From: Ruminococcus sp.
GTDB taxonomy: Bacteria > Bacillota > Clostridia > Oscillospirales > Ruminococcaceae
Assembly (NCBI GenBank): GCA_017472145.1
Contig: JAFUQX010000021.1
Location: 30,289-94,288, forward strand
Direction: 5' to 3'
DNA length: 64,000 nucleotides
Shown here piece by piece: positions 1 through 64,000 of this stretch. The notes below the pieces were generated by a model that saw only the letters and a list, made by a program, of their open reading frames with translations, was not told the DNA's origin and searched no databases. Position numbers and translations under genes: made by a program. How positions within the stretch are numbered: the first letter of the stretch is position 1; every line of letters begins with the position of its first letter.

Positions 1-233
1 GTCGCCTCTCCAAGCTTGATGCAAATTCCGGCAAAGTTGATGCCGCCGATGACAATGCCGATCAGCGGTGTGAAGATGTCATTCACAAGAGAGGTGACAA
101 TGCCGGTAAAGGCTGTGCCGATGATCAGGCCTACAGCCATATCCAGCACATTGCCTTTGGAGATGAATTCCTTGAACTCTGCAACAATGCTCTTGGACTT
201 CTTTTCCGGTTCTTTTTTTGCTTCGTTTGCCAT
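1..233 (-). CDS. mscL: Large-conductance mechanosensitive channel MscL (N-terminal part, cut by window edge)
   Basis: The first 77 codons of MscL, the pentameric membrane channel that opens on hypo-osmotic shock. After a short basic cytoplasmic start, the visible part has the family signature: the [20 protein letters not shown] segment leading into TM1, then an [19 protein letters not shown] stretch. The start ATG at 233 follows an AAGGAAG ribosome binding site. The C-terminal half lies outside the window. It reads in the same direction as the VanY gene, 30 nt downstream of it, so the two are probably co-transcribed. Confidence 0.93.
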
Positions 234-263
234 GATGCTTCTTCCTTTCGGTTGTATAATTTT

Positions 264-1526
264 TTATCCTACGGCTTCAACAGCGGTTGTTGTGGTTGAA
301 GCCATAATGTCCGTATCCTCGGGTATAATAACATTGCCGTTTATATCGGTAGTGATTCCTGTGACCTCCTCAATGGGTTTGGTATAGGATACCAGCTCAC
401 GGGTCTCCTCCAGATCTACCGTGATGATAAAGCCATCTACATTGTTTCCGGAAACCGTATAAGGATGGTTCGGCAGAATAGGCGCATAGGTTACCGTTGC
501 TTCGGGATCCGCAGCCACATAGTATACAGCATAGGCGGCTCCGTCGCTGTCAACGATCTCAAGAGGACTTTCAGCGGAATAGCCCTTCAGCTCTTCGATA
601 TATTCCTCCAGGCAGATCCCGCTCTGCATGATATAGTATGCATGGGGCTTGCCCACATAGCGGTAGTGCCAGGATTCATACTGGATCTTGGTGATTTCCG
701 TCTTGTCCTCCGGATAGCGGAGAATGTAGCCGTAGTCGGCGCAGTGCTGGTCGATCCAGTCATAATCGCCTGTGCCGTCATAATCGCCGGATGTGCCGTC
801 CCAGTAGAACAGAGAGAAGTCCAGTGCATAGCCGGTCTCGTGCTCGCTGTGTCCGGGCTTGGCTACCAGGGTGGATGTTTCTGCACCGGTAGCCTCCAGA
901 TCGGCGTCATAAAGGGCCTGCTGCTGTTCAAGGGTGCGGTAGCCGTCGATCACCAAAATGTCGTTGTGACCTGTTGCAGCATAAAAGCCGTCCAGCAGCT
1001 CGTTAAGAGGGGTGATGGCCTCCTCCTGCATGCTGATGTCCATACCGCTTACACTGTAGGAGTCGGTTTTCATTTCAAAAAGCGCAGAAATCTTGGCATC
1101 AGCTGCACTCTGGAAGGGATAATCGCTGTTGACCAGCAAAAGAGAGCCTTTGTAAATCTCATCATTATCCAGAGAAACATTGTCAAAGATACTTGCTTCA
1201 GGCTCGGGGACGGGTTCGATCACGGTATTTCCTTCCTCATCGGTAGAGACCTGAACAGAGTGAATTGCTTCGTCTCCGGTCATAGAGTCGATCTGTGTCA
1301 TACCGGTGATCAGGGGATAACCCACCGCTGTGCCAAAGCCGCCCAGCAGTACAAGGCCAGCCAGAACATCCAGAATCTTAAAGAGGGTACGGTTCTTCTT
1401 TTTGTTGGCTGTTTTCTGCTGTCTGGCCGGCCGGGGATTTTCTTTATGGGAATCGGCAGGCTTCTGAGGTATATGTGTCTGCTTCTTTGCAGAAGCAGGT
1501 GTATTTGTCTGTTTTTTCTTTTCCAC
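264..1526 (-). CDS. VanY-type D-alanyl-D-alanine carboxypeptidase (peptidase M15B), membrane-anchored
   Basis: A 420-residue cell-wall peptidase expected to trim the terminal D-Ala of peptidoglycan stem peptides outside the membrane. It has a basic, Pro/Lys-rich cytoplasmic tail (about 1-47), one membrane anchor (about 48-70), a spacer, and the M15B domain in the middle. The zinc site is visible as the SEHETGYALDFS motif near residues 230-240 (His and Asp ligands) and a later ESWHYRYVG motif (third ligand His). The start appears to be GTG at 1526, with AGGAG about 11 nt upstream. The C-terminal ~110 residues match nothing I recognise. A weak promoter lies at 1576-1610, and mscL follows in the same direction. 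No VanS/VanR-type regulator is nearby, so housekeeping wall maturation is likelier than glycopeptide resistance. Confidence 0.85.
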   Translation of the reverse strand: MEKKKQTNTPASAKKQTHIPQKPADSHKENPRPARQQKTANKKKNRTLFKILDVLAGLVLLGGFGTAVGYPLITGMTQIDSMTGDEAIHSVQVSTDEEGNTVIEPVPEPEASIFDNVSLDNDEIYKGSLLLVNSDYPFQSAADAKISALFEMKTDSYSVSGMDISMQEEAITPLNELLDGFYAATGHNDILVIDGYRTLEQQQALYDADLEATGAETSTLVAKPGHSEHETGYALDFSLFYWDGTSGDYDGTGDYDWIDQHCADYGYILRYPEDKTEITKIQYESWHYRYVGKPHAYYIMQSGICLEEYIEELKGYSAESPLEIVDSDGAAYAVYYVAADPEATVTYAPILPNHPYTVSGNNVDGFIITVDLEETRELVSYTKPIEEVTGITTDINGNVIIPEDTDIMASTTTTAVEAVG

Positions 1527-1763
1527 AGGGGTTATAGCTCCTTTCTGCTGTAATACTGGAAAAACGTCTGCTTATATTATACCACATAATCTCAGAAAAG
1601 AAAATAGGTTTTTCGTGATTTTTCAGATTTTTTCACAAAACCGCTCGAATGAAAGCAGGGAGAAGGAGCGGATGTATTTTGCAGATGTAACAATACTTTA
1701 CGCATCTTAACGCATAAATCTAAAGAAAGTACCGATTTTGGGGGTGAAAATGGGGCTTCAGGC
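1527..1763. other. Intergenic region between divergent vanY-like and aspT-like genes
   Basis: No coding sequence. It holds a possible minus-strand promoter for the VanY gene (perfect TATAAT complement at 1576-1581, weak -35). Near 1700-1720 two ACGCAT words lie about 10 nt apart, which could be a regulator half-site pair. Nothing else is recognisable. Confidence 0.5.
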
Positions 1764-1792
1764 TTGACAAGATCGGATAACTGTGCTATAAT
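1764..1792 (+). promoter_or_regulatory. Sigma-A promoter of the AspT-like transporter
   Basis: TTGACA at 1764-1769 and TATAAT at 1787-1792, separated by 17 nt: a full consensus match. Transcription should start near 1799, leaving a leader of about 190 nt. Confidence 0.9.
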
Positions 1793-1798
1793 CAAAGG

Positions 1799-1990
1799 GT
1801 TTTGAGGGAACAGGTACAGGCTGTCTGCGTGATGGCTATTTTTTATGCATCCTGTACTTTCGGGACGGACAGATGATTTTAAGCAGGAATCACTCTGTTA
1901 TTGTTACGGGCGCAGGACGTATCGGAAAGCGTGGCTGCATCGTTTTCCGATACGCCCTGAGACAAAATTATTTTTATTAAGGAGAGGCGT
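1799..1990 (+). ncRNA. Structured 5' leader, candidate cis-regulatory RNA
   Basis: The ~190-nt leader has two structured parts. In the first, GTACAGG at 1814-1820 can pair with CCTGTAC at 1851-1857, while the adjacent CTGTC (1821-1825) can pair with GACAG (1868-1872), which would form an H-type pseudoknot. In the second, an 11-bp hairpin pairs CGTATCGGAAA (1918-1928) with its complement at 1944-1954. GGG and CCC outside it can extend this stem. It sits 27 nt before the GGAGAGG ribosome binding site at 1981-1987. I do not recognise a known riboswitch class. Confidence 0.4.
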
Positions 1991-3238
1991 ATGAAATTTC
2001 AATTTCTGGAAGCAGCCGGTACGTATATCTTCAATATGAAGGCTATGGCCATCGTGCTGTTCTTCATCTTCGCAATTATTGTTATCGGCTATCTGATTGG
2101 TAAGATTTCCATTAAGGGTGTATCCCTTGGTACAGCGGCTATCTTCCTGGTAGCTCTGTTTGCAGGTCATTTCAATGGTATTATGACCAGCGAGGGCGGT
2201 GCATGGGCGGACAGCGCCGGCACGATTGCAAACTATATGAGTCTGGTACAGAATCTGGGACTGGTACTGTTTGTAACCTCTGTGGGTCTGATTGCAGGAC
2301 CGAGCTTCTTCAAGAATCTGAAGAAGAATGCTAAGTCCTATGTATTTCTGGGTGCGATCATTATTCTGTCCGGTGCAGCCTGCTGTGCACTGATCATTCT
2401 GCTCGTACCGGGTATGAATTCTGCAATGGCAACGGGTCTGATGTCTGGTTCTCTGACGAGCACACCGGCCTTTGCTGCTGCACAGGGTGCGCTGGAAGGT
2501 ATCATTTCCGATGCACAGTTCAAGGAAATTTCCGTTGGACATGCCGTAGCATATCCTTTCGGCGTAATCGGCGTTGTTCTGTTTGTACAGATCGTTCCGA
2601 AGGTGCTCAAGGCCAACATGGACGAAGAGCGTGCAAAGCTGGTTGTTGTTGACACAGGCGCATCTGACGAGAAGAAGAATCTCAAGCTCTTTGAAATGGA
2701 TAAGTTTGGTCTGGGCTCTTTTGCGCTGGTAATTATGATCGGTCTGCTGCTGGGGGCCGTAAACATTCCGCTGGGCGGCGGCAACTCCTTTAATCTGGGT
2801 ACAACCGGCGGCCCGCTGATCATGGGTCTGTTATTTGGTCACTTTGGCCGTATCGGCAAGCTGAGCCTGAAGGTAAATGAGCACATGCTGAGCATCTTCC
2901 AGGAGCTGGGTCTGGTACTGTTCCTGATCGGTGCAGGTGTTGATGGCGGTGCAGGCTTTGTGGCCACTCTGACTGAATATGGTCCAATGCTGTTTGTATG
3001 GGGTGCGATTATGACCATCGTTCCCATGTTCATCGGCTTCTTTGTTGCAAAGTATGTTCTGAAGATCAGTCTGTTCAACAACCTGGGTTCGATCACTGGC
3101 GGTATGACCAGTACGCCGGCTCTGGGTTCTCTGATCAATCTGACAGGTACTCCGAATGTTGCATCTGCTTATGCAGCAACCTATCCGATCGCGCTGATTC
3201 TGGTTGTTCTTTGCACACAGTTCCTGACATATCTTTAA
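1991..3238 (+). CDS. Aspartate-alanine exchanger family (AspT/YidE-like) transporter
   Basis: A 415-residue polytopic membrane protein with the internal duplication typical of the AspT/YidE/YbjL family. Both halves carry a related signature: GLMSGSLTSTPAFAAAQ in the first and GGMTSTPALGSLI in the second. The cytoplasmic linker (about residues 200-240) is short and charged and lacks the TrkA-C (RCK) domains found in E. coli YidE. Known family members exchange aspartate for alanine or move other dicarboxylates; the substrate here is not determinable. The ATG follows GGAGAGG by 3 nt. A consensus promoter and a structured leader precede the gene and a strong terminator follows, so it is probably monocistronic. 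Confidence 0.82.
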   Translation: MKFQFLEAAGTYIFNMKAMAIVLFFIFAIIVIGYLIGKISIKGVSLGTAAIFLVALFAGHFNGIMTSEGGAWADSAGTIANYMSLVQNLGLVLFVTSVGLIAGPSFFKNLKKNAKSYVFLGAIIILSGAACCALIILLVPGMNSAMATGLMSGSLTSTPAFAAAQGALEGIISDAQFKEISVGHAVAYPFGVIGVVLFVQIVPKVLKANMDEERAKLVVVDTGASDEKKNLKLFEMDKFGLGSFALVIMIGLLLGAVNIPLGGGNSFNLGTTGGPLIMGLLFGHFGRIGKLSLKVNEHMLSIFQELGLVLFLIGAGVDGGAGFVATLTEYGPMLFVWGAIMTIVPMFIGFFVAKYVLKISLFNNLGSITGGMTSTPALGSLINLTGTPNVASAYAATYPIALILVVLCTQFLTYL

Positions 3239-3276
3239 TCTGAAAATATAGATTCCTGCTTGAATTTATCAAGAAG

Positions 3277-3307
3277 CGGTGCAGTGCTCAAGCTGCACCG
3301 TTTTTTT
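3277..3307 (+). terminator. Rho-independent terminator after the AspT-like gene
   Basis: CGGTGCAG (3277-3284) and CTGCACCG (3293-3300) form an 8-bp stem with an 8-nt loop, followed by seven T. Confidence 0.93.
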
Positions 3308-3373
3308 ATTTGGTGAAGTGCATAAAGAGTGCGTAATGAATTGCACAAATTGATACAAAACGCAAAAATCCTC

Positions 3374-3402
3374 TTGACAAATGGGGAAGAATCTGGTAGA
3401 AT
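3374..3402 (+). promoter_or_regulatory. Sigma-A promoter of the Na+/solute symporter operon
   Basis: TTGACA at 3374-3379, a 17-nt spacer and TAGAAT at 3397-3402. It lies 75 nt upstream of the symporter ATG. Confidence 0.82.
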
Positions 3403-3477
3403 TATAGGTGTTTTGGCGCTTTAGGTCTTTAAAGTCCTGAATCGAACAATATTATTATTTCAAAGGAGGCAGTTGTA

Positions 3478-5022
3478 ATGATCGGAATTACAATTGCGAT
3501 GCTTGCAGTGTATGTTATTGTTATGCTGGGCATCGGTGTTTACACAGCGAAGAAAACAAAATCCGTCAGTGACTTTGTACTGGGCGGACGAGGTGTCGGC
3601 TCATGGCTGACTGCTTTTGCCTATGGTACATCCTATTTTTCAGCGGTTGTATTTATCGGCTATGCCGGACAGTTCGGATGGAGCTACGGTATTTCTGCGG
3701 CCTGGATCGGCGTAGGCAATGCCATCCTGGGAAGTGCACTGGCCTGGATCGTTCTGGGCAAGCGTACACGTATGATGACAAAGCATATGAATGCCAAGAC
3801 CATGCCGGAATATTTTGAGAAGCGATTTGATTCCAAGAGCCTGAAGGTTGCAGCCGCTCTGATCGTCTTCGTATTCCTGATCCCCTATACAGCATCTGTA
3901 TATAATGGTCTGTCCCGTCTGTTTGCAATGGCATTCGGACTGGAATCTGATTTTGCCTATCAGATGATCATTGTTGCAATGGCACTGATCACCGCTGTAT
4001 ATGTGATCCTGGGCGGATATACAGCAACAGCCCTGAATGACTTTGTACAGGGTATCGTTATGCTGATCGGCATTGTAGCCGTTGTACTGTGCGTTATCAA
4101 TGGCCAGGGCGGCTGGTCTGAGGCCGTTTCCAAGATGGCTGAGATTGAAACTGCGGATGGCAGCAAGGGCGCATTTGCAAGTCTGTTCGGTCCGGATCCG
4201 ATCAACCTTATCGGTGTTGTGATCCTGACTTCTCTGGGTACATGGGGTCTGCCGCAGATGGTACATAAGTTCTACGCCATCAAGGACAATGATGCAGTTA
4301 AGAAGGGCACCGTTATTTCCACTGTTTTCGCACTGGTAGTTGCCGGCGGTTCCTACCTGATGGGCGGATTTGACCGTCTGTACTGCACCGTAGGCGAGGG
4401 CGAAACACCGGTATATGATTCCATGGTTCCGGCTATGCTGCAGGAGGCCCTGCCGGATGTTCTGATTGGCCTGGTTGTGGTACTGGTTCTCTCTGCATCC
4501 ATGTCCACCCTGTCCTCTCTGGTACTGACCTCCAGCTCCACGCTGACCATCGACTTTGTAAAGCCTCGCATGAAGAAGGAAAACGAAAAGCAGGAAATGC
4601 TGATCATGCGTGTGCTGATCGCAGTATTCCTGGTGATTTCTGTCATTATCGCCTTCAATAAGAATGCTTCCATCACGACTCTGATGTCCTACTCCTGGGG
4701 CGCATTGGCCGGCACATTCCTTGGTCCGTATATGTGGGGTCTGTTCAGCAAGAAGGTTACCAAGGCTTCTGTTTGGGTAAGCTTTGTGCTGGGTCTTGCG
4801 CTTACAATTGGGCACATGATACTGTTCGGATTCGGCTGGTTCCCGGAGCTGAAGGCCACGGTTGCAGGACTCTGTCCGCTGAATCTGGCTTCTCCCATCA
4901 ATGCCGGTGCGATCACAATGATCCTGTCCATCATCATCGTTCCGGCCGTGAGCAAGTTTACCAAGAAGCCGGATGCGCAGCAGGTAGACGCAGTATTCGA
5001 GTGCTATGTAAAGGAAGACTAA
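3478..5022 (+). CDS. Sodium/solute symporter, SSS family (PutP-like)
   Basis: A 514-residue membrane protein of the sodium:solute symporter family, closest in look to the proline carrier PutP. Family marks include an N-terminal TM followed by a TAKKTKSVSDFVLGGR loop (PutP has a similar SDYILGGR), the SYFSAVVFIGYAG stretch of TM2, and a SASMSTLSSLVLTSSSTL segment that carries the conserved Ser/Thr of the Na+ site. Length and about 12-13 predicted membrane segments fit the family. Proline is the best guess for substrate, but paralogues also carry sugars, pantothenate or other organic acids. An AAAGGAGG ribosome binding site precedes the ATG. The stop codon abuts the start of the TPR gene, so the two form an operon. 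Confidence 0.88.
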   Translation: MIGITIAMLAVYVIVMLGIGVYTAKKTKSVSDFVLGGRGVGSWLTAFAYGTSYFSAVVFIGYAGQFGWSYGISAAWIGVGNAILGSALAWIVLGKRTRMMTKHMNAKTMPEYFEKRFDSKSLKVAAALIVFVFLIPYTASVYNGLSRLFAMAFGLESDFAYQMIIVAMALITAVYVILGGYTATALNDFVQGIVMLIGIVAVVLCVINGQGGWSEAVSKMAEIETADGSKGAFASLFGPDPINLIGVVILTSLGTWGLPQMVHKFYAIKDNDAVKKGTVISTVFALVVAGGSYLMGGFDRLYCTVGEGETPVYDSMVPAMLQEALPDVLIGLVVVLVLSASMSTLSSLVLTSSSTLTIDFVKPRMKKENEKQEMLIMRVLIAVFLVISVIIAFNKNASITTLMSYSWGALAGTFLGPYMWGLFSKKVTKASVWVSFVLGLALTIGHMILFGFGWFPELKATVAGLCPLNLASPINAGAITMILSIIIVPAVSKFTKKPDAQQVDAVFECYVKED

Positions 5023-5820
5023 ATGAAAACGAAGATTTTCTTTGTGCTGAATATCCTGATCATTGCAGGTTCAGCCGGTATTCTTGTGTGGCAGTTCTTC
5101 TTTGCACAGGAACGGGATATAAAGCTTATTGCAAAGGCGGCTGTGCTGCTGGTGGTTTATCTTCTTGCGGTTCTGGGAATCCGCAGGAAGCGTTCTCCTC
5201 TGGATTATATGGTTTATGAGGAGCAGTACAAGCCATTTCTGGGCGAAGCTTTCCGCACGGACAAAGCAAGCTATCGCCGGCTTATGGCGGCTCTCACATG
5301 GTTTAACCGGAACAAAACGGATAAGGCGATCGGGATTCTGAACAAGCTCTATGCCAGCTGTGCGAGCGCAGATGATTTTTCTGCTGTGCTTTTTTTCAAG
5401 GCGCTCTGCCTGGAGGAAAAGAAGCAGTTTCAGGAGGCGGCCGCCTGCTATGAGGAGCTGCTCACCTACAACACAGGGCATGCTACAGCCTGGTCCAATC
5501 TGGGCATTCTGTATCAGAATATGGGAAAAGGCCAGGAGGCCTTCCGGGCCTTTCAGAATGCAGTTACGCATGATCCGAACAATGCCTATGCCCATAACAA
5601 CATTGCCTCCTGTTACATGAAGAATGGCGAAACGGAGGCAGCACTGAAAAGTGCGCTCAGAGCCATTGAGCTGAATTCCAAGCTCTATCAGGCGATGGGT
5701 GCAGCATCTATGGCGTATAAGCTGCTGGGTGATGAGGAGAATGCGGAGAAATATTGTCGTATGTATGGTTCAAACGGCGGCAATGCGGCTCAGCTGAGAG
5801 ATGTTCTTGCAAGAATGTAG
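5023..5820 (+). CDS. Membrane-anchored TPR-repeat protein
   Basis: A 265-residue protein of unknown specific role. Two hydrophobic segments at the N-terminus (about 5-25 and 34-50) form a membrane hairpin. The rest is cytoplasmic and holds about three to four tetratricopeptide repeats, for example the HATAWSNLGILYQNMGKGQE and NAYAHNNIASCYMKNGETEA units near residues 155-210. Such TPR domains usually mediate protein-protein contacts. The ATG follows the symporter stop codon directly, and its ribosome binding site (AAGGAAG) lies inside the end of the upstream gene, so translation is coupled. It may be an accessory factor of the symporter, but that rests on position alone. Confidence 0.75.
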   Translation: MKTKIFFVLNILIIAGSAGILVWQFFFAQERDIKLIAKAAVLLVVYLLAVLGIRRKRSPLDYMVYEEQYKPFLGEAFRTDKASYRRLMAALTWFNRNKTDKAIGILNKLYASCASADDFSAVLFFKALCLEEKKQFQEAAACYEELLTYNTGHATAWSNLGILYQNMGKGQEAFRAFQNAVTHDPNNAYAHNNIASCYMKNGETEAALKSALRAIELNSKLYQAMGAASMAYKLLGDEENAEKYCRMYGSNGGNAAQLRDVLARM

Positions 5821-5844
5821 AACAGAGATACAAAAAACAAAACG

Positions 5845-5889
5845 AACCGGGAAGGTGCATACGGAGATGCATGCTTCCCGGTTTTTTTA
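5845..5889 (+). terminator. Terminator of the symporter-TPR operon
   Basis: A long stem, AACCGGGAAG at its base with an extended GTGCAT/ATGCAT upper part, is followed by a run of seven T. Confidence 0.92.
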
Positions 5890-5905
5890 TTTTTAAAGCC
5901 TGAGC

Positions 5906-5940
5906 AAAAAAAGTGCCGCTGCACGGAAGTACAGCGGCAA
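5906..5940 (-). terminator. Terminator of the GH5 gene
   Basis: Read on the minus strand, GCCGCTG pairs with CAGCGGC and is followed by an uninterrupted T run (5906-5912 complement). Confidence 0.9.
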
Positions 5941-5981
5941 AAGCATTGAATATGTGTGTGTTGGGTTGGGTTAAGTGAGGA

Positions 5982-8900
5982 TTAAACCTCGGTTACAGGG
6001 AGAGCCGATACCAGCTCTACGACATACTTCATCAGAGCGGTTACATCGTTTACATCGAGTGTGCCGTCTGTGCAGCATTCAGCAGCCTTCTGCTGGTCTG
6101 CATTCAGATTGATGATACCTACAACAGCCTTGTTCAGCAGGATGATATCCTTGATGGAAACCTTACCATCCATGTTTACATCGCCTACAGTTACTTCAAC
6201 CGGAGTCTTGGTTGTAGATTCAGTTGTAGAAGTTGTAGCCGGAGCCTGAGTGGAGGTAGCCGGAGCATTTGTTGTAGTTGTAGCAGTGGTTGTCTTAGCG
6301 GTGGTTGTAACGGTAGCAGAGGTCGTGGTCTTGGTTGTAGTGGTGGTAGTCTGGGTGGTAGAAGTAGTGGTTGCAGAGGACTGGGAAACGTCCGAACCTG
6401 CACCGTCGGTATAGATCGCAACAGAATCAATTGTGAAGGTATCGCAATCGATCCACCAGATACCGAACTTTACTTCGCCGCCGTACTGAGTCTGAATGAT
6501 TTCAGAGGTAGCTGCGTCTACTTCCCATACAATTGTACCGGTCTTGCTGTCGAAGGTCTGCTCCATCTGATCGGTCTGAGTCCAGTAATCCGGATCAACA
6601 GTGGTGGAAGAGCCGAATGCACCCTGCCATTTACCGATCTTGGAAGCGATGGAGGAGATGGTGATTTCTACACGTGTTACCTTCTCGTCTGCGCCGATGC
6701 CGAAGTCTTCATAAGCAAATCCGATCATACGGCCGTCCTCAGGCAGCTCAGAATAGCTGTACAGATCACCGATTTCCTTGGTGTAAACACCGCCCTCGGT
6801 CTCAGAGCCGCCCTTTGTTGTTGTGGCTGAGGTGGTGGATTCAACAGGCTTTGCAGTGGTTGTTGTGGTCGTTGTGGTCGTCTCTGTTTCGTCCGGCTTG
6901 GCTGTTGTAACTGTGCCGCCTTCGCCGTCGGTGTAGATTGTAACAGAATCAATAATGAAGGTGTCACAGTCGATCCACCAGATACCGAACTTCACCTCGC
7001 CGCCGTACTGAGTCTGAATGATCTCAGAGGTTGCAGCGTCTACTTCCCATACAATTGTACCGGTCTTGCTGTCGAAGGTCTGCTCCATCTGATCGGTCTG
7101 AGTCCAGTAATCCGGATCAACAGTAGTAGAAGAACCAAATGCGCCCTGCCATTTACCGATGGAGGATGCAATTGAGGAAATGTTCACCTCTACACGAGTT
7201 ACCTTCTCATCTGCACCAATGCCGAAGGATTCATAGGTCCAGCCGATCATGCGGCCGTCCTCGGGCAGCTCAGAATAGCTGTACATTTCGCCAAGCTCCT
7301 GTGTATAGGACTTGCCGGCCGACGGCTGCTCGCCGCTGTCGGTAGTTGCGGTAGTAGTAGCCTCTGTAGTTTGGGAAACGGTCGTCTCTGTCGTTGCAGT
7401 AGTGGTGGCCTTTGTGGTCGCTGTAGTCGTTTCAACCGGTGTTGTTCCGGTGGAAACAGAAGCTTCGCCCAGAGCGGTGATCAGTGTGTATGCACATTCG
7501 CCGCTGGTCACCTTCAGGCAGATAGAAGCGATGCTGGAAACATCCTCACCCCATGCTCTGGCAATATCATCCGAGTCATAGTAAGCGATGCCGTTTTCTT
7601 CATCAACATCATATGAACCGACCTCTGTCCAGTTCCCCCAGGAGCTGTTCATGAAGGCCAGAACCGGAGTTGTACCTGTGTACTTGACAGCGATTTCACC
7701 CTTTGCTACCTGCTCCGGTGTAATGGAAACACCAGTGGAGGAGCCTGTAATGGAATTAGAGCCTTCCCAGATCACATCACCTGTGCTCAGGTCTGCGTGC
7801 TCATAAGAGGGCTTGTGTTCCTCGGAATCCCATACAACAGAGCTGTCGTTCATAACAGATACCATTGCGTCTACAACAGCACCGCCGTTCTCGTACCATT
7901 CGTAGGTATCTCTGTTGATGTAGGTGTGACATTCGCTTTTGTCGCTGTTGCCGACTGCATCGTTATCCCACAGAACGCAGGGGATACCCAGCTTCTTTGT
8001 CCAGGTGAGGTAATACTTGGCCCAGTCTATTCTTGCTTCGGTATTGTCATAGTCGGAAGTACCGAATTCGCCGATAACGACCGGGATATCCTTGTCCGTA
8101 AGTGTAGACTGGATATTTTTGAAGATGGTATCCAGAGATGCTTCATAGGTTTCTGAGAATGTTGTATGATCGCCGTCGCCCATTGCGAATTCATACGGAG
8201 AATACGCATGAACAGAAGCGGCTACATACGCATCGTTTTCCGGGAAATCGATCTGGCTGATAACGTGAAGCTCGTGTGATGCACAATAGCCCGGGATCAT
8301 CAGGAGACGAGTATCCTGGTAAGGAGAGTCTACCGAGCGGACAGTATTGACGAAATCACTGCACAGCTTGTTAACAACATCGTAGCCCTCCTGAGGAACA
8401 CCCCAGCCCCATTCATAGTCCGTATCAACTGCACGCGGCTCGTTCATACCCTCGAAAATCAGGTGCTGGTCGTAGTCCTTGAAGTAGGTTGCGATCTGCT
8501 CCCAGATCTGTGTCAGCTTCGCAGACATCTCATCGTATGCGGTTGTGAAATCAGAGCGGTTGATCCAGTTCTCGTGATGTACGTTGAGAATAACATACAT
8601 ATCCTGATTGTATGCATAATCTACAACTTCCTTTACACGAGCCAGCCAGGCCGGATCAATGGTGTAGGTACCGTTTTCCTCTGTTACATGGGGATACCAT
8701 GTTGTGGGGACACGGATGGTGTTGAAGCCCTTGGCCTTAACTGCATCGATCAGCTCCTGTGTTACCACCGGATTGCCCCAAGCGGTTTCGTGCTTTGTGA
8801 CATCGGATGTGGACGGGGTCGCGTCCAGTGAGTTGCCGATGTTCCAGCCCAGTCCCATCTCCTCTGTGATCTGATCCGCTGTCATCTCAGCAGCAGATAC

Positions 8901-8996
8901 AGATCCGAAAGAGGGTGTGCCGAAGGCTGAAACAGCCAGCGTACAAGCCATGATCATGGATGTCGCTTTTGCGGCAAATTTGCGTTTGCTTTGCAT
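5982..8996 (-). CDS. Cellulosomal GH5 endoglucanase with tandem accessory modules and dockerin
   Basis: A secreted multimodular beta-glycanase of 1,004 residues. In order: signal peptide (about 1-35); GH5 catalytic domain (about 36-375) with the LGWNIGNSLDA start, IFEGMNEPR holding acid/base Glu186, and VVIGEFGTSD holding nucleophile Glu310; a beta-rich module (about 407-508); a Thr linker; two nearly identical ~115-residue modules (about 562-688 and 734-863) separated by another Thr linker; a third Thr linker; and a C-terminal type I dockerin with the DVNMDGKVSIKD calcium loop. The start is the ATG at 8996, not the longer frame to 9050, because GGAGG lies 9 nt upstream and the signal peptide begins there. 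Cellulose or mixed-linkage glucan is the likely substrate. The modules resemble carbohydrate-binding domains, but I cannot assign families. Confidence 0.93.
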   Translation of the reverse strand: MQSKRKFAAKATSMIMACTLAVSAFGTPSFGSVSAAEMTADQITEEMGLGWNIGNSLDATPSTSDVTKHETAWGNPVVTQELIDAVKAKGFNTIRVPTTWYPHVTEENGTYTIDPAWLARVKEVVDYAYNQDMYVILNVHHENWINRSDFTTAYDEMSAKLTQIWEQIATYFKDYDQHLIFEGMNEPRAVDTDYEWGWGVPQEGYDVVNKLCSDFVNTVRSVDSPYQDTRLLMIPGYCASHELHVISQIDFPENDAYVAASVHAYSPYEFAMGDGDHTTFSETYEASLDTIFKNIQSTLTDKDIPVVIGEFGTSDYDNTEARIDWAKYYLTWTKKLGIPCVLWDNDAVGNSDKSECHTYINRDTYEWYENGGAVVDAMVSVMNDSSVVWDSEEHKPSYEHADLSTGDVIWEGSNSITGSSTGVSITPEQVAKGEIAVKYTGTTPVLAFMNSSWGNWTEVGSYDVDEENGIAYYDSDDIARAWGEDVSSIASICLKVTSGECAYTLITALGEASVSTGTTPVETTTATTKATTTATTETTVSQTTEATTTATTDSGEQPSAGKSYTQELGEMYSYSELPEDGRMIGWTYESFGIGADEKVTRVEVNISSIASSIGKWQGAFGSSTTVDPDYWTQTDQMEQTFDSKTGTIVWEVDAATSEIIQTQYGGEVKFGIWWIDCDTFIIDSVTIYTDGEGGTVTTAKPDETETTTTTTTTTAKPVESTTSATTTKGGSETEGGVYTKEIGDLYSYSELPEDGRMIGFAYEDFGIGADEKVTRVEITISSIASKIGKWQGAFGSSTTVDPDYWTQTDQMEQTFDSKTGTIVWEVDAATSEIIQTQYGGEVKFGIWWIDCDTFTIDSVAIYTDGAGSDVSQSSATTTSTTQTTTTTTKTTTSATVTTTAKTTTATTTTNAPATSTQAPATTSTTESTTKTPVEVTVGDVNMDGKVSIKDIILLNKAVVGIINLNADQQKAAECCTDGTLDVNDVTALMKYVVELVSALPVTEV
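6408..7310 (-). repeat. Tandem duplicated module inside the GH5 gene
   Basis: Segments of about 380 bp at roughly 6408-6793 and 6931-7310 are nearly identical at DNA level, with long perfect runs such as 6460-6640 against 6980-7160. They encode the two copies of the C-terminal accessory module and point to a recent intragenic duplication. Confidence 0.9.
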
Positions 8997-9029
8997 GAAA
9001 AAAATCCTCCAAATCTTTTCATATAGTAT

Positions 9030-9053
9030 AACGTGTGATACCTCGCACACGTT
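9030..9053. promoter_or_regulatory. Palindrome just downstream of the GH5 promoter (candidate operator)
   Basis: AACGTGTG (9030-9037) and CACACGTT (9046-9053) form a perfect 8-bp inverted repeat around an 8-nt centre. It covers the predicted transcription start region of the minus-strand GH5 gene, a typical repressor position. It could also form a 5' mRNA hairpin. Confidence 0.5.
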
Positions 9054-9062
9054 ACCATTATA

Positions 9063-9091
9063 ATTATATAGCAGATTTTATAAAAAGTCAA
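9063..9091 (-). promoter_or_regulatory. Sigma-A promoter of the GH5 gene
   Basis: On the minus strand TTGACT (9091-9086) and TATAAT (9068-9063) are 17 nt apart. Transcription runs through the palindrome at 9030-9053. The 8997-9301 intergenic region contains this promoter, the palindrome and the opposing promoter at 9209-9237; I see nothing else in it. Confidence 0.85.
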
Positions 9092-9208
9092 GACAGCCGG
9101 AGGAGAACTACTGAAAATGTTGCACAAAAATCAATTCTGTAATTTGGTACATTTTACGAACAAACGGAAAATGAGGATGCTTTTTTGTAAAGAATGTCCT
9201 TGAAGATA

Positions 9209-9237
9209 TTGTAATTTCCGGTAAGGTATGGTATAAT
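9209..9237 (+). promoter_or_regulatory. Promoter of the acyl-CoA synthetase-iorAB operon
   Basis: TTGTAA at 9209-9214, a 17-nt spacer and TATAAT at 9232-9237, about 65 nt before the gene start. Confidence 0.78.
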
Positions 9238-9301
9238 GTTACTAATTGCAGTGCGTAGAAGGCCTGCATGAGAACGAATGCTTAGAAGGGAAAACTGCAC
9301 T

Positions 9302-10936
9302 ATGCCAATTACTGAAATTCTGGAAAGAAATGCAAAACAATACGGCGAGGATGTCAGCCTGGTGGAGATCAATCCGCCGGATACAAAGAGCCGTTTTACA
9401 TGGAAGGAATATGCGCTCATCGAGTCTGGTTCGGGAAATGATTTCCGCCGCTCCATCACCTGGGAGGAGTTCAACCGTCAGGCCAACCGGTTTGGCAACT
9501 TCCTGCTGTCCCGCGGTGTAAAGAGGGGAGACAAGGTCGCCATTCTGCTGATGAACTGTCTGGAGTGGCTGCCCATTTATTTTGGCATCCTGAAGATCGG
9601 TGCGATTGCTGTGCCGCTGAATTACCGCTATACGGCGGAGGAGATCAAGTATTGCCTGGATCTGTCCGACTCCAGCATTCTGGTGTTCGGTCCGGAGTTT
9701 ACAGGCCGTATCGAGGAGATCTGTGACCGTATCCCGAAGGTGAAGAATCTGCTGTATGTAGGCCGGGACTGTCCCACCTTTGCGGAGAGCTACAACAATC
9801 TGGTTGTATATGCCACTTCCCGGAATCCGGGTATCCCGCTGACAGATGAGGATGATGCGGTGATCTATTTCTCGTCGGGAACAACAGGCTTCCCTAAGGC
9901 GATCTTACATACACACCAGAGCCTGATGCATTCTGCTCAGGTGGAGCAGAATCACCACAAGCAGACCAAGGATGATGTATTCCTGTGCATTCCGCCGCTG
10001 TATCATACAGGCGCAAAGATGCACTGGTTCGGCTCTTTTTGGGTAGGCGGCAAGGCCGTTCTCCTCAAGGGCGTAAAGCCGGAGTGGATTCTCAAGACGG
10101 TTTCTGAGGAAGCATGCAGCATTGTATGGCTTCTTGTGCCGTGGGCGCAGGATATTCTGGATGCCATTGACAGAGGAGACATTGACCTTGCGGATTATCG
10201 TCTCGATCAGTGGAGACTCATGCACATTGGTGCACAGCCCGTTCCGCCCAGTCTGATCCAGCGCTGGCTGAAGGTGTTCCCTCATCATGACTACGATACC
10301 AACTACGGCCTGAGTGAATCCATTGGCCCGGGCTGTGTGCATCTGGGTATGGGCAATATCCATAAGGTGGGTGCGATCGGCAAGGCCGGCTACGGCTGGG
10401 AGGTCAAGATCGTAAATCCCGACCACAGTCTTGTCAAGCAGGGCGAGGTCGGTGAGCTGGCTGTCAAGGGCCCGGGTGTCATGAAGTGCTACTATCACGA
10501 TGAGAAGGCTACGGCTGAGGTTCTGGAGGATGGCTGGCTGTTTACAGGCGATATGGCGCAGGAGGATGCGGACGGTTTCATCTATCTGGTTGACCGCAAG
10601 AAGGATGTTATTATTTCCGGCGGTGAGAATATTTATCCTGTACAGATCGAGGACTTCCTGCGGGCGCATCCGGCTATCAAGGATGTGGCTTGTATTGGTC
10701 TGCCGGATGTACGTCTGGGTGAGATCACCGCAGCCATTATTGAGCTGAAGGAAGGCATGACCGCCACTGAGGAGGAGATCAATGATTTCTGCTTCTCCAT
10801 GCCCAGATACAAGCGTCCGAGAAAGATCATCTTTGCTGAGATTCCGAGAAATCCCACGGGTAAGATCGAAAAGCCCAAGCTGCGTAAGATGTACAGCGTA
10901 GACAACCTGGTTGCAAAGGCAACTGGTGTTCAGTGA
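9302..10936 (+). CDS. AMP-forming acyl/aryl-CoA synthetase
   Basis: A 544-residue class I adenylate-forming enzyme that should activate a carboxylic acid with ATP and CoA. The motifs are in order: the phosphate-binding YFSSGTTGFPKAI loop, TNYGLSE (A5-type motif), the VDRKKDVIISGGENIYP hinge region, and the C-terminal NPTGKIEKPKLR motif with the catalytic lysine. I chose ATG 9302 because the upstream in-frame ATG (9278) has no ribosome binding site at a sensible distance. The gene lies 16 nt upstream of iorA in one operon. Since IorAB converts aryl-2-oxoacids to aryl-acetyl-CoA and CO2, the substrate is probably an arylacetate or branched/aromatic acid; medium-chain fatty acid is the alternative. 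Confidence 0.87.
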   Translation: MPITEILERNAKQYGEDVSLVEINPPDTKSRFTWKEYALIESGSGNDFRRSITWEEFNRQANRFGNFLLSRGVKRGDKVAILLMNCLEWLPIYFGILKIGAIAVPLNYRYTAEEIKYCLDLSDSSILVFGPEFTGRIEEICDRIPKVKNLLYVGRDCPTFAESYNNLVVYATSRNPGIPLTDEDDAVIYFSSGTTGFPKAILHTHQSLMHSAQVEQNHHKQTKDDVFLCIPPLYHTGAKMHWFGSFWVGGKAVLLKGVKPEWILKTVSEEACSIVWLLVPWAQDILDAIDRGDIDLADYRLDQWRLMHIGAQPVPPSLIQRWLKVFPHHDYDTNYGLSESIGPGCVHLGMGNIHKVGAIGKAGYGWEVKIVNPDHSLVKQGEVGELAVKGPGVMKCYYHDEKATAEVLEDGWLFTGDMAQEDADGFIYLVDRKKDVIISGGENIYPVQIEDFLRAHPAIKDVACIGLPDVRLGEITAAIIELKEGMTATEEEINDFCFSMPRYKRPRKIIFAEIPRNPTGKIEKPKLRKMYSVDNLVAKATGVQ

Positions 10937-10952
10937 GAAAGGAAAATCGAAT

Positions 10953-12686
10953 ATGAAGAAGTTAATGCTTGGCAATGCAGCGGTTGCCAGAGGTGCATAT
11001 GAGGCCGGTGTGCGTGTCGTATCCTCCTATCCGGGTACGCCCAGTACCGAAATTACGGAGAATATCGTACAGTACGAGGAGATCTATGCAGAGTGGGCTC
11101 CCAACGAAAAGGTAGCTGCGGAGGTAGCCATCGGTGCCTCTATCGGCGGCGCAAGAGCCATGTCCTGCATGAAGCATGTCGGCCTGAATGTAATGGCTGA
11201 CCCGGTGTTCACAGTCAGCTATACCGGTGTAAACGGTGGTCTGGTATTCTGTGTGGCCGATGACCAGGGTATGCATTCCTCTCAGAATGAGCAGGATTCC
11301 CGTCACTATGCAAAGGCCTCCAAGATCCCCATGCTGGAGCCGTCTGATTCTGCGGAGTGCAAGGAATTTACAAAGCTGGCCTATGAGCTGAGTGAGGCGT
11401 ATGACTGCCCTATGTTTCTGCGCCTGTCCACAAGAGTATCCCACTCCCAGAGCATTGTGGAGCTGGAGGAGCGCCGGGGCGATGCGCTGAAGGATTATAA
11501 GAAGGACCCCGCAAAATATGTTATGATGCCGGGCAATGCCATCAAGCGTCATGTATATGTGGAGGAGCGTCTGCGGAGGATGCAGGAATATGCAGAGACG
11601 GCCTCCATCAACACCATCGAGGAGAACGGAAGCAAAATCGGTGTGATCTCCGCTGGTATTGCCTATCTCTATGCAAAGGAAGCCCTGGGGGACAAGGCCG
11701 ACTACCTGAAGCTCGGCATGGTATATCCTCTTCCGGAGAAGAAGATCATCGATTTTGCAGCAAAGTATGAGAAGGTGTATGTCATCGAGGAGCTGGATCC
11801 GGTTCTGGAGATGCACTGCCGCAGTCTGGGTATTGAGGTGATTGGCAAGGAAGCCTTCACACTGCTGGGAGAGTATACACCCCGTATGATCGCCAAGGCG
11901 GTTCTCGGAGAGGACGGCGGCAAGGTAACCGAGCTGGGTGAGCCGATTCCGGTGCGTCCGCCTGTAATGTGCGCTGGATGTCCCCACCGCGGTACATTCT
12001 ATGTGCTGAAGAAGCTGGGCCTGAATGTCTGCGGCGATATCGGCTGCTATACACTGGGTGCAGTTGCGCCGCTTTCCAGCATTGACACCACCATCTGTAT
12101 GGGTGCGTCTGTCAGCGCTGCTATGGGTATGGCCAAGGCCAGAGGAGATGAATTTGCCAAGAAAACGGTTTCCGTCATCGGTGATTCTACCTTCATTCAT
12201 TCCGGTATCACGGGCCTGATCGATATCGTATATAACAAGGGTATCAATACGGTGATCATTCTGGACAACTCCATTACAGGTATGACCGGGCATCAGGATA
12301 ACCCGACCACCGGCTATACCATCCGCGGTGAGGAGACCAAGCAGGTGAATCTGCTGACTCTGTGCAAAGCTGTGGGAGTGGAGCATGTTGTGGTAGCGGA
12401 TCCCTTTGACCTGAAGGGCTTTGAGAAGGTCGTGAAGGAAGAAACGCAGCGTGAGGAGCCGTCTGTGATTATCGCACAGCGTCCCTGTGCCCTGCTCAAG
12501 AGTGTGAAGTACAGCGGACACTGTACGATCGGTGCGGACTGTAAGAACTGCAAGCTGTGCATGAAGCTGGGATGTCCGGCGATCTCCATCAAGGACGGCA
12601 AGCCATTTATTGATGAGTCTCAGTGCAACGGCTGCGGCCTGTGCACTGGCGTATGTCCCTTTGGCTGCATTAAGAAGGAGGACTGA
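10953..12686 (+). CDS. iorA: Indolepyruvate:ferredoxin oxidoreductase, alpha subunit
   Basis: A 577-residue thiamine-diphosphate subunit of the oxygen-sensitive enzyme that interconverts aryl-2-oxoacids and aryl-acetyl-CoA using ferredoxin. The N-terminal pyrimidine-binding domain starts with LGNAAVARGAYEAGV and contains the YPGTPSTEI motif. The TPP/Mg region shows GDIGCYTLG and later GDSTFIHSGI and NSITGMTGHQDNP. The C-terminus carries a ferredoxin domain with two four-Cys [4Fe-4S] motifs (CKNCKLCMKLGCP and CNGCGLCTGVCP). The ATG at 10953 is chosen because the longer frame overlaps the upstream gene and lacks family similarity. It is followed directly by iorB. Confidence 0.96.
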   Translation: MKKLMLGNAAVARGAYEAGVRVVSSYPGTPSTEITENIVQYEEIYAEWAPNEKVAAEVAIGASIGGARAMSCMKHVGLNVMADPVFTVSYTGVNGGLVFCVADDQGMHSSQNEQDSRHYAKASKIPMLEPSDSAECKEFTKLAYELSEAYDCPMFLRLSTRVSHSQSIVELEERRGDALKDYKKDPAKYVMMPGNAIKRHVYVEERLRRMQEYAETASINTIEENGSKIGVISAGIAYLYAKEALGDKADYLKLGMVYPLPEKKIIDFAAKYEKVYVIEELDPVLEMHCRSLGIEVIGKEAFTLLGEYTPRMIAKAVLGEDGGKVTELGEPIPVRPPVMCAGCPHRGTFYVLKKLGLNVCGDIGCYTLGAVAPLSSIDTTICMGASVSAAMGMAKARGDEFAKKTVSVIGDSTFIHSGITGLIDIVYNKGINTVIILDNSITGMTGHQDNPTTGYTIRGEETKQVNLLTLCKAVGVEHVVVADPFDLKGFEKVVKEETQREEPSVIIAQRPCALLKSVKYSGHCTIGADCKNCKLCMKLGCPAISIKDGKPFIDESQCNGCGLCTGVCPFGCIKKED

Positions 12687-12690
12687 CGAG

Positions 12691-13263
12691 ATGACAAAAA
12701 ATATTATGATTGTAGGTGTTGGCGGACAGGGAACCCTGCTGGCCAGCCGAATCCTTGGAAATGCGGTCATTGGCGCAGGTCTGGATGTAAAGGTATCCGA
12801 GGTGCACGGCATGAGCCAGCGCGGCGGCAGCGTTGTGACCTATGTGAAATACGGCGAAAAGGTACAGTCTCCCATTGTAGACAAGGGCTGTGCAGATATC
12901 ATTCTGGCATTTGAGCAGCTGGAGGCTTACCGGGCCCTTCCGTATCTGAAGGAAGACGGCCGCATGATCGTAAACAATCAGAAGATCAATCCCATGCCGG
13001 TCATTACCGGTGCGGCTGAATATCCGGAGGGTATCTGTGAAAAGCTGGCTGAGGCGTGTGATCTGACGGTGGTGGATGCAGCAGCTCTGGCGGCTGAGGC
13101 CGGCAGCATCAAGGCCGTGAATGTAGTGCTCATTGGTGTAATGGCCACCTCTACGGACATTCCCTATGAGGATTGGATCGCTACGATCCGCAGCACCGTT
13201 CCGCCGAAGTTTGTGGAGATGAACGTGAAGGCCTTTGATCTGGGTTATCATCTGAAGGGGTAA
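12691..13263 (+). CDS. iorB: Indolepyruvate:ferredoxin oxidoreductase, beta subunit
   Basis: The 190-residue gamma-type domain partner of IorA. It opens with the nucleotide-fold motif IMIVGVGGQGTLLASRIL and has the family EVHGMSQRGGSVVTYVK signature, which helps form the CoA/TPP cleft. The ATG at 12691 follows GGAGG by about 8 nt and lies 4 nt after the iorA stop, so the subunits are translationally linked. A stem-loop follows the gene. Confidence 0.95.
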   Translation: MTKNIMIVGVGGQGTLLASRILGNAVIGAGLDVKVSEVHGMSQRGGSVVTYVKYGEKVQSPIVDKGCADIILAFEQLEAYRALPYLKEDGRMIVNNQKINPMPVITGAAEYPEGICEKLAEACDLTVVDAAALAAEAGSIKAVNVVLIGVMATSTDIPYEDWIATIRSTVPPKFVEMNVKAFDLGYHLKG

Positions 13264-13286
13264 TCTGGCTGTATTGATCTGGAAAT

Positions 13287-13330
13287 ATCCGCCCCGGCCG
13301 TTTATAAATCGCTTGGGGCGGATTTGTTTG
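13287..13330 (+). terminator. Stem-loop after iorB, probable terminator
   Basis: ATCCGCCCC (13287-13295) pairs with GGGGCGGAT (13315-13323). The following T tract is interrupted (TTTGTTTG), so termination may be partial. Confidence 0.65.
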
Positions 13331-13388
13331 ATTACTGAAAAAATGGCTATACTATACGGAGATTGAGAAAATGTGAGGTGCAGGAAAG

Positions 13389-13766
13389 ATGGGAAAGAAG
13401 CTTTTGATACCGGCTGGAATCGCCGTAGCAGCAGCGGCCGGATGTGCAGCAGCCATTGCGCTGTGGAAGATGGCTCCGGAGGGTGAGGTGGCCTGTGTGT
13501 ATCAGGATGGCAAGGAGATCGCCCGGATCCCTCTGGATGGTTCGGCGGACGGTCAGACTGTAGTCGTGCAGGGCGAAAACGGCGCGGAAAATATCGTTGA
13601 GGTCAGCGGAAAGAGAGTCTTTATGCAATCGGCCTCCTGTCCGGATCAGCTGTGCGTGAAGGCCGGCTGGAAGGATCGTCCCGGTTCGCCCATCGTATGC
13701 CTGCCCAATAAGGTTGTCGTTACAGTTGAGGGAGAAAAGCATGGCACAGACGCTGAAGTCAACTAA
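13389..13766 (+). CDS. NusG domain II-containing membrane-anchored protein
   Basis: A 125-residue protein with one N-terminal membrane segment (about 4-25) and an extracytoplasmic beta-barrel of the NusG_II family. The typical CPDQLCVKAGW motif and the following SPIVCLPNKVVVTV segment are present. Its function is not established; genomes commonly pair it with a Gx-transporter protein, exactly as here, sometimes near FMN-binding or Rnf-type genes. It begins 9 nt after an AGGTG/AGGAAAG ribosome binding region and overlaps the next gene by 26 nt. A weak promoter (TTGTTT at 13324-13329, TATACT at 13348-13353) lies upstream. Confidence 0.82.
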   Translation: MGKKLLIPAGIAVAAAAGCAAAIALWKMAPEGEVACVYQDGKEIARIPLDGSADGQTVVVQGENGAENIVEVSGKRVFMQSASCPDQLCVKAGWKDRPGSPIVCLPNKVVVTVEGEKHGTDAEVN

Positions 13767-14274
13767 GCATCTGGTGCGGCTGGCCTTGTATACTGCCATT
13801 GCACTGACGATCTTCATTCTGGAAGCCCAGCTGCCGCCGCTCCTTCCCGCAGTTCCGGGAATAAAGCTGGGTCTTTCCAATATCGTGACCTTATTTCTGC
13901 TGACCTGTGAGACAAAACGGGATGCCGTTCTTGTGCTTCTGGCCCGTATACTGCTGGGCTGTTTTTTTACCGGACAGATGATGACGCTGATCTATTCTCT
14001 GGCCGGAGGACTGCTGAGCTTTGGGATGATGGCTTTGTGCAGCTGGATTTTCAGGAAGGAAGTGCTCTGGTTTACGGGAATGGCCGGGGGTGTTTTTCAT
14101 AATCTCGGGCAAATTGTCGCTGCTGCGGTTCTCATGCAGACATGGGCGGTGCTTTATTATCTCCCTGTTCTGGTGCTGTGCGGTATGGCGGCGGGTTTGT
14201 TCAGTGGCTTTTCCGCCCTGTTTTTTTCAAAGCGGTATCAGGCGCTCCGGACGGGCCGGCAAAAAAAGACTTGA
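13741..14274 (+). CDS. Gx transporter family protein (heptaprenyl diphosphate synthase component I-like)
   Basis: A 177-residue integral membrane protein with about five membrane segments. It matches the Hpre_diP_synt_I / Gx-transporter family, with the ALTIFILEAQLPPL and PGIKLGLSNIVTLF segments typical of that group. The old name suggests prenyl diphosphate synthesis, but the membrane topology suits an ECF-like substrate-binding component; the true substrate is unknown. The start at 13741 follows GAGGGAG and lies inside the end of the NusG_II gene, so the pair is translationally coupled. Confidence 0.82.
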   Translation: MAQTLKSTKHLVRLALYTAIALTIFILEAQLPPLLPAVPGIKLGLSNIVTLFLLTCETKRDAVLVLLARILLGCFFTGQMMTLIYSLAGGLLSFGMMALCSWIFRKEVLWFTGMAGGVFHNLGQIVAAAVLMQTWAVLYYLPVLVLCGMAAGLFSGFSALFFSKRYQALRTGRQKKT

Positions 14275-14299
14275 CTTTTTTGGCTATATCAGGTATAAT
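14271..14299 (+). promoter_or_regulatory. Promoter of tRNA-Gln
   Basis: TTGACT at 14271-14276, a 17-nt spacer and TATAAT at 14294-14299. The -35 box overlaps the stop codon of the upstream gene. Confidence 0.85.
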
Positions 14300-14330
14300 A
14301 AATTGTGTTGCTGTGCAATGTGATTCATAT

Positions 14331-14405
14331 TGGGGTATAGCCAAGCGGTAAGGCAACGGACTTTGACTCCGTCATTCGCTGGTTCAAATCCAGCTACTCC
14401 AACCA
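14331..14405 (+). tRNA. tRNA-Gln (anticodon UUG)
   Basis: A complete cloverleaf. The acceptor stem TGGGGTA pairs with TACTCCA, the anticodon stem ACGGA/TCCGT holds a CTTTGAC loop with anticodon TTG, and the T arm contains GGTTCAAATCC. The CCA end is encoded (14403-14405). UUG reads CAA and CAG, so the amino acid is glutamine. It stands alone between its own promoter and terminator. Confidence 0.95.
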
Positions 14406-14407
14406 TA

Positions 14408-14445
14408 GCCCCCCCTGATACAGGTTCAGGGGGCATTTTATTTTG
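14408..14445 (+). terminator. Terminator of tRNA-Gln
   Basis: A GC-rich stem (GCCCCC...TGA with TTCAGGGGGC) is followed by ATTTTATTTT. Confidence 0.88.
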
Positions 14446-14459
14446 TCCGAAATCAAATT

Positions 14460-14497
14460 AAAGAGCTGCTGCAAGGTGGGATTTGCAGCAGCTCTTT
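14460..14497. repeat. Perfect 15-bp inverted repeat between convergent genes
   Basis: AAAGAGCTGCTGCAA (14460-14474) pairs perfectly with its complement at 14483-14497. A/T runs at both ends let it act as a bidirectional terminator for tRNA-Gln and pepF. Its GCTGCTGCAA core recurs at 33887 and 63841. Confidence 0.85.
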
Positions 14498-14611
14498 GTG
14501 TCGGGCGCATCCATTGGCGCCTGTTGGTATTGGGCAACAATGCGAATAGAACAGAAAGGTGTTCTGGCTTCAATATGCAGCACTAAAACCATAGGCCGCA
14601 AATTGCTGCTT

Positions 14612-16408
14612 TTACAAAAGCCCCTCCAGCTCCTCGATCAGCTCGCCGAACAGATCGAGTGCATCCTGCACGGGCTGGGGAGAGGTCATATCCACACCGG
14701 CGATCTTCAGCAGCTCAATGGGCGAAGCAGAGCTTCCGCCGCTGAGAAAACGGATGTAATCCGCAACGGCCGGTGCACCCTCCTTGAGAATGCGGTTGGA
14801 CAGTGCAATGGCCGCTGAGAATCCCGTGGCATACTGATACACATAGAATTCACTGTAAAAATGCGGGATCCGCATCCACTCCAGCGCAATTTCCTCATCG
14901 ATCACCATATCCTCTCCGAAATACTTCGCATTCAGCTCCCGGTAGATCTCACATAAACGATCCGGTGTCAGAGCCTCACCCTGCGCATATAAGCTGTGGG
15001 CTGTTTTTTCAAATTCGGCAAACATGGTCTGACGATACAGCGTACCCTTGAATTGATCAAGGAAATGATTGATGAGATAGGCCCGCTCCTGCCGATCCTT
15101 GCTCTGGGACAGCATATACCGCATCAACAGGGCCTCGTTGCAGGTGGAGGCCACCTCTGCTACGAAAATCCGGTAGCCTGCATAGGTGTAGGGCTGTGCT
15201 TCATTGGAGTACATGGAATGGAGTGCATGACCCATCTCATGCACCAGCGTAAACACATCGTTCAGGTGTCCCTGATAATTCAGCAGCACATAAGGATGTG
15301 TTCCGTATGCTCCCCAGGAATAAGCGCCGCTGCACTTTCCGATGTTTTCATATACATCGATCCAGCGGTTTGAAAAGCCCTCCTCCAGACGGCGCAGGTA
15401 ATCCTCGCCCATGACAGCCAGGGCCTTCCGGGCCAGCTCCTTTGCCTCCTCAAAGGAGAATTCTCTCTGATAATCCGGTACAAGAGGTGCATAATTATCA
15501 TACAGATGATGCTCCTCCAGTCCCAGCACCTTCTTCCGCAGAGAAACATATCTGTGCATCTTCGGGAGATTGGCGTTCACCGTTTCGATGAGCTGGTCAT
15601 ATACCTCCAGAGGAATTTCATTGGCGGTCAGACACTGCTCCAGGGTGGAATCGTATCTGCGGACCTCAGAGTAAAAACGGGCCTTTTTGATATTCGCTGT
15701 ATAGGCCGTTCCGATAGTGTTTTTGAACTGTCCGTATGCAGCATACAGTTTCTGGAAGGCTTCCTTTCGGACATTCCGATCCGGTGACTCCATAAAGCCC
15801 ACATACCGCTCAATGGTCAGTTCCTTTTTCTGCCCGTCTGCATCGGTAATTTCCCCGAATTTCAGGTCGGCATCATTGAGCATGCTGAAAATATCGTCCG
15901 CCGCCGAGGACATTTCCAGAGATCTGGCAAGAATCGCCTCTTCAGAGGCAGACAGGGTATGCGCCTTCCGGCGGAGGATCCTCTCCAGAAGCAGACGATA
16001 TTGTCGGAGGGATGCATCCTCCGTGTAGGAACGCAGCTGCTCCTCCGGCAGCGACAAAAGCTCCGACTCGAAAAAGGATTCTGCCGCAGAGAGCTGGGCG
16101 GCCAGGGTCTGCATCTGGGCCGTATAGCCCTGATAGAGGGTCACATTCATATCCTCATGCAGATGCATATTCGCATATACATATAGCGTGTCGAACCTCT
16201 GCTCGGCCTTCTCTGTAAGCTGAATGAATTCCAGGAGTACCGCCGCTCCCTCGGCAAGCCGTCCCTGATAGGATGAGATTTCCGGAAGCAGCTCCTGCAC
16301 CTCCTGACGCTGCTGCTCAAAAACAGCGTCTGATTCGCACAGATCCTGAAGATTCCACGTATTTTCCGGCTGCACATCGCAGCGCTTTACAGGCTGTTGA
16401 TCGTTCAT
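14612..16408 (-). CDS. pepF: Oligoendopeptidase F
   Basis: A 598-residue cytoplasmic metallopeptidase of family M3B that cleaves oligopeptides of roughly 7-17 residues. The zinc site HEMGHALHS is visible near residue 385, with the catalytic Glu inside it. Length and the C-terminal YATGFSAAIALSNRIL region are typical. The ATG follows GGGAGG. Its promoter (TTGTAT and TATAAT, 17 nt apart) lies at 16438-16466 on the minus strand, divergent from the iron block. No partner genes are attached. Confidence 0.95.
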   Translation of the reverse strand: MNDQQPVKRCDVQPENTWNLQDLCESDAVFEQQRQEVQELLPEISSYQGRLAEGAAVLLEFIQLTEKAEQRFDTLYVYANMHLHEDMNVTLYQGYTAQMQTLAAQLSAAESFFESELLSLPEEQLRSYTEDASLRQYRLLLERILRRKAHTLSASEEAILARSLEMSSAADDIFSMLNDADLKFGEITDADGQKKELTIERYVGFMESPDRNVRKEAFQKLYAAYGQFKNTIGTAYTANIKKARFYSEVRRYDSTLEQCLTANEIPLEVYDQLIETVNANLPKMHRYVSLRKKVLGLEEHHLYDNYAPLVPDYQREFSFEEAKELARKALAVMGEDYLRRLEEGFSNRWIDVYENIGKCSGAYSWGAYGTHPYVLLNYQGHLNDVFTLVHEMGHALHSMYSNEAQPYTYAGYRIFVAEVASTCNEALLMRYMLSQSKDRQERAYLINHFLDQFKGTLYRQTMFAEFEKTAHSLYAQGEALTPDRLCEIYRELNAKYFGEDMVIDEEIALEWMRIPHFYSEFYVYQYATGFSAAIALSNRILKEGAPAVADYIRFLSGGSSASPIELLKIAGVDMTSPQPVQDALDLFGELIEELEGLL

Positions 16409-16437
16409 TCTGATACCTCCCTTATTGTATTGACTGT

Positions 16438-16466
16438 ATTATACCACATTTTCCCGGCGGATACAA
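16438..16466 (-). promoter_or_regulatory. Promoter of pepF
   Basis: On the minus strand TTGTAT (16466-16461) and TATAAT (16443-16438) are separated by 17 nt. Confidence 0.8.
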
Positions 16467-16499
16467 TCGGAAAAGAGGATATTTTTTCTCCGCACCCCC

Positions 16500-16528
16500 T
16501 TGACAACAGGAAAAAGATATGGTATTCT
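16500..16528 (+). promoter_or_regulatory. Promoter of the DUF2325 gene
   Basis: TTGACA at 16500-16505, a 17-nt spacer and TATTCT at 16523-16528. The palindrome at 16536 overlaps the transcription start. Confidence 0.82.
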
Positions 16529-16535
16529 GTATATG

Positions 16536-16551
16536 GTTAGATTAGACTAAC
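16536..16551. promoter_or_regulatory. Putative metalloregulator operator 1 (GTTAG-N6-CTAAC)
   Basis: GTTAG (16536-16540) and CTAAC (16547-16551) around six bases, starting 8 nt after the -10 box. The same 16-bp palindrome occurs before feoA and before feoB. The half-site resembles DtxR/IdeR-family boxes. Confidence 0.72.
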
Positions 16552-16600
16552 TCAAGAGATGAAATAAATCAGCTGGAATATAGAAAGAGAGGAAAAGAGC

Positions 16601-16888
16601 ATGAGTGTGGTGATTATCGGCGGGAATGAGCGCATGTCCGGGAAGTACGAGGAGATTTGCAGGGAGCATGGATGCAGCGCCAAGGTGCTGGCCAAGACTA
16701 CCGGCCCGATTGAGAAAAAGATCGGTTCACCGGATCTGATGATCCTGTTTACCAGTACCGTTTCCCATAAGATGGTGCAGGGTGCGATGAAGGCCGCCAA
16801 GCGCAACAATGTGCCGGTGGCTCGTGTAACCAGCAGCAGTGTATCTGCATTGCAGGCGTTTTTGAGGGAACGTGCAGCGGCTGTATAA
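16601..16888 (+). CDS. DUF2325 domain-containing protein in the iron regulon
   Basis: A 95-residue cytoplasmic protein covering the whole DUF2325 domain. It opens with the beta-strand/Gly motif MSVVIIGGNERM and has the conserved MILFTSTVSHKMV and VPVARVTSSSVSAL segments. The fold appears Rossmann-like; no biochemical function is established. Two cysteines (in CREHGC) could bind metal, but this is speculation. It has its own promoter with an operator identical in form to those of feoA and feoB, which suggests an iron-related role. AGAGAGG stands before the ATG. Confidence 0.83.
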   Translation: MSVVIIGGNERMSGKYEEICREHGCSAKVLAKTTGPIEKKIGSPDLMILFTSTVSHKMVQGAMKAAKRNNVPVARVTSSSVSALQAFLRERAAAV

Positions 16889-16955
16889 AAAATAGCTAAA
16901 ATCAGTGGTCGATTTTGTAGAAATGTGCCGAATTTGGAAAAGTGACTGGTAAGTC

Positions 16956-16984
16956 TTGACAAACTATACAGGCTGTGCTATAAT
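16956..16984 (+). promoter_or_regulatory. Promoter of feoA
   Basis: TTGACA at 16956-16961, a 17-nt spacer and TATAAT at 16979-16984: full consensus, so regulation probably relies on the operator at 16997. Confidence 0.9.
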
Positions 16985-16996
16985 ACAATTGATAAG

Positions 16997-17012
16997 GTTA
17001 GGTGGTTCTAAC
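16997..17012. promoter_or_regulatory. Putative metalloregulator operator 2 (GTTAG-N6-CTAAC)
   Basis: GTTAG (16997-17001) and CTAAC (17008-17012) with a 6-nt centre, 12 nt after the feoA -10 box, over or just after the transcription start. Confidence 0.75.
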
Positions 17013-17085
17013 TTTCTTTAAAAAGCAGTTGGTTAGCAGACGCTGACGAGAGCTGAGTACAGGCCAAGGCAGATTGGAGAAGCTT

Positions 17086-17298
17086 ATGAATTTATGTGCT
17101 GCGGAGGAAGGAAAAGAATATATCATCAAGGCGATCGAAACAGATGATGAGGAGCTTGATGCATTCTTGTTTTCCCTGGGATGCTACAGCGGCGAGCCGA
17201 TAACTGTGGTTTCGCACAAAAAAAACAGCTGCATGGTGTCCATTAAAGATGGCCGATACAGCATTGACAAGGAGCTTGCAGCAGCTATTGTTATTTGA
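17086..17298 (+). CDS. feoA: Ferrous iron transport protein A
   Basis: A 70-residue SH3-like cytoplasmic protein that assists FeoB in ferrous iron uptake. The family features are the central LFSLGCYSGEPITVVSHKK segment and the C-terminal SIDKELAAAIVI, where FeoA proteins typically end in an A..I.V pattern. I chose the ATG at 17086 (GGAG 6 nt upstream) over the in-frame TTG at 17074, which overlaps that ribosome binding site. A terminator follows, and feoB has its own operator. Confidence 0.88.
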   Translation: MNLCAAEEGKEYIIKAIETDDEELDAFLFSLGCYSGEPITVVSHKKNSCMVSIKDGRYSIDKELAAAIVI

Positions 17299-17306
17299 TG
17301 TCCGGC

Positions 17307-17338
17307 TAAAAAAAATAATCTTCGGATTATTTTTTTAG
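17307..17338 (+). terminator. Terminator/attenuator between feoA and feoB
   Basis: An AT-rich stem (CTAAAAAAAATAATC with GATTATTTTTTTAG) closed by a TTCG tetraloop. The 3' arm is itself T-rich, so it may terminate feoA transcripts only partly. Confidence 0.75.
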
Positions 17339-17345
17339 GACTGAA

Positions 17346-17361
17346 GTTAGCTACACCTAAC
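17346..17361. promoter_or_regulatory. Putative metalloregulator operator 3 (GTTAG-N6-CTAAC)
   Basis: GTTAG (17346-17350) and CTAAC (17357-17361) around CTACAC. It ends 2 nt before a possible -10 (TATACT at 17364-17369), so it would lie in the promoter spacer, a classical repressor position. Confidence 0.72.
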
Positions 17362-17425
17362 ATATACTGTTGTAATTGCAGCTGGGGCTGTAAAACAGAA
17401 TGCATCATCAGAGGAGGTTATTAAA

Positions 17426-19453
17426 ATGAGAATTGCTTTAACAGGCAATCCCAACAGCGGCAAGACCACGATGTACAATGCGCTGACTGGACGGAACGAA
17501 AAGGTCGGTAACTGGGCTGGTGTTACTGTTGAGAAGAAAGAGCACCCGATTAAAAAGAGCTACTATAACGGAAGCGAGGAGCTGATCGCAGTGGACCTGC
17601 CCGGCGCTTATTCCATGTCTCCGTTTACAAGTGAGGAAAGCATCACAAGCTCTTATGTGAAGAATGAAAATCCTGATGTGATCATCAACATCGTAGATGC
17701 TACCAATCTGAGCAGAAGTCTGTTCTTTACCACACAGCTTCTGGAGCTGGGCATTCCGGTCGTTGTTGCGCTGAACAAGGCTGACATCAACAAGAAGAAG
17801 GATACAAGAATCAACACAGCCGCTCTTTCCAAGAAGCTGGGCTGTCCTGTAATCGATACGATTTCCACTTCTGCTGATGGCTTGCGTGAGGTTGTAAAGG
17901 CGGCTGCAGAACAGGTTGGCCGGTCTCAGACCGCTCCTTATGTTCAGGGCGCTATTGATCTGACTGATAAGAAGGTCGTTGAAGAAGCGGACAGAAAGCG
18001 CTTTGCCTTTGTAAATAAGATCGTATCCGATGTAGAAACCCGTAAGGTGCTCACAAAGGAAAAGAACATCAACGATAAGATCGACGCTGTACTTACAAAC
18101 AAGTGGGCAGGCATTCCGATTTTTGCGGTTGTTATGACGCTTGTGCTGATGATCTCTCAGTACTGGGTAGGCCCGTTCCTGGCTGATACACTGGTAGCAT
18201 GGCTTGAGATCTTCCAGGGCTGGGTTGGCGGTCTGCTCGAAAATGCAAACCCGCTGCTCTATGCGCTGCTGGTCGATGGTGTGATCGGCGGTGTGATCGC
18301 TGTTGTAGGCTTCCTGCCGCTGGTTATGGTAATGTACTTCCTCATTGCACTGCTGGAGGACTGCGGCTATATGGCTCGTGTGTCTGTGGTGCTTGACCCG
18401 ATCTTCAAGAAGGTGGGGCTGTCCGGTAAGCCTGTCATTCCCTTTGTAATTACGACCGGCTGTGCCATCCCAGGCGTCATGGCCTCCCGTACCATTCGCA
18501 ATGAGCGTGAGCGCAGAGCCACTGCGATGCTGGCTCCGTTTATGCCGTGCGGTGCCAAGCTGCCTGTAATTGCACTTTTTGCAGGTGCTTTCTTTGGCGA
18601 TGACTGGTGGGTAAGCCCGCTCATGTACTTCTCCGGTATTGTGCTGATCTTTGTCGGCGCACTGCTGGTAAACAAGATCGCTGGCTATAAGGCCAGAAAG
18701 TCCTTCTTTATCATTGAGCTGCCGGAGTATAAGGCTCCCTCTCTGCTGAGAGCCTTCCAGACCATGTGCAGCAGAGGCTGGGCTTATATCGTAAAGGCTG
18801 CAACCATCATCCTGCTGTGCAACACGGCGGTTCAGATCATGCAGACCTTCGACTGGAGCTTCCAGGTTGCAGAGACCGCAGATTCTTCTATCCTGGCGTC
18901 TATTGCAAGCCCGTTTGCCTATCTGCTCATTCCGATCGTAGGTGTTCTGTCCTGGCAGATGGCCGCCGCAGCGGTTACCGGCTTTATCGCAAAGGAAAAT
19001 GTTGTCGGCACACTGGCTGTATGCTTTGTAGGCCTTGAAAACCTGATCGATACAGAGGAGCTGGCGCTCATGGAGGGCGCAGGTGCTGAGGTTGCATCTG
19101 TATTTGCGATCACAAAGGCAGCTGCACTGGCATACCTTATGTTCAACCTGTTCACACCGCCCTGCTTTGCAGCGATCGGTGCGATGAACTCCGAAATGAA
19201 GAGTGCAAAGTGGCTCTGGGGCGGTATTGCTCTTCAGCTGAGCGTTGGCTATACAGTAGGCTATCTGGTATACCAGATCGGCACACTGATTACTACAGGC
19301 GCATTTGGTGCAGGCTTCCTGCCGGGTCTGATTGCAGTCGCTGCAATGGCTGCGATTGTGGTTTACCTGTGCATCCGCTCCAGCCGCAAGGTGAAGGAAG
19401 AATATGCATTGAACGGAAAGAAGGCCGGCTCTGCTGTATCGGCCGGCAAGTGA
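17426..19453 (+). CDS. feoB: Ferrous iron transporter FeoB
   Basis: A 675-residue GTPase-coupled membrane transporter for Fe2+. The N-terminal G domain shows GNPNSGKTT (G1, residues 7-15), DLPGAYSM (G3) and NKAD (G4). The C-terminal two thirds contain two Gate (nucleoside-recognition-like) membrane halves, with ITTGCAIPGVMASRT and later FIAKENVVGTLAV, typical FeoB pore segments. A strong AGGAGG ribosome binding site precedes the ATG. It follows feoA and is followed after 16 nt by a small Cys-rich membrane protein of the FeoB-associated type. Confidence 0.96.
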   Translation: MRIALTGNPNSGKTTMYNALTGRNEKVGNWAGVTVEKKEHPIKKSYYNGSEELIAVDLPGAYSMSPFTSEESITSSYVKNENPDVIINIVDATNLSRSLFFTTQLLELGIPVVVALNKADINKKKDTRINTAALSKKLGCPVIDTISTSADGLREVVKAAAEQVGRSQTAPYVQGAIDLTDKKVVEEADRKRFAFVNKIVSDVETRKVLTKEKNINDKIDAVLTNKWAGIPIFAVVMTLVLMISQYWVGPFLADTLVAWLEIFQGWVGGLLENANPLLYALLVDGVIGGVIAVVGFLPLVMVMYFLIALLEDCGYMARVSVVLDPIFKKVGLSGKPVIPFVITTGCAIPGVMASRTIRNERERRATAMLAPFMPCGAKLPVIALFAGAFFGDDWWVSPLMYFSGIVLIFVGALLVNKIAGYKARKSFFIIELPEYKAPSLLRAFQTMCSRGWAYIVKAATIILLCNTAVQIMQTFDWSFQVAETADSSILASIASPFAYLLIPIVGVLSWQMAAAAVTGFIAKENVVGTLAVCFVGLENLIDTEELALMEGAGAEVASVFAITKAAALAYLMFNLFTPPCFAAIGAMNSEMKSAKWLWGGIALQLSVGYTVGYLVYQIGTLITTGAFGAGFLPGLIAVAAMAAIVVYLCIRSSRKVKEEYALNGKKAGSAVSAGK

Positions 19454-19469
19454 TCTTTGGGAGATTCCT

Positions 19470-19649
19470 ATGGAAAATATTATTATTATTGTAATATTGA
19501 TCGCAATTATAGGCCTTGCTGCTTTTTATGTGTACAAAGCAAAGAAAAGCGGTAAGAAGTGCATCGGCTGTCCCGACGGCTGCTCGTGCAGTGCGAAAAA
19601 AGGCGAGGCCTCCTGCTCATGCGGCTGCAAGTCCGGTGATGAGGAATAG
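19470..19649 (+). CDS. FeoB-associated Cys-rich membrane micro-protein
   Basis: A 59-residue protein. Residues 2-22 form one membrane helix with an Ile-rich start. The short cytosolic tail has seven cysteines in CIGCPDGCSC and CSCGC clusters. It follows feoB by 16 nt with TTGGGAG as ribosome binding site, so it is in the same transcript. Proteins of this kind are commonly encoded next to feoB in Clostridia and are thought to handle iron or act like the FeoC partner; that is family context, not proof. A strong terminator ends the operon at 19713-19745. Confidence 0.85.
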   Translation: MENIIIIVILIAIIGLAAFYVYKAKKSGKKCIGCPDGCSCSAKKGEASCSCGCKSGDEE

Positions 19650-19712
19650 TACGCCCTTGGAAGAGCACAGTATCGACGGATGCTATTGTCCGCAATAAAT
19701 TATACTTTCCGC

Positions 19713-19745
19713 AAAAAGAGTGCAGTGAAAAGCTGCGCTCTTTTT
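19713..19745 (+). terminator. Terminator of the feoB operon
   Basis: AAAAAGAGTGCAG (19713-19725) pairs with CTGCGCTCTTTTT (19733-19745). Confidence 0.9.
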
Positions 19746-19769
19746 GTATGTTTTTTCTGGCAAAACTAC

Positions 19770-19798
19770 TTGACATTTGTGACAGAATGTTTTACAAT
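19770..19798 (+). promoter_or_regulatory. Promoter of the GH9 gene
   Basis: TTGACA at 19770-19775, a 17-nt spacer and TACAAT at 19793-19798. The first 19 nt closely resemble those of the GH10 promoter at 25270. Confidence 0.82.
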
Positions 19799-19850
19799 TG
19801 TTGTGGGAAAAATAGTGAAAAGTGGAACATCAAAAGAAAAGAGGAGCATT

Positions 19851-22371
19851 ATGATGAGAACACATTTTCTGAAGCGGATTTTGTCCGCAGTGACCGGTGC
19901 TGCGATGCTGCTTCCGGTTTTTCCGGGCGCACCCGTATCAGCAGCGGAGACCGGGTCTGAGGTTGAGGTCAACTTTGCCAAGGCGGCTGCAATTGTCCTT
20001 ATACTTCTATGATGCCAACAAGTGCGGTGACGGTATTACAGATGGCAATCTGGAATGGAGAGGCGACTGTCATGTGGAGGATGCAGAGATCCCGTTGATT
20101 CCGATGGGCGAGGATTTCAAGGGCACGAATCTGTCCCAGGAATTCATTGATGAAAACAGGGATATTCTCGACCCGGACGGCAATGGCACAATGGATCTTA
20201 CCGGCGGCTGGCATGATGCAGGTGACCATGTAAAATTCTGTCTGCCGGGCAGCTATGCAGCTTCTACTGTAGGCTGGGGCTATTATGAGTTCCGGGATGC
20301 CTATATTGATTCCGGACAGCAGTGGCATATTGAGGATGCACTTCACTGGATCAATGACTATTATCTGGACTGCACCTACTATGATGAAAACGGCGATATC
20401 CTGGCCTTCTGCTATCAGGTCGGCGAAGGTAATATCGATCATAACTACTGGAATGCACCGGAGCTTCAGAATGAGAATCTGCTGGATTTTGCAAGACCGG
20501 CCTATTTTGCAACAAAGGAGACACCAGCTTCGGATATGTGCGCAGGTGTTGCAGCCTCCCTGGCCATCAACTATCTGAATTTCAAGGATACAGAGCCGTC
20601 CTATGCGGCCAAGTCTCTGAATGCAGCCATCAAGCTCTATGAATTCGCAAGAGAGACCCACTCCGAGACAGAGGGCCTTACCGTTACCAGCCTTGGCTAT
20701 GACGGCGGCTTCTATACCTCCAGCTATGATTATGATGAGCTGGCCTGGGCGGCTGTATGGCTGTATGAGTGTACAGGCAATTATGATTACATCGACCACA
20801 TCATCTCTGTGGATGAGTCCACAGTAGGCGATATGGGAGCGCATCCTTATACCGGCTATCTCAAGAGAATCATCTCTGACACCGGCAACTGCTGGCAGAA
20901 TATCTGGGTGCACTGCTGGGATACCGTATGGGGCGGCGTATTTGCAAAGCTGGCACCCATCACCAACTGCTCCCGTGACTGGTACATTTTCCGCTGGAAT
21001 CTGGAATACTGGTCTGGTATGACGGAGGCCGAGGCTGCTGCGATGACGGCCAATGCGGAGGAGAATAATATTAAGATCGCTGCAAATGTACCGACCGTTA
21101 CCACGCATAAGTATTTCGGCCCGGATGATACGCTGTGGAATTCAACGATTACAGCAGAGGAGATCGCGGACCTGCCGGAGACAGACGGTGCTTTCCTTGC
21201 AAAGACGCCGGCCGGCTTCTCTATGCTGAATAACTACGGTTCAGCCCGTTACGATACAGCGGCGCAGATGTGCGCTATGGTCTATGCCAAGGAAACAGGC
21301 GATATGACCTTTGCAGACTGGGCCTATGGCCAGATGCAGTATATCATGGGCGACAATCCTCTGAACCGTGCGTATATTGTGGGATACGACCTTGAAAATG
21401 GTACTTCTCATCCTCATCATCGTGCGGCTCACGGCTCAAAGACACTGAATATGGACGAGCCGGCAGATCAGACGCATGTGCTCTGGGGTGCACTGGTAGG
21501 CGGCCCGGATCAGGATGATTACCACAACGACATTACCAAGGACTATATCTACAATGAGGTTGCGGTGGACTATAACGCCGGCTTTACAGGTGCGTGTGCC
21601 GGTCTGTATGAATTCTACGGACGGGATGCAGGACACAAGCCGGAAGAAAACTTCCCGCCTTCTGAAGAAAGCTACAAGGGCGAGATCAATGAGTTTTACA
21701 TTGAGGCCAGAGTGGTTCAGGAAAACGAAGCCCGTTCCCAGGTCGAGGTGAAGGTCTACAACGATACCTCCATTCCTCCGAGATATGTGGATGACATCAA
21801 GTGCCGTTATTTCTTTAATATAAACGAGCTGTTTGCAGCCGGACAGACGATCAATGATGTCATCGTGGAAATTTATTATGACGAGGAAAATGCCAACACC
21901 AATGGCGAATCCTTCGCCACGATTTCCGATCCCATCAAATGGGATAACAATGGTACATACTATGTAGAGATCAGCTGGAAGGGCTGTGAGTTCTATGGAA
22001 AGCGAACCTTCCACTTCGGTCTGATCGCCGATATGGATGCCAACTTTGAAACAAACTGGGATCCCACGGATGACTACAGCCGTGAGGGACTGGAGATCAG
22101 CGAGGATACACTGAAGCGGACAGAGCTGATCCCGGTTTATGTGGAGGATGAGCTGGTGTGGGGCCTTGAGCCGGAAAGCGACCTGCAAATTCAGGGCGAT
22201 GTGAATCAGGACAAGGTCGTAAGTCTGCTGGATGCTGTACTGCTCCAGAAATATCTGGTGAGAGCTGCGGAGCTGAGCGATGTGCAGAAAACAGCTGCGG
22301 ATGTGAAAACTGACAAGACGGTAAATGTCTTTGATCTGGCTGTTCTGAAGAATAAGATCGTAAGCAAGTAA
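19851..22371 (+). pseudogene. GH9 cellulase with CBM3c and dockerin, interrupted by a 1-nt frameshift
   Basis: The start at 19851 (GAGGAG upstream) gives a good signal peptide (MMRTHFLKRIL...PVSAAE) and the GH9-like start VNFAKA, but this frame stops at 20012. The rest of the enzyme continues in another frame from about 19985. Removing one G from GGCGGC at 19982-19987 would restore AKALQLSLYFYDANKCG, the usual GH9 N-terminus. Downstream the protein is intact: GGWHDAGDHVK with the catalytic Asp residues (near 20206), the C-terminal DYIYNEVAVDYNAG with catalytic acid Glu at 21556-21558, a CBM3c-type module (about 21670-22150), and a dockerin (22190-22368) with DVNQDKVVSLLDAVLLQKYL. It would be a processive endoglucanase if read through. 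Either the gene is inactive in this strain or the base is a sequence error. Confidence 0.85.
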
Positions 22372-22378
22372 AAAAGCA

Positions 22379-22413
22379 CAGACCCGGAACGATGTGTCCG
22401 GGTCTGTTTCTTT
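22379..22413 (+). terminator. Terminator of the GH9 gene
   Basis: CAGACCCGGA (22379-22388) pairs with TCCGGGTCTG (22397-22406), followed by TTTCTTT. Confidence 0.88.
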
Positions 22414-22436
22414 ATTGTGAAAAATGATGGAGACTA

Positions 22437-22466
22437 TTTACAGTATGAGGGAGAATATGGTATAAT
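22437..22466 (+). promoter_or_regulatory. Promoter of the CotH-dockerin gene
   Basis: TTTACA at 22437-22442, an 18-nt spacer and TATAAT at 22461-22466. Confidence 0.75.
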
Positions 22467-22519
22467 ATACATAAGAAGATCAGAACTGCTATGGATTTTC
22501 TGAGAAAGGATGGAAGCAC

Positions 22520-25177
22520 ATGAAAAACAAGAAGTGTAAACAAAGGATACTGGCCTTTGCGGTCAGCAGTGTAACATCAGTATCCGGGCTGTCTGTGTAT
22601 GGGGAAATGATGATGGCTGGTGCATCTGGCGAAAGCACCATTTTCCTGAATGAGGTCTGTGCGAAAAATGAGTCGGCGGCTGCACCCGACGGAGGATATT
22701 ACGACTATATAGAGCTTTATAATTCATCTATGACGGAGGCCGTTGACCTGAGCGGATGGGGGCTTTCAGACAAGGAGGATTCCCCCTATCGTTTTACCTT
22801 CCCGGAGGGAACGGTTCTTCCGGCCAGAGGACACCTTCTCGTTTATTGTGATGGAAATGCAGCTGCATCGGAAGGTATGTATCTTGCGTCCTTTGGGCTG
22901 TCTGATTCAGGGGAGACTCTGACCCTGACAGATGCATCCGGTCAGCTCATGGATACCCTGACCTTCGGTTCTCTGCTGAAGGATCACAGCTATGGCCGGA
23001 AGCCGGACGGTACAGACACCTTTGCGGAGATGACCCAGACGCCCGGACAGATGAATGTCATGGCGGTAGTCTATATTCCGGAGCCGGAATTTTCTGCTGA
23101 AAGCGGCTTCTACAGTGAGGGCTTTGACCTGACCCTCAGCGGTGATGAAAGCTATGACATATACTATACCCTGGATGGCAGCGATCCCACCACATCGGAA
23201 ACGGCTATTCTCTATGAAGGGGAAAGCATCGGAATTTATGACCCCTCCAGTCAGCCCAATGTACATTCCGCCCACGCCTTTGATGACGGCGCAACGGCGA
23301 TGTCGCTCTCTGAGTATTATGTTCCGGCTGAGCCTGTGGACAAGGCGATGATCGTGCGGGCCTGTGCCAGGAACAGCAAAAACCAGGCCAGCGATATCGT
23401 CACAAAAACCTATTTTGTCGGGCATGTGGGAGAGGATACCTATTATGATGATGTGACAGTGGTTTCTCTGGTTACGGACCCGGATAACCTTTTTGACCCG
23501 GATACCGGCATCTATGTTGTAGGCAACCAGTATTATGAGTGGATGGCCAGTGAGGATTATGTGCCGGTAACGAATGTATGGGACAGAAATCTGCCCACCA
23601 ACTTCTTCAGTGACGGCCGGGACTGGGAACGCCCCGGAAGCGTTGCGATCTTTGAAAGCGGAGAGGCGGTTTTCTCCCAGAATATCGGCATTCAGATTCA
23701 CGGCTCGTCTACGAGGAATTCTCATCAGAAGAGCTTCAACATCTACGCACGGAGCGAATACGGCGATGGCAAGGTTCGCTATGATCTCTTTGACGGAGAA
23801 AATCTGGATGAAAACGGCGAGGTCATTGATAAGTATGATTCCTTTACTCTGCGCCATTGGGCCGACAAGAACGGCTATACCGATGCCCTGAGTGCGGAGC
23901 TGGCCAGCGGCCGGGAGAATGCGACTCTGCTCAATAAGCCCTGTGTGGTTTTCCTGGACGGTGAATTCTGGGGCTTCTACTACATCCAGGAGAAAATTTC
24001 TGAGTATTATCTGGAATCTCATTATGATGTTCCTGAGGAGGATATTGCCTATATCAAGCAGTATGAGCTGAAGGAGGGTACGGATCAGGACTATGGAGAC
24101 TACCAGGCTCTGTGCGACTTTGTCCGGGAAAATGATATGTCCCTGGCGTCTAATTATGATTATGTCTGCTCGGAGATGGATGTGGACAGCCTGATCAACT
24201 TCTTCTGTATCGGTCTCTATCTGGGAACATGGGACTGGCCCAACTGGAACTATGGTGTATGGAGAAGCAACGGGGAAACGGATCCGGACAATCCCTACAC
24301 AGACGGTCGGTGGCGCTTTATGTCCTATGACTTTGACTATACACAGGGCTATACCTATGAAAGCTACGGCGGCGTAGCCGGCTACGCCTATGATTACCTG
24401 GGGCGTGTTCTGAATGAGCGGGACGACGGCTATCCCGGCTGGCTGCTGAAGCATCTTCTGGAAAATGAAACCTTTAAGAAGAATTTCTGCCTGACCTTCC
24501 AGGATTACTGCGGCATCGTGATGGACGAGGAGCGCACACTGGCTCTGCTGGATGAATATCATGAAACCAACCGGGAGATGATGGTGGATACGATCAATCG
24601 GTTCTGGGGCGGTACAGGTGTAGCAAGCTGGCAGTATAGCTATTATGAGGAAAACAAGGCTACACCGGAGGCATTTTTCCAGAACCGCAGCACCTATGCA
24701 ATGCCTCAGCTTTCCTATCATCTGGGACTGGACGGGGAGCTGTATGATGTCACCGTGAACAGTCCGGCCGGCTTTGGTGATGTGACGGTCAATACAGCCC
24801 AGCCTGATTTCAGCGATGGCACATGGACCGGTTCGTACTATTCGGATTATGCCATTTCACTGACAGCAGAACCGGCCGAGGGAAGGACCTTCCTGTACTG
24901 GGAGATCGCTGCAGGGTTTGGTTCCCGTAAAGTGACGAGCCAAACGATCAATCTGACCCTGACAGGGGATGTGACTGTGAATGCAGTTTATGAGGATATG
25001 CCTGTTCGAGGGGATGTGAATCTGGATGGAGCTGTATCGCTTCTGGATGCGGTGCTTTTGCAGAAGTATCTCACCGGGCCGGAGACGCTGACTGCGGAGC
25101 AGCTTGCAAATGCGGATGTTCAGACCGATTCCTGTGTGAATATTTTCGATATGGCGGTATTGAAGCAGCTGGTATAA
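22520..25177 (+). CDS. Secreted CotH-kinase family protein with lamin-tail domain and dockerin
   Basis: An 885-residue exported protein. In order: signal peptide (about 1-35); lamin-tail-like domain (about 40-165, with IFLNEVCAKNES and YIELYNSS); a chitobiase C-terminal-like beta-sandwich (about 190-300, with YYTLDGSDPTTSET); a CotH domain (about 315-700, with IGIQIHGSSTRNSHQKSFNI and RWRFMSYDFDYTQG, the latter carrying the metal-binding Asp pair); a bacterial repeat-type beta module (about 745-825); and a C-terminal dockerin (DVNLDGAVSLLDAVLLQKYL) of the same type as the GH9 dockerin. CotH is a protein kinase on Bacillus spores. Dockerin-CotH proteins recur in ruminococcal cellulosomes without a settled role. 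Confidence 0.88.
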   Translation: MKNKKCKQRILAFAVSSVTSVSGLSVYGEMMMAGASGESTIFLNEVCAKNESAAAPDGGYYDYIELYNSSMTEAVDLSGWGLSDKEDSPYRFTFPEGTVLPARGHLLVYCDGNAAASEGMYLASFGLSDSGETLTLTDASGQLMDTLTFGSLLKDHSYGRKPDGTDTFAEMTQTPGQMNVMAVVYIPEPEFSAESGFYSEGFDLTLSGDESYDIYYTLDGSDPTTSETAILYEGESIGIYDPSSQPNVHSAHAFDDGATAMSLSEYYVPAEPVDKAMIVRACARNSKNQASDIVTKTYFVGHVGEDTYYDDVTVVSLVTDPDNLFDPDTGIYVVGNQYYEWMASEDYVPVTNVWDRNLPTNFFSDGRDWERPGSVAIFESGEAVFSQNIGIQIHGSSTRNSHQKSFNIYARSEYGDGKVRYDLFDGENLDENGEVIDKYDSFTLRHWADKNGYTDALSAELASGRENATLLNKPCVVFLDGEFWGFYYIQEKISEYYLESHYDVPEEDIAYIKQYELKEGTDQDYGDYQALCDFVRENDMSLASNYDYVCSEMDVDSLINFFCIGLYLGTWDWPNWNYGVWRSNGETDPDNPYTDGRWRFMSYDFDYTQGYTYESYGGVAGYAYDYLGRVLNERDDGYPGWLLKHLLENETFKKNFCLTFQDYCGIVMDEERTLALLDEYHETNREMMVDTINRFWGGTGVASWQYSYYEENKATPEAFFQNRSTYAMPQLSYHLGLDGELYDVTVNSPAGFGDVTVNTAQPDFSDGTWTGSYYSDYAISLTAEPAEGRTFLYWEIAAGFGSRKVTSQTINLTLTGDVTVNAVYEDMPVRGDVNLDGAVSLLDAVLLQKYLTGPETLTAEQLANADVQTDSCVNIFDMAVLKQLV

Positions 25178-25180
25178 GAA

Positions 25181-25217
25181 AAAGCGCAGCCAGGGTGAAT
25201 CCCGGCTGCGCTTTTCT
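25181..25217 (+). terminator. Terminator of the CotH gene
   Basis: AAAGCGCAGCC (25181-25191) pairs with GGCTGCGCTTTT (25204-25215). Confidence 0.9.
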
Positions 25218-25269
25218 GTGAGAGGATGCTGCTATTTTAACAAAAACTATCAAAAATAGGAGCAAACTA

Positions 25270-25298
25270 TTGACATTTGCGGCGGAATAGAGTAAAAT
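25270..25298 (+). promoter_or_regulatory. Promoter of the GH10 gene
   Basis: TTGACA at 25270-25275, a 17-nt spacer and TAAAAT at 25293-25298. Confidence 0.82.
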
Positions 25299-25354
25299 AT
25301 ATAATGGAGGAATTTGTTGCGGAATTCTCTGAAAACGAAATGGAGGTTTTACTT

Positions 25355-27196
25355 ATGAAGGGGAAAAAAATTTTATCCGGGCTGATGGGAGCGGTCATGC
25401 TCTGTACAGCCATGGTGCCGTCTTTTACTGGATCGATTCCGGCCGAAGCGGCCGCTGAGGCTGTATCCATCTACTCAACAGGCTTTGAGGACGGCGATGT
25501 AAGCGGATTTATCGGACGTTCCGGCAATGAGACGATCACGGCTACCACGGAGCAGGCCTATTCCGGCAGTCAGTCCATGTGTATCGGTGGACGTACAAGC
25601 GGATGGCACGGTGCCAAGATCTCACTGAGCGAGCGGGGTCAGGCCGGCGTGGAGTATTCTGTAAGTGCAATGGTTAAGTCCAAGTGGTATTCTACCATCA
25701 GCATGACACTGGAATATTACGATTCCACAGGTACGCAGAAATATACACCGCTGGGTTCTGTGTCCGGTGACGGTTGGATGGAATTTTCCGATGTAAAGAT
25801 TACCTTTACAAGCGATATGACGGATGTTTATGTGTATTTTGAGAGCAGCGATGCACAGGTTGACATTTATGTGGATGATTTTTCACTGGAATCTGCCGCC
25901 GTTTATGATATCGAGGAGGATATCAAGTCCCTGAAGGATGTGTATGCAGACTACTTCAAGATCGGCGGTGCGGTAACAGCCAGCGAGCTGGCACCTCAGA
26001 CTGCACAGGATCTGATCCTGAAGCATTACAACAGCCTGACACCGGGCAACGAGATGAAGCCGGATGCGTTGCTGGACTACAATGCAACCATTGCAACCGG
26101 TAGCAATGTAGACCCGCAGGTAAATCTGGCCAGTGCAAGAAGCATCCTGAATTTCTGCCGTGACAACAACATTCCGGTACGTGGACACGTTCTGGTATGG
26201 CACCAGCAGACTCCGGACTGGTTCTTCCGTGAGGACTATCAGGAAGGCGGAACATGGGCCTCTGAGGAAGTTATGCTTCAGCGTATGGAGAATTACATTA
26301 AGAATGTATTTGCCGCACTGGAGGAGGAATATCCTACCGTAAACTTCTACGCCTATGACGTTGTAAACGAGTGCTATCTGGACGACGGCTCTGCCCGTCA
26401 GCCGGGTGCAAATGACGGTTCTCAGCAGACCTCTCCGTGGGTGCAGATCTTTGGCGACAACTCCTTTATTGAGCACGCTTTCCGGTTCGCAAGAGAATAT
26501 GCTCCGGAGGGCTGTAAGCTGTATTACAATGACTTTAACGAATATCAGCCGGGCAAGACACAGGCCATGTATGATATGGCTATGGATCTGAAGGAAAAGG
26601 GTCTCATCGATGGTATCGGTATGCAGTCTCATCTGGATGTAGGCTTCCCGACAGTATCGGCCTATGAAAAGGCACTGGAGAAGTTTGCTTCTACCGGTCT
26701 GGATATTCAGGTAACAGAGCTTGACATCACCACTACAGATACTTCCGAGGCAGGATTTGAGAAGCAGGCTGAAATTTACAGTGGTATCATGGATGCATGC
26801 GTGAAATATGCAGACAGCATTTCCGCAGTCGTATTCTGGGGTACAACGGATGACAAGAGCTGGCGTGCTGCAAAGTGTCCGCTGCTGTTCAATGGCGATT
26901 ACAGCGCAAAGCCGGCATACTATGCGATCATCGACGGCATTGAGTCCACAGGTACAACAACGACAACAACAACGACAACGACAACTACCACAACTACAGC
27001 CGCTGCATATGTACCGGGCGATGTAAATTATGACGGCCGGCTGAATGTATTTGACCTTGCACAGCTGAAGATGGACATCCATCAGCCGTGGCCGGCTGTG
27101 TATCCGATAGACATTCCTCAGGACTACAATCAGGATGGCAGCTTCAATATGACCGATATTGTTGCATTTGCCAAGTTCCTGGTGGGCGCAAAGTAA
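25355..27196 (+). CDS. Cellulosomal endo-1,4-beta-xylanase: CBM22-GH10-dockerin
   Basis: A 613-residue secreted xylanase. In order: signal peptide (about 1-30); CBM22-like xylan-binding module (about 39-183, starting YSTGFEDGDVSGF); GH10 domain (about 185-531) with GHVLVWHQQTPDWFF, DVVNECYLDDG (acid/base Glu339), QVTELDITTTD (nucleophile Glu455) and VVFWGTTDDKSWR; a linker of about 15 threonines; and a dockerin with DVNYDGRLNVFD and DYNQDGSFNMTD calcium loops. The ATG at 25355 is preceded by TGGAGG; the longer frame to 25277 lacks this and precedes the signal peptide. The dockerin sequence differs clearly from those of GH5 and GH9/CotH. Confidence 0.95.
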   Translation: MKGKKILSGLMGAVMLCTAMVPSFTGSIPAEAAAEAVSIYSTGFEDGDVSGFIGRSGNETITATTEQAYSGSQSMCIGGRTSGWHGAKISLSERGQAGVEYSVSAMVKSKWYSTISMTLEYYDSTGTQKYTPLGSVSGDGWMEFSDVKITFTSDMTDVYVYFESSDAQVDIYVDDFSLESAAVYDIEEDIKSLKDVYADYFKIGGAVTASELAPQTAQDLILKHYNSLTPGNEMKPDALLDYNATIATGSNVDPQVNLASARSILNFCRDNNIPVRGHVLVWHQQTPDWFFREDYQEGGTWASEEVMLQRMENYIKNVFAALEEEYPTVNFYAYDVVNECYLDDGSARQPGANDGSQQTSPWVQIFGDNSFIEHAFRFAREYAPEGCKLYYNDFNEYQPGKTQAMYDMAMDLKEKGLIDGIGMQSHLDVGFPTVSAYEKALEKFASTGLDIQVTELDITTTDTSEAGFEKQAEIYSGIMDACVKYADSISAVVFWGTTDDKSWRAAKCPLLFNGDYSAKPAYYAIIDGIESTGTTTTTTTTTTTTTTTAAAYVPGDVNYDGRLNVFDLAQLKMDIHQPWPAVYPIDIPQDYNQDGSFNMTDIVAFAKFLVGAK

Positions 27197-27221
27197 GTCT
27201 GTAAAATCAGATATAGCATAA

Positions 27222-27954
27222 AGAGATCCTCCCAGGCTTAAGTGGAGTGATCATAAAGAAGTAAATCCAGAGAAAATTTGATTTTTCTCTGGATTTTATT
27301 TATCACATCATCGATGAATGGTGATTTGTTCGCTTTAAAGTCAACACAAAGTTACCGCCCTGAAATGCAAATGCTTTATTAAATGATATCGTTTCAATTG
27401 AAGCACAAACAAAACCAAGCTTTTCTAATAGCCTGCAGGAAGGTATGTTGTCAATAGCTGCTCCTGCTGTAAAATTTACCACATTATGTTCATCAACAAG
27501 ATATTCAATAAGTGCCTTTGTGCTTTCATAAGCATAACCATTTAGGTGATACGTAGAATGGAAACAATACCCCAAATCGTATTTATCCTTATCTTTATGA
27601 AAACAAACATATCCTAACATATTATCCGATTCTTTCAGAAAAACCGCAAAGAACAGATTACTTTCAGCAAACTTCTTTGTCAATGCCCTGGTTTCTTCAT
27701 CGTCAATTGGCAAGGGGACATCGTAAACGGCATATTTGGAATTATTGAAATCAATAAATATACTTTTCATTTTTTGCCAATCCGCTTCATACAGATTCCG
27801 TATATATAATCTATTTGTTTCTAATTTCATAAGAACCAACCTTTACAAATTCCAATTTATCGATGAAGTGATAAGCAAAATCCAGAGAAGATCTAATTTC
27901 TTCTCTGGATTTACTTCTTTATGACTCCCGTGCTTCAGCTTCGGGAGGATTTCT
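27222..27954. mobile_element. Putative cassette: GNAT gene between ~109-bp imperfect inverted repeats
   Basis: The left arm (27222 to about 27330) and the reverse complement of the right arm (about 27846-27954) align over ~109 nt at roughly 80% identity with one 2-nt gap. A perfect run of 23 nt spans TCATAAAGAAG...CCAGAGAA. Each arm contains a CCAGAGAA/TTCTCTGG hairpin. The enclosed gene is far more AT-rich than its neighbours. No transposase is present and I see no clear target-site duplication, so a MITE-like or passively moved cassette is my inference. Confidence 0.6.
27303..27830 (-). CDS. GNAT-family N-acetyltransferase, AT-rich, inside the inverted repeat
   Basis: A 175-residue acetyl-CoA-dependent acetyltransferase of the RimJ/RimL-like type. 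It shows LETNRLYIRNLYEADW at the start, the LGYCFHSTYHLNGYAYES acetyl-CoA-binding region (motif A in variant form), and the IDNIPSCRLLEKLGFV C-terminal motif. The acceptor substrate is unknown. The ATG at 27830 has AAAGG 9 nt upstream; an in-frame TTG lies 9 nt before it. Its 3' end runs into the left repeat arm. Base composition is unlike the flanking genes, which suggests horizontal acquisition. Confidence 0.85.
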   Translation of the reverse strand: MKLETNRLYIRNLYEADWQKMKSIFIDFNNSKYAVYDVPLPIDDEETRALTKKFAESNLFFAVFLKESDNMLGYVCFHKDKDKYDLGYCFHSTYHLNGYAYESTKALIEYLVDEHNVVNFTAGAAIDNIPSCRLLEKLGFVCASIETISFNKAFAFQGGNFVLTLKRTNHHSSMM

Positions 27955-27978
27955 GTGTTTCATGATTCAACAAATAAC

Positions 27979-28013
27979 CGGCCTTGTGTGGAAAACAAGG
28001 CCGTTTATGTTTT
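27979..28013. terminator. Hairpin terminator serving the lipoprotein gene
   Basis: CGGCCTTG (27979-27986) pairs with CAAGGCCG (27996-28003). T-rich tracts lie on both sides, so it may work in both directions. Confidence 0.75.
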
Positions 28014-28026
28014 TTACAGATTATTC

Positions 28027-28704
28027 TCAGGACAGACCCATGATGTAGTCATCAATGGTGTTCCAGTCATCTTCGTTGGCCGGGCCGTAGTAGCCGTCCT
28101 CATCGATGGTGATCTCCATGGTAAAGTCTACATTGTCGCCATATTCCAGATTCTCAGCACAGCTCTTGAGTGCCTCCAGAACATTTACAGCATAATCCTC
28201 CTCCAGAGCAGCATACTCTTCTTCTGTCATGCTGTCCAGATCCTCTACGGCCTCCAGTGCAGCATTGTACTCGTCAACGCAGGCGGTGATATCGTCCTCA
28301 ACCTGTGTCAGCAGATTGATCGGCTTGATGGAAACCTTTACATAGCAGCTCTCCTTGCCGCTCTCAGCAGAGGAAATGGTGTACTTGGCTTCCTTGAGCA
28401 GCTCAGCTGCAAAATCGGTGTACTGTGCATTCAGCTCCTCGCTGATATCCTCTGTATAAACCTCGCAGTAGTATGCAATTGCAGAAGCATAATATTCTAC
28501 TGTGCTGTCATAGATCTCCTGTGCTTCCTCTTCGCTGGCATCGGTCATCTTTATGTAGTTATCGAATTCACCCTTGTAGGATGCATCCAGAATACCAGCC
28601 ACATAGTCGCTGGAGAAGTTGCTGTCTACGCCGCCGCAGCCTGTGCTCAGAACGCCGGCAGCTGCCACTGTCAGAGCCAGTACAGCAGATGTCAATTTTT
28701 TCAT
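28027..28704 (-). CDS. Secreted lipoprotein of unknown function
   Basis: A 225-residue lipoprotein. The signal peptide ends in a LSTGC lipobox, so Cys22 or nearby would be lipidated and the protein tethered outside the membrane. The mature part is acidic and mainly helical (EEEAQEIYDSTVEYYAS and EEEYAALEEDYA stretches) and resembles DUF5105-type lipoproteins, though I am unsure of the family. The start at 28704 follows GGAGG. A promoter with TTGATT (28773-28768) and TATAAT (28750-28745) lies upstream on the minus strand. It is divergent from eno. Confidence 0.72.
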   Translation of the reverse strand: MKKLTSAVLALTVAAAGVLSTGCGGVDSNFSSDYVAGILDASYKGEFDNYIKMTDASEEEAQEIYDSTVEYYASAIAYYCEVYTEDISEELNAQYTDFAAELLKEAKYTISSAESGKESCYVKVSIKPINLLTQVEDDITACVDEYNAALEAVEDLDSMTEEEYAALEEDYAVNVLEALKSCAENLEYGDNVDFTMEITIDEDGYYGPANEDDWNTIDDYIMGLS

Positions 28705-28744
28705 ACCAAAACCTCCGTAAAAATCAATAAAATCTTCTCTGTCC

Positions 28745-28773
28745 ATTATAGCACAAATCCGCTGGAAAATCAA
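28745..28773 (-). promoter_or_regulatory. Promoter of the lipoprotein gene
   Basis: Minus strand TTGATT (28773-28768) and TATAAT (28750-28745), spacer 17 nt. Confidence 0.8.
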
Positions 28774-28808
28774 CGGAAATTCTGTAGCAATTCTGAGCAT
28801 TCAAACCG

Positions 28809-28838
28809 TTGAATATTAGCGAAAATGCTGTATATACT
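28809..28838 (+). promoter_or_regulatory. Promoter of eno
   Basis: TTGAAT at 28809-28814, an 18-nt spacer and TATACT at 28833-28838; the gene starts 33 nt later. Confidence 0.7.
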
Positions 28839-28870
28839 AAGGGCAGTTTATAGAGAAAGGAAGATGCAGT

Positions 28871-30163
28871 ATGAAAATACAGACAGTCATCGGACGGGAA
28901 ATTCTGGACTCACGGGGCAATCCAACTGTGGAAGCAGAGGTGGTTCTGACAGACGGCTCACGGGGACGGGGTGCAGCACCCAGCGGTGCATCCACCGGAC
29001 AGTTTGAGGCACTGGAGCTTCGGGACACGGAGGAGCCCCGTTACTGCGGCAGGGGCGTACTGACCGCCGTATGCAATATCAACCGGGAGATCCGGGAATG
29101 TATTACCGGCATGCAGTGTGAGAATCTCACAGCTGTGGACGAAGCCATGATCCAGCTGGACGGTACAAAGGATAAATCTAGGCTGGGCGCAAATGCCATG
29201 CTGGCCGTGTCCATTGCAGCAGCCAAAGCGGCCGCAAAGGCTCATCGTATGCCATTGTTTCAGTATCTGGGCGGTGTTCATGCAGCCACACTGCCTGTGC
29301 CTATGATGAATGTGCTCAACGGCGGTGCGCATGCAGCCAATAATCTGGATGTCCAGGAGTTTATGATCATGCCGGTGGGTGCAAGATCCTTTGCAGAGGG
29401 CTTACGGTGGTGTACAGAGGTGTATCATACCCTGAAAAAGCGGCTTAGTGAGAAGAAACTCAGTACAGCTGTGGGAGATGAGGGCGGTTTTGCCCCTGAT
29501 CTGGAAAGCGATGCAGCGGCGCTGGAGCTTTTGCTGGAGGCCATCGAAGGCGCTGGCTTTGTACCGGGCGTGGACTTTGTTCTTGCGCTGGATGCCGCTG
29601 CCAGCGAATGGAAATGCGGTCAGTCCGGACGATATCGTCTGCCTAAAAGCGGCAGGGAATACACTGCCCAGCAGCTGATCGGATATTGGGAGAATCTGTC
29701 AGCATCCTATCCCATCCGTTCCCTGGAGGATGGCGTGGATGAGGAGGACTGGAGAGGCTGGAAGGAGATGACCTCCCGGCTGGGACAGCGCCTTCAGCTG
29801 GTGGGAGATGATTTGTTCGTAACAAATACAGAGCGGCTCAACAAGGGCATTCTCACAGGCTGCGGCAATGCCATTCTGATCAAGCCCAATCAGATCGGAA
29901 CGCTGTCTGAAACCATCCGTGCCATCCGTATGGCCCATGGTGCTGGTTATGCGGCCGTGGTTTCCCATCGTTCCGGTGAGACAGAGGATACGACCATTGC
30001 CGATCTTGCGGTAGCCATGGGCACGGGACAGATCAAGACCGGCGCACCTGGCCGGAGTGAACGTACAGCAAAATACAATCGTCTGCTCCGGATTGCTTCT
30101 ATGACCTATGGCAGAGAATATTATCCCGGAGCAGGCTGCTTCCGGAGGGGAGGGGTTTTATGA
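28871..30163 (+). CDS. eno: Enolase (phosphopyruvate hydratase)
   Basis: A 430-residue glycolytic enzyme converting 2-phosphoglycerate to phosphoenolpyruvate in the cytoplasm. The motifs are intact: [13 protein letters not shown], the [16 protein letters not shown] loop, GDEGGFAPD with the catalytic Glu, the Mg2+ ligands in [20 protein letters not shown] and GDDLFVTN, the catalytic Lys in [11 protein letters not shown], and [17 protein letters not shown]. Some positions diverge from usual enolases ([25 protein letters not shown]), so this may be a second, divergent copy. AGGAAG precedes the ATG. Its stop overlaps the next small gene (ATGA). Confidence 0.93.
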
Positions 30164-30321
30164 AGATCAGCGGCTTTTTATTCTGGTATCTGCTGATTCC
30201 GATCGCCGTGGCTCTGGGGCTGAGGGTATTTCTTAATGAAAAAAAGCCCCGGATCTCCCGGTCAGCCATGCCCAAAATCTGCCTGCGGCCTACAAGATGG
30301 AAGGTCACTCTGGAAGAATAA
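30160..30321 (+). CDS. Small membrane protein translationally coupled to eno
   Basis: A 53-residue frame starting [20 protein letters not shown]: one membrane helix (about 4-22) and a basic, Pro-containing tail ending KVTLEE. Its ATG overlaps the eno stop codon (ATGA) and GGAGGGGAGG lies about 7-16 nt upstream, so reinitiation is likely. A strong terminator at 30335-30370 closes the pair. I recognise no family. Confidence 0.55.
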
Positions 30322-30334
30322 TCCCATACAGCGA

Positions 30335-30370
30335 GCGAATCTGCAAGGCACAGGCAGGTTCGCTTTTTTC
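30335..30370 (+). terminator. Terminator of the eno operon
   Basis: GCGAATCTGC (30335-30344) pairs with GCAGGTTCGC (30354-30363), followed by six T. Confidence 0.9.
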
Positions 30371-30376
30371 GTGCGC

Positions 30377-30404
30377 TTGACAGATGATGTATACTGAATA
30401 TAGA
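30377..30404 (+). promoter_or_regulatory. Promoter of hydE
   Basis: TTGACA at 30377-30382, a 16-nt spacer and TATAGA at 30399-30404. Confidence 0.72.
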
Positions 30405-30427
30405 GAGAACAAGGAGGTGCGAAGGAA

Positions 30428-31471
30428 ATGGAAAATAATATGAAGCAGCATGTGCAGCAGCTTCTGGAAAAGCGGGATCTGCCGGACGAGGGGCTTGTAC
30501 AGCTCATTGAATCAGAGCAGGCGGATGCGTTTCTGTTCCCGGCCGCAAATGGCGTGCGAAGGAGGATATATGGGGATGCGGTCTATATCCGCGGACTGAT
30601 CGAGTTTACAAATTACTGCAAGAACAACTGCTATTACTGCGGAATTCGCAGAGACAATGGAAAAGCCGTTCGCTACCGTCTGCGTACGGAGGAGATTCTG
30701 GAATGCTGCAAGGAGGGGTATGCCCTGGGCTATCGTACCTTTGTATTGCAGGGCGGCGAAGACCCATATTTTACGGACGAGCGGATTTGCAGGATCGTAT
30801 CCTCCATCCGGGAGCGGTATCCCGACTGCGCCATAACCCTTTCCATCGGAGAAAAGCCGAAGGACAGCTACAGAGCTTATTTTCAGGCGGGAGCAAATCG
30901 GTATCTTCTGCGCCACGAGACGGCCAATGAGATTCACTACAGCAGGCTTCACCCGGCGGAGATGCTTTCCAAAAACCGGAAGCGGTGTCTTTATGATCTG
31001 AAGGAGATCGGCTATCAGGTGGGAGCAGGCTTTATGGTCGGTTCGCCCTTTCAGACCACAGAACACCTTGTGGAGGATCTTCGCTTTTTGCAGGCGCTGT
31101 CTCCGGACATGGTGGGAATCGGGCCCTATCTGCGCCATCAGGATACGCCCTTCTGTCCCTATGAAAACGGCAGCCTGGAGAGGACACTGCGGCTGATCTC
31201 GATTCTCCGGCTTATGCTGCCCCATGCGCTGATTCCGGCGACAACGGCTCTGGGAACGATCCACCCGGAGGGACGGGAAATGGGTCTGAAGGCCGGGGCG
31301 AATGTAGTCATGCCGAATCTTTCGCCTGTGTCTGTGCGGAAGCTCTATTCCCTTTATGATGATAAGATCTGCACGGGAGAGGAATCGGCTCAGTGCCGGG
31401 GCTGTCTGGAAAAGCGTGTGGAGAGAGCCGGCTGCCGGATCGTGACAGATATCGGGAATGTAAGGCGCTAA
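30428..31471 (+). CDS. hydE: [FeFe]-hydrogenase H-cluster maturation radical SAM enzyme HydE
   Basis: A 347-residue radical SAM enzyme that takes part in building the di-iron subcluster of [FeFe]-hydrogenase. The FTNYCKNNCYYCGIRR motif provides the CxxxCxxC cysteines for the SAM [4Fe-4S] cluster, followed by LQGGEDPYFT, a typical SAM-binding glycine segment. The C-terminus contains extra cysteines (CTGEESAQCRGC) as in several HydE proteins. A strong AAGGAGG lies upstream. HydF, HydG and hydrogenase genes are not in this window. BioB-like or PylB-like proteins are the alternatives, but length and motifs favour HydE. Confidence 0.88.
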   Translation: MENNMKQHVQQLLEKRDLPDEGLVQLIESEQADAFLFPAANGVRRRIYGDAVYIRGLIEFTNYCKNNCYYCGIRRDNGKAVRYRLRTEEILECCKEGYALGYRTFVLQGGEDPYFTDERICRIVSSIRERYPDCAITLSIGEKPKDSYRAYFQAGANRYLLRHETANEIHYSRLHPAEMLSKNRKRCLYDLKEIGYQVGAGFMVGSPFQTTEHLVEDLRFLQALSPDMVGIGPYLRHQDTPFCPYENGSLERTLRLISILRLMLPHALIPATTALGTIHPEGREMGLKAGANVVMPNLSPVSVRKLYSLYDDKICTGEESAQCRGCLEKRVERAGCRIVTDIGNVRR

Positions 31472-31476
31472 GTCGC

Positions 31477-31505
31477 TTGCAATTTTTCTCAGAATGTGGT
31501 ATGAT
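31477..31505 (+). promoter_or_regulatory. Promoter of maf
   Basis: TTGCAA at 31477-31482, a 17-nt spacer and TATGAT at 31500-31505, starting within 10 nt of the hydE stop. Confidence 0.75.
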
Positions 31506-31538
31506 ATATTCTCAGTAAAGAAAAAGGAGATTGAAGCT

Positions 31539-32111
31539 ATGGAACTGATTCTGGCCTCCGGCTCACCCCGGAGAAAAGAACTGATGCACTATATTACAGA
31601 TGATTTTATCATCCGCACATCGGATGCAGATGAGGTCATTCCCGAGGGGACAGCTCCTCATGAGGCCTCGGCCGATCTTGCCCTGCAAAAGGCGCAGGCT
31701 GTGGCGGCACAGTATCCCGGCGCACTGGTGATCGGCTGTGACACAACTGTTTTGCTGGACGGACAGATCCTGGGCAAGCCGCTGGATGCTGACGATGCCA
31801 GACGCATGCTGAAAGCCCTTTCCGGGCGCACCCATGAGGTGGTGACTGGTGTAGCTCTGATCGCAGGAGGGAAGACACGCACCTTTTCCGAAATCACCCG
31901 TGTGACCTTCTATCCGCTGACGGAGGAGGAAATTGACGGATATCTTGCCACCGGAGAGCCTTTTGATAAGGCCGGGAGCTATGGCATTCAGGGGAAGGGG
32001 GCGCTGTTTGTACAGGGCCTCGAAGGCGATTATTACAATGTTGTGGGACTGCCCATTGCGGCTCTGTCCCGTGAGCTGAAAAAGATGAGAGGAGACACTG
32101 AAGATGAATAA
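31539..32111 (+). CDS. maf: Maf family nucleotide pyrophosphatase (dTTP/UTP type)
   Basis: A 190-residue house-cleaning pyrophosphatase that hydrolyses dTTP, UTP or modified nucleotides. The family signatures are at the start (LILASGSPRRKELM), centre (VIGCDTTVLLDGQILGKP) and end (DKAGSYGIQGKGALFV, GDYYNVVGLPI). The ATG at 31539 follows AAGGAG; the longer frame from 31494 begins at the -10 region and is unlikely. It overlaps the DUF4317 gene by 8 nt. Confidence 0.94.
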   Translation: MELILASGSPRRKELMHYITDDFIIRTSDADEVIPEGTAPHEASADLALQKAQAVAAQYPGALVIGCDTTVLLDGQILGKPLDADDARRMLKALSGRTHEVVTGVALIAGGKTRTFSEITRVTFYPLTEEEIDGYLATGEPFDKAGSYGIQGKGALFVQGLEGDYYNVVGLPIAALSRELKKMRGDTEDE

Positions 32112-33288
32112 GAAGGAACTAAGTGAGCTGCGGAAGAATTTTTCGGAAGCAAGCGATCTGTTTACACTGAACCATGTGGTATCGGCCTTTGTGGATGCAG
32201 AGAAGAATATCCGCTGTATCAAATCAAACCCATTCCACAACATTCCGTCTGAGGAGAGCGAATGCTATATGGAAACCCTCCGCCGGGTGCTGGCCGGAAC
32301 GCTGGGCAAGGGTCTGCTGGAATATGAGTTTCCCAATGAAGCCTATGAGGAGACAGGGGCGCAGAATATCCTGTATGGTGCGCTGACCTGCAAACTGAAG
32401 GATGACAGTGCAGTGTCCCTGATGCTCGATCAGATCGTGAAGAATATGGACTATGTTTCCACCTATGCGATTCTCATCGGGCATTGTACATACACGGTTT
32501 TCAACAAGACGAAGAATGATGAGATCAACCCTTATGACAGCGTGGAATATTCCTTCCTGGTGACGGCCATCTGTCCGGTGGAGGTGCGTGTGGACGGTCT
32601 GATCTACAATGAGGATGACAATGCCATTGTCCGCAAGACCGCCTATGACCGCATTGTATCCGAAGTGCCCTCCGACGGCTTTTTGTATCCTACCTTTACA
32701 GGCCGGGGTCCGGATGTGAACCATGTGCTGTATTCGGTGCGCAAGCCCAAGGAGGTAAACGTTTCCATTGTGGAGAATGTACTGGGCTGTAAGTTTGTGT
32801 GCACATCGGTGCAGGAAAAGGAGAGCTTCCGTACGCTGATGCAGGATGTAGTGGCGGATGAGCTGAGCTACACGGTGATCACGGATGTGAATGAGAAGCT
32901 GAAAAGCATTGCAGAGGAATACCGGAATGATGCAGATCTGCCGGCGGTGGATGATATTCAGATGAGAGATATTCTGCTGGATTCCGGTGTGAGTGAGGAG
33001 AAGGCGGAGAAGGTGCAGAATCTGTACCGGGAGATGACCCGTGAGAAGCCGCTTTCGGTCTGCAATCTGACGGAGAACAAGACAACGCTGACAGCGGAAG
33101 GGATCACGATCCAGATCGCCAAGGATGCAACCAGTAAGGTGCGGACGCAGTTTATCGATGGCCGGCGGTATCTGCTGATCGATCTGGACGAGCCGCAGAT
33201 TCAGGTGAACGGCATGCAGGTGACCTTGCAGGAGATGCCGGATATTTTCATGGAGGAGTCCGAGCTGGAGGAAGCGGAAGAGGTATAA
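32104..33288 (+). CDS. DUF4317 domain-containing protein
   Basis: A 394-residue, acidic, presumably cytoplasmic protein matching the DUF4317 family of Firmicutes over its whole length (MNKKELSELRKNFSE start, GHCTYTVFNKTKNDE, YPTFTGRGPDVNHVLY). No enzymatic motif is visible and no function is known to me. The start lies within the end of maf (8-nt overlap), so it is translationally coupled. A weak stem-loop (33299-33318) with TCTTTT follows. Confidence 0.82.
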   Translation: MNKKELSELRKNFSEASDLFTLNHVVSAFVDAEKNIRCIKSNPFHNIPSEESECYMETLRRVLAGTLGKGLLEYEFPNEAYEETGAQNILYGALTCKLKDDSAVSLMLDQIVKNMDYVSTYAILIGHCTYTVFNKTKNDEINPYDSVEYSFLVTAICPVEVRVDGLIYNEDDNAIVRKTAYDRIVSEVPSDGFLYPTFTGRGPDVNHVLYSVRKPKEVNVSIVENVLGCKFVCTSVQEKESFRTLMQDVVADELSYTVITDVNEKLKSIAEEYRNDADLPAVDDIQMRDILLDSGVSEEKAEKVQNLYREMTREKPLSVCNLTENKTTLTAEGITIQIAKDATSKVRTQFIDGRRYLLIDLDEPQIQVNGMQVTLQEMPDIFMEESELEEAEEV

Positions 33289-33408
33289 GATTTTTTCGGT
33301 CCGTATCCTAAGGACGGGGGTCTTTTGGCAAAAAAATACTGGCGGAGCTTGGAGTATGCAGTTCCGCACGGCAGCTATACTGAAATAAAGAAGGAGCAGA
33401 ATCTGAGT

Positions 33409-33882
33409 ATGATTGCTACAGAAAAAATCAATCCGCTCATTAGACAGAAACTCTATGATTGCGGATGGAATGAAAATATACAGTATGATATTACTGAAAC
33501 TGTAGCAGCATTGGAACAGGAAGGTTATCAGATTTTTGATTGTGCTGAGGAGATCCTGCGATCCTTCTTGAATACAGAGATTATTTTCAGCTTAGATGAG
33601 CTTAAAGCATTGCATGCAAAGCGAAGTAAATGTTATGGGGATGTGCGTTTTGATGTAATGAATATGGCCTCCGGGATGTATGATTGTTATGGAGAATATC
33701 ATATTCTTGTTCATGAAAGAGCCTACCCTATCGGTTCTATCAATGATTGTATCGGGCTGCTCGCGGGTGAATCCGGCAAAATTTATGCTGATACCGTACC
33801 TTGCGCAACAGTTTTAGGAACGGATATCATAGACTTTCTCAATCGTATTGTTCAATTCCGATTTTATAGGAGAATGAAATAG
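33409..33882 (+). CDS. SUKH-3-like immunity protein, orphan
   Basis: A 157-residue cytoplasmic protein. The LIRQKLYDCGWNENIQYDI opening, ALEQEGYQIFDCAEEILRSF helix region, YPIGSINDCIGLLAGESGKIY core and C-terminal IDFLNRIV helix fit the SUKH-3 superfamily, whose members neutralise polymorphic toxins. Nothing like a toxin, PT-HINT or secretion gene lies beside it. The gene is richer in AT than its neighbours. I set the start at ATG 33409 (AAGGAG 12 nt upstream); an in-frame TTG at 33325 would add 28 residues without a ribosome binding site. Confidence 0.68.
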   Translation: MIATEKINPLIRQKLYDCGWNENIQYDITETVAALEQEGYQIFDCAEEILRSFLNTEIIFSLDELKALHAKRSKCYGDVRFDVMNMASGMYDCYGEYHILVHERAYPIGSINDCIGLLAGESGKIYADTVPCATVLGTDIIDFLNRIVQFRFYRRMK

Positions 33883-33885
33883 TGA

Positions 33886-33930
33886 AAAAGGGCTGCCGCA
33901 AGTCAAATCTTGCAGCAGCCCTTCTGTTTT
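33886..33930. terminator. Bidirectional terminator hairpin between convergent genes
   Basis: AAGGGCTGCCGCAAG pairs with CTTGCAGCAGCCCTT (one mismatch), with T-rich tails on both strands. It serves the SUKH gene and pheT and shares its core with 14460 and 63838. Confidence 0.85.
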
Positions 33931-33951
33931 ATTATATAGATTGATGAAGGC

Positions 33952-36345
33952 TTATTCTCTCAGACTTGCGCCCAGATCGCCCAGAGCCTTGAGTACACGC
34001 TTCATAGCGGCATCAGCCTGTTCGTCTGTCAGCGTGCCCTCGCTGGAACGCATGCTGATGGAGAAGGATACGCTCTTCATGCCCTCGGCAATCTGCTGAC
34101 CCTTGTATACATCAAACAGAGTCACCTTCTCCAGAATCTTGCCTACAGCGCCCTTGATGGCCTTCTCCATTGTACCTACCGGCAGTGTGTCCTCACACAG
34201 CAGGCTCAGGTCTCTTGTGATCGCCGGGAACTTCGGTGTTTCTTTGTAGGTAACCTCCGTCTGTGCCAGCGGCAGCATTTCCGTTGCACAGAGCTTTGCA
34301 GCATATACTCTTGTACCAAAGCCATAGGTCTCCTGTACCGCCGGATGAATCTCACCCAGATAGCCGATGGCCTGTCCCTTGCAGAGGATCACTGCACTTC
34401 GGCCCGGATGGAGTGCACAAACCTCATCAAAGGTATTGTCTTCAGAAGCACGTACATACTCACAATCAGAAATGCCGATCTCGCTGAGCAGAGCCTCTAC
34501 CGTGCCCTTCAGTTCGAAGAAATCAACATCCTCGCCGTACATACCCACTGTCAGACGGGACGGTTCACTGGGAAGCTGGCCCTCCTCTGTAGGAATATAC
34601 TCCTTGCCTACCTCGAACAGCTTCACACCTGCGTTGCGGTTCTTGTAGTTGCCGGCCAGAATCTCCAGCATAGACGGCAGTGTGGTCGTACGCATGATGC
34701 TGGTGTCTTCACCCAGCGGATTCATAATGGTAATGGTCTTGCGCAGACGGCTGTCTTCCGGCAGACCGATCTTGTCAAAATACTTCGGAGAAATGAAGGA
34801 GTATGTCAGAATGCCGTAGCAGCCCAGAGATACCATGGTGTTCTCGATGGTGCGCAGGAATTTCTGATCCGGAGTCAGCGCTGCATTGGCCGCACCGGTC
34901 AGAACGGTGGACGGGATGTTATTGTAGCCGTAGATACGTGCAACTTCCTCTGCAATATCCGCCGGACGCTCCAGATCGATACGGAAGCTCGGGGAAATGC
35001 AGACGCCGTCTCTGACCTCGATGCCCAGACCATTCAGTGTGCGTACCATGGTCTCCTCCGGAATGTCTGTGCCCAGAAAGCCATTGATCCACGCCGGATC
35101 AAAGGGGATCTCATTTCTCGGCTTGATGCTCTTTACCACGTCGATGTGGCTGGCCACAGGCTCACCTGCACCCAGCTCCTGAACCAGCTGAAGGGCACGG
35201 GTCAGCGAACGCAGACAGCCCTCCGCATCCAGGCCCTTTTCATAGCGTGCAGAAGCGTCGGTACGCATGCCCAGCTTCTTTGCCGTACGGCGAACCTGTA
35301 CCGGCTCGAAGTATGCAGACTCGAACACGACTGTAGTGGTATCATCCATAATGCCGCTGTACTCGCCGCCCATTACACCAGCGACTGCGATAGGCTTTTC
35401 TGTATCGGCAATGACCAGCATTTCCGGAGAAAGCCGACGCACCTGTCCGTCCAGTGTGGTGATCTCCTCACCGTCCTTTGCATTGCGCACGATGATGTGA
35501 GAATCCTTTACATAGCGCAGGTCAAAGGCATGCATCGGCTGGCCGTATTCCAGCATAACGTAGTTGGTGATATCTACCAGATTGTTGATCGGACGAACGC
35601 CGCTTGCACGGAGACGCTCACGCATCCATCTGGGAGACGGGCCGATCTTTACATTCCTGACAAGGCCTGCCGCATAACGAGGGCAGAGCACTTCATTTTC
35701 AATATCCACCTTGAGGATCTCGTTGATGTCCTCATCCGTGCCGGTGAAGGCCGGTTCTTCCACGCAGAGCGGTGTGTCAAAGGTCACAGCGGCTTCTCTG
35801 GCCAGACCAACCACAGACATGCAGTCCGGGCGGTTGGAGGTGATCTCAAATTCAACGGATGTATCATTCAGGCCGATTGCCTCGTGAATATCCTGGCCGA
35901 TTCTGCAATCCTCCTGAATGAGGAAAATGCCGTCCGCAATGGCATAGGGAAAATCGTGGGTAGTCAGACCCAGCTCGCCCAGAGAGCACAGCATGCCGCA
36001 GCTCTCCACGCCTCTCAGCTTGCCCTTCTTGATTTTGATGCCGCCCGGCAGCTCTGCACCGACCAGCGCAACCGGAACGATGTCACCAGCACTTACATTG
36101 GGTGCGCCCGTTACGATCTGAATCGGTTCGCCCTGGCCTACATCTACCTGGCATACGACCAGATGGTCCGAATTTTCGTGGGGCACAACAGACAGCAGCT
36201 GTCCCACAACGACATTCTTCACTTCGCTGCCCTCAGTCTCATAGCACTCCACCTTGGAGCCGCTCATGGTCATCCCTGCGCAGAATTCTGCTGCGGGGAT
36301 ATCCTTCTTGATATAATCAGAAAGCCATTTCATAGATAAATTCAT
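33952..36345 (-). CDS. pheT: Phenylalanyl-tRNA synthetase, beta subunit
   Basis: A 797-residue subunit of the (alpha-beta)2 enzyme that charges tRNA-Phe. It has the MKWLSDYIKKDIPAAEF start, the EMAP/tRNA-binding domain (VGQLLSVVPHENSDHLVVCQVD), B3/B4 editing domain (FEITSNRPDCMSVVGLARE), B5 domain, and the C-terminal anticodon-binding FDX-ACB domain (KFPAITRDLSLLCEDTLPVG). GGAGG lies 9 nt before the ATG. The gene follows pheS by 33 nt and is controlled by the same T-box leader. Confidence 0.97.
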   Translation of the reverse strand: MNLSMKWLSDYIKKDIPAAEFCAGMTMSGSKVECYETEGSEVKNVVVGQLLSVVPHENSDHLVVCQVDVGQGEPIQIVTGAPNVSAGDIVPVALVGAELPGGIKIKKGKLRGVESCGMLCSLGELGLTTHDFPYAIADGIFLIQEDCRIGQDIHEAIGLNDTSVEFEITSNRPDCMSVVGLAREAAVTFDTPLCVEEPAFTGTDEDINEILKVDIENEVLCPRYAAGLVRNVKIGPSPRWMRERLRASGVRPINNLVDITNYVMLEYGQPMHAFDLRYVKDSHIIVRNAKDGEEITTLDGQVRRLSPEMLVIADTEKPIAVAGVMGGEYSGIMDDTTTVVFESAYFEPVQVRRTAKKLGMRTDASARYEKGLDAEGCLRSLTRALQLVQELGAGEPVASHIDVVKSIKPRNEIPFDPAWINGFLGTDIPEETMVRTLNGLGIEVRDGVCISPSFRIDLERPADIAEEVARIYGYNNIPSTVLTGAANAALTPDQKFLRTIENTMVSLGCYGILTYSFISPKYFDKIGLPEDSRLRKTITIMNPLGEDTSIMRTTTLPSMLEILAGNYKNRNAGVKLFEVGKEYIPTEEGQLPSEPSRLTVGMYGEDVDFFELKGTVEALLSEIGISDCEYVRASEDNTFDEVCALHPGRSAVILCKGQAIGYLGEIHPAVQETYGFGTRVYAAKLCATEMLPLAQTEVTYKETPKFPAITRDLSLLCEDTLPVGTMEKAIKGAVGKILEKVTLFDVYKGQQIAEGMKSVSFSISMRSSEGTLTDEQADAAMKRVLKALGDLGASLRE

Positions 36346-36378
36346 TGTTTTCTTCCTCCTTTACATCGTAATAGCTGA

Positions 36379-37410
36379 TCAGAACTGCTCCAGGAAACGG
36401 TAGTCGTTTTCGAACAGCAGACGCATATCACTGATGTTATAGCGGCGCATAACCACACGCTCCAGACCCAGACCAAATGCAAAGCCGGAGTACACACTGC
36501 TGTCAATGCCGCAGCCCTCCAGGACCTTCGGGTGAACCATACCTGCACCCAGCAGCTCAATATAGCCCTCGTTCTTACAGATGCGGCAGCCCTTACCCAT
36601 ACAGCCAAAGCACATGACATCGACCTCAGCACTCGGCTCTGTGAACGGGAAGTGGTGAGGACGCAGACGGATCTTGCAGTCCGGGCCGTACAGACGCTTC
36701 ATCAGCATCTCCAGTGTGCCCTTGAGATCGGCCATGGTAATGCCCTTGTCTACAACCAGCCCCTCGATCTGATGGAACAGGGGAGAATGTGTGGCATCCA
36801 CTGCATCCGAACGGAATACACGGCCCGGTGAAATAACACGGATCGGCGGCTTCTGATTTTCCATAACGTGGACCTGCACAGAGGAGGTCTGTGTACGCAG
36901 CAGGATGTTGTCTGTGATGTAGAAGGTATCCTGTGTGTCTCTGGCCGGATGATCCGGCGGCAGATTCAGGGCCTCAAAGTTGTAATAATCGTATTCTACC
37001 TCAGGGCCGTCTGCAATTTCAAAGCCCATGCCCAGGAAGATTTCCTTGATCTCATTTTCTACGATTGCCAGCGGATGCAGGCTGCCCAGAGACTGCTTCT
37101 GGCCCGGCAGGGTCACATCGATCGTTTCGGAGGCGAGACGAGCCTGCATTTCAAGCCGGGTGATCTCTGTCTGCTTTGCAGCAATGGCCTCCTCGATGAA
37201 GGTACGCACCTCATTGGCCAGCTGTCCCATAACCGGACGTTCCTCAGCGGTGAGCTTTCCCATCTGCTTGAGGATAGCGGTGAGCGCCCCCTTTTTGCCC
37301 AGGAATTTTACACGCAGGGCATCCAGAGCCTTTGCGTCCTTGACTGCGCTGAGCTCCGCATCAGCTTCTGCACGGATTGCTTCCAGTTGTTCTTTCATAT
37401 CATCAATCAT
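36379..37410 (-). CDS. pheS: Phenylalanyl-tRNA synthetase, alpha subunit
   Basis: A 343-residue catalytic subunit. An N-terminal coiled coil (about 1-90) that binds tRNA is followed by the class II core with motif 2 ([25 protein letters not shown]), the [15 protein letters not shown] segment and motif 3 ([15 protein letters not shown]). [18 protein letters not shown] insertion has four closely spaced cysteines and may bind zinc. The start is the ATG at 37410 (AAAGG upstream); the longer frame to 37533 runs through the T-box terminator and is not protein. First gene of the pheST operon. Confidence 0.97.
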
Positions 37411-37700
37411 CCTTTCACGGCGTTGCCGTATATAATTTTTGATGCGCCAGGAAACGGCATAAAAAAAGCCCTGTCCCGAAAACAGGACAAGACACAGCTT
37501 GCTTGTAACCACCCATTTCCCAAGAGCCATCACTCTCTTGTCTTTAACGCAGACATAACGTCCCGGCCTACAGCAAAAAGGTTCAGCCGGACCACTCGGA
37601 AGTGAACTTCAGAATCAATGAAAACAGCGCATTTACAGCCGTGATGCGCCTCTCTGAGGGATTCATTCTGACTCCTACTCTCTCCGTCACAGTGTTCTAT
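37411..37700 (-). ncRNA. T-box leader of pheST (Phe-specific)
   Basis: The ~290-nt leader on the minus strand has T-box hallmarks: a long stem I region, a TTC (Phe) triplet at 37606-37604 within GAAGTTCACTTC as candidate specifier, and a T-box-like GGGTGGTTAC at about 37516-37506. It ends in a terminator at 37490-37461 (TGTCCTG/CGGGACA followed by seven T). Uncharged tRNA-Phe would favour antitermination. The T-box core departs from the usual TGGTACCGCG. Confidence 0.85.
37461..37490 (-). terminator. T-box terminator hairpin before pheS
   Basis: A 7-bp stem with TTTT loop followed by GGC and seven T, within the T-box leader. Confidence 0.85.
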
Positions 37701-37705
37701 TTAGT

Positions 37706-37734
37706 ATTATAGTCAATCTCTCAAAAAAAATCAA
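37706..37734 (-). promoter_or_regulatory. Promoter of the pheST operon
   Basis: Minus strand TTGATT (37734-37729) and TATAAT (37711-37706), spacer 17 nt. It runs back to back with the promoter at 37743. Confidence 0.85.
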
Positions 37735-37742
37735 GTCTTTTC

Positions 37743-37771
37743 TTGAAATTTTTCTTTTTTTATGGTAAAAT
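37743..37771 (+). promoter_or_regulatory. Promoter of the DUF6106-like gene
   Basis: TTGAAA at 37743-37748, a 17-nt spacer and TAAAAT at 37766-37771. Confidence 0.75.
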
Positions 37772-37836
37772 GGTTCTATATATTATTCTAGGGCATGCTG
37801 GCAGAAATTCAGTGTGCAGAAAAGGAGATTTTTACT

Positions 37837-38358
37837 ATGACAGACCATTTTACCGAGCATCTGGTAAAGAAGGTGCCTACCTCTCAGGAGAAAACAAAAC
37901 AGCTTCTGATGGTTCTGGCGGCCATCGTTCTCACGGTCGGTACAGCCTATATGGCGCTGGCCACAGGCTGGCTTATTATTCTGACCCTTACAATGGGTGT
38001 GATCTATGGAGCCTACTATATCCTGTCCGGCCTGGGGATCGAGTATGAGTATACCTTCACCAACGGCGAGCTGGATGTGGACAAGATCATGGGAAAGCGG
38101 AAAAGAACCAATCTGATCACAGTGGATGCGTCCAAATTTGAGGCCTTCGGTGCACTGACAGATGATGTTGAGGACAAGCCCGAGGCCACACTGGTACTGT
38201 GCAGCGACAATACCGGCGAGGGTGAGTATTATGCAGATCTTATCACCGAGGAATACGGCGAGACACGCCTGATTTTCACACCCAGTGAGAAGATGGTGTC
38301 CTATATCGAGGAGGCGCTGCCCCGGACACTGAGATACCGCAGTCAGCATGGAATATAA
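37837..38358 (+). CDS. DUF6106-like membrane protein
   Basis: A 173-residue protein with two adjacent membrane helices (about 25-70) followed by a cytoplasmic beta-rich domain that resembles a PH-like or YcxB-type fold (YEYTFTNGELDVDKIMGKRKR). It probably belongs to the DUF6106 family; no function is known. The ATG at 37837 has AAAGGAG upstream. It is followed after 14 nt by a DUF1294 gene in the same direction, so they probably share a transcript. Confidence 0.68.
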   Translation: MTDHFTEHLVKKVPTSQEKTKQLLMVLAAIVLTVGTAYMALATGWLIILTLTMGVIYGAYYILSGLGIEYEYTFTNGELDVDKIMGKRKRTNLITVDASKFEAFGALTDDVEDKPEATLVLCSDNTGEGEYYADLITEEYGETRLIFTPSEKMVSYIEEALPRTLRYRSQHGI

Positions 38359-38372
38359 AGAAGGAGACTGCT

Positions 38373-38660
38373 ATGCTGAAGTGGATTCTGATCTATGTGC
38401 TGATCATGAGTGTGATCGCATTTGCAGCGATGGGCCTTGACAAGCGCCGGGCCAGGAAGGGGCAGTGGCGGATCCCGGAGAAGATGTTGTTTCTGTTTGT
38501 CATCCTCGGCGGCGGCGCAGGCGGACTTGCGGGAATGTATCTGTTCCGGCACAAGACCAAGCACTGGTATTTTGCCATCGGCTTTCCGGTGATTTTCGTA
38601 CTGGAGCTGGTGGGTGTAATTGCATTGTACATATTTACAGATGGATTTGCCTTTTTTTGA
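38373..38660 (+). CDS. DUF1294 family membrane protein
   Basis: A 95-residue protein with three membrane segments. The DUF1294 signature is clear: MGLDKRRARKGQWRIPEK after the first helix, then GGGAGGLAGMYLFRHKTKH. The function is unknown. It follows the DUF6106-like gene with AGGAG 7 nt before the ATG. Confidence 0.85.
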   Translation: MLKWILIYVLIMSVIAFAAMGLDKRRARKGQWRIPEKMLFLFVILGGGAGGLAGMYLFRHKTKHWYFAIGFPVIFVLELVGVIALYIFTDGFAFF

Positions 38661-38735
38661 TGTTGAATATGACTAAAATATAGCACGTTAAGTTGTAAGA
38701 AATGCCCAAATTATCGGCGAAAGCCGGTGAATCGC

Positions 38736-38764
38736 TGTACAAACTCTGTGTTGTTTGCTATAAT
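38736..38764 (+). promoter_or_regulatory. Promoter of the GH25 gene
   Basis: TATAAT at 38759-38764 with a weak -35 (TGTACA at 38736-38741) at 17 nt. A GGC-GAAA-GCC mini-hairpin (38717-38726) lies just upstream. Confidence 0.6.
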
Positions 38765-38807
38765 ATAATGTATTGTGTAAATTGATTATAGGAATGGAGA
38801 ATGAGTT

Positions 38808-41201
38808 ATGCGTTTTTTATGCAGGAAGGGGCTGTGCCTGCTTTTATCCGGGCTGATTGCAATGAGTGCTTTGGCAAGTCCGGTATCAGCGGCGGAGCAG
38901 GCCGCAGACACAGCCGCTGAAGAAACAGGCAAAGCAGAAGCTGCTGCAGAGCCGTCAGATGAAATTCCTTCTATCGAGAGGGAAAACTGGCTTTCTGTAA
39001 CGACAGAGGTTCTGACTTATTATGCAAAGTATGCAGCCGGCTTGAATCCGGAAGCCAGCCAGGCCGATACAGCCTTTTACGATGCAAATCAGGATGGTGT
39101 GATCGATCTGGCGGATGCGACCTGCTTTTTGCAGATCTATGCTTTTTATGGAGCCAGTGTGCCCTATGAGGGATACATTCCGGTTCGGGATGGGAGCGGT
39201 TCTTCTGAGGAAACCGAACCGACTGCAACTGTAACCACAACAGATGAGGTTATTGTGACTTCCATAACAGAGGGAAGCACAGAAACAACTGCTCCGGTTT
39301 CGGAGAGCACGACTGTTCCAACTGAAACGGTAAATATAACAACTGCTTCATCCAGGACCGCAGCTGTTACAAGCACTGTGACCACGGCAGTTCCTGTAAA
39401 TACAAGTGTGCTGGCCAAGCCGGCCACCATTTTCTCATCCCAGACGACTGCGGATGTACAGACAACCGCTGTATCCGGTGAAATAACAGCTGTGTCCGGA
39501 AGCAGTACATCGACCACAGCGGCTGTTACTGCGTCCACAACGACCGGTAAGCTCGGCGGTGCAGCTGGATATACGGAAACCACCACTGCTGTAGTCACTG
39601 CCTCCTCAACGGCCGTTGCAACGGAGCTTGTGACCCGTACGCCCCTGACCTATGGCATAGATGTTTCTGTATACCAGGGAGAAGTAGACTGGGAAGCAGT
39701 AAAGGACAGCGGCGTGGAGTTTGCGATCATCCGTGCAGGCTATGGACGGCACCTGAATCAGGAGGACAAGTATTTCGATGTCAATATGCAGAACGCCAAG
39801 GCGGCTGGAATTGACTGCGGGGCTTACTGGTTCAGCTATGCAACCACCCCGGAAGCGGCTGTTCTGGAGGCGGATGTGTTCTATGAGGTTATCAAGGATT
39901 ATCAGTTTGAATATCCTGTATTCTTTGACTATGAGACAAGTGCGCAGTACATGCTGAAGCCGGAGGAAAGCACAGCGATCATCCAGGCCTTCTGTAAGCG
40001 GATGGAATCCTATGGATACTATGTATCCCTGTGCAGCTATGTGAATTTCCTGAACAACAGAATTGAGCCGGCCGTATTTGATGATTATGATACATGGATC
40101 GCTCATTATGATGTAGATGTTCCGAATTTCCGTTATAATTATGGTATGTGGCAGTATTCCTGCACCGGCACTGTACCGGGAATCGATGCGGAGGTAGATC
40201 TGAACTACGCTTATAAGGATTATCCGCAGATCATGCTGAATTATGATCTCAATGGCTTTGGTGAGCGTGTCACGGTTACTGAAACAACGATCGTTCCGGC
40301 GGAAACAACAACGACAACGGTTAAAACTACAACAAAGGCTGTAACTACCACAGCTAAGACCACTGCGACAACGGCTAGATCCACAACAAAGGCTGTAACT
40401 ACCACGATCAAGGCTGCAACAACAACGGCCAAGACTACAACAGATGCAGCGGTTACAACGATGACAACCAAGACCACAACAAAGGCTGCATCCACCACGA
40501 CCAAGGCCACAACGACGACAGTCAGGACTACAACCAAGGCTGCAGAAACTACAACTGTGTCTGCTCCTGTGACCCGTACGCCCCTGACCTATGGCATAGA
40601 GGTTTCTGCCTATCAGGGAGAAGTAGACTGGGAAGCAGTAAAGGACAGCGGCGTGGAGTTTGCGATCATCCGTGCAGGCTATGGACGGCACCTGAATCAG
40701 GAGGATAAGTATTTCGATGTCAATATGCAGAACGCCAAGGCGGCTGGGATCGACTGCGGAGCCTACTGGTTCAGCTATGCAGTGACTCCGGAGGAAGCCA
40801 TTCTGGAGGCCGATGTATTCTATGAGGTCATCAAGGGCTATCAGTTTGAATATCCTGTATTCCTTGACTATGAGACAAGCGAACAGTATGAACTGACACC
40901 GGAGGAGAGCACAGCGATCATCCAGGCCTTCTGTGAGCGAATGGAATCCTATGGGTACTATGTATCTCTGAGCAGCCATGTGGATTTTCTGAATGACAGA
41001 ATCGAGCCGTCCGTGTACGAGGACTATGATACATACATTGCGGATTATGATGCAGATGTGCCTGATTTTGCATATAATTACGGCATATGGCAGTTCTCCT
41101 GCACCGGCACCGTACCGGGTATCAGCACAGAGGTAAGGCTAAGCTATGCCTACAATGATTATCCCGGGATCATGATCTATAACAAGCTCAACGGCTTTTA
41201 A
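38808..41201 (+). CDS. Secreted protein with two GH25 lysozyme domains, Thr linkers and a dockerin-like half-repeat
   Basis: A 797-residue exported protein. A signal peptide (about 1-28) is followed by an acidic stretch and one calcium-loop-like unit (DANQDGVIDLADATCFLQIY, residues 92-111) that looks like half a dockerin. Next come a ~140-residue Thr/Ser linker, GH25 domain 1 (about 278-480), a Thr/Lys-rich linker, and GH25 domain 2 (about 591-797). GH25 enzymes cleave the muramyl bond of peptidoglycan. Domain 1 has GIDVSVYQG (Asp285) and FFDYET (Asp374, Glu376). Domain 2 has GIEVSAYQG, so the first acidic residue is Glu598 instead of Asp, while Asp687 and Glu689 remain. The two domains are nearly identical at DNA level, offset 939 bp. 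Confidence 0.9.
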   Translation: MRFLCRKGLCLLLSGLIAMSALASPVSAAEQAADTAAEETGKAEAAAEPSDEIPSIERENWLSVTTEVLTYYAKYAAGLNPEASQADTAFYDANQDGVIDLADATCFLQIYAFYGASVPYEGYIPVRDGSGSSEETEPTATVTTTDEVIVTSITEGSTETTAPVSESTTVPTETVNITTASSRTAAVTSTVTTAVPVNTSVLAKPATIFSSQTTADVQTTAVSGEITAVSGSSTSTTAAVTASTTTGKLGGAAGYTETTTAVVTASSTAVATELVTRTPLTYGIDVSVYQGEVDWEAVKDSGVEFAIIRAGYGRHLNQEDKYFDVNMQNAKAAGIDCGAYWFSYATTPEAAVLEADVFYEVIKDYQFEYPVFFDYETSAQYMLKPEESTAIIQAFCKRMESYGYYVSLCSYVNFLNNRIEPAVFDDYDTWIAHYDVDVPNFRYNYGMWQYSCTGTVPGIDAEVDLNYAYKDYPQIMLNYDLNGFGERVTVTETTIVPAETTTTTVKTTTKAVTTTAKTTATTARSTTKAVTTTIKAATTTAKTTTDAAVTTMTTKTTTKAASTTTKATTTTVRTTTKAAETTTVSAPVTRTPLTYGIEVSAYQGEVDWEAVKDSGVEFAIIRAGYGRHLNQEDKYFDVNMQNAKAAGIDCGAYWFSYAVTPEEAILEADVFYEVIKGYQFEYPVFLDYETSEQYELTPEESTAIIQAFCERMESYGYYVSLSSHVDFLNDRIEPSVYEDYDTYIADYDADVPDFAYNYGIWQFSCTGTVPGISTEVRLSYAYNDYPGIMIYNKLNGF
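39631..41199 (+). repeat. Duplicated GH25 domain (offset 939 bp)
   Basis: 39631-40250 and 40570-41190 are near-identical copies with long perfect runs around 39680-39800 and 40619-40739. They encode the two GH25 domains. Confidence 0.9.
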
Positions 41202-41221
41202 AGAAAGAGGGAATATCATTC

Positions 41222-42073
41222 ATGGCTAAAAATAAAAAAAAGAACGGCTGGGTGAAGCTTCTGCTGACGGTGCTTCTGCTGGTTGCAGCAGCTGCGGCGA
41301 TTCTTTTTCTGATTCTGTCCAGACAGTGCGGCGGAAGCCGTGAGATCCAGCAGGCTCAGGTTGAGATGCCTGTTGTGACAACAACAGCTGTCACCACTAC
41401 AACAACGGTTCCGACTACAACGGCCACGACTACAGTTACCACCACCACCCAGAAGGTCGTGGACTATGATATGAAGCTGGATCCGTCCTATGTAGAGCAG
41501 TATGATGCAACAAATTCCGATGTGGCCGGATGGATTCTCATTGATGGAACGATCGTAGATTACCCTGTGATCCAGTGCGGCGACAATGATACATACATTC
41601 ATTCAGACTGGATGGGCAACTACAGCTATTCCGGTTGTATCTACGAGGATTTCCGATGCAATATCGATAAGTCCAATCTGGTTCTGATGTATGGCCATAA
41701 CATGGCGGATGGCTCTATGTTCAGTACGCTCCGCAGCTATCAGAATGAGGAATGGGGCCGGGAGCATCTCTATTTTGAGGTGGCCTCTGAGGAAGCACGA
41801 TATCTCTATGAGGTCTTTTCTGTAAATGTGCTCTATGGCATGGCCGGGGCAGATTTCGGCTACTGGCGTCCGGAGGAGCCTTCTTCTCTGGAGCTGGATG
41901 AGGAAGAATTTGAGGAGTATATTGACAATATTGTGTCTACCTCCCTGATCTGGTACGGTGAGGACAATGTGCCGGAATATGGTGACCGTATCATCGGGCT
42001 TCAGACCTGCAATTCCGGAAACAACGACGGTATGCGCTGCCTGGTGTATGCAAAGTGCCTGGGTGAAAGATAA
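41222..42073 (+). CDS. srtB: Class B sortase
   Basis: A 283-residue membrane-anchored transpeptidase. A basic N-terminus and one TM (about 9-33) are followed by a Thr-rich spacer (about 55-80) and the sortase barrel. The catalytic residues are His159 (LMYGHNM), Cys263 (IGLQTC) and Arg272 (GMRCLVYAK). The layout (N-terminal helices, VAGWILIDGTIVDYPVIQ) is that of class B. Such enzymes attach surface proteins to the wall or build pili. The giant protein at 43997, with a C-terminal NAPKTSD signal, is a plausible client. It starts 20 nt after the GH25 gene, so it may be co-transcribed with it; a terminator follows. Confidence 0.9.
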   Translation: MAKNKKKNGWVKLLLTVLLLVAAAAAILFLILSRQCGGSREIQQAQVEMPVVTTTAVTTTTTVPTTTATTTVTTTTQKVVDYDMKLDPSYVEQYDATNSDVAGWILIDGTIVDYPVIQCGDNDTYIHSDWMGNYSYSGCIYEDFRCNIDKSNLVLMYGHNMADGSMFSTLRSYQNEEWGREHLYFEVASEEARYLYEVFSVNVLYGMAGADFGYWRPEEPSSLELDEEEFEEYIDNIVSTSLIWYGEDNVPEYGDRIIGLQTCNSGNNDGMRCLVYAKCLGER

Positions 42074-42082
42074 GAACTTGAG

Positions 42083-42117
42083 GAATGCTTCCGGCGGGCC
42101 GGAGGCATTCTTTTTTT
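42083..42117 (+). terminator. Terminator of the GH25-sortase operon
   Basis: GAATGCTTCCGGC pairs with GCCGGAGGCATTC, followed by seven T. Confidence 0.92.
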
Positions 42118-42134
42118 ACGAAGGAGGATATATC

Positions 42135-43016
42135 ATGGAAATGATCGATTTTGAATCGGTATGCAGGCTGTTCCCGGAGCGGAAGGCTGACTCCCACAAG
42201 GGACACTTCGGACGGCTTCTGTGCATTGCAGGGAGCATGCGTATGCCGGGCGCTGCTTGTATGGCTGTTTTTGGCGCACTGCGGTGCGGCGTGGGACTTC
42301 TGACCACGGCCACCGCTGAGCGGAACGTTCCCATTCTGGCCTCTGCCTGCTGGGAATCTATGTATCTGCCGCTGCATACGGATACAGAAGGATTTATCAC
42401 ATGGGCGGAGAATGAATCGATTCTGACAGAAGCCATCCGAAAGGCCGATGCAGTTCTTGTAGGCTGCGGTCTGGGTCAGACACAGGAAACCGCCCTTCTG
42501 GTGCAGCGTGTCATCGCAATAACCGAGGGGACGCTGATTCTGGACGCAGATGGTCTAAACATTGCATCCAGCTGCATAGATATAATCCATGAAAGGAAAG
42601 CGCCTGTGATCCTGACACCCCATCCCGGTGAGATGGCTCGTCTGCTGGGAACGGATACAAAAACGGTTCAGCAGTCTCGTCCGGAAGCGCTGCAAACGCT
42701 TTGCCGGATGCTGCCGCAAGCGGCGATCACACTCAAGGGGCATCATACGATTGTGGGACAGGGCGAAAGGATGTATATGAACCCTACAGGCAATCCCGGC
42801 ATGAGCAGGGGCGGCAGCGGCGACGTGCTGGCTGGAATGATCGCTTCCTTTGCGGCTCAGGGACTGACTCCTCTGGATGCTGTTACGGCGGGAGTTTATC
42901 TCCATGGAATGGCCGGGGATATCGCAGCCCGGAGGATGAGCCAGGCCGCAATGCTTCCCAGGGATCTGATCGCCTGCATCCCGGAGGTGTTCCGGAGTGT
43001 AGAGGAGAACCGCTGA
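42135..43016 (+). CDS. nnrD: ADP-dependent NAD(P)H-hydrate dehydratase
   Basis: A 293-residue repair enzyme that dehydrates damaged NADHX/NADPHX. It covers only the C-terminal (carbohydrate-kinase-like) half of the YjeF/NnrDE family. The signature NPTGNPGMSRGGSGDVLAGMI and the earlier KGHFGRLLCIAGS and VILTPHPGEMARLLG motifs are present. The epimerase half is not attached. A perfect AAGGAGG lies 8 nt before ATG 42135; the longer frame back to 41958 overlaps the sortase gene. Confidence 0.93.
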   Translation: MEMIDFESVCRLFPERKADSHKGHFGRLLCIAGSMRMPGAACMAVFGALRCGVGLLTTATAERNVPILASACWESMYLPLHTDTEGFITWAENESILTEAIRKADAVLVGCGLGQTQETALLVQRVIAITEGTLILDADGLNIASSCIDIIHERKAPVILTPHPGEMARLLGTDTKTVQQSRPEALQTLCRMLPQAAITLKGHHTIVGQGERMYMNPTGNPGMSRGGSGDVLAGMIASFAAQGLTPLDAVTAGVYLHGMAGDIAARRMSQAAMLPRDLIACIPEVFRSVEENR

Positions 43017-43072
43017 AAAAAAGGACGTTCAAACCGAAATTCATCTGAAATGACAAAAGGAGAGTGGATGGT

Positions 43073-43678
43073 ATGAAGCGTCTTATATCCATGATTTCTG
43101 TATTGGCAATGATTCCGGCCCTTACAGCCTGCGGCGGAGGCGGAGGCGCCTCGGCTAAGGTACAGCAGAAGCTGGGCGGCAGCTTTTCGGCGAATATGGT
43201 GCTGGAAATGGAGGACTTTACAGGCGAAGGTGTGCTCACCCGGTATGACAGCGGAATCTGGAGTGTGTATTTTGACAGTCCGGCTGAGGTGTCCGGTGTG
43301 CTGCTGGATTTTTCCGGCGAGGAGGTAACGGCCTCCTACAAGGGGCTGGCCTTTTCTGTACCGCAGGCCGCTATGCCTTCCAAGGCGCTGCTGGTACATC
43401 TGATTCAGGCCGTGGACGAAATTGCAGATACATCGGATGTGACCGGCACAGAAAAGGATGGACTGATCGTAATGGAGGGGGAGCTGGAAACCGGCCCTTA
43501 TGAGCTTTGCCTGAACAAGGATGGCAGTCTGGCCGGATTTGCCATGAAGAATATGGGCGCCTCCATTACATTTACAGATTTTACGACAGACATGGTTCTA
43601 ACGACAACGGCTGCGACCATTGCTTCTTTGGTGATTACCACATCCGGAACCACCGTTACAGAGACGATCGCTCAATAA
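43073..43678 (+). CDS. Small lipoprotein, Gly-rich after the lipobox
   Basis: A 201-residue lipoprotein with a LTAC lipobox followed by six glycines. The mature part looks beta-rich (SANMVLEMEDFTGEGVLTRY, TGPYELCLNKDGSLAGFAMK), recalling LolA/LppX-like or outer-surface beta-sheets, and ends in a Thr/Val-rich tail. I cannot name a family. The ATG at 43073 is preferred (AAAAGGAG 10 nt upstream) over an in-frame GTG at 43064. A stem-loop with TTTTCT (43684-43718) follows. Confidence 0.68.
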   Translation: MKRLISMISVLAMIPALTACGGGGGASAKVQQKLGGSFSANMVLEMEDFTGEGVLTRYDSGIWSVYFDSPAEVSGVLLDFSGEEVTASYKGLAFSVPQAAMPSKALLVHLIQAVDEIADTSDVTGTEKDGLIVMEGELETGPYELCLNKDGSLAGFAMKNMGASITFTDFTTDMVLTTTAATIASLVITTSGTTVTETIAQ

Positions 43679-43996
43679 CATCAGCAGCCCGTACTCCGTG
43701 GGAGACGGGTTGTTTTCTCTGAAACAGGATGATATTGCTGTGAATAGACAAATGTTTCTAAAAATTGGTTTTTTCACCCATTTTTAAACATTCAGGTACA
43801 TAGCACTCTCTCGATTAATAGTGAAAATGCATAAAAATAATCTGAAATAATGTACAATTATGATGGTTTCTCTGAAAGGCGTTGACACTTTGTGAAAAAT
43901 GTGGTATGATAGTATAAAGCAAAAAGGCAGGGCTGTATAAGGGGAAAGAAGCAGCCAAGGCCAGTGCTGTAATATATTTAGAGAGGAAGGATGTTT
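43679..43996 (+). other. Intergenic region before the giant surface protein
   Basis: 318 nt: a terminator-like stem-loop at 43684-43718 (CAGCCCGT...ACGGGTTG), an AT-rich stretch with no reading frame or clear signal (43730-43870), then the promoter at 43882 and an 80-nt leader. Confidence 0.7.
43882..43910 (+). promoter_or_regulatory. Promoter of the giant surface protein gene
   Basis: TTGACA at 43882-43887, a 17-nt spacer and TATGAT at 43905-43910. Confidence 0.85.
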
Positions 43997-46900
43997 ATGA
44001 AACGTAAAAAGCATCGGTTTCTGAGTCTTGCTACAGCAGCGATTCTGGCTGTAGTAGAGACAGTGACAGCGCTGCCGGTATTTGAGGCAGCTGCAGCAAA
44101 TGCTGTATGGAATATGACAAAAACACAAACGACAGACGACGTGACGCTTCTCATAGGCGAGAAAAGCTCGCTGAGAGGCTCGACGACGGTTGAGACGATC
44201 AATAATGCCAACAATGAATATGCATTGGGCATTGCCTCTCAGTTCTGCGTATTTCTGGATGATGATTTCACAGAGTACAACTCGGATGCAGAGGGCCGAG
44301 TGGCTGTGGGTGGCGATTTCTATCTGAGAGACAAGGACAGCAGCTATGCCATCGGTAAGGGCGACTATCTGAATTCTGTTTCTTTGGAGACGCTGCTTCA
44401 GGACAATGGCTTTGCTCATGTTATTACAGGCGGAACTGTGCAGGAAGGTAAGCTGGACGATACTTACTTTGAAAACGGAAAGAATATGGGCGCCGGGGAA
44501 CATGCTCCCACCCGAAAGAACAAGCGGCTGGTTCTCAATCACAGCACCTTTACCGGCAATCTGGGTGACCATATTCCGGTGTCCTCCTCTGGTACATGGC
44601 AGAAGGTAGACCGCTCACAGGTGTATGTTACAAAGCTTTTTGACTTTGACGAGCAGTTTGCCCTTCTGAATAACCGTGGTGATACACTGGCCAAGCGTTC
44701 CTCCCTGGGTACAGTAAACATAAACGGCAATACCGTTACCTTCGATGCTTCGGGCTACGGGGATACAGAGGATGTAGTTGTATTCAACTGCACAGCGGAG
44801 CAGTGGTCTCAGATCGCAGCCTGCCAGAACTGGAATTTTGAGAATATCCCGAAGCTTTCTGAGCCGAGACAGGTCATGGATTCTTCCACAGGCACTATGA
44901 AGATCTGGGAACATGCTTACATCGTAGTAAATGTAGCCGGTACAGACCTGAAGGTTGCAAATGGTGATGTGTATACAAGGATCAATGGGGTCTCCATTTC
45001 TACAGGACTGGACGGCAAGAAGAACAATGATATTGGCGTAACCAGTCTGCTTTACAATTTCCATCAGGCCACCACCCTGAAGCTGGGCAAGAACTTCCAG
45101 GGTACGGTATTTGCACCGACTGCGGATGTAACGGATGATGCAGCCTACAGCGGCGGCTCAAACTATGGTCACCTTTCCGGTGCACTGATCGCAAAATCCT
45201 TCAGCGGTTCTACTGAGTTCGGTTATCGTCCGTATACAGGCCCGATCGATATCCTCGGCGTACAAGCTGAATATACAGTAGATCTGAACAAGGTGGACAC
45301 TGCGGGAGAGTTTCTGCCGGGTGCGACCGTAGGGCTTTATTCTATAACAGTGGATGAAAACGGCCAGCTTATGACAAACGAAGATGGCGAGCTGATGCTT
45401 ACACTGGTATCCTCTGCGGTAACAACGGACAATGAACCCGTTGAATTCAAGGTGAGTGCAGGCAAATATGTTCTGAAGGAAATCGCACCGCCGGATGGCT
45501 ATAAGCTTTCTGATACAGAGCATTATTTTGAGCTTACTGAGACAGATCCGAATCCGCCTGAGAATGTTTATCTTGGCCAGAAGAGTACGACTGTAAACGA
45601 TCGCTACACACAGGCGGACGTAGATGCAGCTGAGAATCCTGAGGATTATGTGCTGATCGAGTCGGCTTCTGTAGTCCTGGGCGGTAAGGAATATTGGTGG
45701 AACGTACCGCTGAGCGGAATCAAGACAGATAATGTGGATTCTGTTATCGTGAGTGTAACAGACGACTTCAACAGCAGTGTGGAGCTTCGCTGCGGCGGGG
45801 ACTGGAATACAGCCATCAAGGCCGACCGTGTTGACAATCAGTATGTTTTCACGGAAAGTCAGATCACAAACGGTACGCTCACGGAGATCGTTTTCCCATC
45901 ACAGACAGAGCCTGCAGGCATCCAGAGCATTGTGATTTCTTATAAGGATGATCAGAATGTGGAGGACACGGTCATCAGCGCAGATCCCAATGATAATGTA
46001 TACTATCTGAAAAAGACAGAGGACGATGGATACTGGGATGATGACGGAGACGGCTACGTAGATACTACCACATGGTCTTCACAGTTCACGACTGTTGAAT
46101 ATTCCGAGCATGCCACGATCACAGTCTATACAGATGAGACCTTTAAAACAATTGTAAAGACGGATGAACAGGAAAAGACGGCGACAGCAGCGCTGACCGA
46201 TCTGAATAAGAATTCCTATCTGGTTGAGGAGCGTATCTACACATTTGAGATGCCGGGTACGATTGAAACCAATACCAGCGGGATCATTCCGGGCTGCAAG
46301 GCTGTGGTAACGATTCCGGAGGATATGCAGCTTACAAGTGCGGACTGCAACGGCGAGTCTGCTGTAATTACTGGCCGTCAGGTTACATTCGCATTGAATG
46401 GCATCCAGGGATATAGTGAGGCCAACCTGACCTTTACTTATGTTACCGAAGCAGGCACAGTGACAGACAACATCACACTGCACTTTATTTACAGTGATTC
46501 CATTCAGCATGGTGTGGTTCTGTCCGGCCGGAAGATCGTAAATCCGCTGATCGACTTCAGCAGGGATTATGCAGAGATCGGTCCCTTTGAGATCGTCAAT
46601 GAAGAAGGCCTCACCGTGCGTAAGGTGATAGCCGGCACAGAAAACACACTGCTTTCCGGTGCACAGCTGTCCCTGACAGATCGTGTGGGTACAGTTACCA
46701 TTACCAGCGGACGGAATGGTACGATTATGACCTATGGATTCGGAGCTGAAAATGCCGAAGCAAAGAGCTGGATCACCAGTGACATAAGCAAATCCTTCAG
46801 CGTAGGAGCAAAGCCTGCGGATGCAGAGACTGCTGCGCCGGATATTCAGTATGCGACATTGAGCGCCAATCAGGGTGTGAGCACAACGATCAGCATCAGC

Positions 46901-49900
46901 AATGTTTATACATTGAATGAGCTGCATGCTCCGTCCGGATATTACCGCTCTGCTCCTATCTACTTCTTTGTGCTGGAGGAGGACGGTGTACCGTATCTGT
47001 ATACTTATACAAAGGCCGCAGGGGACTCTACCGTTCAGTTCCCTGAGTTCCAGACAAACGCAGGCCAGATAGGGCGTCCGCAGCCTGGGGACAGCATCAC
47101 TGTGACCATAGGTGAGAATCTGAATGGCTGGACGAAGGCCTCCCTGGCTGAGGGTGCAGCAAACCGCATTATCACAATGTCTGATACCGAGAAGCCGCAG
47201 CTGGGCTTTATGAAGATCGCAGTTTCTACAGAGCTTCCGGTCAGCGGTGCAGAAATGAAGCTGATCAAGCTGACAGAGCTGGGCATCCAGAAGCTGACAG
47301 AGCTTCAGGCTGCAAATCCTTCTGAGAAGCTGAATATTGCGGATCTGGATGCAACTGCGGATCCGTACTATGAGACCATTGCAGAGATTACAGATACCAG
47401 CTCTGTATGGACGCCGGAGAGCGATCTGGCAGCCGGCTGCTATGCATTGGTGGAGACCAAGGCTCCGTCTGGCTTCAAGGATGATGAGATCGGCGTTCTG
47501 AATATATTCACGCTGAATGCGGACCAGACGGCGGTTCCGGGTATTCTGGAGATATTCACTACAGAAGCCGCTGTAGGCAGCAACGGTTTTAACTGGAATG
47601 GATCCAATACGAACAATCAGGTTCTTATTACAAATGGCATCTATCCAAGCTCTGATGTTTCCCTGACACAGATCGATATTTATTCCACAGACGCATCTGG
47701 CGTCAAGCATAATGATGTAGACAATGACATGGCTTGTACAGTCGGTGCAGCTGTACCGAGCGGCTCTGAGTATTATAATACAGTGACCTTTGATGCGCCT
47801 GTAGCCAAGGCCGACTGGCTGAATACACAGTTCCAGCTGAACAACTGGGACAACGGCCGGATCACGAAGGCTGTCTTCTACTTCCAGAGCAGCAATGCAG
47901 CCTTCAGCGAGACCAACAGTGACAAGTTTGTTATTGACAATGATAACGGAAAGGTTTCTGTTATTCTGCAGAATATTGCAGATACTGCGATTGAGCTGAA
48001 GAAAACAGACGAAAACGGTGTTCTTATTGATAGTGTAAAGACCTTCCAGCTTTCTGAGATCGACGAAAGCGGCAATACCCTCAGCGTTGTGAAGACCTGG
48101 GAGGATACGACCGGTATCTCCTCTGCTCTGATCGGTACAGATGTGTTTGAGGGCAATTGGACTGGTCTGAGATACTACAAGTGGGAAGAAACGCAGGCTC
48201 CTGTTGGCTATAAGCTGGCTGATCCCATCTACTTCTATATTGAAGGAGAGACGAATTACTTCACATGGGAAACGACCTATACGATTTATACCTATCAGCC
48301 TGAGGATGGAAAATTTGCTCCTCCGTCTGATACCGTACAGTACGTTCAGCAGGATGAGCGGACGATCACCATGACGGATTCGCTTTCTCTGAATGATGTG
48401 GCGTTCCGAAAGGTAGATGCAGCCGACAGCGCTGAGCTGGCTGGCGCTTCCCTGAAGCTGACGCTGACACAGGCCGATGCTAAGAATGTTGACCTGAGCA
48501 AGGTAACATATATTCTGGTGGATGACGCCGGTGAGGAAGTAACGGACGACAGCTTCAAGATCACGCTGGCCTCTGTGGAAGAAAAGAATGTGATCAGCTG
48601 GGTATCCGGCACGAATGATGTGGTCCTGAAGGGACTGCCAGACGGTACCTATACACTGACCGAAACAGATGCGCCCAATGCGTATAATGTTATTACAGAG
48701 TTTACCTTTGTACTGAAGGATGGCGTGATAACCGACACCGTTACCTATGCCTATACAACAGAAGAACCGCAGCTGACACTCATCGTTGAGGATAACGCCA
48801 AGCTGATCGAAATCAGCAAGCAGGCTGTCGGCGGAGGCCCTGAGATCGAAAATGCAGCCATGGTTCTGGAAGCGAAGGATCCTTCCATCGACCTGAGCAG
48901 GACGCAGATCTCCGGCGGTACAAAGCTTACTGGCCCGACTCCCGCCCATGTACTGAGCTGGACTACGGGTACAGAATCCACAAAGCTCGGCCCGATTCCC
49001 GATGGCACATACATTCTGAAGGAGACGATTGCCCCGGATGGTTATGCCCTTGTTACCGGATCGTTCGAGTTTACTGTAGCAGACGGTGAGATCACAAGCA
49101 GTGATGTAAGCATTGCAGATGATGCAGCAGGCGTGGAAAAGATCGGCAATGTCATTACTGTGTTTGATGCAAAGAGCAGGATCACCATCAGTAAGAAGGA
49201 AAAAGAGCAGACAACAGAGCTGCAAGGTGCGCTTCTGACGCTCAGCGGTACAGCTCCGTCTACAGATGATGCATCGGCTTCTGTTCTGAACCTGGCCAAT
49301 GTTACAATGACCGGACGTACGGCCCTGATCACCGGAGAGCTTCCGGAGGGCAATACAACGGTTTATAAGTATGACAGTGCTGCCAATACGATCACATGGT
49401 ACAGCGGTGAGACAGCAGCTGAGCTGGTTGGACTTCCGGATGGTACTTATACGCTGACAGAAGCAGCGGCTCCGGAAACCCACGAGACCGCACAGCCTGT
49501 TCTCTTCAAGGTAGAAAACGGCACTGTAAAGGAAATTATAATTGCAGAGGAAGATGCAGCAAATTACCCGGATGCAGAGAAGACGGCTGCTGAGGAAGGC
49601 ACTTCTCTGGTTGTTATGAGAGATGTCAGAAAGGCTGTAACAACGACAAGTGTTTCAACAGAGGCTACCACTGAAACGACGACTGAAACAACAACGACAG
49701 CTCCGGCCTCTACTTCTACATCTGCTTCTACAACTACAACCACGACTACATCCAGCACAACGACATCGACCTCAACAACCACAACTACATCCAGCACGAC
49801 AACATCAACCTCCACAACCACGACGACCTCCAGCACGACAACATCAACCTCCACAACAACGACTACATCTACAACCACAACCACCTCAACAACTACGACT

Positions 49901-51706
49901 ACATCTACAACCACAACCACCTCAACAACTACGACTACTTCTACAACCACGACTACATCTACAACTACAACTACTTCTACAACCACTACGACCACCACAA
50001 CGACGACCACTACAACAACGACCACCACTACAACTACGACTACAACAACGACCACCACTACAACTACGACCACGACCACAACTACTACCACCACAAAACC
50101 GACTACCACAACGACCGTTTCCACAACCATGTCTACTATCGGCCCAACTACACCTACAACGACCTCCACTACGACGACTACCACTGAACCGACTACCACC
50201 ACCACTACAACTACAACGACCACAACAACCACAACTACGACTACCACCACCACTACAAAACCGACTACCACAACGACCGTTTCCACAACCATGTCTACCA
50301 TCGGTCCGACTACACCTACAACAACCTCTACAACGACAACAACTACTACCACTACCACGACAACCACAACTACTACGACCACTACTACGGCCACCCGTCC
50401 GATTCTGACCGAGACAACTACAAAAACAACCACCACGGTACAGACACCGCTGGTTACTGAAGATACAACTACAACGACGACCAGCACAACAACGACCACC
50501 ACAACCACAACCACAACGACTGCGACCCGTCCGATCATGACGGCGACTACCACCACAACCACCACTACCTCTACAACAACGACTACCACGACAACGACTA
50601 CTACAACAACCACGACCACGACCACAACGACTACCACAACAACAGAAAAGACGGCAGCGGTTCACATCGCTAAGCATGAAATCTATGATGGTCAGATTAC
50701 TGAAACGGAGGTTATCGGGGCTTACCTGAAGGTAACCGATGAATCCGGTGCTGTAATTGCATCCTGGAAGACAGACGGTACACCATATCTGCTCACAGGG
50801 CTGAAGGATGGCGTAACATACACGTTGTCTGAGATCGCACCTCCCACTGGCTATTACTATGCAGCTCCTATTGAGTTCAAGGTAATCGGTGATGAGATTT
50901 ACGTGCTCGGTGAAAATGACACCATGACGGCGGCAACCAATGGCCGGATCGTAATGTATGACCAGCGGATTCCGGAGACAACGACTACAACGACTACGAC
51001 CACAACAACCAACACGGATACACAGACCTCTGAGACCACAACGACCACTACTCGTCCGATCACCTTTGGTGTAAATATCAGTAAGCAGGAAATCGTGGGC
51101 GGCGTTGCAAGCGGCCAGGAGCTGGTCGGTGCGATCCTTCAGCTGAGGAATGCGGCTGGTGTCATCGAGGAATGGACATCCAACGGTCAGCCTCATTACA
51201 TCGAGGGCCTGTCCTCCGATGTAGAATATGAGCTGGTAGAGGTTCAGGCTCCTCTGAATTATGCGCTGGCTGATCCCATCAGGTTCATCATTACAGACGA
51301 GATGCTCTATATTATCGATGATACAGGCGCTCGTGTTCCGAATACGGATATGACTGTTGTAATGTTTGACCGATATGTACCGGTTACTTCAACGACGACC
51401 TCCACAACAACAACGACGACTACAACGACTACAACGACAACGACTGCTGCAACGACGACAACCACTATGACTACAACGACAACCGCTGCAACAACAACGT
51501 CTACTCAGACTACAGCAGGCTCTACCACGACGACAACTGCAGCCACCACCAAAAAGACCACCACTACCACAAAGCGGAAGGGCACTTCTACGAATGTGAT
51601 AAATGCACCTAAGACGAGTGACCGCATGCTGTCCGTACTGACCGTGAGCGGAGCAGCTCTGGCTCTGGCGATTGTGGCGGCCGCAGCCCGGAAGAAGAAC
51701 AAGTAA
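43997..51706 (+). CDS. Giant wall-anchored adhesin: choice-of-anchor A domain, SpaA/Cna-B repeats, Thr tract, sortase signal
   Basis: About 2,569 residues. Order: signal peptide (1-34); a choice-of-anchor-A domain (about 74-421, with NSDAEGRVAVGGDFYL); a first SpaA/Cna-B-type domain (about 425-520, LNKVDTAGEFLPGATVGLYS to LKEIAPPDGY); CBM-like stretches (about 535-658 and another near 1210); then five to six more SpaA-like domains up to residue 1870, each with a KxD/KxE-type start and an E-x-x-A-P-x-x-Y end that suits intramolecular isopeptide bonds. A ~340-residue tract made almost only of Thr follows (1876-2217), then two further SpaA domains, a shorter Thr tract, the sorting signal NAPKTSD, a membrane helix and a KKNK tail. 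ATG 43997 is preferred over 43991 because AGGAAGG abuts the latter. It should be covalently wall-anchored and reach far from the cell. Confidence 0.88.
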   Translation: MKRKKHRFLSLATAAILAVVETVTALPVFEAAAANAVWNMTKTQTTDDVTLLIGEKSSLRGSTTVETINNANNEYALGIASQFCVFLDDDFTEYNSDAEGRVAVGGDFYLRDKDSSYAIGKGDYLNSVSLETLLQDNGFAHVITGGTVQEGKLDDTYFENGKNMGAGEHAPTRKNKRLVLNHSTFTGNLGDHIPVSSSGTWQKVDRSQVYVTKLFDFDEQFALLNNRGDTLAKRSSLGTVNINGNTVTFDASGYGDTEDVVVFNCTAEQWSQIAACQNWNFENIPKLSEPRQVMDSSTGTMKIWEHAYIVVNVAGTDLKVANGDVYTRINGVSISTGLDGKKNNDIGVTSLLYNFHQATTLKLGKNFQGTVFAPTADVTDDAAYSGGSNYGHLSGALIAKSFSGSTEFGYRPYTGPIDILGVQAEYTVDLNKVDTAGEFLPGATVGLYSITVDENGQLMTNEDGELMLTLVSSAVTTDNEPVEFKVSAGKYVLKEIAPPDGYKLSDTEHYFELTETDPNPPENVYLGQKSTTVNDRYTQADVDAAENPEDYVLIESASVVLGGKEYWWNVPLSGIKTDNVDSVIVSVTDDFNSSVELRCGGDWNTAIKADRVDNQYVFTESQITNGTLTEIVFPSQTEPAGIQSIVISYKDDQNVEDTVISADPNDNVYYLKKTEDDGYWDDDGDGYVDTTTWSSQFTTVEYSEHATITVYTDETFKTIVKTDEQEKTATAALTDLNKNSYLVEERIYTFEMPGTIETNTSGIIPGCKAVVTIPEDMQLTSADCNGESAVITGRQVTFALNGIQGYSEANLTFTYVTEAGTVTDNITLHFIYSDSIQHGVVLSGRKIVNPLIDFSRDYAEIGPFEIVNEEGLTVRKVIAGTENTLLSGAQLSLTDRVGTVTITSGRNGTIMTYGFGAENAEAKSWITSDISKSFSVGAKPADAETAAPDIQYATLSANQGVSTTISISNVYTLNELHAPSGYYRSAPIYFFVLEEDGVPYLYTYTKAAGDSTVQFPEFQTNAGQIGRPQPGDSITVTIGENLNGWTKASLAEGAANRIITMSDTEKPQLGFMKIAVSTELPVSGAEMKLIKLTELGIQKLTELQAANPSEKLNIADLDATADPYYETIAEITDTSSVWTPESDLAAGCYALVETKAPSGFKDDEIGVLNIFTLNADQTAVPGILEIFTTEAAVGSNGFNWNGSNTNNQVLITNGIYPSSDVSLTQIDIYSTDASGVKHNDVDNDMACTVGAAVPSGSEYYNTVTFDAPVAKADWLNTQFQLNNWDNGRITKAVFYFQSSNAAFSETNSDKFVIDNDNGKVSVILQNIADTAIELKKTDENGVLIDSVKTFQLSEIDESGNTLSVVKTWEDTTGISSALIGTDVFEGNWTGLRYYKWEETQAPVGYKLADPIYFYIEGETNYFTWETTYTIYTYQPEDGKFAPPSDTVQYVQQDERTITMTDSLSLNDVAFRKVDAADSAELAGASLKLTLTQADAKNVDLSKVTYILVDDAGEEVTDDSFKITLASVEEKNVISWVSGTNDVVLKGLPDGTYTLTETDAPNAYNVITEFTFVLKDGVITDTVTYAYTTEEPQLTLIVEDNAKLIEISKQAVGGGPEIENAAMVLEAKDPSIDLSRTQISGGTKLTGPTPAHVLSWTTGTESTKLGPIPDGTYILKETIAPDGYALVTGSFEFTVADGEITSSDVSIADDAAGVEKIGNVITVFDAKSRITISKKEKEQTTELQGALLTLSGTAPSTDDASASVLNLANVTMTGRTALITGELPEGNTTVYKYDSAANTITWYSGETAAELVGLPDGTYTLTEAAAPETHETAQPVLFKVENGTVKEIIIAEEDAANYPDAEKTAAEEGTSLVVMRDVRKAVTTTSVSTEATTETTTETTTTAPASTSTSASTTTTTTTSSTTTSTSTTTTTSSTTTSTSTTTTTSSTTTSTSTTTTTSTTTTTSTTTTTSTTTTTSTTTTTSTTTTTSTTTTTSTTTTTTTTTTTTTTTTTTTTTTTTTTTTTTTTTTTTTTTKPTTTTTVSTTMSTIGPTTPTTTSTTTTTTEPTTTTTTTTTTTTTTTTTTTTTTKPTTTTTVSTTMSTIGPTTPTTTSTTTTTTTTTTTTTTTTTTTTATRPILTETTTKTTTTVQTPLVTEDTTTTTTSTTTTTTTTTTTTATRPIMTATTTTTTTTSTTTTTTTTTTTTTTTTTTTTTTTTEKTAAVHIAKHEIYDGQITETEVIGAYLKVTDESGAVIASWKTDGTPYLLTGLKDGVTYTLSEIAPPTGYYYAAPIEFKVIGDEIYVLGENDTMTAATNGRIVMYDQRIPETTTTTTTTTTTNTDTQTSETTTTTTRPITFGVNISKQEIVGGVASGQELVGAILQLRNAAGVIEEWTSNGQPHYIEGLSSDVEYELVEVQAPLNYALADPIRFIITDEMLYIIDDTGARVPNTDMTVVMFDRYVPVTSTTTSTTTTTTTTTTTTTTAATTTTTMTTTTTAATTTSTQTTAGSTTTTTAATTKKTTTTTKRKGTSTNVINAPKTSDRMLSVLTVSGAALALAIVAAAARKKNK
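49627..50645 (+). repeat. ACN-codon low-complexity tract encoding poly-Thr
   Basis: About 1 kb of nearly uninterrupted ACA/ACC/ACG/ACT triplets. Early units repeat as TCSTTT-type blocks. Two ~75-nt segments starting near 50096 and 50258 (AAACCGACTACC...) are almost identical at a 162-nt offset, showing expansion by unequal recombination or slippage. The mixed use of the four Thr codons keeps it from being a pure trinucleotide repeat. Confidence 0.92.
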
Positions 51707-51750
51707 TCCGAGATCATACAAGGAGAAAGCCTTCTTCTAATTGAAATAAG

Positions 51751-51791
51751 AAACCGCAATGGAATGCACATGCAGACCATTGCGGTTTTTT
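51751..51791 (+). terminator. Terminator of the giant surface protein gene
   Basis: AACCGCAATGG pairs with CCATTGCGGTT, followed by T6. Confidence 0.92.
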
Positions 51792-51803
51792 GCTTATTAA
51801 GAG

Positions 51804-51838
51804 ATAAAAATGCACCGGATGAACTGCATCCGGTGCAT
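51804..51838 (-). terminator. Terminator of the lon-ysxC-lysA operon
   Basis: On the minus strand TGCACCGGATG pairs with CATCCGGTGCA, followed by TTTTTATC. Confidence 0.9.
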
Positions 51839-51854
51839 TACATAATCTGATAAA

Positions 51855-53153
51855 TTACATATCGTTGCGGATCAGATCCTCCAGGGACTCCCGGCGGACA
51901 GCTACACGAGCCTTACCGTCCTTTACAAAGACAACAGCGGGCTTCTGGAGACGGTTGTAGTTGGAGGACATGGAGTAGTTGTATGCACCTGTTGCGCATA
52001 CAGCCAGAATATCGCCCGGCTCACATTCCTGAAGGGGCATATTTTCACCAATCAGGTCGCCGCTTTCGCAGCACTTGCCTGCTATGGTAACGACGGTGTC
52101 CTTCGGCTGATCAGCCTTGTTTGCGATGAGTGCATCATACTCAGACTGATACAAGATATAGCGAGGATTGTCGCACATGCCGCCGTCTACAGAAACATAG
52201 GTGCGGATATTCGGAATTACCTTCTTGCCGCCTACCGTATACAGTGTAATGCCGGCCGGAGCAGCAATAGAGCGGCCCGGCTCAATCAGAATGAAGGGCA
52301 GCGGCATATTATTTTCCTTGCAGAAGCGATGGATCACAACGGATACGGCTTCCATAAAGGCCTCATAGGGGAGCGGATCGTCCTTCTGCGTGTACTGAAT
52401 GCCAAAGCCGCCGCCCAGATTGAGATCACGCACCTCTGCGCCCAGCTCATCCCAGATTTTTTTGATGAAGGTCATCATCACTTCAGCAGCAGCTTCAAAG
52501 CCCTGTGTATCCAGAATCTGAGAACCAATGTGGCAGTGCAGACCCGCAAAATTCAGATTTTTGCATTCCAGAGCCAGACGAACGGCTTCAAAAGCCTCAC
52601 CGGTTTCCAGTGCAAAGCCGAACTTGCTGTCGATCTGACCTGTACGGATGAAATCGTGGGTATGCGCATCTACGCCCGGCTTGATGCGGAACAGGATATC
52701 AGCTTTTTTTCCGGTTTCCCTGCACAGGGCCTCCAGCGTATTCAGCTCATAGATATTATCTACAACGATCCGTCCCACGCCATAGGAAAGCGCCATCTTC
52801 AGCTCGTCCAGGGTCTTGTTGTTGCCGTGGAAGCAGATCTTCCGTGCGTCTGTTCCTGCGGCCATTGCAGTATAAAGCTCGCCTCCGGATACCACATCCA
52901 CACCCAGACCCTCGCTGGCTATAATGCGGTACATCTCCTTACAGGAGAAGGCCTTGCTTGCATAGCATACGAGACCATTTCCGCCGTAGAACTGCTCCAT
53001 GCTGCTTTTAAAGCTGCGGCAGTGCTTGCGGATCTGCTCCTCATCCATAACATACAAAGGAGTTCTGAATTCCTGTGCCAGTGCAATTGTGTCCACACCG
53101 CCGATGGTCAGATGACCCAGCTCGTTGGTGCCAAGGTTCTCAGATACGAACAT
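51855..53153 (-). CDS. lysA: Diaminopimelate decarboxylase
   Basis: A 432-residue PLP enzyme making L-lysine from meso-diaminopimelate. The PLP lysine is Lys67 in VCYASKAFS. The phosphate-binding LNLGGGFGIQY and the active-site CCESGDLIGE motif (from the partner subunit) are present, as is the C-terminal ATGAYNYSMSSNYNR. It is the last gene of the lon-ysxC-lysA operon, 3 nt after ysxC; AAGGAAG precedes the ATG. Other lysine genes are not adjacent. Confidence 0.96.
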   Translation of the reverse strand: MFVSENLGTNELGHLTIGGVDTIALAQEFRTPLYVMDEEQIRKHCRSFKSSMEQFYGGNGLVCYASKAFSCKEMYRIIASEGLGVDVVSGGELYTAMAAGTDARKICFHGNNKTLDELKMALSYGVGRIVVDNIYELNTLEALCRETGKKADILFRIKPGVDAHTHDFIRTGQIDSKFGFALETGEAFEAVRLALECKNLNFAGLHCHIGSQILDTQGFEAAAEVMMTFIKKIWDELGAEVRDLNLGGGFGIQYTQKDDPLPYEAFMEAVSVVIHRFCKENNMPLPFILIEPGRSIAAPAGITLYTVGGKKVIPNIRTYVSVDGGMCDNPRYILYQSEYDALIANKADQPKDTVVTIAGKCCESGDLIGENMPLQECEPGDILAVCATGAYNYSMSSNYNRLQKPAVVFVKDGKARVAVRRESLEDLIRNDM

Positions 53154-53156
53154 AGT

Positions 53157-53804
53157 TTATACTTCCTTTCCTTCCGGAGCATCGATGTTTTCGTCCTCCG
53201 GAGTAATATCCTCCTCATTATTTCCTTCGGCGATGTCCGCAATAATAGAACGGATCTCATCCACACCCTCCCGTGTCATGGAGGAGAAGGGAACAATGTG
53301 AATCTCATCAAAATAAGGAATCTCCTTCGCAAAGGCCTCCATACGGCGTTTGCGCTCCATCACCTTGAGCTTGTCGGCCTTGGTGAGGATGATCACAAAG
53401 GGCAGCTCACGCTCGATGAGATAGCCGATCATGTGCAGATCATCCTTGGATGGTGCATGGCGCATATCGATCAGCAGGAAAATGAGCCGCAGATCACGGT
53501 CAGAATCCAGATAGCCTTCGATCAGATCGGCCCAGCGGTGCTTCTCCGATTTGGCCACCTTTGCATAGCCATAGCCCGGAAGGTCTACAATGCGCACCGG
53601 ATCGACCTTGTAGAAGTTGATCGTAGCCGTCTTTCCCGGAACGGCACTGACACGGGCCAGAGACTTGCGGTTCATGATTTTATTGATCAGGGTCGATTTT
53701 CCCACGTTGGAACGGCCGGCAAAGGCAATCTCAATGCTGCTGCACGGGGGAAGCTGGGAAAACAGACCGTAGGATGCTTCAAAAGAAGCAAGGTTAAAAT
53801 TCAT
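53157..53804 (-). CDS. ysxC: Ribosome biogenesis GTPase YsxC/EngB
   Basis: A 215-residue GTPase needed for 50S ribosome assembly. G1 is GRSNVGKST, switch I/G2 region GKTATINFY, G3 DLPGYGYAKV and G4 TKADK. A ~20-residue acidic C-terminal extension is unusual for the family but simple in composition. It lies 12 nt after lon, the usual lon-ysxC neighbourhood in Firmicutes, with GAGGAGG as ribosome binding site. Confidence 0.96.
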   Translation of the reverse strand: MNFNLASFEASYGLFSQLPPCSSIEIAFAGRSNVGKSTLINKIMNRKSLARVSAVPGKTATINFYKVDPVRIVDLPGYGYAKVAKSEKHRWADLIEGYLDSDRDLRLIFLLIDMRHAPSKDDLHMIGYLIERELPFVIILTKADKLKVMERKRRMEAFAKEIPYFDEIHIVPFSSMTREGVDEIRSIIADIAEGNNEEDITPEDENIDAPEGKEV

Positions 53805-53816
53805 ACGTCCTCCTCA

Positions 53817-56234
53817 TCAAACATAAGCCAGGGGCTTTGACGGGGTATTTTTTTCTTTGGGAATCAGAACCGGAGCATTTTCCGGTTCTTCTTCTGTATA
53901 TTCCGGCAGATAAACCAGTGCTGTATGCAGAACCGTATCCAGTGTTTTTGCCGGAACAAACTGTACATTCTGCTTGACAATCTCATCTACCTCATAAAGG
54001 TCGGGTACATTCTTTTCCGGAATGATGACGGTGCGGATCCCATTGCGGTATGCGGCCATTGCCTTTTCACGGAGACCGCCGATGGGCAGAACATTTCCGT
54101 GGAGCGTGATCTCACCGGTCATGGCCACATCGCTCCGAACCGGAATACCGGAAAGGGCTGAAACCATAGCGGTTACCATAGTCACACCAGCCGACGGGCC
54201 GTCCTTGGGCACTGCGCCCTCCGGTGCATGGATGTGCAGGTCACGCTGGCTGTAGAAATCCGGATTGATGCCATACTGCGACGCAATGCTGCGTACATAG
54301 CTGACTGCGATCTTTGCGCTCTCCTTCATCACATCGCCCAGAGAGCCGGTGATTTCGATCTGTCCCTTGCCCTTCAGGTGAATGACCTCCAGGGGCATGA
54401 GCACGCCGCCCACCGATGTCCACGCAAGGCCGTTCACCAGGCCCACTGTGTTTTCCCCGGCCTGCTCGTCGGGCAGATATTTTTTCGGGCCAAGGTAGCT
54501 TTCCAGATTCTTTGCGGAGAAGATGACACGCTTCTGCTCACCGGAAACAATGCGCTTGGCCGCCTTCCGGCAGAGGGAAGCCAGATGTCGTTCCAGCGTA
54601 CGTACGCCGGCTTCTCTTGTATAGTGGTCGATGAGGTCGTAGAATGCATCATCCTGTACCTTCATCTGGGAGGCCTTCAGGCCGTGCTTTTTCAGCTGCT
54701 TGGCCAGCAGATGCCGCTTTGCGATCTGGAACTTTTCCTCCCGTGTATAGCTGCCCAGCTCGATGACCTCCATACGATCCAGCAGGGGAGCCGGAATGGT
54801 ATCCAGCGTATTGGCCGTAGCTACAAACAGTACCTGACTCAGGTCAAAGGGAACTTCTATGTAGTGGTCACGGAAGGCCTTGTTCTGTTCGCTGTCCAGT
54901 ACCTCCAGCATAGCCGCAGAAGGGTCGCCCTTGAAGTCGCTGCTCATCTTGTCGATCTCATCCAGCAGGATCAGAGGATTATTTGTGCCGGCTCTTGTAA
55001 GGGCATCCACGATGCGTCCGGGCATTGCGCCGATATAGGTTTTTCTGTGACCACGGATGTCAGATTCATCCCGCACACCGCCCAGAGAAATGCGCTCATA
55101 CTTCCGGCCGAGGGACTTTGCAATAGAACGTCCGATGGAGGTCTTGCCCACACCGGGCGGACCTACGAGACAGAGGATCTGTCCCGTGACTTCCTTCATC
55201 AGTGCATGTACAGAGATGCTTTCGAGCACACGCTCCTTGACCTTTTCCATGCCATAGTGATCCTTGTCCAGAATGCTTCGGGACTTCTCAATGCTGACTG
55301 CTGTCTTTGAGGAGGTTTTCCACGGCAGGGCCAGTACTGCATCCAGATAGCTCCGGATCACAAAGGCCTCCTGAGAAGCCGGCGGCAGCTTGGTGAGGCG
55401 TTCGGCCTCCTTCATGAGCTTGCTGTGTTCCTCGCTGGCCAGGCCCAGCTTTTCGATTTTGTCAATATATTCGCAGATTTCCTCCTGCTCATCGTCTTCG
55501 CCCAGCTGCTGTGCGATCACACGCATCTGCTCACGGAGGAAATATTCACGCTGGCCCTTGTCCATGGTTTCCTTGGTCAGGTCATAGATCTCCCGTTCCA
55601 GAGTCAGTACCTCTGTTTCCTTCAACAGGAAGGTGTACAGCAGATTCAGGCGCCGCAGGATATTGTTTTCCTCCAGCAGTCTCTGCTTGTCTCTGTAGTC
55701 CAGATTCACATTGAAGATCACGCTGTTAAACAGCTTGTAGGGGTCATCCTGGCACATCACAGCGATGAGCAGCTCCTTGGGCATGCGGGGAAACAGCGTA
55801 CTGTACTGTTCAAACAGATCCTTTACGCTGCGGATCACAGCCTCCAGCTCCACCTCGTCAATGCGTGTCCGGCTGGAATAGGGTACAGGCTGCACATCGG
55901 CGGAAAGAAACCCGTCCCCGTTATACAGGGTCTCCATTCTGGCCTTTTTCGTACCTTCTACGAGGATCCGCATAACGCCCTCCGGCGTTTTGAGGATCTG
56001 GCGCACCTGAGCGATGACGCCGTATTTATATAAATCTTTTGCGGCCGGTTCTTCCACGAACACATCATTCTGAGCCACGAGGAAGATCTTCTGGTCGGAT
56101 TCGTAAGATGCAGTAATTGCGTTGATTGACTTTTCACGGGCTACATCAAAATGCATGACCATTTCTGGAAACACAACGACGCCCCGCATGGCCACAACCG
56201 GCAATCTGCAAATTTCTTTTTCATTTCTGCTCAT
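53817..56234 (-). CDS. lon: ATP-dependent protease Lon
   Basis: An 805-residue cytosolic AAA+ serine protease for damaged and regulatory proteins. The N-terminal LAN domain starts [18 protein letters not shown]. The ATPase shows Walker [10 protein letters not shown] and Walker [11 protein letters not shown]. The protease domain has the [11 protein letters not shown] motif (catalytic Ser) and the [10 protein letters not shown] motif (catalytic Lys). I place the start at ATG 56234 (AAAGG upstream) rather than 24 nt earlier. First gene of an operon with ysxC and lysA; the promoter is at 56335-56363. Confidence 0.97.
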
Positions 56235-56334
56235 TGCTTTTCCTTTCTTTTTCTGCACCCTTTACAGTTCAGCGGACGAGTGGTTTCCGCTTATGGTGCA
56301 TGTTCACCTTGTCTTTCTTCTGATGATGATATCT

Positions 56335-56363
56335 ATTATACTATAAAACGACTCTCTTTGCAA
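56335..56363 (-). promoter_or_regulatory. Promoter of the lon operon
   Basis: Minus strand TTGCAA (56363-56358) and TATAAT (56340-56335), spacer 17 nt. No CIRCE or CtsR heptad repeat is seen nearby. Confidence 0.83.
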
Positions 56364-56398
56364 GTGGCAATTTAGAATATTTATAAATGGTATATCCC

Positions 56399-56427
56399 TT
56401 GACAAGAATGAGGAAAATGTGTACAAT
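56399..56427 (+). promoter_or_regulatory. Promoter of the HAD phosphatase gene
   Basis: TTGACA at 56399-56404, a 17-nt spacer and TACAAT at 56422-56427; transcription should start near 56434. Confidence 0.82.
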
Positions 56428-56464
56428 AAGGATGATATATATGAGAAGAGGGGGAGTCTGTGCT

Positions 56465-57124
56465 GTGATACAAGGGCTGATTTTTGATATGGACGGTCTG
56501 CTGATCGACACAGAAAAGTATTATTTCCGGTACTGGATGGAAAGTGCAGCGGAATTCGGCTTTTCTATGAAGCCAAGGCATGCTCTTGCCATCCGGAGTC
56601 TGTGTGCAAAATATGCAGAGCGATATCTGAAACGGGAGCTGGGCGCTGATTTTGATTATCATGCAGTACGGGCCAGACGCAGAGAGCGGATCCACGAGGC
56701 GGTGGAGCAGTATGGCATTCAGCTGAAGCCGGGGGTAATGGAGCTTCTGACCTATTGCAGGGAAAATGGGATCCGGACCGCTGTGGCTACAGCCACACCT
56801 ACTGAAAATGCAGAGGTGCATCTTATGCATGTAGGATTAAGGGATTTGTTTTCTGTTGTAGTCGGCGGGGATTCCATTGAAAACGGCAAGCCTGCACCGG
56901 ATATTTACCAGAAGGCGGCTTCTGTGCTGGGGCGGCTGCCGGAGGAGTGCATGGCCCTGGAGGATTCTCCCAATGGGATCATAGCCGCATTTTCTGCCGG
57001 ATGTCATCCGGTGATGGTTCCGGATCTGACAGAGCCGGACGAGATGCTCAAGCCCTTGCTTTATGCATGGGTAAAGACGCTTAAAGATGTAATTCCGCTG
57101 ATAGAAGCCGAGAGGAGGGCCTAG
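56465..57124 (+). CDS. HAD-superfamily phosphatase, beta-phosphoglucomutase-like
   Basis: A 219-residue cytosolic HAD hydrolase. Motif I is GLIFDMDGLLIDTEKYY (nucleophile and acid/base Asp), motif II VATATPTENA, motif III Lys in ENGKPAPDIY, and motif IV ALEDSPNGI. A helical cap follows motif I (subclass I). Substrates of this group are sugar phosphates; the exact one is unknown. I prefer GTG 56465 (GGGGGAG 8 nt upstream): an in-frame ATG at 56441 lies only ~7 nt after the predicted transcript start. A small gene follows 3 nt later. Confidence 0.85.
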   Translation: MIQGLIFDMDGLLIDTEKYYFRYWMESAAEFGFSMKPRHALAIRSLCAKYAERYLKRELGADFDYHAVRARRRERIHEAVEQYGIQLKPGVMELLTYCRENGIRTAVATATPTENAEVHLMHVGLRDLFSVVVGGDSIENGKPAPDIYQKAASVLGRLPEECMALEDSPNGIIAAFSAGCHPVMVPDLTEPDEMLKPLLYAWVKTLKDVIPLIEAERRA

Positions 57125-57127
57125 GGC

Positions 57128-57394
57128 ATGGCAGCAGTACGCGTATCGGAATATTTTGATATCCCGAAGTTTTATTATTTTCAGGCGAAGAACATTTTCA
57201 CCGGAAGCAAAAATGCGATGTTTAATTATAAGATCATACCAGGGGAGACCCTGAAGGTGCAGATCTGGCACGGTATGCTCTGCTCTGAAAAGTCGGAGAT
57301 CGAGACGGAGCAGGAGTTTCCCATGGAGCAGGCCGGATTTGAGGAAATGATCCGCTGGCTGGAACAGCAGTATGATAAGGAAGCGCAGGACTAA
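57128..57394 (+). CDS. Conserved-looking small protein, function unknown
   Basis: An 88-residue, probably cytoplasmic, mixed alpha/beta protein beginning MAAVRVSEYFDIPKFYYFQA. It contains aromatic strands (FNYKIIPGETLKVQIWHG) and a C-terminal acidic helix (FEEMIRWLEQQYDKEA). I recognise no family. It starts 3 nt after the HAD gene with GAGGAGGGC upstream, so the two are co-transcribed and end at the terminator 57403-57428. Confidence 0.65.
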   Translation: MAAVRVSEYFDIPKFYYFQAKNIFTGSKNAMFNYKIIPGETLKVQIWHGMLCSEKSEIETEQEFPMEQAGFEEMIRWLEQQYDKEAQD

Positions 57395-57402
57395 CAGGAG
57401 AG

Positions 57403-57428
57403 GGCATCCGGAAAGGGATGCCTTTTTA
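57403..57428 (+). terminator. Terminator of the HAD operon
   Basis: GGCATCC (57403-57409) pairs with GGATGCC (57416-57422), followed by five T. Confidence 0.9.
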
Positions 57429-57466
57429 TTGAAACAACGGAATGAATGAACATTTTGGTATTTGTA

Positions 57467-57495
57467 TTGACAAAACGACGGAAATCGGGTATAAT
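57467..57495 (+). promoter_or_regulatory. Promoter of the Na+ symporter gene
   Basis: TTGACA at 57467-57472, a 17-nt spacer and TATAAT at 57490-57495: consensus. Confidence 0.92.
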
Positions 57496-57536
57496 CAAAG
57501 GCATGTGCTTAGAATTAAAAAATATAAGGAGATGAA

Positions 57537-58880
57537 ATGATGAGTACACAAAAAACTGGATTTTCCAGCAGACTGGGCTTCATCCTGGCCGCAGCCGGCT
57601 CCGCAGTCGGTCTGGGAAACATCTGGAGATTCCCTTATCTTGCCGCTCAGTACGGCGGTGGTATTTTCCTGCTGGTATATCTTGTACTGGTCGTAACTTT
57701 TGGCTTTTCTCTGATGATAACGGAAATTGCGATCGGACGAAAGACCGGAAAGAGTGCGATCGAGGCCTTTGGGGCGCTGAACAGAAAGGGTTCCTGGATC
57801 GGCTACCTGATTTCCGCCGTTCCCATGATCATTCTGCCGTATTACTGTGTGATCGGCGGCTGGGTGATCAAGTACGGTGTGACCTTTGCAGCAGGACAGG
57901 GCGCAGCCGCTGCAGCGGATGGTTATTTTAATGAGTTTATCGGTTCTACCGGCTCTCCGCTGATTTTTGCAGCGATTTATATCATTCTGACAGCGGCTGT
58001 CGTATTGATGGGCGTTCAGAAGGGTATCGAGAAGATCAGCAAGATCCTCATGCCGGTGCTCCTGGTTCTGACCGTGGGCATTTCTATCTACAGTCTGACA
58101 TTAGACGGTGCGATGGAAGGTGTGAAGTATTATCTCATTCCCAATTTCAGCAATTTCTCTCTGAAGACGGTTGTTGCAGCTATGGGTCAGATGTTCTACT
58201 CCATGTCCCTGGCGATGGGCATTATGATCACCTATGGTTCATACATGCCGAAAAAGGAAAGCCTGGAAAGCTCTGTCCGTCATATTGAGATTTTTGACAC
58301 GTCTGTTGCCTTCCTGGCTGGTCTGATGATCATTCCGGCTGTATTTTCCTTCTCCGGCGGTGATCCGTCTGCATTGAACCAGGGCCCGGGCCTGATGTTC
58401 GTAACGCTCCCGAAGGTATTCGACTCCATGCCGGGCGGACATATTGTGGGCGTGGTATTCTTTATTCTGGTGCTCTTTGCGGCGCTGACCTCTTCTATTT
58501 CTCTGATGGAAACGGTTGTATCCATTTTCCAGGATAAGCTGAAGATCAACCGCCGGCTGCTTTGTATTCTTGTTATGATCGGTACAATGATCATAGCCAT
58601 TCCGTCCTCTCTGGGCTATGGCGTATGGTCTGAGGTGCTCATTTTCGGCAAGCAAATTCTGGACTTCTTCGACTTCCTGAGCAACAACATTATGATGCCC
58701 ATTACAGCGCTTCTGACTTGTATCTTTGTGGCCTATGTCATCAAGACAAAGGCCGTTGAGGATGAGGTTGAGCTGAACGGGCCGTTTAAGTCCAAGAAGC
58801 TGTATCAGATCATGATCTCCTATATCTGTCCGGTATTTCTGGTGGCGATCCTGATTTCTTCTCTGATCGGATATGTATAA
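57537..58880 (+). CDS. Neurotransmitter:sodium symporter (NSS/SNF) family transporter
   Basis: A 447-residue membrane protein of the LeuT fold, importing an amino acid or related amine with Na+. The TM1 signature SRLGFILAAAGSAVGLGNIWRFPYL-type motif holds the unwound helix residues of the substrate and Na+ sites; TM6 contains SLAMGIMITYGSY. About 11-12 helices are expected, as in MhsT/TnaT-type bacterial members. Two adjacent ATGs (57537, 57540) follow AAGGAG; either may serve. Its terminator region was disturbed by the repeat element at 58916-59346. Confidence 0.92.
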   Translation: MMSTQKTGFSSRLGFILAAAGSAVGLGNIWRFPYLAAQYGGGIFLLVYLVLVVTFGFSLMITEIAIGRKTGKSAIEAFGALNRKGSWIGYLISAVPMIILPYYCVIGGWVIKYGVTFAAGQGAAAAADGYFNEFIGSTGSPLIFAAIYIILTAAVVLMGVQKGIEKISKILMPVLLVLTVGISIYSLTLDGAMEGVKYYLIPNFSNFSLKTVVAAMGQMFYSMSLAMGIMITYGSYMPKKESLESSVRHIEIFDTSVAFLAGLMIIPAVFSFSGGDPSALNQGPGLMFVTLPKVFDSMPGGHIVGVVFFILVLFAALTSSISLMETVVSIFQDKLKINRRLLCILVMIGTMIIAIPSSLGYGVWSEVLIFGKQILDFFDFLSNNIMMPITALLTCIFVAYVIKTKAVEDEVELNGPFKSKKLYQIMISYICPVFLVAILISSLIGYV

Positions 58881-58915
58881 TTCTGTGCAGCTGTAATGAA
58901 GCAGAATTGAAATTT

Positions 58916-59346
58916 AAGGCTTCCCCGATATTTTTGGGGAAGTCTCAGGCTGTAGAAAAAACTCTGAAAACATCTTTACTAGCAGGGATAATAGCGTTGA
59001 AAACGTCCCACCGGGACGTTTTCAAGAGAACCTTACTTCGGATCGCAACAAGGGGAAAGCGGTCTTGTTCGCTTTCCCCTCGAAATGCTGTCGCATTTCT
59101 CACCCCATTTCTCCGTGCGCCGGAAGTACGGCGCAGGGAGTTTCGCTCTCTGCGGAGAGCGACTAGGGACGCTGTCCCTGGACCCTGGCAGCATTTTCGA
59201 GAAATTGCTGCACCAACGGTGCCGTCCCCTTTGTCCCTTCGGGACATTTCCCCACCCCGTGGGGAATCACCAAAAAGCTTTTATACCTGCTTAAGTTGAT
59301 GAGAAGGTTTTTCGACGAGCTGAAGGCTTCCCCGATATTTTTGGGG
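58916..59346. repeat. Non-coding multi-hairpin element framed by a 24-bp direct repeat
   Basis: An identical 24-bp segment, the terminator arm AAGGCTTCCCC plus GATATTTTTGGGG, stands at 58916-58939 and 59323-59346. Between them, 58997-59266 folds into at least nine successive short perfect or near-perfect hairpins: 58997-59025 (13 bp), 59051-59080 (11 bp), 59082-59099, 59116-59135, 59143-59162, 59165-59179, 59188-59211, 59232-59246 and 59248-59266. Frames on both strands are artefacts of the palindromes; none has a ribosome binding site. This fills most of the 58881-59440 intergenic gap. It is most likely an inserted repeat element. Confidence 0.72.
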
Positions 59347-59359
59347 GGAAGCCTTTTTA
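59323..59359 (+). terminator. Intact terminator copy downstream of the hairpin element
   Basis: AAGGCTTCCCC (59323-59333) pairs with GGGGAAGCCTT (59345-59355), followed by TTTAT. The upstream copy (58916-58945) keeps the stem but has lost the T tract. Confidence 0.85.
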
Positions 59360-59373
59360 TTTGTTTGGCGGCG

Positions 59374-59402
59374 TTGACTTTTCCGGGGCCTGGTGCTATA
59401 AT
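59374..59402 (+). promoter_or_regulatory. Promoter of the DUF2262 gene
   Basis: TTGACT at 59374-59379, a 17-nt spacer and TATAAT at 59397-59402. Confidence 0.88.
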
Positions 59403-59440
59403 AAAACGGAACAGCAAACTATTTTTTGATGGAGGATGTT

Positions 59441-60301
59441 ATGGAAAGAGAGATCAATGCATTTGAAGCGAGATTTGATCCTTCGATAAAGGAGGTTCTG
59501 GTGCTGACCAGAGACAACACCGGCGCAGGACGCTTTGGACAGAACCAGATGTGGAGCGCCAGCCTTTCCATTCTGGCCATGGTGGATACAGAAAGCGATG
59601 CGCTGATTGCCGGAAGAAGAAGTCTTACATGGCTGATGACGGACATGCAGCGGCGTACGGATGAGAAAATATTCGGTCTGAAGGCAGAGAAAATATATCG
59701 CCTGAAGGTACGGGAATCCCTTCCCCTTATCATTGAGGAGACGGGCCGGACCATAGAGCGTGGTGCAAGTCTTCTGGTTTGCGAGGTGGTTGAAAGGGAC
59801 TGTGCAGATGAGAGACTGGAGGGGATTCTCCAGAAGTATCAGCAGCCTGTGACCCTGCATCCGGAGGGCTGCGGAACGCTTCTGCTCCACAAGCATCTGG
59901 GTGTATTCAGCGGAGATGGCGAATGGAACGGCTGTGTATGCACGGTTTATCTGGATGTGGATACTGAGGAGGCTGAAACGGCAGATCATGCTCTGGCTGT
60001 ATGGAATCGCCTTTGTGCCGATGCTGCTGAATGGGACGAAAAAGCCCGGCGCTATGCAGCAGGCCTGCTGACAGAGGATGCAAAGGACTGGCTCATGGAT
60101 AATGAGGAAGCAGACGAGGATGAGATCGAGGAATTCACAGAAGAAGAATTCGCTGAGAGAATAACACCGGGTGAAATATGCATTTCCAATCATGGTGATT
60201 TTGAGATTTATTATGATGATGACGATATGTTCTGGGGACATGTGATCATCGTGCACGGAACCCTTGACGGCGATTTTACAGGTGCAGAGATCGCCGGATA
60301 A
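59441..60301 (+). CDS. DUF2262 domain-containing protein
   Basis: A 286-residue cytoplasmic protein. The C-terminal part (about 225-286, with SNHGDFEIYYDDDDMFWGHVI and a GTLDGDFTGAEIAG end) matches DUF2262. The N-terminal two thirds form a related accessory domain (DUF7021-like). Function unknown; relatives often have similar very acidic loops (EEADEDEIEEFTEEEF here). GGAGG stands 6 nt before ATG 59441. Probably monocistronic, since a new promoter lies before the next gene. Confidence 0.8.
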   Translation: MEREINAFEARFDPSIKEVLVLTRDNTGAGRFGQNQMWSASLSILAMVDTESDALIAGRRSLTWLMTDMQRRTDEKIFGLKAEKIYRLKVRESLPLIIEETGRTIERGASLLVCEVVERDCADERLEGILQKYQQPVTLHPEGCGTLLLHKHLGVFSGDGEWNGCVCTVYLDVDTEEAETADHALAVWNRLCADAAEWDEKARRYAAGLLTEDAKDWLMDNEEADEDEIEEFTEEEFAERITPGEICISNHGDFEIYYDDDDMFWGHVIIVHGTLDGDFTGAEIAG

Positions 60302-60346
60302 GGAGAAGAGGACCGGCGGTTCTTCTGTGCCGCCCAAAAGCCTTCC

Positions 60347-60375
60347 TTGATTTTTTCTCCGCTCCATGGTATAAT
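60347..60375 (+). promoter_or_regulatory. Promoter of the ttcA-like-tcdA operon
   Basis: TTGATT at 60347-60352, a 17-nt spacer and TATAAT at 60370-60375. Confidence 0.85.
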
Positions 60376-60407
60376 GTCCTTACTACATACGCAAAGGAAC
60401 AGTTTTT

Positions 60408-61241
60408 ATGAAACGTGGATACGAAATAGAAGCAAGCATCTGCAAAAAATTCAAAAAGACCATCTGGAATCGCTTTATCATGGGGCTGAAGGAATACAAG
60501 CTCATCGAAGCAGGGGATAAGATCGCTGTGTGCATCTCCGGCGGCAAGGACTCCATGCTTATGGCCAAGTGCATTCAGCGTCTCCAGCGGTACAGCGAAA
60601 TCCCCTTCGAGGCCGTTTATCTCGTCATGGATCCCGGCTATAATCCTCGGAACCGGCAGAAAATCGAAGAAAATGCAGAAACTCTGGAAATTCCCATTCA
60701 GATTTTTGAAAGCACCATTTTCGACGCTGTGGCCGACATCAAGGACAGCCCCTGCTATCTCTGTGCCCGTATGCGCCGCGGCTATCTTTACAGCCATGCA
60801 CAGGCTCTGGGCTGCAATAAAATCGCTTTGGGACATCATTTTGATGATGTCATTGAAACCATTCTCATGGGTATGCTCTACGGAGCACAGGTGCAGACCA
60901 TGATGCCCAAGCTCCACAGCTCCAACTTTGAGGGGATGGAGCTGATCCGTCCTCTGTACATGGTGAAGGAGGCGGATATTCTGGCCTGGCAGGCCTATAA
61001 TAACCTGGAATTTATCCAGTGCGCATGTCGCTTTACTGAAAATTATACCACCTATGAAAACGGCGCAAGCAATTCCAAGCGGCAGGAAATGAAGCAGCTT
61101 ATTGCACGCTTCCGCACGATCAATCCCAACATTGATACAAATATTTTCCGCAGCGTGGAAAATGTAAATCTCGATACGATCATTTCCTATCACAAGGGAG
61201 AAAATTATACCCATTTCCTTGACGATTATCATACAAAATAA
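60408..61241 (+). CDS. TtcA-like tRNA thiolation family ATPase
   Basis: A 277-residue PP-loop ATPase of the TtcA/TtuA superfamily, which thiolates tRNA bases. The PP-loop is VCISGGKDSM (about 44-53). A CYLCARMRRGYLY motif provides the CxxC pair for an Fe-S cluster, and LGHHFDDVIET matches the family's third motif. A third cysteine for the cluster is available in QCACRF. E. coli TtcA modifies C32; Firmicute relatives may act on other bases, so I give no gene symbol. It lies 14 nt before tcdA, another tRNA modification gene, which supports a role in tRNA. Confidence 0.87.
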   Translation: MKRGYEIEASICKKFKKTIWNRFIMGLKEYKLIEAGDKIAVCISGGKDSMLMAKCIQRLQRYSEIPFEAVYLVMDPGYNPRNRQKIEENAETLEIPIQIFESTIFDAVADIKDSPCYLCARMRRGYLYSHAQALGCNKIALGHHFDDVIETILMGMLYGAQVQTMMPKLHSSNFEGMELIRPLYMVKEADILAWQAYNNLEFIQCACRFTENYTTYENGASNSKRQEMKQLIARFRTINPNIDTNIFRSVENVNLDTIISYHKGENYTHFLDDYHTK

Positions 61242-61255
61242 AGGAGCGTGAATTT

Positions 61256-61975
61256 ATGGTAAAGCCTTTTTCCCGAACGGAAATGCTCATCGGTGAAGAA
61301 GCCATGGAAAAGCTCAGAGGCTCCCGTGTGGCCGTATTCGGTGTAGGCGGCGTAGGCGGATATGTGGTGGAGGCTCTGGCCCGGGGCGGTGTGGGAACGC
61401 TGGATGTCATTGACAACGACACGGTTGCTGTGACCAATCTCAACCGGCAGATCATCGCCACCCATCAGACACTGGGGCAGCTGAAGACAGAAGCTGCAAA
61501 GGAACGCATTCTGCAAATCAACCCGGAATGTAAAGTATATACACACAACACCTTCTACACGCCGGAAACAGCCGGGGAATTTGACTTTTCCCAGTATGAC
61601 TATATAGTGGATGCCATCGACACGGTCACAGGGAAAATCAGTCTTGCAGAGCAAGCCGCAGCTGCGGGGACACCCATCATCAGCTCTATGGGCACGGGCA
61701 ACAAAATGGATCCTACAGCCTTTAAGGTATCGGACATTTACAAGACCTCTGTCTGCCCTCTGGCCAAGGTCATGCGCTATGAGCTGAAGCGCAGGGGCAT
61801 TAAAAAGCTCAAGGTAGTCTATTCCCAGGAACAGCCCCTTCAGCACCAGGGACGATCGGAGGAGCAGAGCGAATTCCGCCGGCTGATCCCTGCAAGCAAC
61901 TCCTTTGTACCGCCTGTGGCCGGGCTGATTCTGGCTGGAGAAGTTATCAAGGATCTGATCGGATACAATCGATAG
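61256..61975 (+). CDS. tcdA: tRNA threonylcarbamoyladenosine dehydratase
   Basis: A 239-residue E1-like (ThiF/MoeB fold) enzyme that cyclises t6A37 of ANN-decoding tRNAs to ct6A with ATP. The nucleotide motif VAVFGVGGVGGYVVEAL and the D-N-D-x-V-x-x-T-N-x-N-R-Q adenylation segment are present. SMGTGNKMDPTAFKVSDIYKT and CPLAKVMRYELKRRGI distinguish TcdA from ThiF. GGAGCG precedes the ATG. It shares a transcript with the TtcA-like gene. Confidence 0.93.
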   Translation: MVKPFSRTEMLIGEEAMEKLRGSRVAVFGVGGVGGYVVEALARGGVGTLDVIDNDTVAVTNLNRQIIATHQTLGQLKTEAAKERILQINPECKVYTHNTFYTPETAGEFDFSQYDYIVDAIDTVTGKISLAEQAAAAGTPIISSMGTGNKMDPTAFKVSDIYKTSVCPLAKVMRYELKRRGIKKLKVVYSQEQPLQHQGRSEEQSEFRRLIPASNSFVPPVAGLILAGEVIKDLIGYNR

Positions 61976-61978
61976 CAG

Positions 61979-62018
61979 CAAAAAGCGGCACTGTCTTTTT
62001 TGGACAGTGCCGCTTTTA
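61979..62018. terminator. Bidirectional terminator between tcdA and the AraC-type gene
   Basis: AAAAGCGGCACTGTC pairs with GGACAGTGCCGCTTTT around a T6 loop; A and T runs flank both arms. Confidence 0.9.
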
Positions 62019-62028
62019 GTGCTTATTC

Positions 62029-62946
62029 TTACTTTTGTTTTTCCTTGTCCTTGTCTTTATCCTTACTATGCTTTACAGAGCTGCTGTAATTCTGATAGTG
62101 CAGACGATACTGCTTCGGCGTCATGCCGCGATGCCGCTTGAACATCTTGATCATATGACTGCAATCGGAAAAGCCGGTTTCCTGACTGATATAATTCAGA
62201 TCATAATCCGTAAACAGCAGGAAGTCCTCTACCTTATAAATTCGCATATGCTCAATATACTCTTTGCAGGATTTGCCATACATATCCCGGAATCGCTTGG
62301 CAAAATAGGAATAGCTCATACCGCATTTCCGTGCAACCTCCTGCACCTGGATCGCATCCTTGATGTGCTTGTCCATGTACTCTGTGATATTGTCAATGCG
62401 ATATTCAGCCTCATACTGTGCCGTATCACTTTCCACCTGGAAACCCAGTGTCTGCCAGCGGCGGATCATCTGCATGATCAGATCATAAAGACTGGCCTGA
62501 ATCAGCAGATCATATCCATATTTTTTCTCCGCTGCTTCCTTTATGCAGCGTGTAAAAATATCCCTGCACTGAATTTCCCCTCTGTGAAACAGGAAGGGCA
62601 TTCCCTGATTTTCTGCACTTTTCAGAATGCTGCGCACCTTAGGTGCGTAAGCGGCCGTCATGCTCAGCCGGTTTACATCAAATTTCAATACATCATAAGT
62701 AACCGGCTGGTCATCCTCAGAAGAAATGGCATGAACCGTCTGCGGATGAAACAAGATAACATCTCCAGGTATGAGAATGTAGCTGTTTTCCCCGCACTGC
62801 ATCCGGGCTGTACCGCTTGTCATGTATATGATCTCTACGAAATAGTGCCAATGCGGACGAACCGGAAAGTCCTCATTCTCTGAGTGATAGGTAAAGCACT
62901 CAAAGGGGGAATTCAAAGCATCCCCTGCTTCAAATAAGAAATACAT
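62029..62946 (-). CDS. AraC-family transcriptional regulator with cupin sensor domain
   Basis: A 305-residue DNA-binding protein. The N-terminal cupin (about 25-120; RPHWHYFVEIIYMTSG and LIPGDVILFHPQTVHAI) should bind a small effector. The C-terminal double helix-turn-helix (about 190-290) includes VARKCGMSYSYFAKRFRDMYG and ISQETGFSDCSHMIKMFKRHRGMTPKQYR. The tail is a Lys/Asp-rich repeat (KDKDKDKEKQK). It is divergent from the SDR gene with 127 nt between them and probably regulates it; sugar-type ligands are usual for this architecture. Confidence 0.9.
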   Translation of the reverse strand: MYFLFEAGDALNSPFECFTYHSENEDFPVRPHWHYFVEIIYMTSGTARMQCGENSYILIPGDVILFHPQTVHAISSEDDQPVTYDVLKFDVNRLSMTAAYAPKVRSILKSAENQGMPFLFHRGEIQCRDIFTRCIKEAAEKKYGYDLLIQASLYDLIMQMIRRWQTLGFQVESDTAQYEAEYRIDNITEYMDKHIKDAIQVQEVARKCGMSYSYFAKRFRDMYGKSCKEYIEHMRIYKVEDFLLFTDYDLNYISQETGFSDCSHMIKMFKRHRGMTPKQYRLHYQNYSSSVKHSKDKDKDKEKQK

Positions 62947-63073
62947 TCATCGCACCTCCTTTTACCTCGATAGATTTATACGATTTCTGTACAATTCCAT
63001 TATATCATATCTCCGGAAAAAATGCTATACTTATCAGAGAATTTCATCAATTTTTCAGAAAGAGGTATTGACC

Positions 63074-63829
63074 ATGATGAACATCAGAGGGAAATGGGCG
63101 CTTGTTACAGGCGCAAGCCGTGGAATCGGCGCTCTGGCTGCGGAAATGCTGGCTGAATCAGGCTGCAATCTCATCCTGCACAGCCGCAAGCCGGAGCATA
63201 CAGAAGAAATTGCTGCAAAGGCGGCTGCATTGGGCGTGGAGGTGCGGATCATAGCCTGTGAGCTTTCTGATCTGAAGGCGGTTGAAGGCATGCTGAAGGA
63301 AATTGATGCAATGGATCTTTCGGTGGATATTGTCCTGAATAATGCCGGTGTACAGATCGCCTATCGCACGGATTATTATGAGACTCCGGCGGAGGATTAT
63401 ATGACCAGCTTTGTCATCAACACCATTGCCCCTATGATGATCTGCTACCATTTTCTGCCGGGTATGACAGAGCGTGGATTCGGACGGATCGTCAATACTA
63501 CAAGCGGCATCCGGCTTGAGCCGGAGCAGGCCGGATATTCTGCAAGCAAGGCGGCTCTGGATAAGGTAACAGTGGACCTCAGTTCCAAGCTCAATGGTAC
63601 GAATGTGATCCTCAGTCTGGCCGATCCTGGCTGGTGCCGAACGGATCTTGGCGGGCCCAATGCGCCCAATGCACCGGAGCATGCGCTTCCGGGCGTGATC
63701 GTCGGTGTATTTGTAAACGACGGCATTTCCGGACGACTTTTTTCCGCAGATGCTTTTGCAGGCATGTCCCTCGAAAAGGCGGTGGAGCTGGCCGAAGCAG
63801 AGAGCGGTGCTTTTCTGAAAAACCTTTGA
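63074..63829 (+). CDS. Short-chain dehydrogenase/reductase (SDR)
   Basis: A 251-residue NAD(P)-dependent oxidoreductase of the classical SDR type. The cofactor motif is GASRGIGAL (TGxxxGxG), then NNAGVQIA. The catalytic Ser lies in NTTSGIRLE and the YxxxK pair in YSASKAALDK. The substrate is unknown. AGAGGT precedes ATG 63074 (a second ATG follows at 63077). The upstream -10 (TATACT at 63029-63034) lacks a good -35, as expected for an activator-dependent promoter under the divergent AraC protein. Confidence 0.92.
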   Translation: MMNIRGKWALVTGASRGIGALAAEMLAESGCNLILHSRKPEHTEEIAAKAAALGVEVRIIACELSDLKAVEGMLKEIDAMDLSVDIVLNNAGVQIAYRTDYYETPAEDYMTSFVINTIAPMMICYHFLPGMTERGFGRIVNTTSGIRLEPEQAGYSASKAALDKVTVDLSSKLNGTNVILSLADPGWCRTDLGGPNAPNAPEHALPGVIVGVFVNDGISGRLFSADAFAGMSLEKAVELAEAESGAFLKNL

Positions 63830-63837
63830 TAGAAAAA

Positions 63838-63868
63838 CAGGGCTGCTGCAATACTGCAACAGCCCTTA
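63838..63868. terminator. Terminator hairpin after the SDR gene, GGCTGCTGCA type
   Basis: AGGGCTGCTGCA pairs with TGCAACAGCCCT (one mismatch) around a short loop. It is the third member of the hairpin family also seen at 14460 and 33886. Confidence 0.8.
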
Positions 63869-64000
63869 GCTTGTCGAAAAAGTCAGATTTTCCGCACAAG
63901 GCTCCCCTTAGCAAGGGGAGCTGTCGGCACGAAGTGACGACTGAGGGGATTGAAAAAGTACGCAAAACCGTAAGTTTTCTCATGCCTTACAATCCCCTCC
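63869..64000. repeat. Intergenic hairpin-rich repeat, truncated by the window end
   Basis: After GCTTGTCGAAAAA (63869-63881) come a 9-bp hairpin (GCTCCCCTT/AAGGGGAGC, 63901-63921), a second hairpin (63923-63941, GTCGGCAC/GTGACGAC with one mismatch) and a 10-bp long-range pairing of GAGGGGATTG (63943-63952) with CAATCCCCTC (63990-63999). No coding potential. I recall similar intergenic sequences from gut Clostridia, but cannot verify this here. Its far end is beyond the window. Confidence 0.6.

Follow-up and report, generated by a model that had tools for sequence, protein, structure and literature searches.

What kind of structure has invaded the terminator of a symporter gene in Ruminococcus sp., and how did it come to lie there? 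The window that we analysed, a stretch of 64,000 nucleotides spanning 30289-94288 of contig C62, belongs to a 2.5-Mb draft genome that is 94.3% complete and consists of 76 contigs. The invaded terminator follows a gene of the sodium:neurotransmitter symporter (SNF) family (57537..58880, + strand; Pfam PF00209, 210.2 bits), and the next gene after the block is a DUF7021/DUF2262 gene. A preliminary description of this DNA had reported nine consecutive hairpins between two 24-bp copies of a terminator segment, and had offered two explanations: a non-autonomous element that duplicated its target, or a structured RNA made by read-through from the symporter gene.

The element in the symporter terminator

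The two 24-bp copies, at 58916-58939 and 59323-59346, are identical direct repeats with a spacing of 407, and the nine hairpins are present at 58997-59266, by arm search and by folding. The feature missed in the preliminary description is a pair of terminal inverted repeats (TIRs). The left TIR, TCAGGCTGTAGAAAAAACT, lies at 58945..58963 on the + strand and was recognised as an inverted repeat in which TCAGNYTGTCGAAAAA is matched with at most 2 mismatches. The right TIR, at 59305..59323 on the - strand, was found as its inverted repeat and reads TCAGCTCGTCGAAAAACCT on that strand. The pair is imperfect; TCAGGCTGTAGAAAAA runs from 58945, and the partner repeat extends to 59323. These ends delimit a whole element of 379 bp (58945..59323, + strand), apparently non-coding, which we define by its IS1182-type TIR pair, its flanks and the further TIR-bounded copies in the genome.

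Both flanks are copies of the target hairpin. The downstream copy (59324..59360, + strand), which forms the right target-site duplication and is both an inverted and a direct repeat, is a complete hairpin followed by a T tract, and had rightly been called the intact terminator. The upstream copy (58916..58944, + strand), the left target-site duplication, was identified as a direct repeat that adjoins the TIR, and has no T tract. It ends with ...GGGGAAGTC, with 1 base changed and two G fewer than in the downstream copy. Terminator sequence thus brackets the block on both sides, as described, but more than 24 bp were in fact duplicated, since the upstream copy is nearly an entire hairpin.

On the + strand, the array begins with hairpin 1 (58997..59025), a perfect 13-bp stem with a 3-nt loop, and continues with hairpin 2 (59051..59080; 11-bp stem), hairpin 3 (59082..59099; 7-bp stem, TGTC loop) and hairpin 4 (59111..59140; 12-bp stem with one mismatch), which are helices 1 to 4 of the covariance alignments discussed below. 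Next, hairpins 5 (59143..59162; 8-bp stem, TGCG loop), 6 (59163..59181) and 7 (59188..59211) correspond to helices 6, 7 and 8 of the 90-copy alignment. Hairpins 1, 2, 4 and 7 were found as inverted repeats, and hairpins 3, 5 and 6 in the fold. The best conserved is hairpin 5, with 99.3% of cells paired in the 90-copy alignment, and the least well paired is hairpin 4, with 87.7%. The order of hairpins 1-7 is kept in copies from four genomes.

The last two, hairpins 8 (59232-59246) and 9 (59248-59266), form a separable module (59215..59272, + strand), recognised from the copies read and from matches to the module only. It is absent from its place in three copies (L008, L018 and L026), and a related module sits elsewhere in L003, L008 and L018. 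The module without the rest of the array is found in two genomes of our set (G007 and G008) and at several places in a third (G001).

In terms of folding, the + strand of 58900-59360 reaches -213.8 kcal/mol, compared with -142.0 (sd 5.9) for 100 dinucleotide shuffles, none of which is as low (z -12.2). The - strand reaches -201.4 (z -9.9). Open reading frames of 69-130 aa run through the block, and are treated as chance because the block evolves as hairpins. With 379 bp and a longest frame of 130 aa, the element appears to carry no transposase, in agreement with what had been said of it. CRISPR was ruled out, there being no family of identical repeats with regular spacers within 58700-59600; this also agrees with the earlier view of the architecture.

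Hairpin targets and the probable IS1182-type transposase

The proposed search for further copies with conserved ends was productive. In the own genome, blastn with the block returns 91 matches, several of them at contig ends, and TIR-bounded relatives are scattered. The TIR pattern with at most 2 mismatches occurs 173 times (82+91), and its reversed control 32 times (17+15). From among the first 100 TIR matches listed, we drew a sample of 33 different elements, 71-490 bp long, that are bounded by TIRs and could be read on both flanks; each element was counted once, and loci with fewer than 45 bases of flank were left out. Both TIRs have at most 2 mismatches in 31 of the 33, and a few of the remaining or shortest elements may be chance TIR pairs.

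The two flanks of an element resemble each other more than all 1056 swapped pairings in 17 of the 33. What is duplicated in these 17 is the target hairpin, which varies in sequence and measures 18-37 bp. It adjoins the right TIR in every case and the left TIR exactly in 14; the remaining three have gaps of 1, 2 and 5 nt. The 5-nt gap is that of the window's own element, whose hairpin copies differ by an indel. At least 4 T are found within the next 8 nt after the duplication in 15/17, and the window element is one of the two exceptions only because the alignment of its copies stops within the stem. Over the whole sample, a hairpin with a score of at least 8 adjoins the left end of 19 elements, the right end of 19, and at least one end of 25; among single positions drawn at random in the window, this was the case for 70 of 3000.

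The other 16 elements show no significant duplication. Unlike hairpins stand on the two sides of L025 and L059, and several elements without significant duplication have a hairpin on one side only. We infer that those without it are old or recombined copies. At L008 (1429-1850) the hairpin copies have mutually inverted loops, TGTAAAAA versus TTTTTACG, in contrast to the direct copies elsewhere. Furthermore, six of the 33 have interior sequence of another element next to them, in one case at hairpin 1 of the array, so array hairpins can themselves serve as targets.

A second sibling element is found at the end of the window. A hairpin 3' of a short-chain dehydrogenase gene (63840..63865, + strand) is followed by the left part of an element of a type of about 200 bp (63866..64000, + strand), with a TIR at 63866 and an interior shared with other short elements, which runs off the window. 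Contig C1 (L031) starts with the remaining half of an element of this type and then has the same hairpin as 63840..63865; contigs C62 and C1 are therefore probably adjacent.

As for sites without the element, the insertion sites of two elements at one locus of the own genome (L036) could be compared with relatives. At the second site, the TIR is present in none of the six genus genomes read, and a single hairpin is found in G003, G007 and G010. At the first, G003 is the only genome with both flanks, and it has a single hairpin. Among the syntenic sites of this locus, G004 has no clear hairpin, and G009 and G011 have other sequence. The hairpins at syntenic sites differ in sequence from those of the own genome. 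G003 also carries another repeat near the second site. Near the compared sites, at L161 and L177 (G003), we observed what is apparently another intergenic repeat, whose ends resemble GGTTCTATT and whose hairpins are of the GTAGGGGCG type.

In all ten genus orthologues of the symporter, the 527-600 bases after the gene contain neither a match to the element nor a TIR, which rules out a conserved 3'-UTR element of this gene. The window site has no strict empty counterpart because these orthologues have other terminators.

The transposase was traced through the PF13751 domain, which is present in 18 of 148 genomes from the GTDB family of the host. Eight of the 30 fetched PF13751 loci have the TIR at one or both ends. 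Five have it at both, and whole-hairpin duplication is seen in three of the five: L092, L094 and L096 (1512-1585 bp) carry perfect copies of terminator-like hairpins of 37, 29 and 27 bp on both sides. Their transposases score 389.3-396.8 bits with the NCBIfam IS1182 model NF033551 (cut-off 270). L093 and L095, the latter 758 bp long, have unlike hairpins on the two sides.

The TIRs shared with IS1182 insertion sequences, together with the hairpin duplication, point to a non-autonomous IS1182-type element aimed at stem-loops, and its assignment to this family is firm. The block is, with high probability, a MITE whose mobility depends on a DDE transposase of the IS1182 family that is guided by a stem-loop and not by a sequence, with duplication of the whole hairpin. 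This is directly supported by the ends shared with IS1182 insertion sequences, the hairpin duplications, the syntenic sites without the element and the many copies with conserved ends; the same findings support the first of the two earlier explanations, in which a non-autonomous element had duplicated its target.

No PF13751 gene was found in the own draft (94.3% complete, 76 contigs). Among 16 genus genomes, this domain is above cut-off only in G012, in a 2093-base locus with no TIR pair of IS length. The working enzyme of the host is thus missing from the assembly or lost. A copy of the transposase may have stayed unassembled, since several contigs end inside these repeats. The HTH_38 domain was tried as a cognate and rejected: it has three matches in the genome, one of them above cut-off (L060), in a 92-aa frame that reads by eye as presumably sigma-factor-like.

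Another contig end, L047 (1-140), lies inside a copy of a short element and reads by eye like the end of what we take to be an IS30-family transposase. It bears on whether the mobilising enzyme could be an IS30-type transposase like that of IS1630, an insertion sequence of Mycoplasma fermentans, for which part of PMC3317919 gives duplications of 16, 23, 25 and 26 bp in four copies, and whose reference list includes a title (Calcutt et al. 1999) reporting that IS1630 likewise duplicates inverted repeats. Such an enzyme is very improbable here, because insertion sequences of the IS1182 family have these TIRs, and because the IS30-like end at L047 sits inside the element as if inserted there. IS1630 differs from our element in its transposase family.

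With an IS1182-family transposase, we propose that the element joins at both feet of the terminator hairpin, probably during hairpin extrusion through a cruciform intermediate. Gap repair would then leave one full hairpin on each side and the T tract beyond the second. Transcription from the invaded gene would cross the array and should stop at the second terminator, which is complete, given that the T tract is kept beyond this copy, so that the insertion would be nearly harmless. Hairpin-rich elements would in turn be targets themselves, hairpins being the preferred target, and nested insertion with module exchange may give rise to mosaic copies.

IS1272 and TnSha1, IS1182-family elements of staphylococci, also make new insertions at stem-loops without common sequence, several of them confirmed terminators, and IS1272 is reported to delete or replace the stem-loop without duplication, with some older copies at targets that are not stem-loops (parts of PMC5678879 and PMC4923244). 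Path b in Fig 13 of PMC5678879 gives an alternative in which the stem-loop would be duplicated in full, through joining at the 5' feet of both stem-loops. As described in these parts, IS1272 has in common with our element the transposase family and the stem-loop target (a hairpin at 25/33 here). It differs in that IS1272 removes the stem-loop, whereas here the whole of it is duplicated; in addition, the cargo here is a non-autonomous hairpin array.

Our elements are best filed as a known kind, the IS1182-type MITE, with a new, hairpin-duplicating mode of insertion. They are naturally occurring examples in which IS1182-family elements duplicated a whole stem-loop, an outcome that for IS1272 was drawn as an alternative only, in the part of PMC5678879 cited. 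Duplications of this kind make structure-guided target choice directly testable. They also suggest how an element could enter 3' ends without destroying termination.

The hairpin array beyond the element

The hairpin block is wider than the element and also occurs without these ends. With a covariance model, we found the array in 71 of 297 family genomes, representing 32 of 126 genera. In a class-wide sample it is present in 10 of 391 genomes, nine of the same order (own genome included) and one of another family of the class. Copy numbers per genome reach, at the maximum, at least 7 in the family survey (at least 8 in the own genome) and at least 5 in the class-wide survey, these values being floors because few candidates were scored.

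The array carried by the element is a broader repeat without an Rfam match: Rfam 15 gives nothing above gathering score in the window except a tRNA, and only tRNAs in six array loci. An exact 28-base piece of the block was matched by two contigs only, both from the MAG of a Ruminococcus sp. sampled in roe deer rectum, in a search from which the own and near genomes may be excluded. In the published literature, as covered by a search with subscription journals mostly outside it, no paper on the array was found, and four array strings returned 0 papers.

The association with IS1182-like ends is seen outside the genus in a single case, L211, where the array of another genus lies between such ends with a duplicated hairpin. 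Direct repeats in the flanks exceed the 99th percentile (25) of 4556 swapped pairs in 9 of 68 arrays. Four of these are in the own genome, and at least two of the nine (L243 and L245) look like unrelated, merely similar terminators.

Two alignments were analysed for covariation. The first, A1, has 12 copies from 4 genomes, and excludes copies with inserted modules (L003, L007, L008, L009, L018, L019 and L030), copies cut by contig ends and identical copies. The second, A3, has 90 copies with E <= 1e-18, of 109 with E <= 1e-6, aligned to the model; they come from 85 chosen sources, not from every survey match, and include L003, L007, L008, L018 and L030. In A1, 97.0% of 777 cells are paired and 20 of 65 pairs changed on both sides. 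Four of five measures are above all 500 shuffles, and the fifth, further pair types, is reached by 131 of the 500. In A3, 96.4% of cells are paired, 63 of 65 pairs changed on both sides, and no shuffle of 500 reaches any of the five measures. There are 1051 double-changed cells, compared with 245.7 after shuffling and at most 200 when slid, and next to them 91 one-sided and 169 unpaired cells.

Covariation is therefore present, with compensatory change in 63/65 pairs. The preliminary description had named a lack of second copies, orthologous loci that all carry the block and stems without covariation as points against a mobile or structured element; we found many copies, ten of ten symporter orthologues without the block, and covariation.

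Strand bias was judged from G-U and A-C cells, since a stem used as RNA on one strand leans to G-U, as in the 91 tRNAs taken from the fetched loci, mostly of this family, with a ratio of 67:1. The full count in the array, 135:78, also leans to G-U and is far from that of tRNAs (Fisher 2e-10, for cells that are not independent events). Without the two wobbliest positions, which were picked after seeing the data, it is 85:69 (p 0.23). Because the copies were aligned with a model that favours G-U, these counts if anything understate the balance. Compared with tRNAs, this balance suggests upkeep at the DNA level or on both strands, and we take it as evidence, not proof, that the palindromes are kept as DNA or used on both strands.

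These results bear directly on the second of the earlier explanations. That the block is a structured RNA, either a 3'-UTR element or an sRNA, kept by selection and with incidental transposon ends, is in agreement with the strong covariation across species in A1 and A3, the presence of the array in 71/297 family genomes and the lean of the full count to G-U. This lean is far below that of tRNAs and shrinks to 85:69 without the two positions chosen afterwards; the arrays are mostly antisense to their 3' gene (49 opposite, 21 same), and Rfam has no match. The second explanation is thus partly supported, by the covariation; the reading as a one-strand RNA gene is weakened, and we think a selected RNA unlikely.

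Placement was examined in 78 arrays, using simple longest-ORF calls as genes. The gene 3' of the array is on the opposite strand in 49 of 70 cases and on the same strand in 21 (p 0.001), at a median distance of 91 bp when opposite. The gene 5' of it is on the same strand in 39 and on the opposite one in 34. The 65 arrays with genes on both sides, which leave aside the 13 that lack a called gene on one side, lie between convergent genes in 23 cases, co-directional genes in 36 and divergent genes in 6. Such positions, together with the weak strand bias of pairing, are what one would see if the arrays were bidirectional transcription barriers or 3'-end protectors between genes, selected on both strands. 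The same placement is expected from an insertion preference for gene ends, and a role of this kind appears doubtful to us.

Template switching, or quasipalindrome correction, is a mutational process that keeps stems perfect. That it maintains an array without function would account for the scarcity of half-way states, the double-changed cells numbering 1051 and the one-sided and unpaired ones 91 and 169, and for a ratio of G-U to A-C far nearer to balance than in tRNAs. By itself it leaves unexplained the conserved order of hairpins 1-7, the conserved TGTC and TGCG loops and the similar 3' end across genera; we regard it as plausible, if short of probable.

We tentatively put forward, as a possibility, that the array is a repeat spread across the order and existing as palindromes in DNA. 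It would serve as its own landing site, become larger through nested insertion and the exchange of modules, and be dispersed to gene ends by hairpin-seeking transposases. Its stems would be perfect on both strands because what counts is the extruded DNA hairpin, or both directions of transcription, and not a one-strand RNA. A hairpin repeat that is spread over a family and an order, with heavy covariation and little strand bias, calls for caution in RNA-discovery screens that equate covariation with RNA function.

Comparison with other bacterial repeats and further observations

Among known palindromic repeats, REP/BIME are intergenic and of high copy number, and BOX elements are modular. Our array has in common with REP/BIME the intergenic position, the palindromes and the high copy number, and differs by at least 7 unlike hairpins in a fixed order and, in some hosts, by IS1182-type TIRs. 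The pneumococcal BOX, RUP and SPRITE are described, in part of PMC10969869, as small non-autonomous elements that cluster and insert into each other, SPRITE being terminator-like. Compared by this partial description, they likewise are small, non-autonomous, clustering and nesting; they belong to another host, and the element described here is inserted at a hairpin foot and has its hairpin duplicated.

In a plasmid collection there was no match. A phage collection gave one record, MT836755.1, in which 8311-8358 match a 48-base piece of the separable module with 91.7% identity; this is an unannotated 8.9-kb phage record from human faeces.

Lastly, some arrays have unusual arrangements. Head-to-head pairs with the 3' ends outward were observed at L235, L237, L253, L259, L262, L265 and L269, and at L235 and L237 the two array matches overlap at hairpin 1. 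At L261 the array is bracketed by a 60-bp imperfect direct repeat (-99..-39 and +10..+70), possibly a long duplication of the target, or else coding sequence that is present twice.
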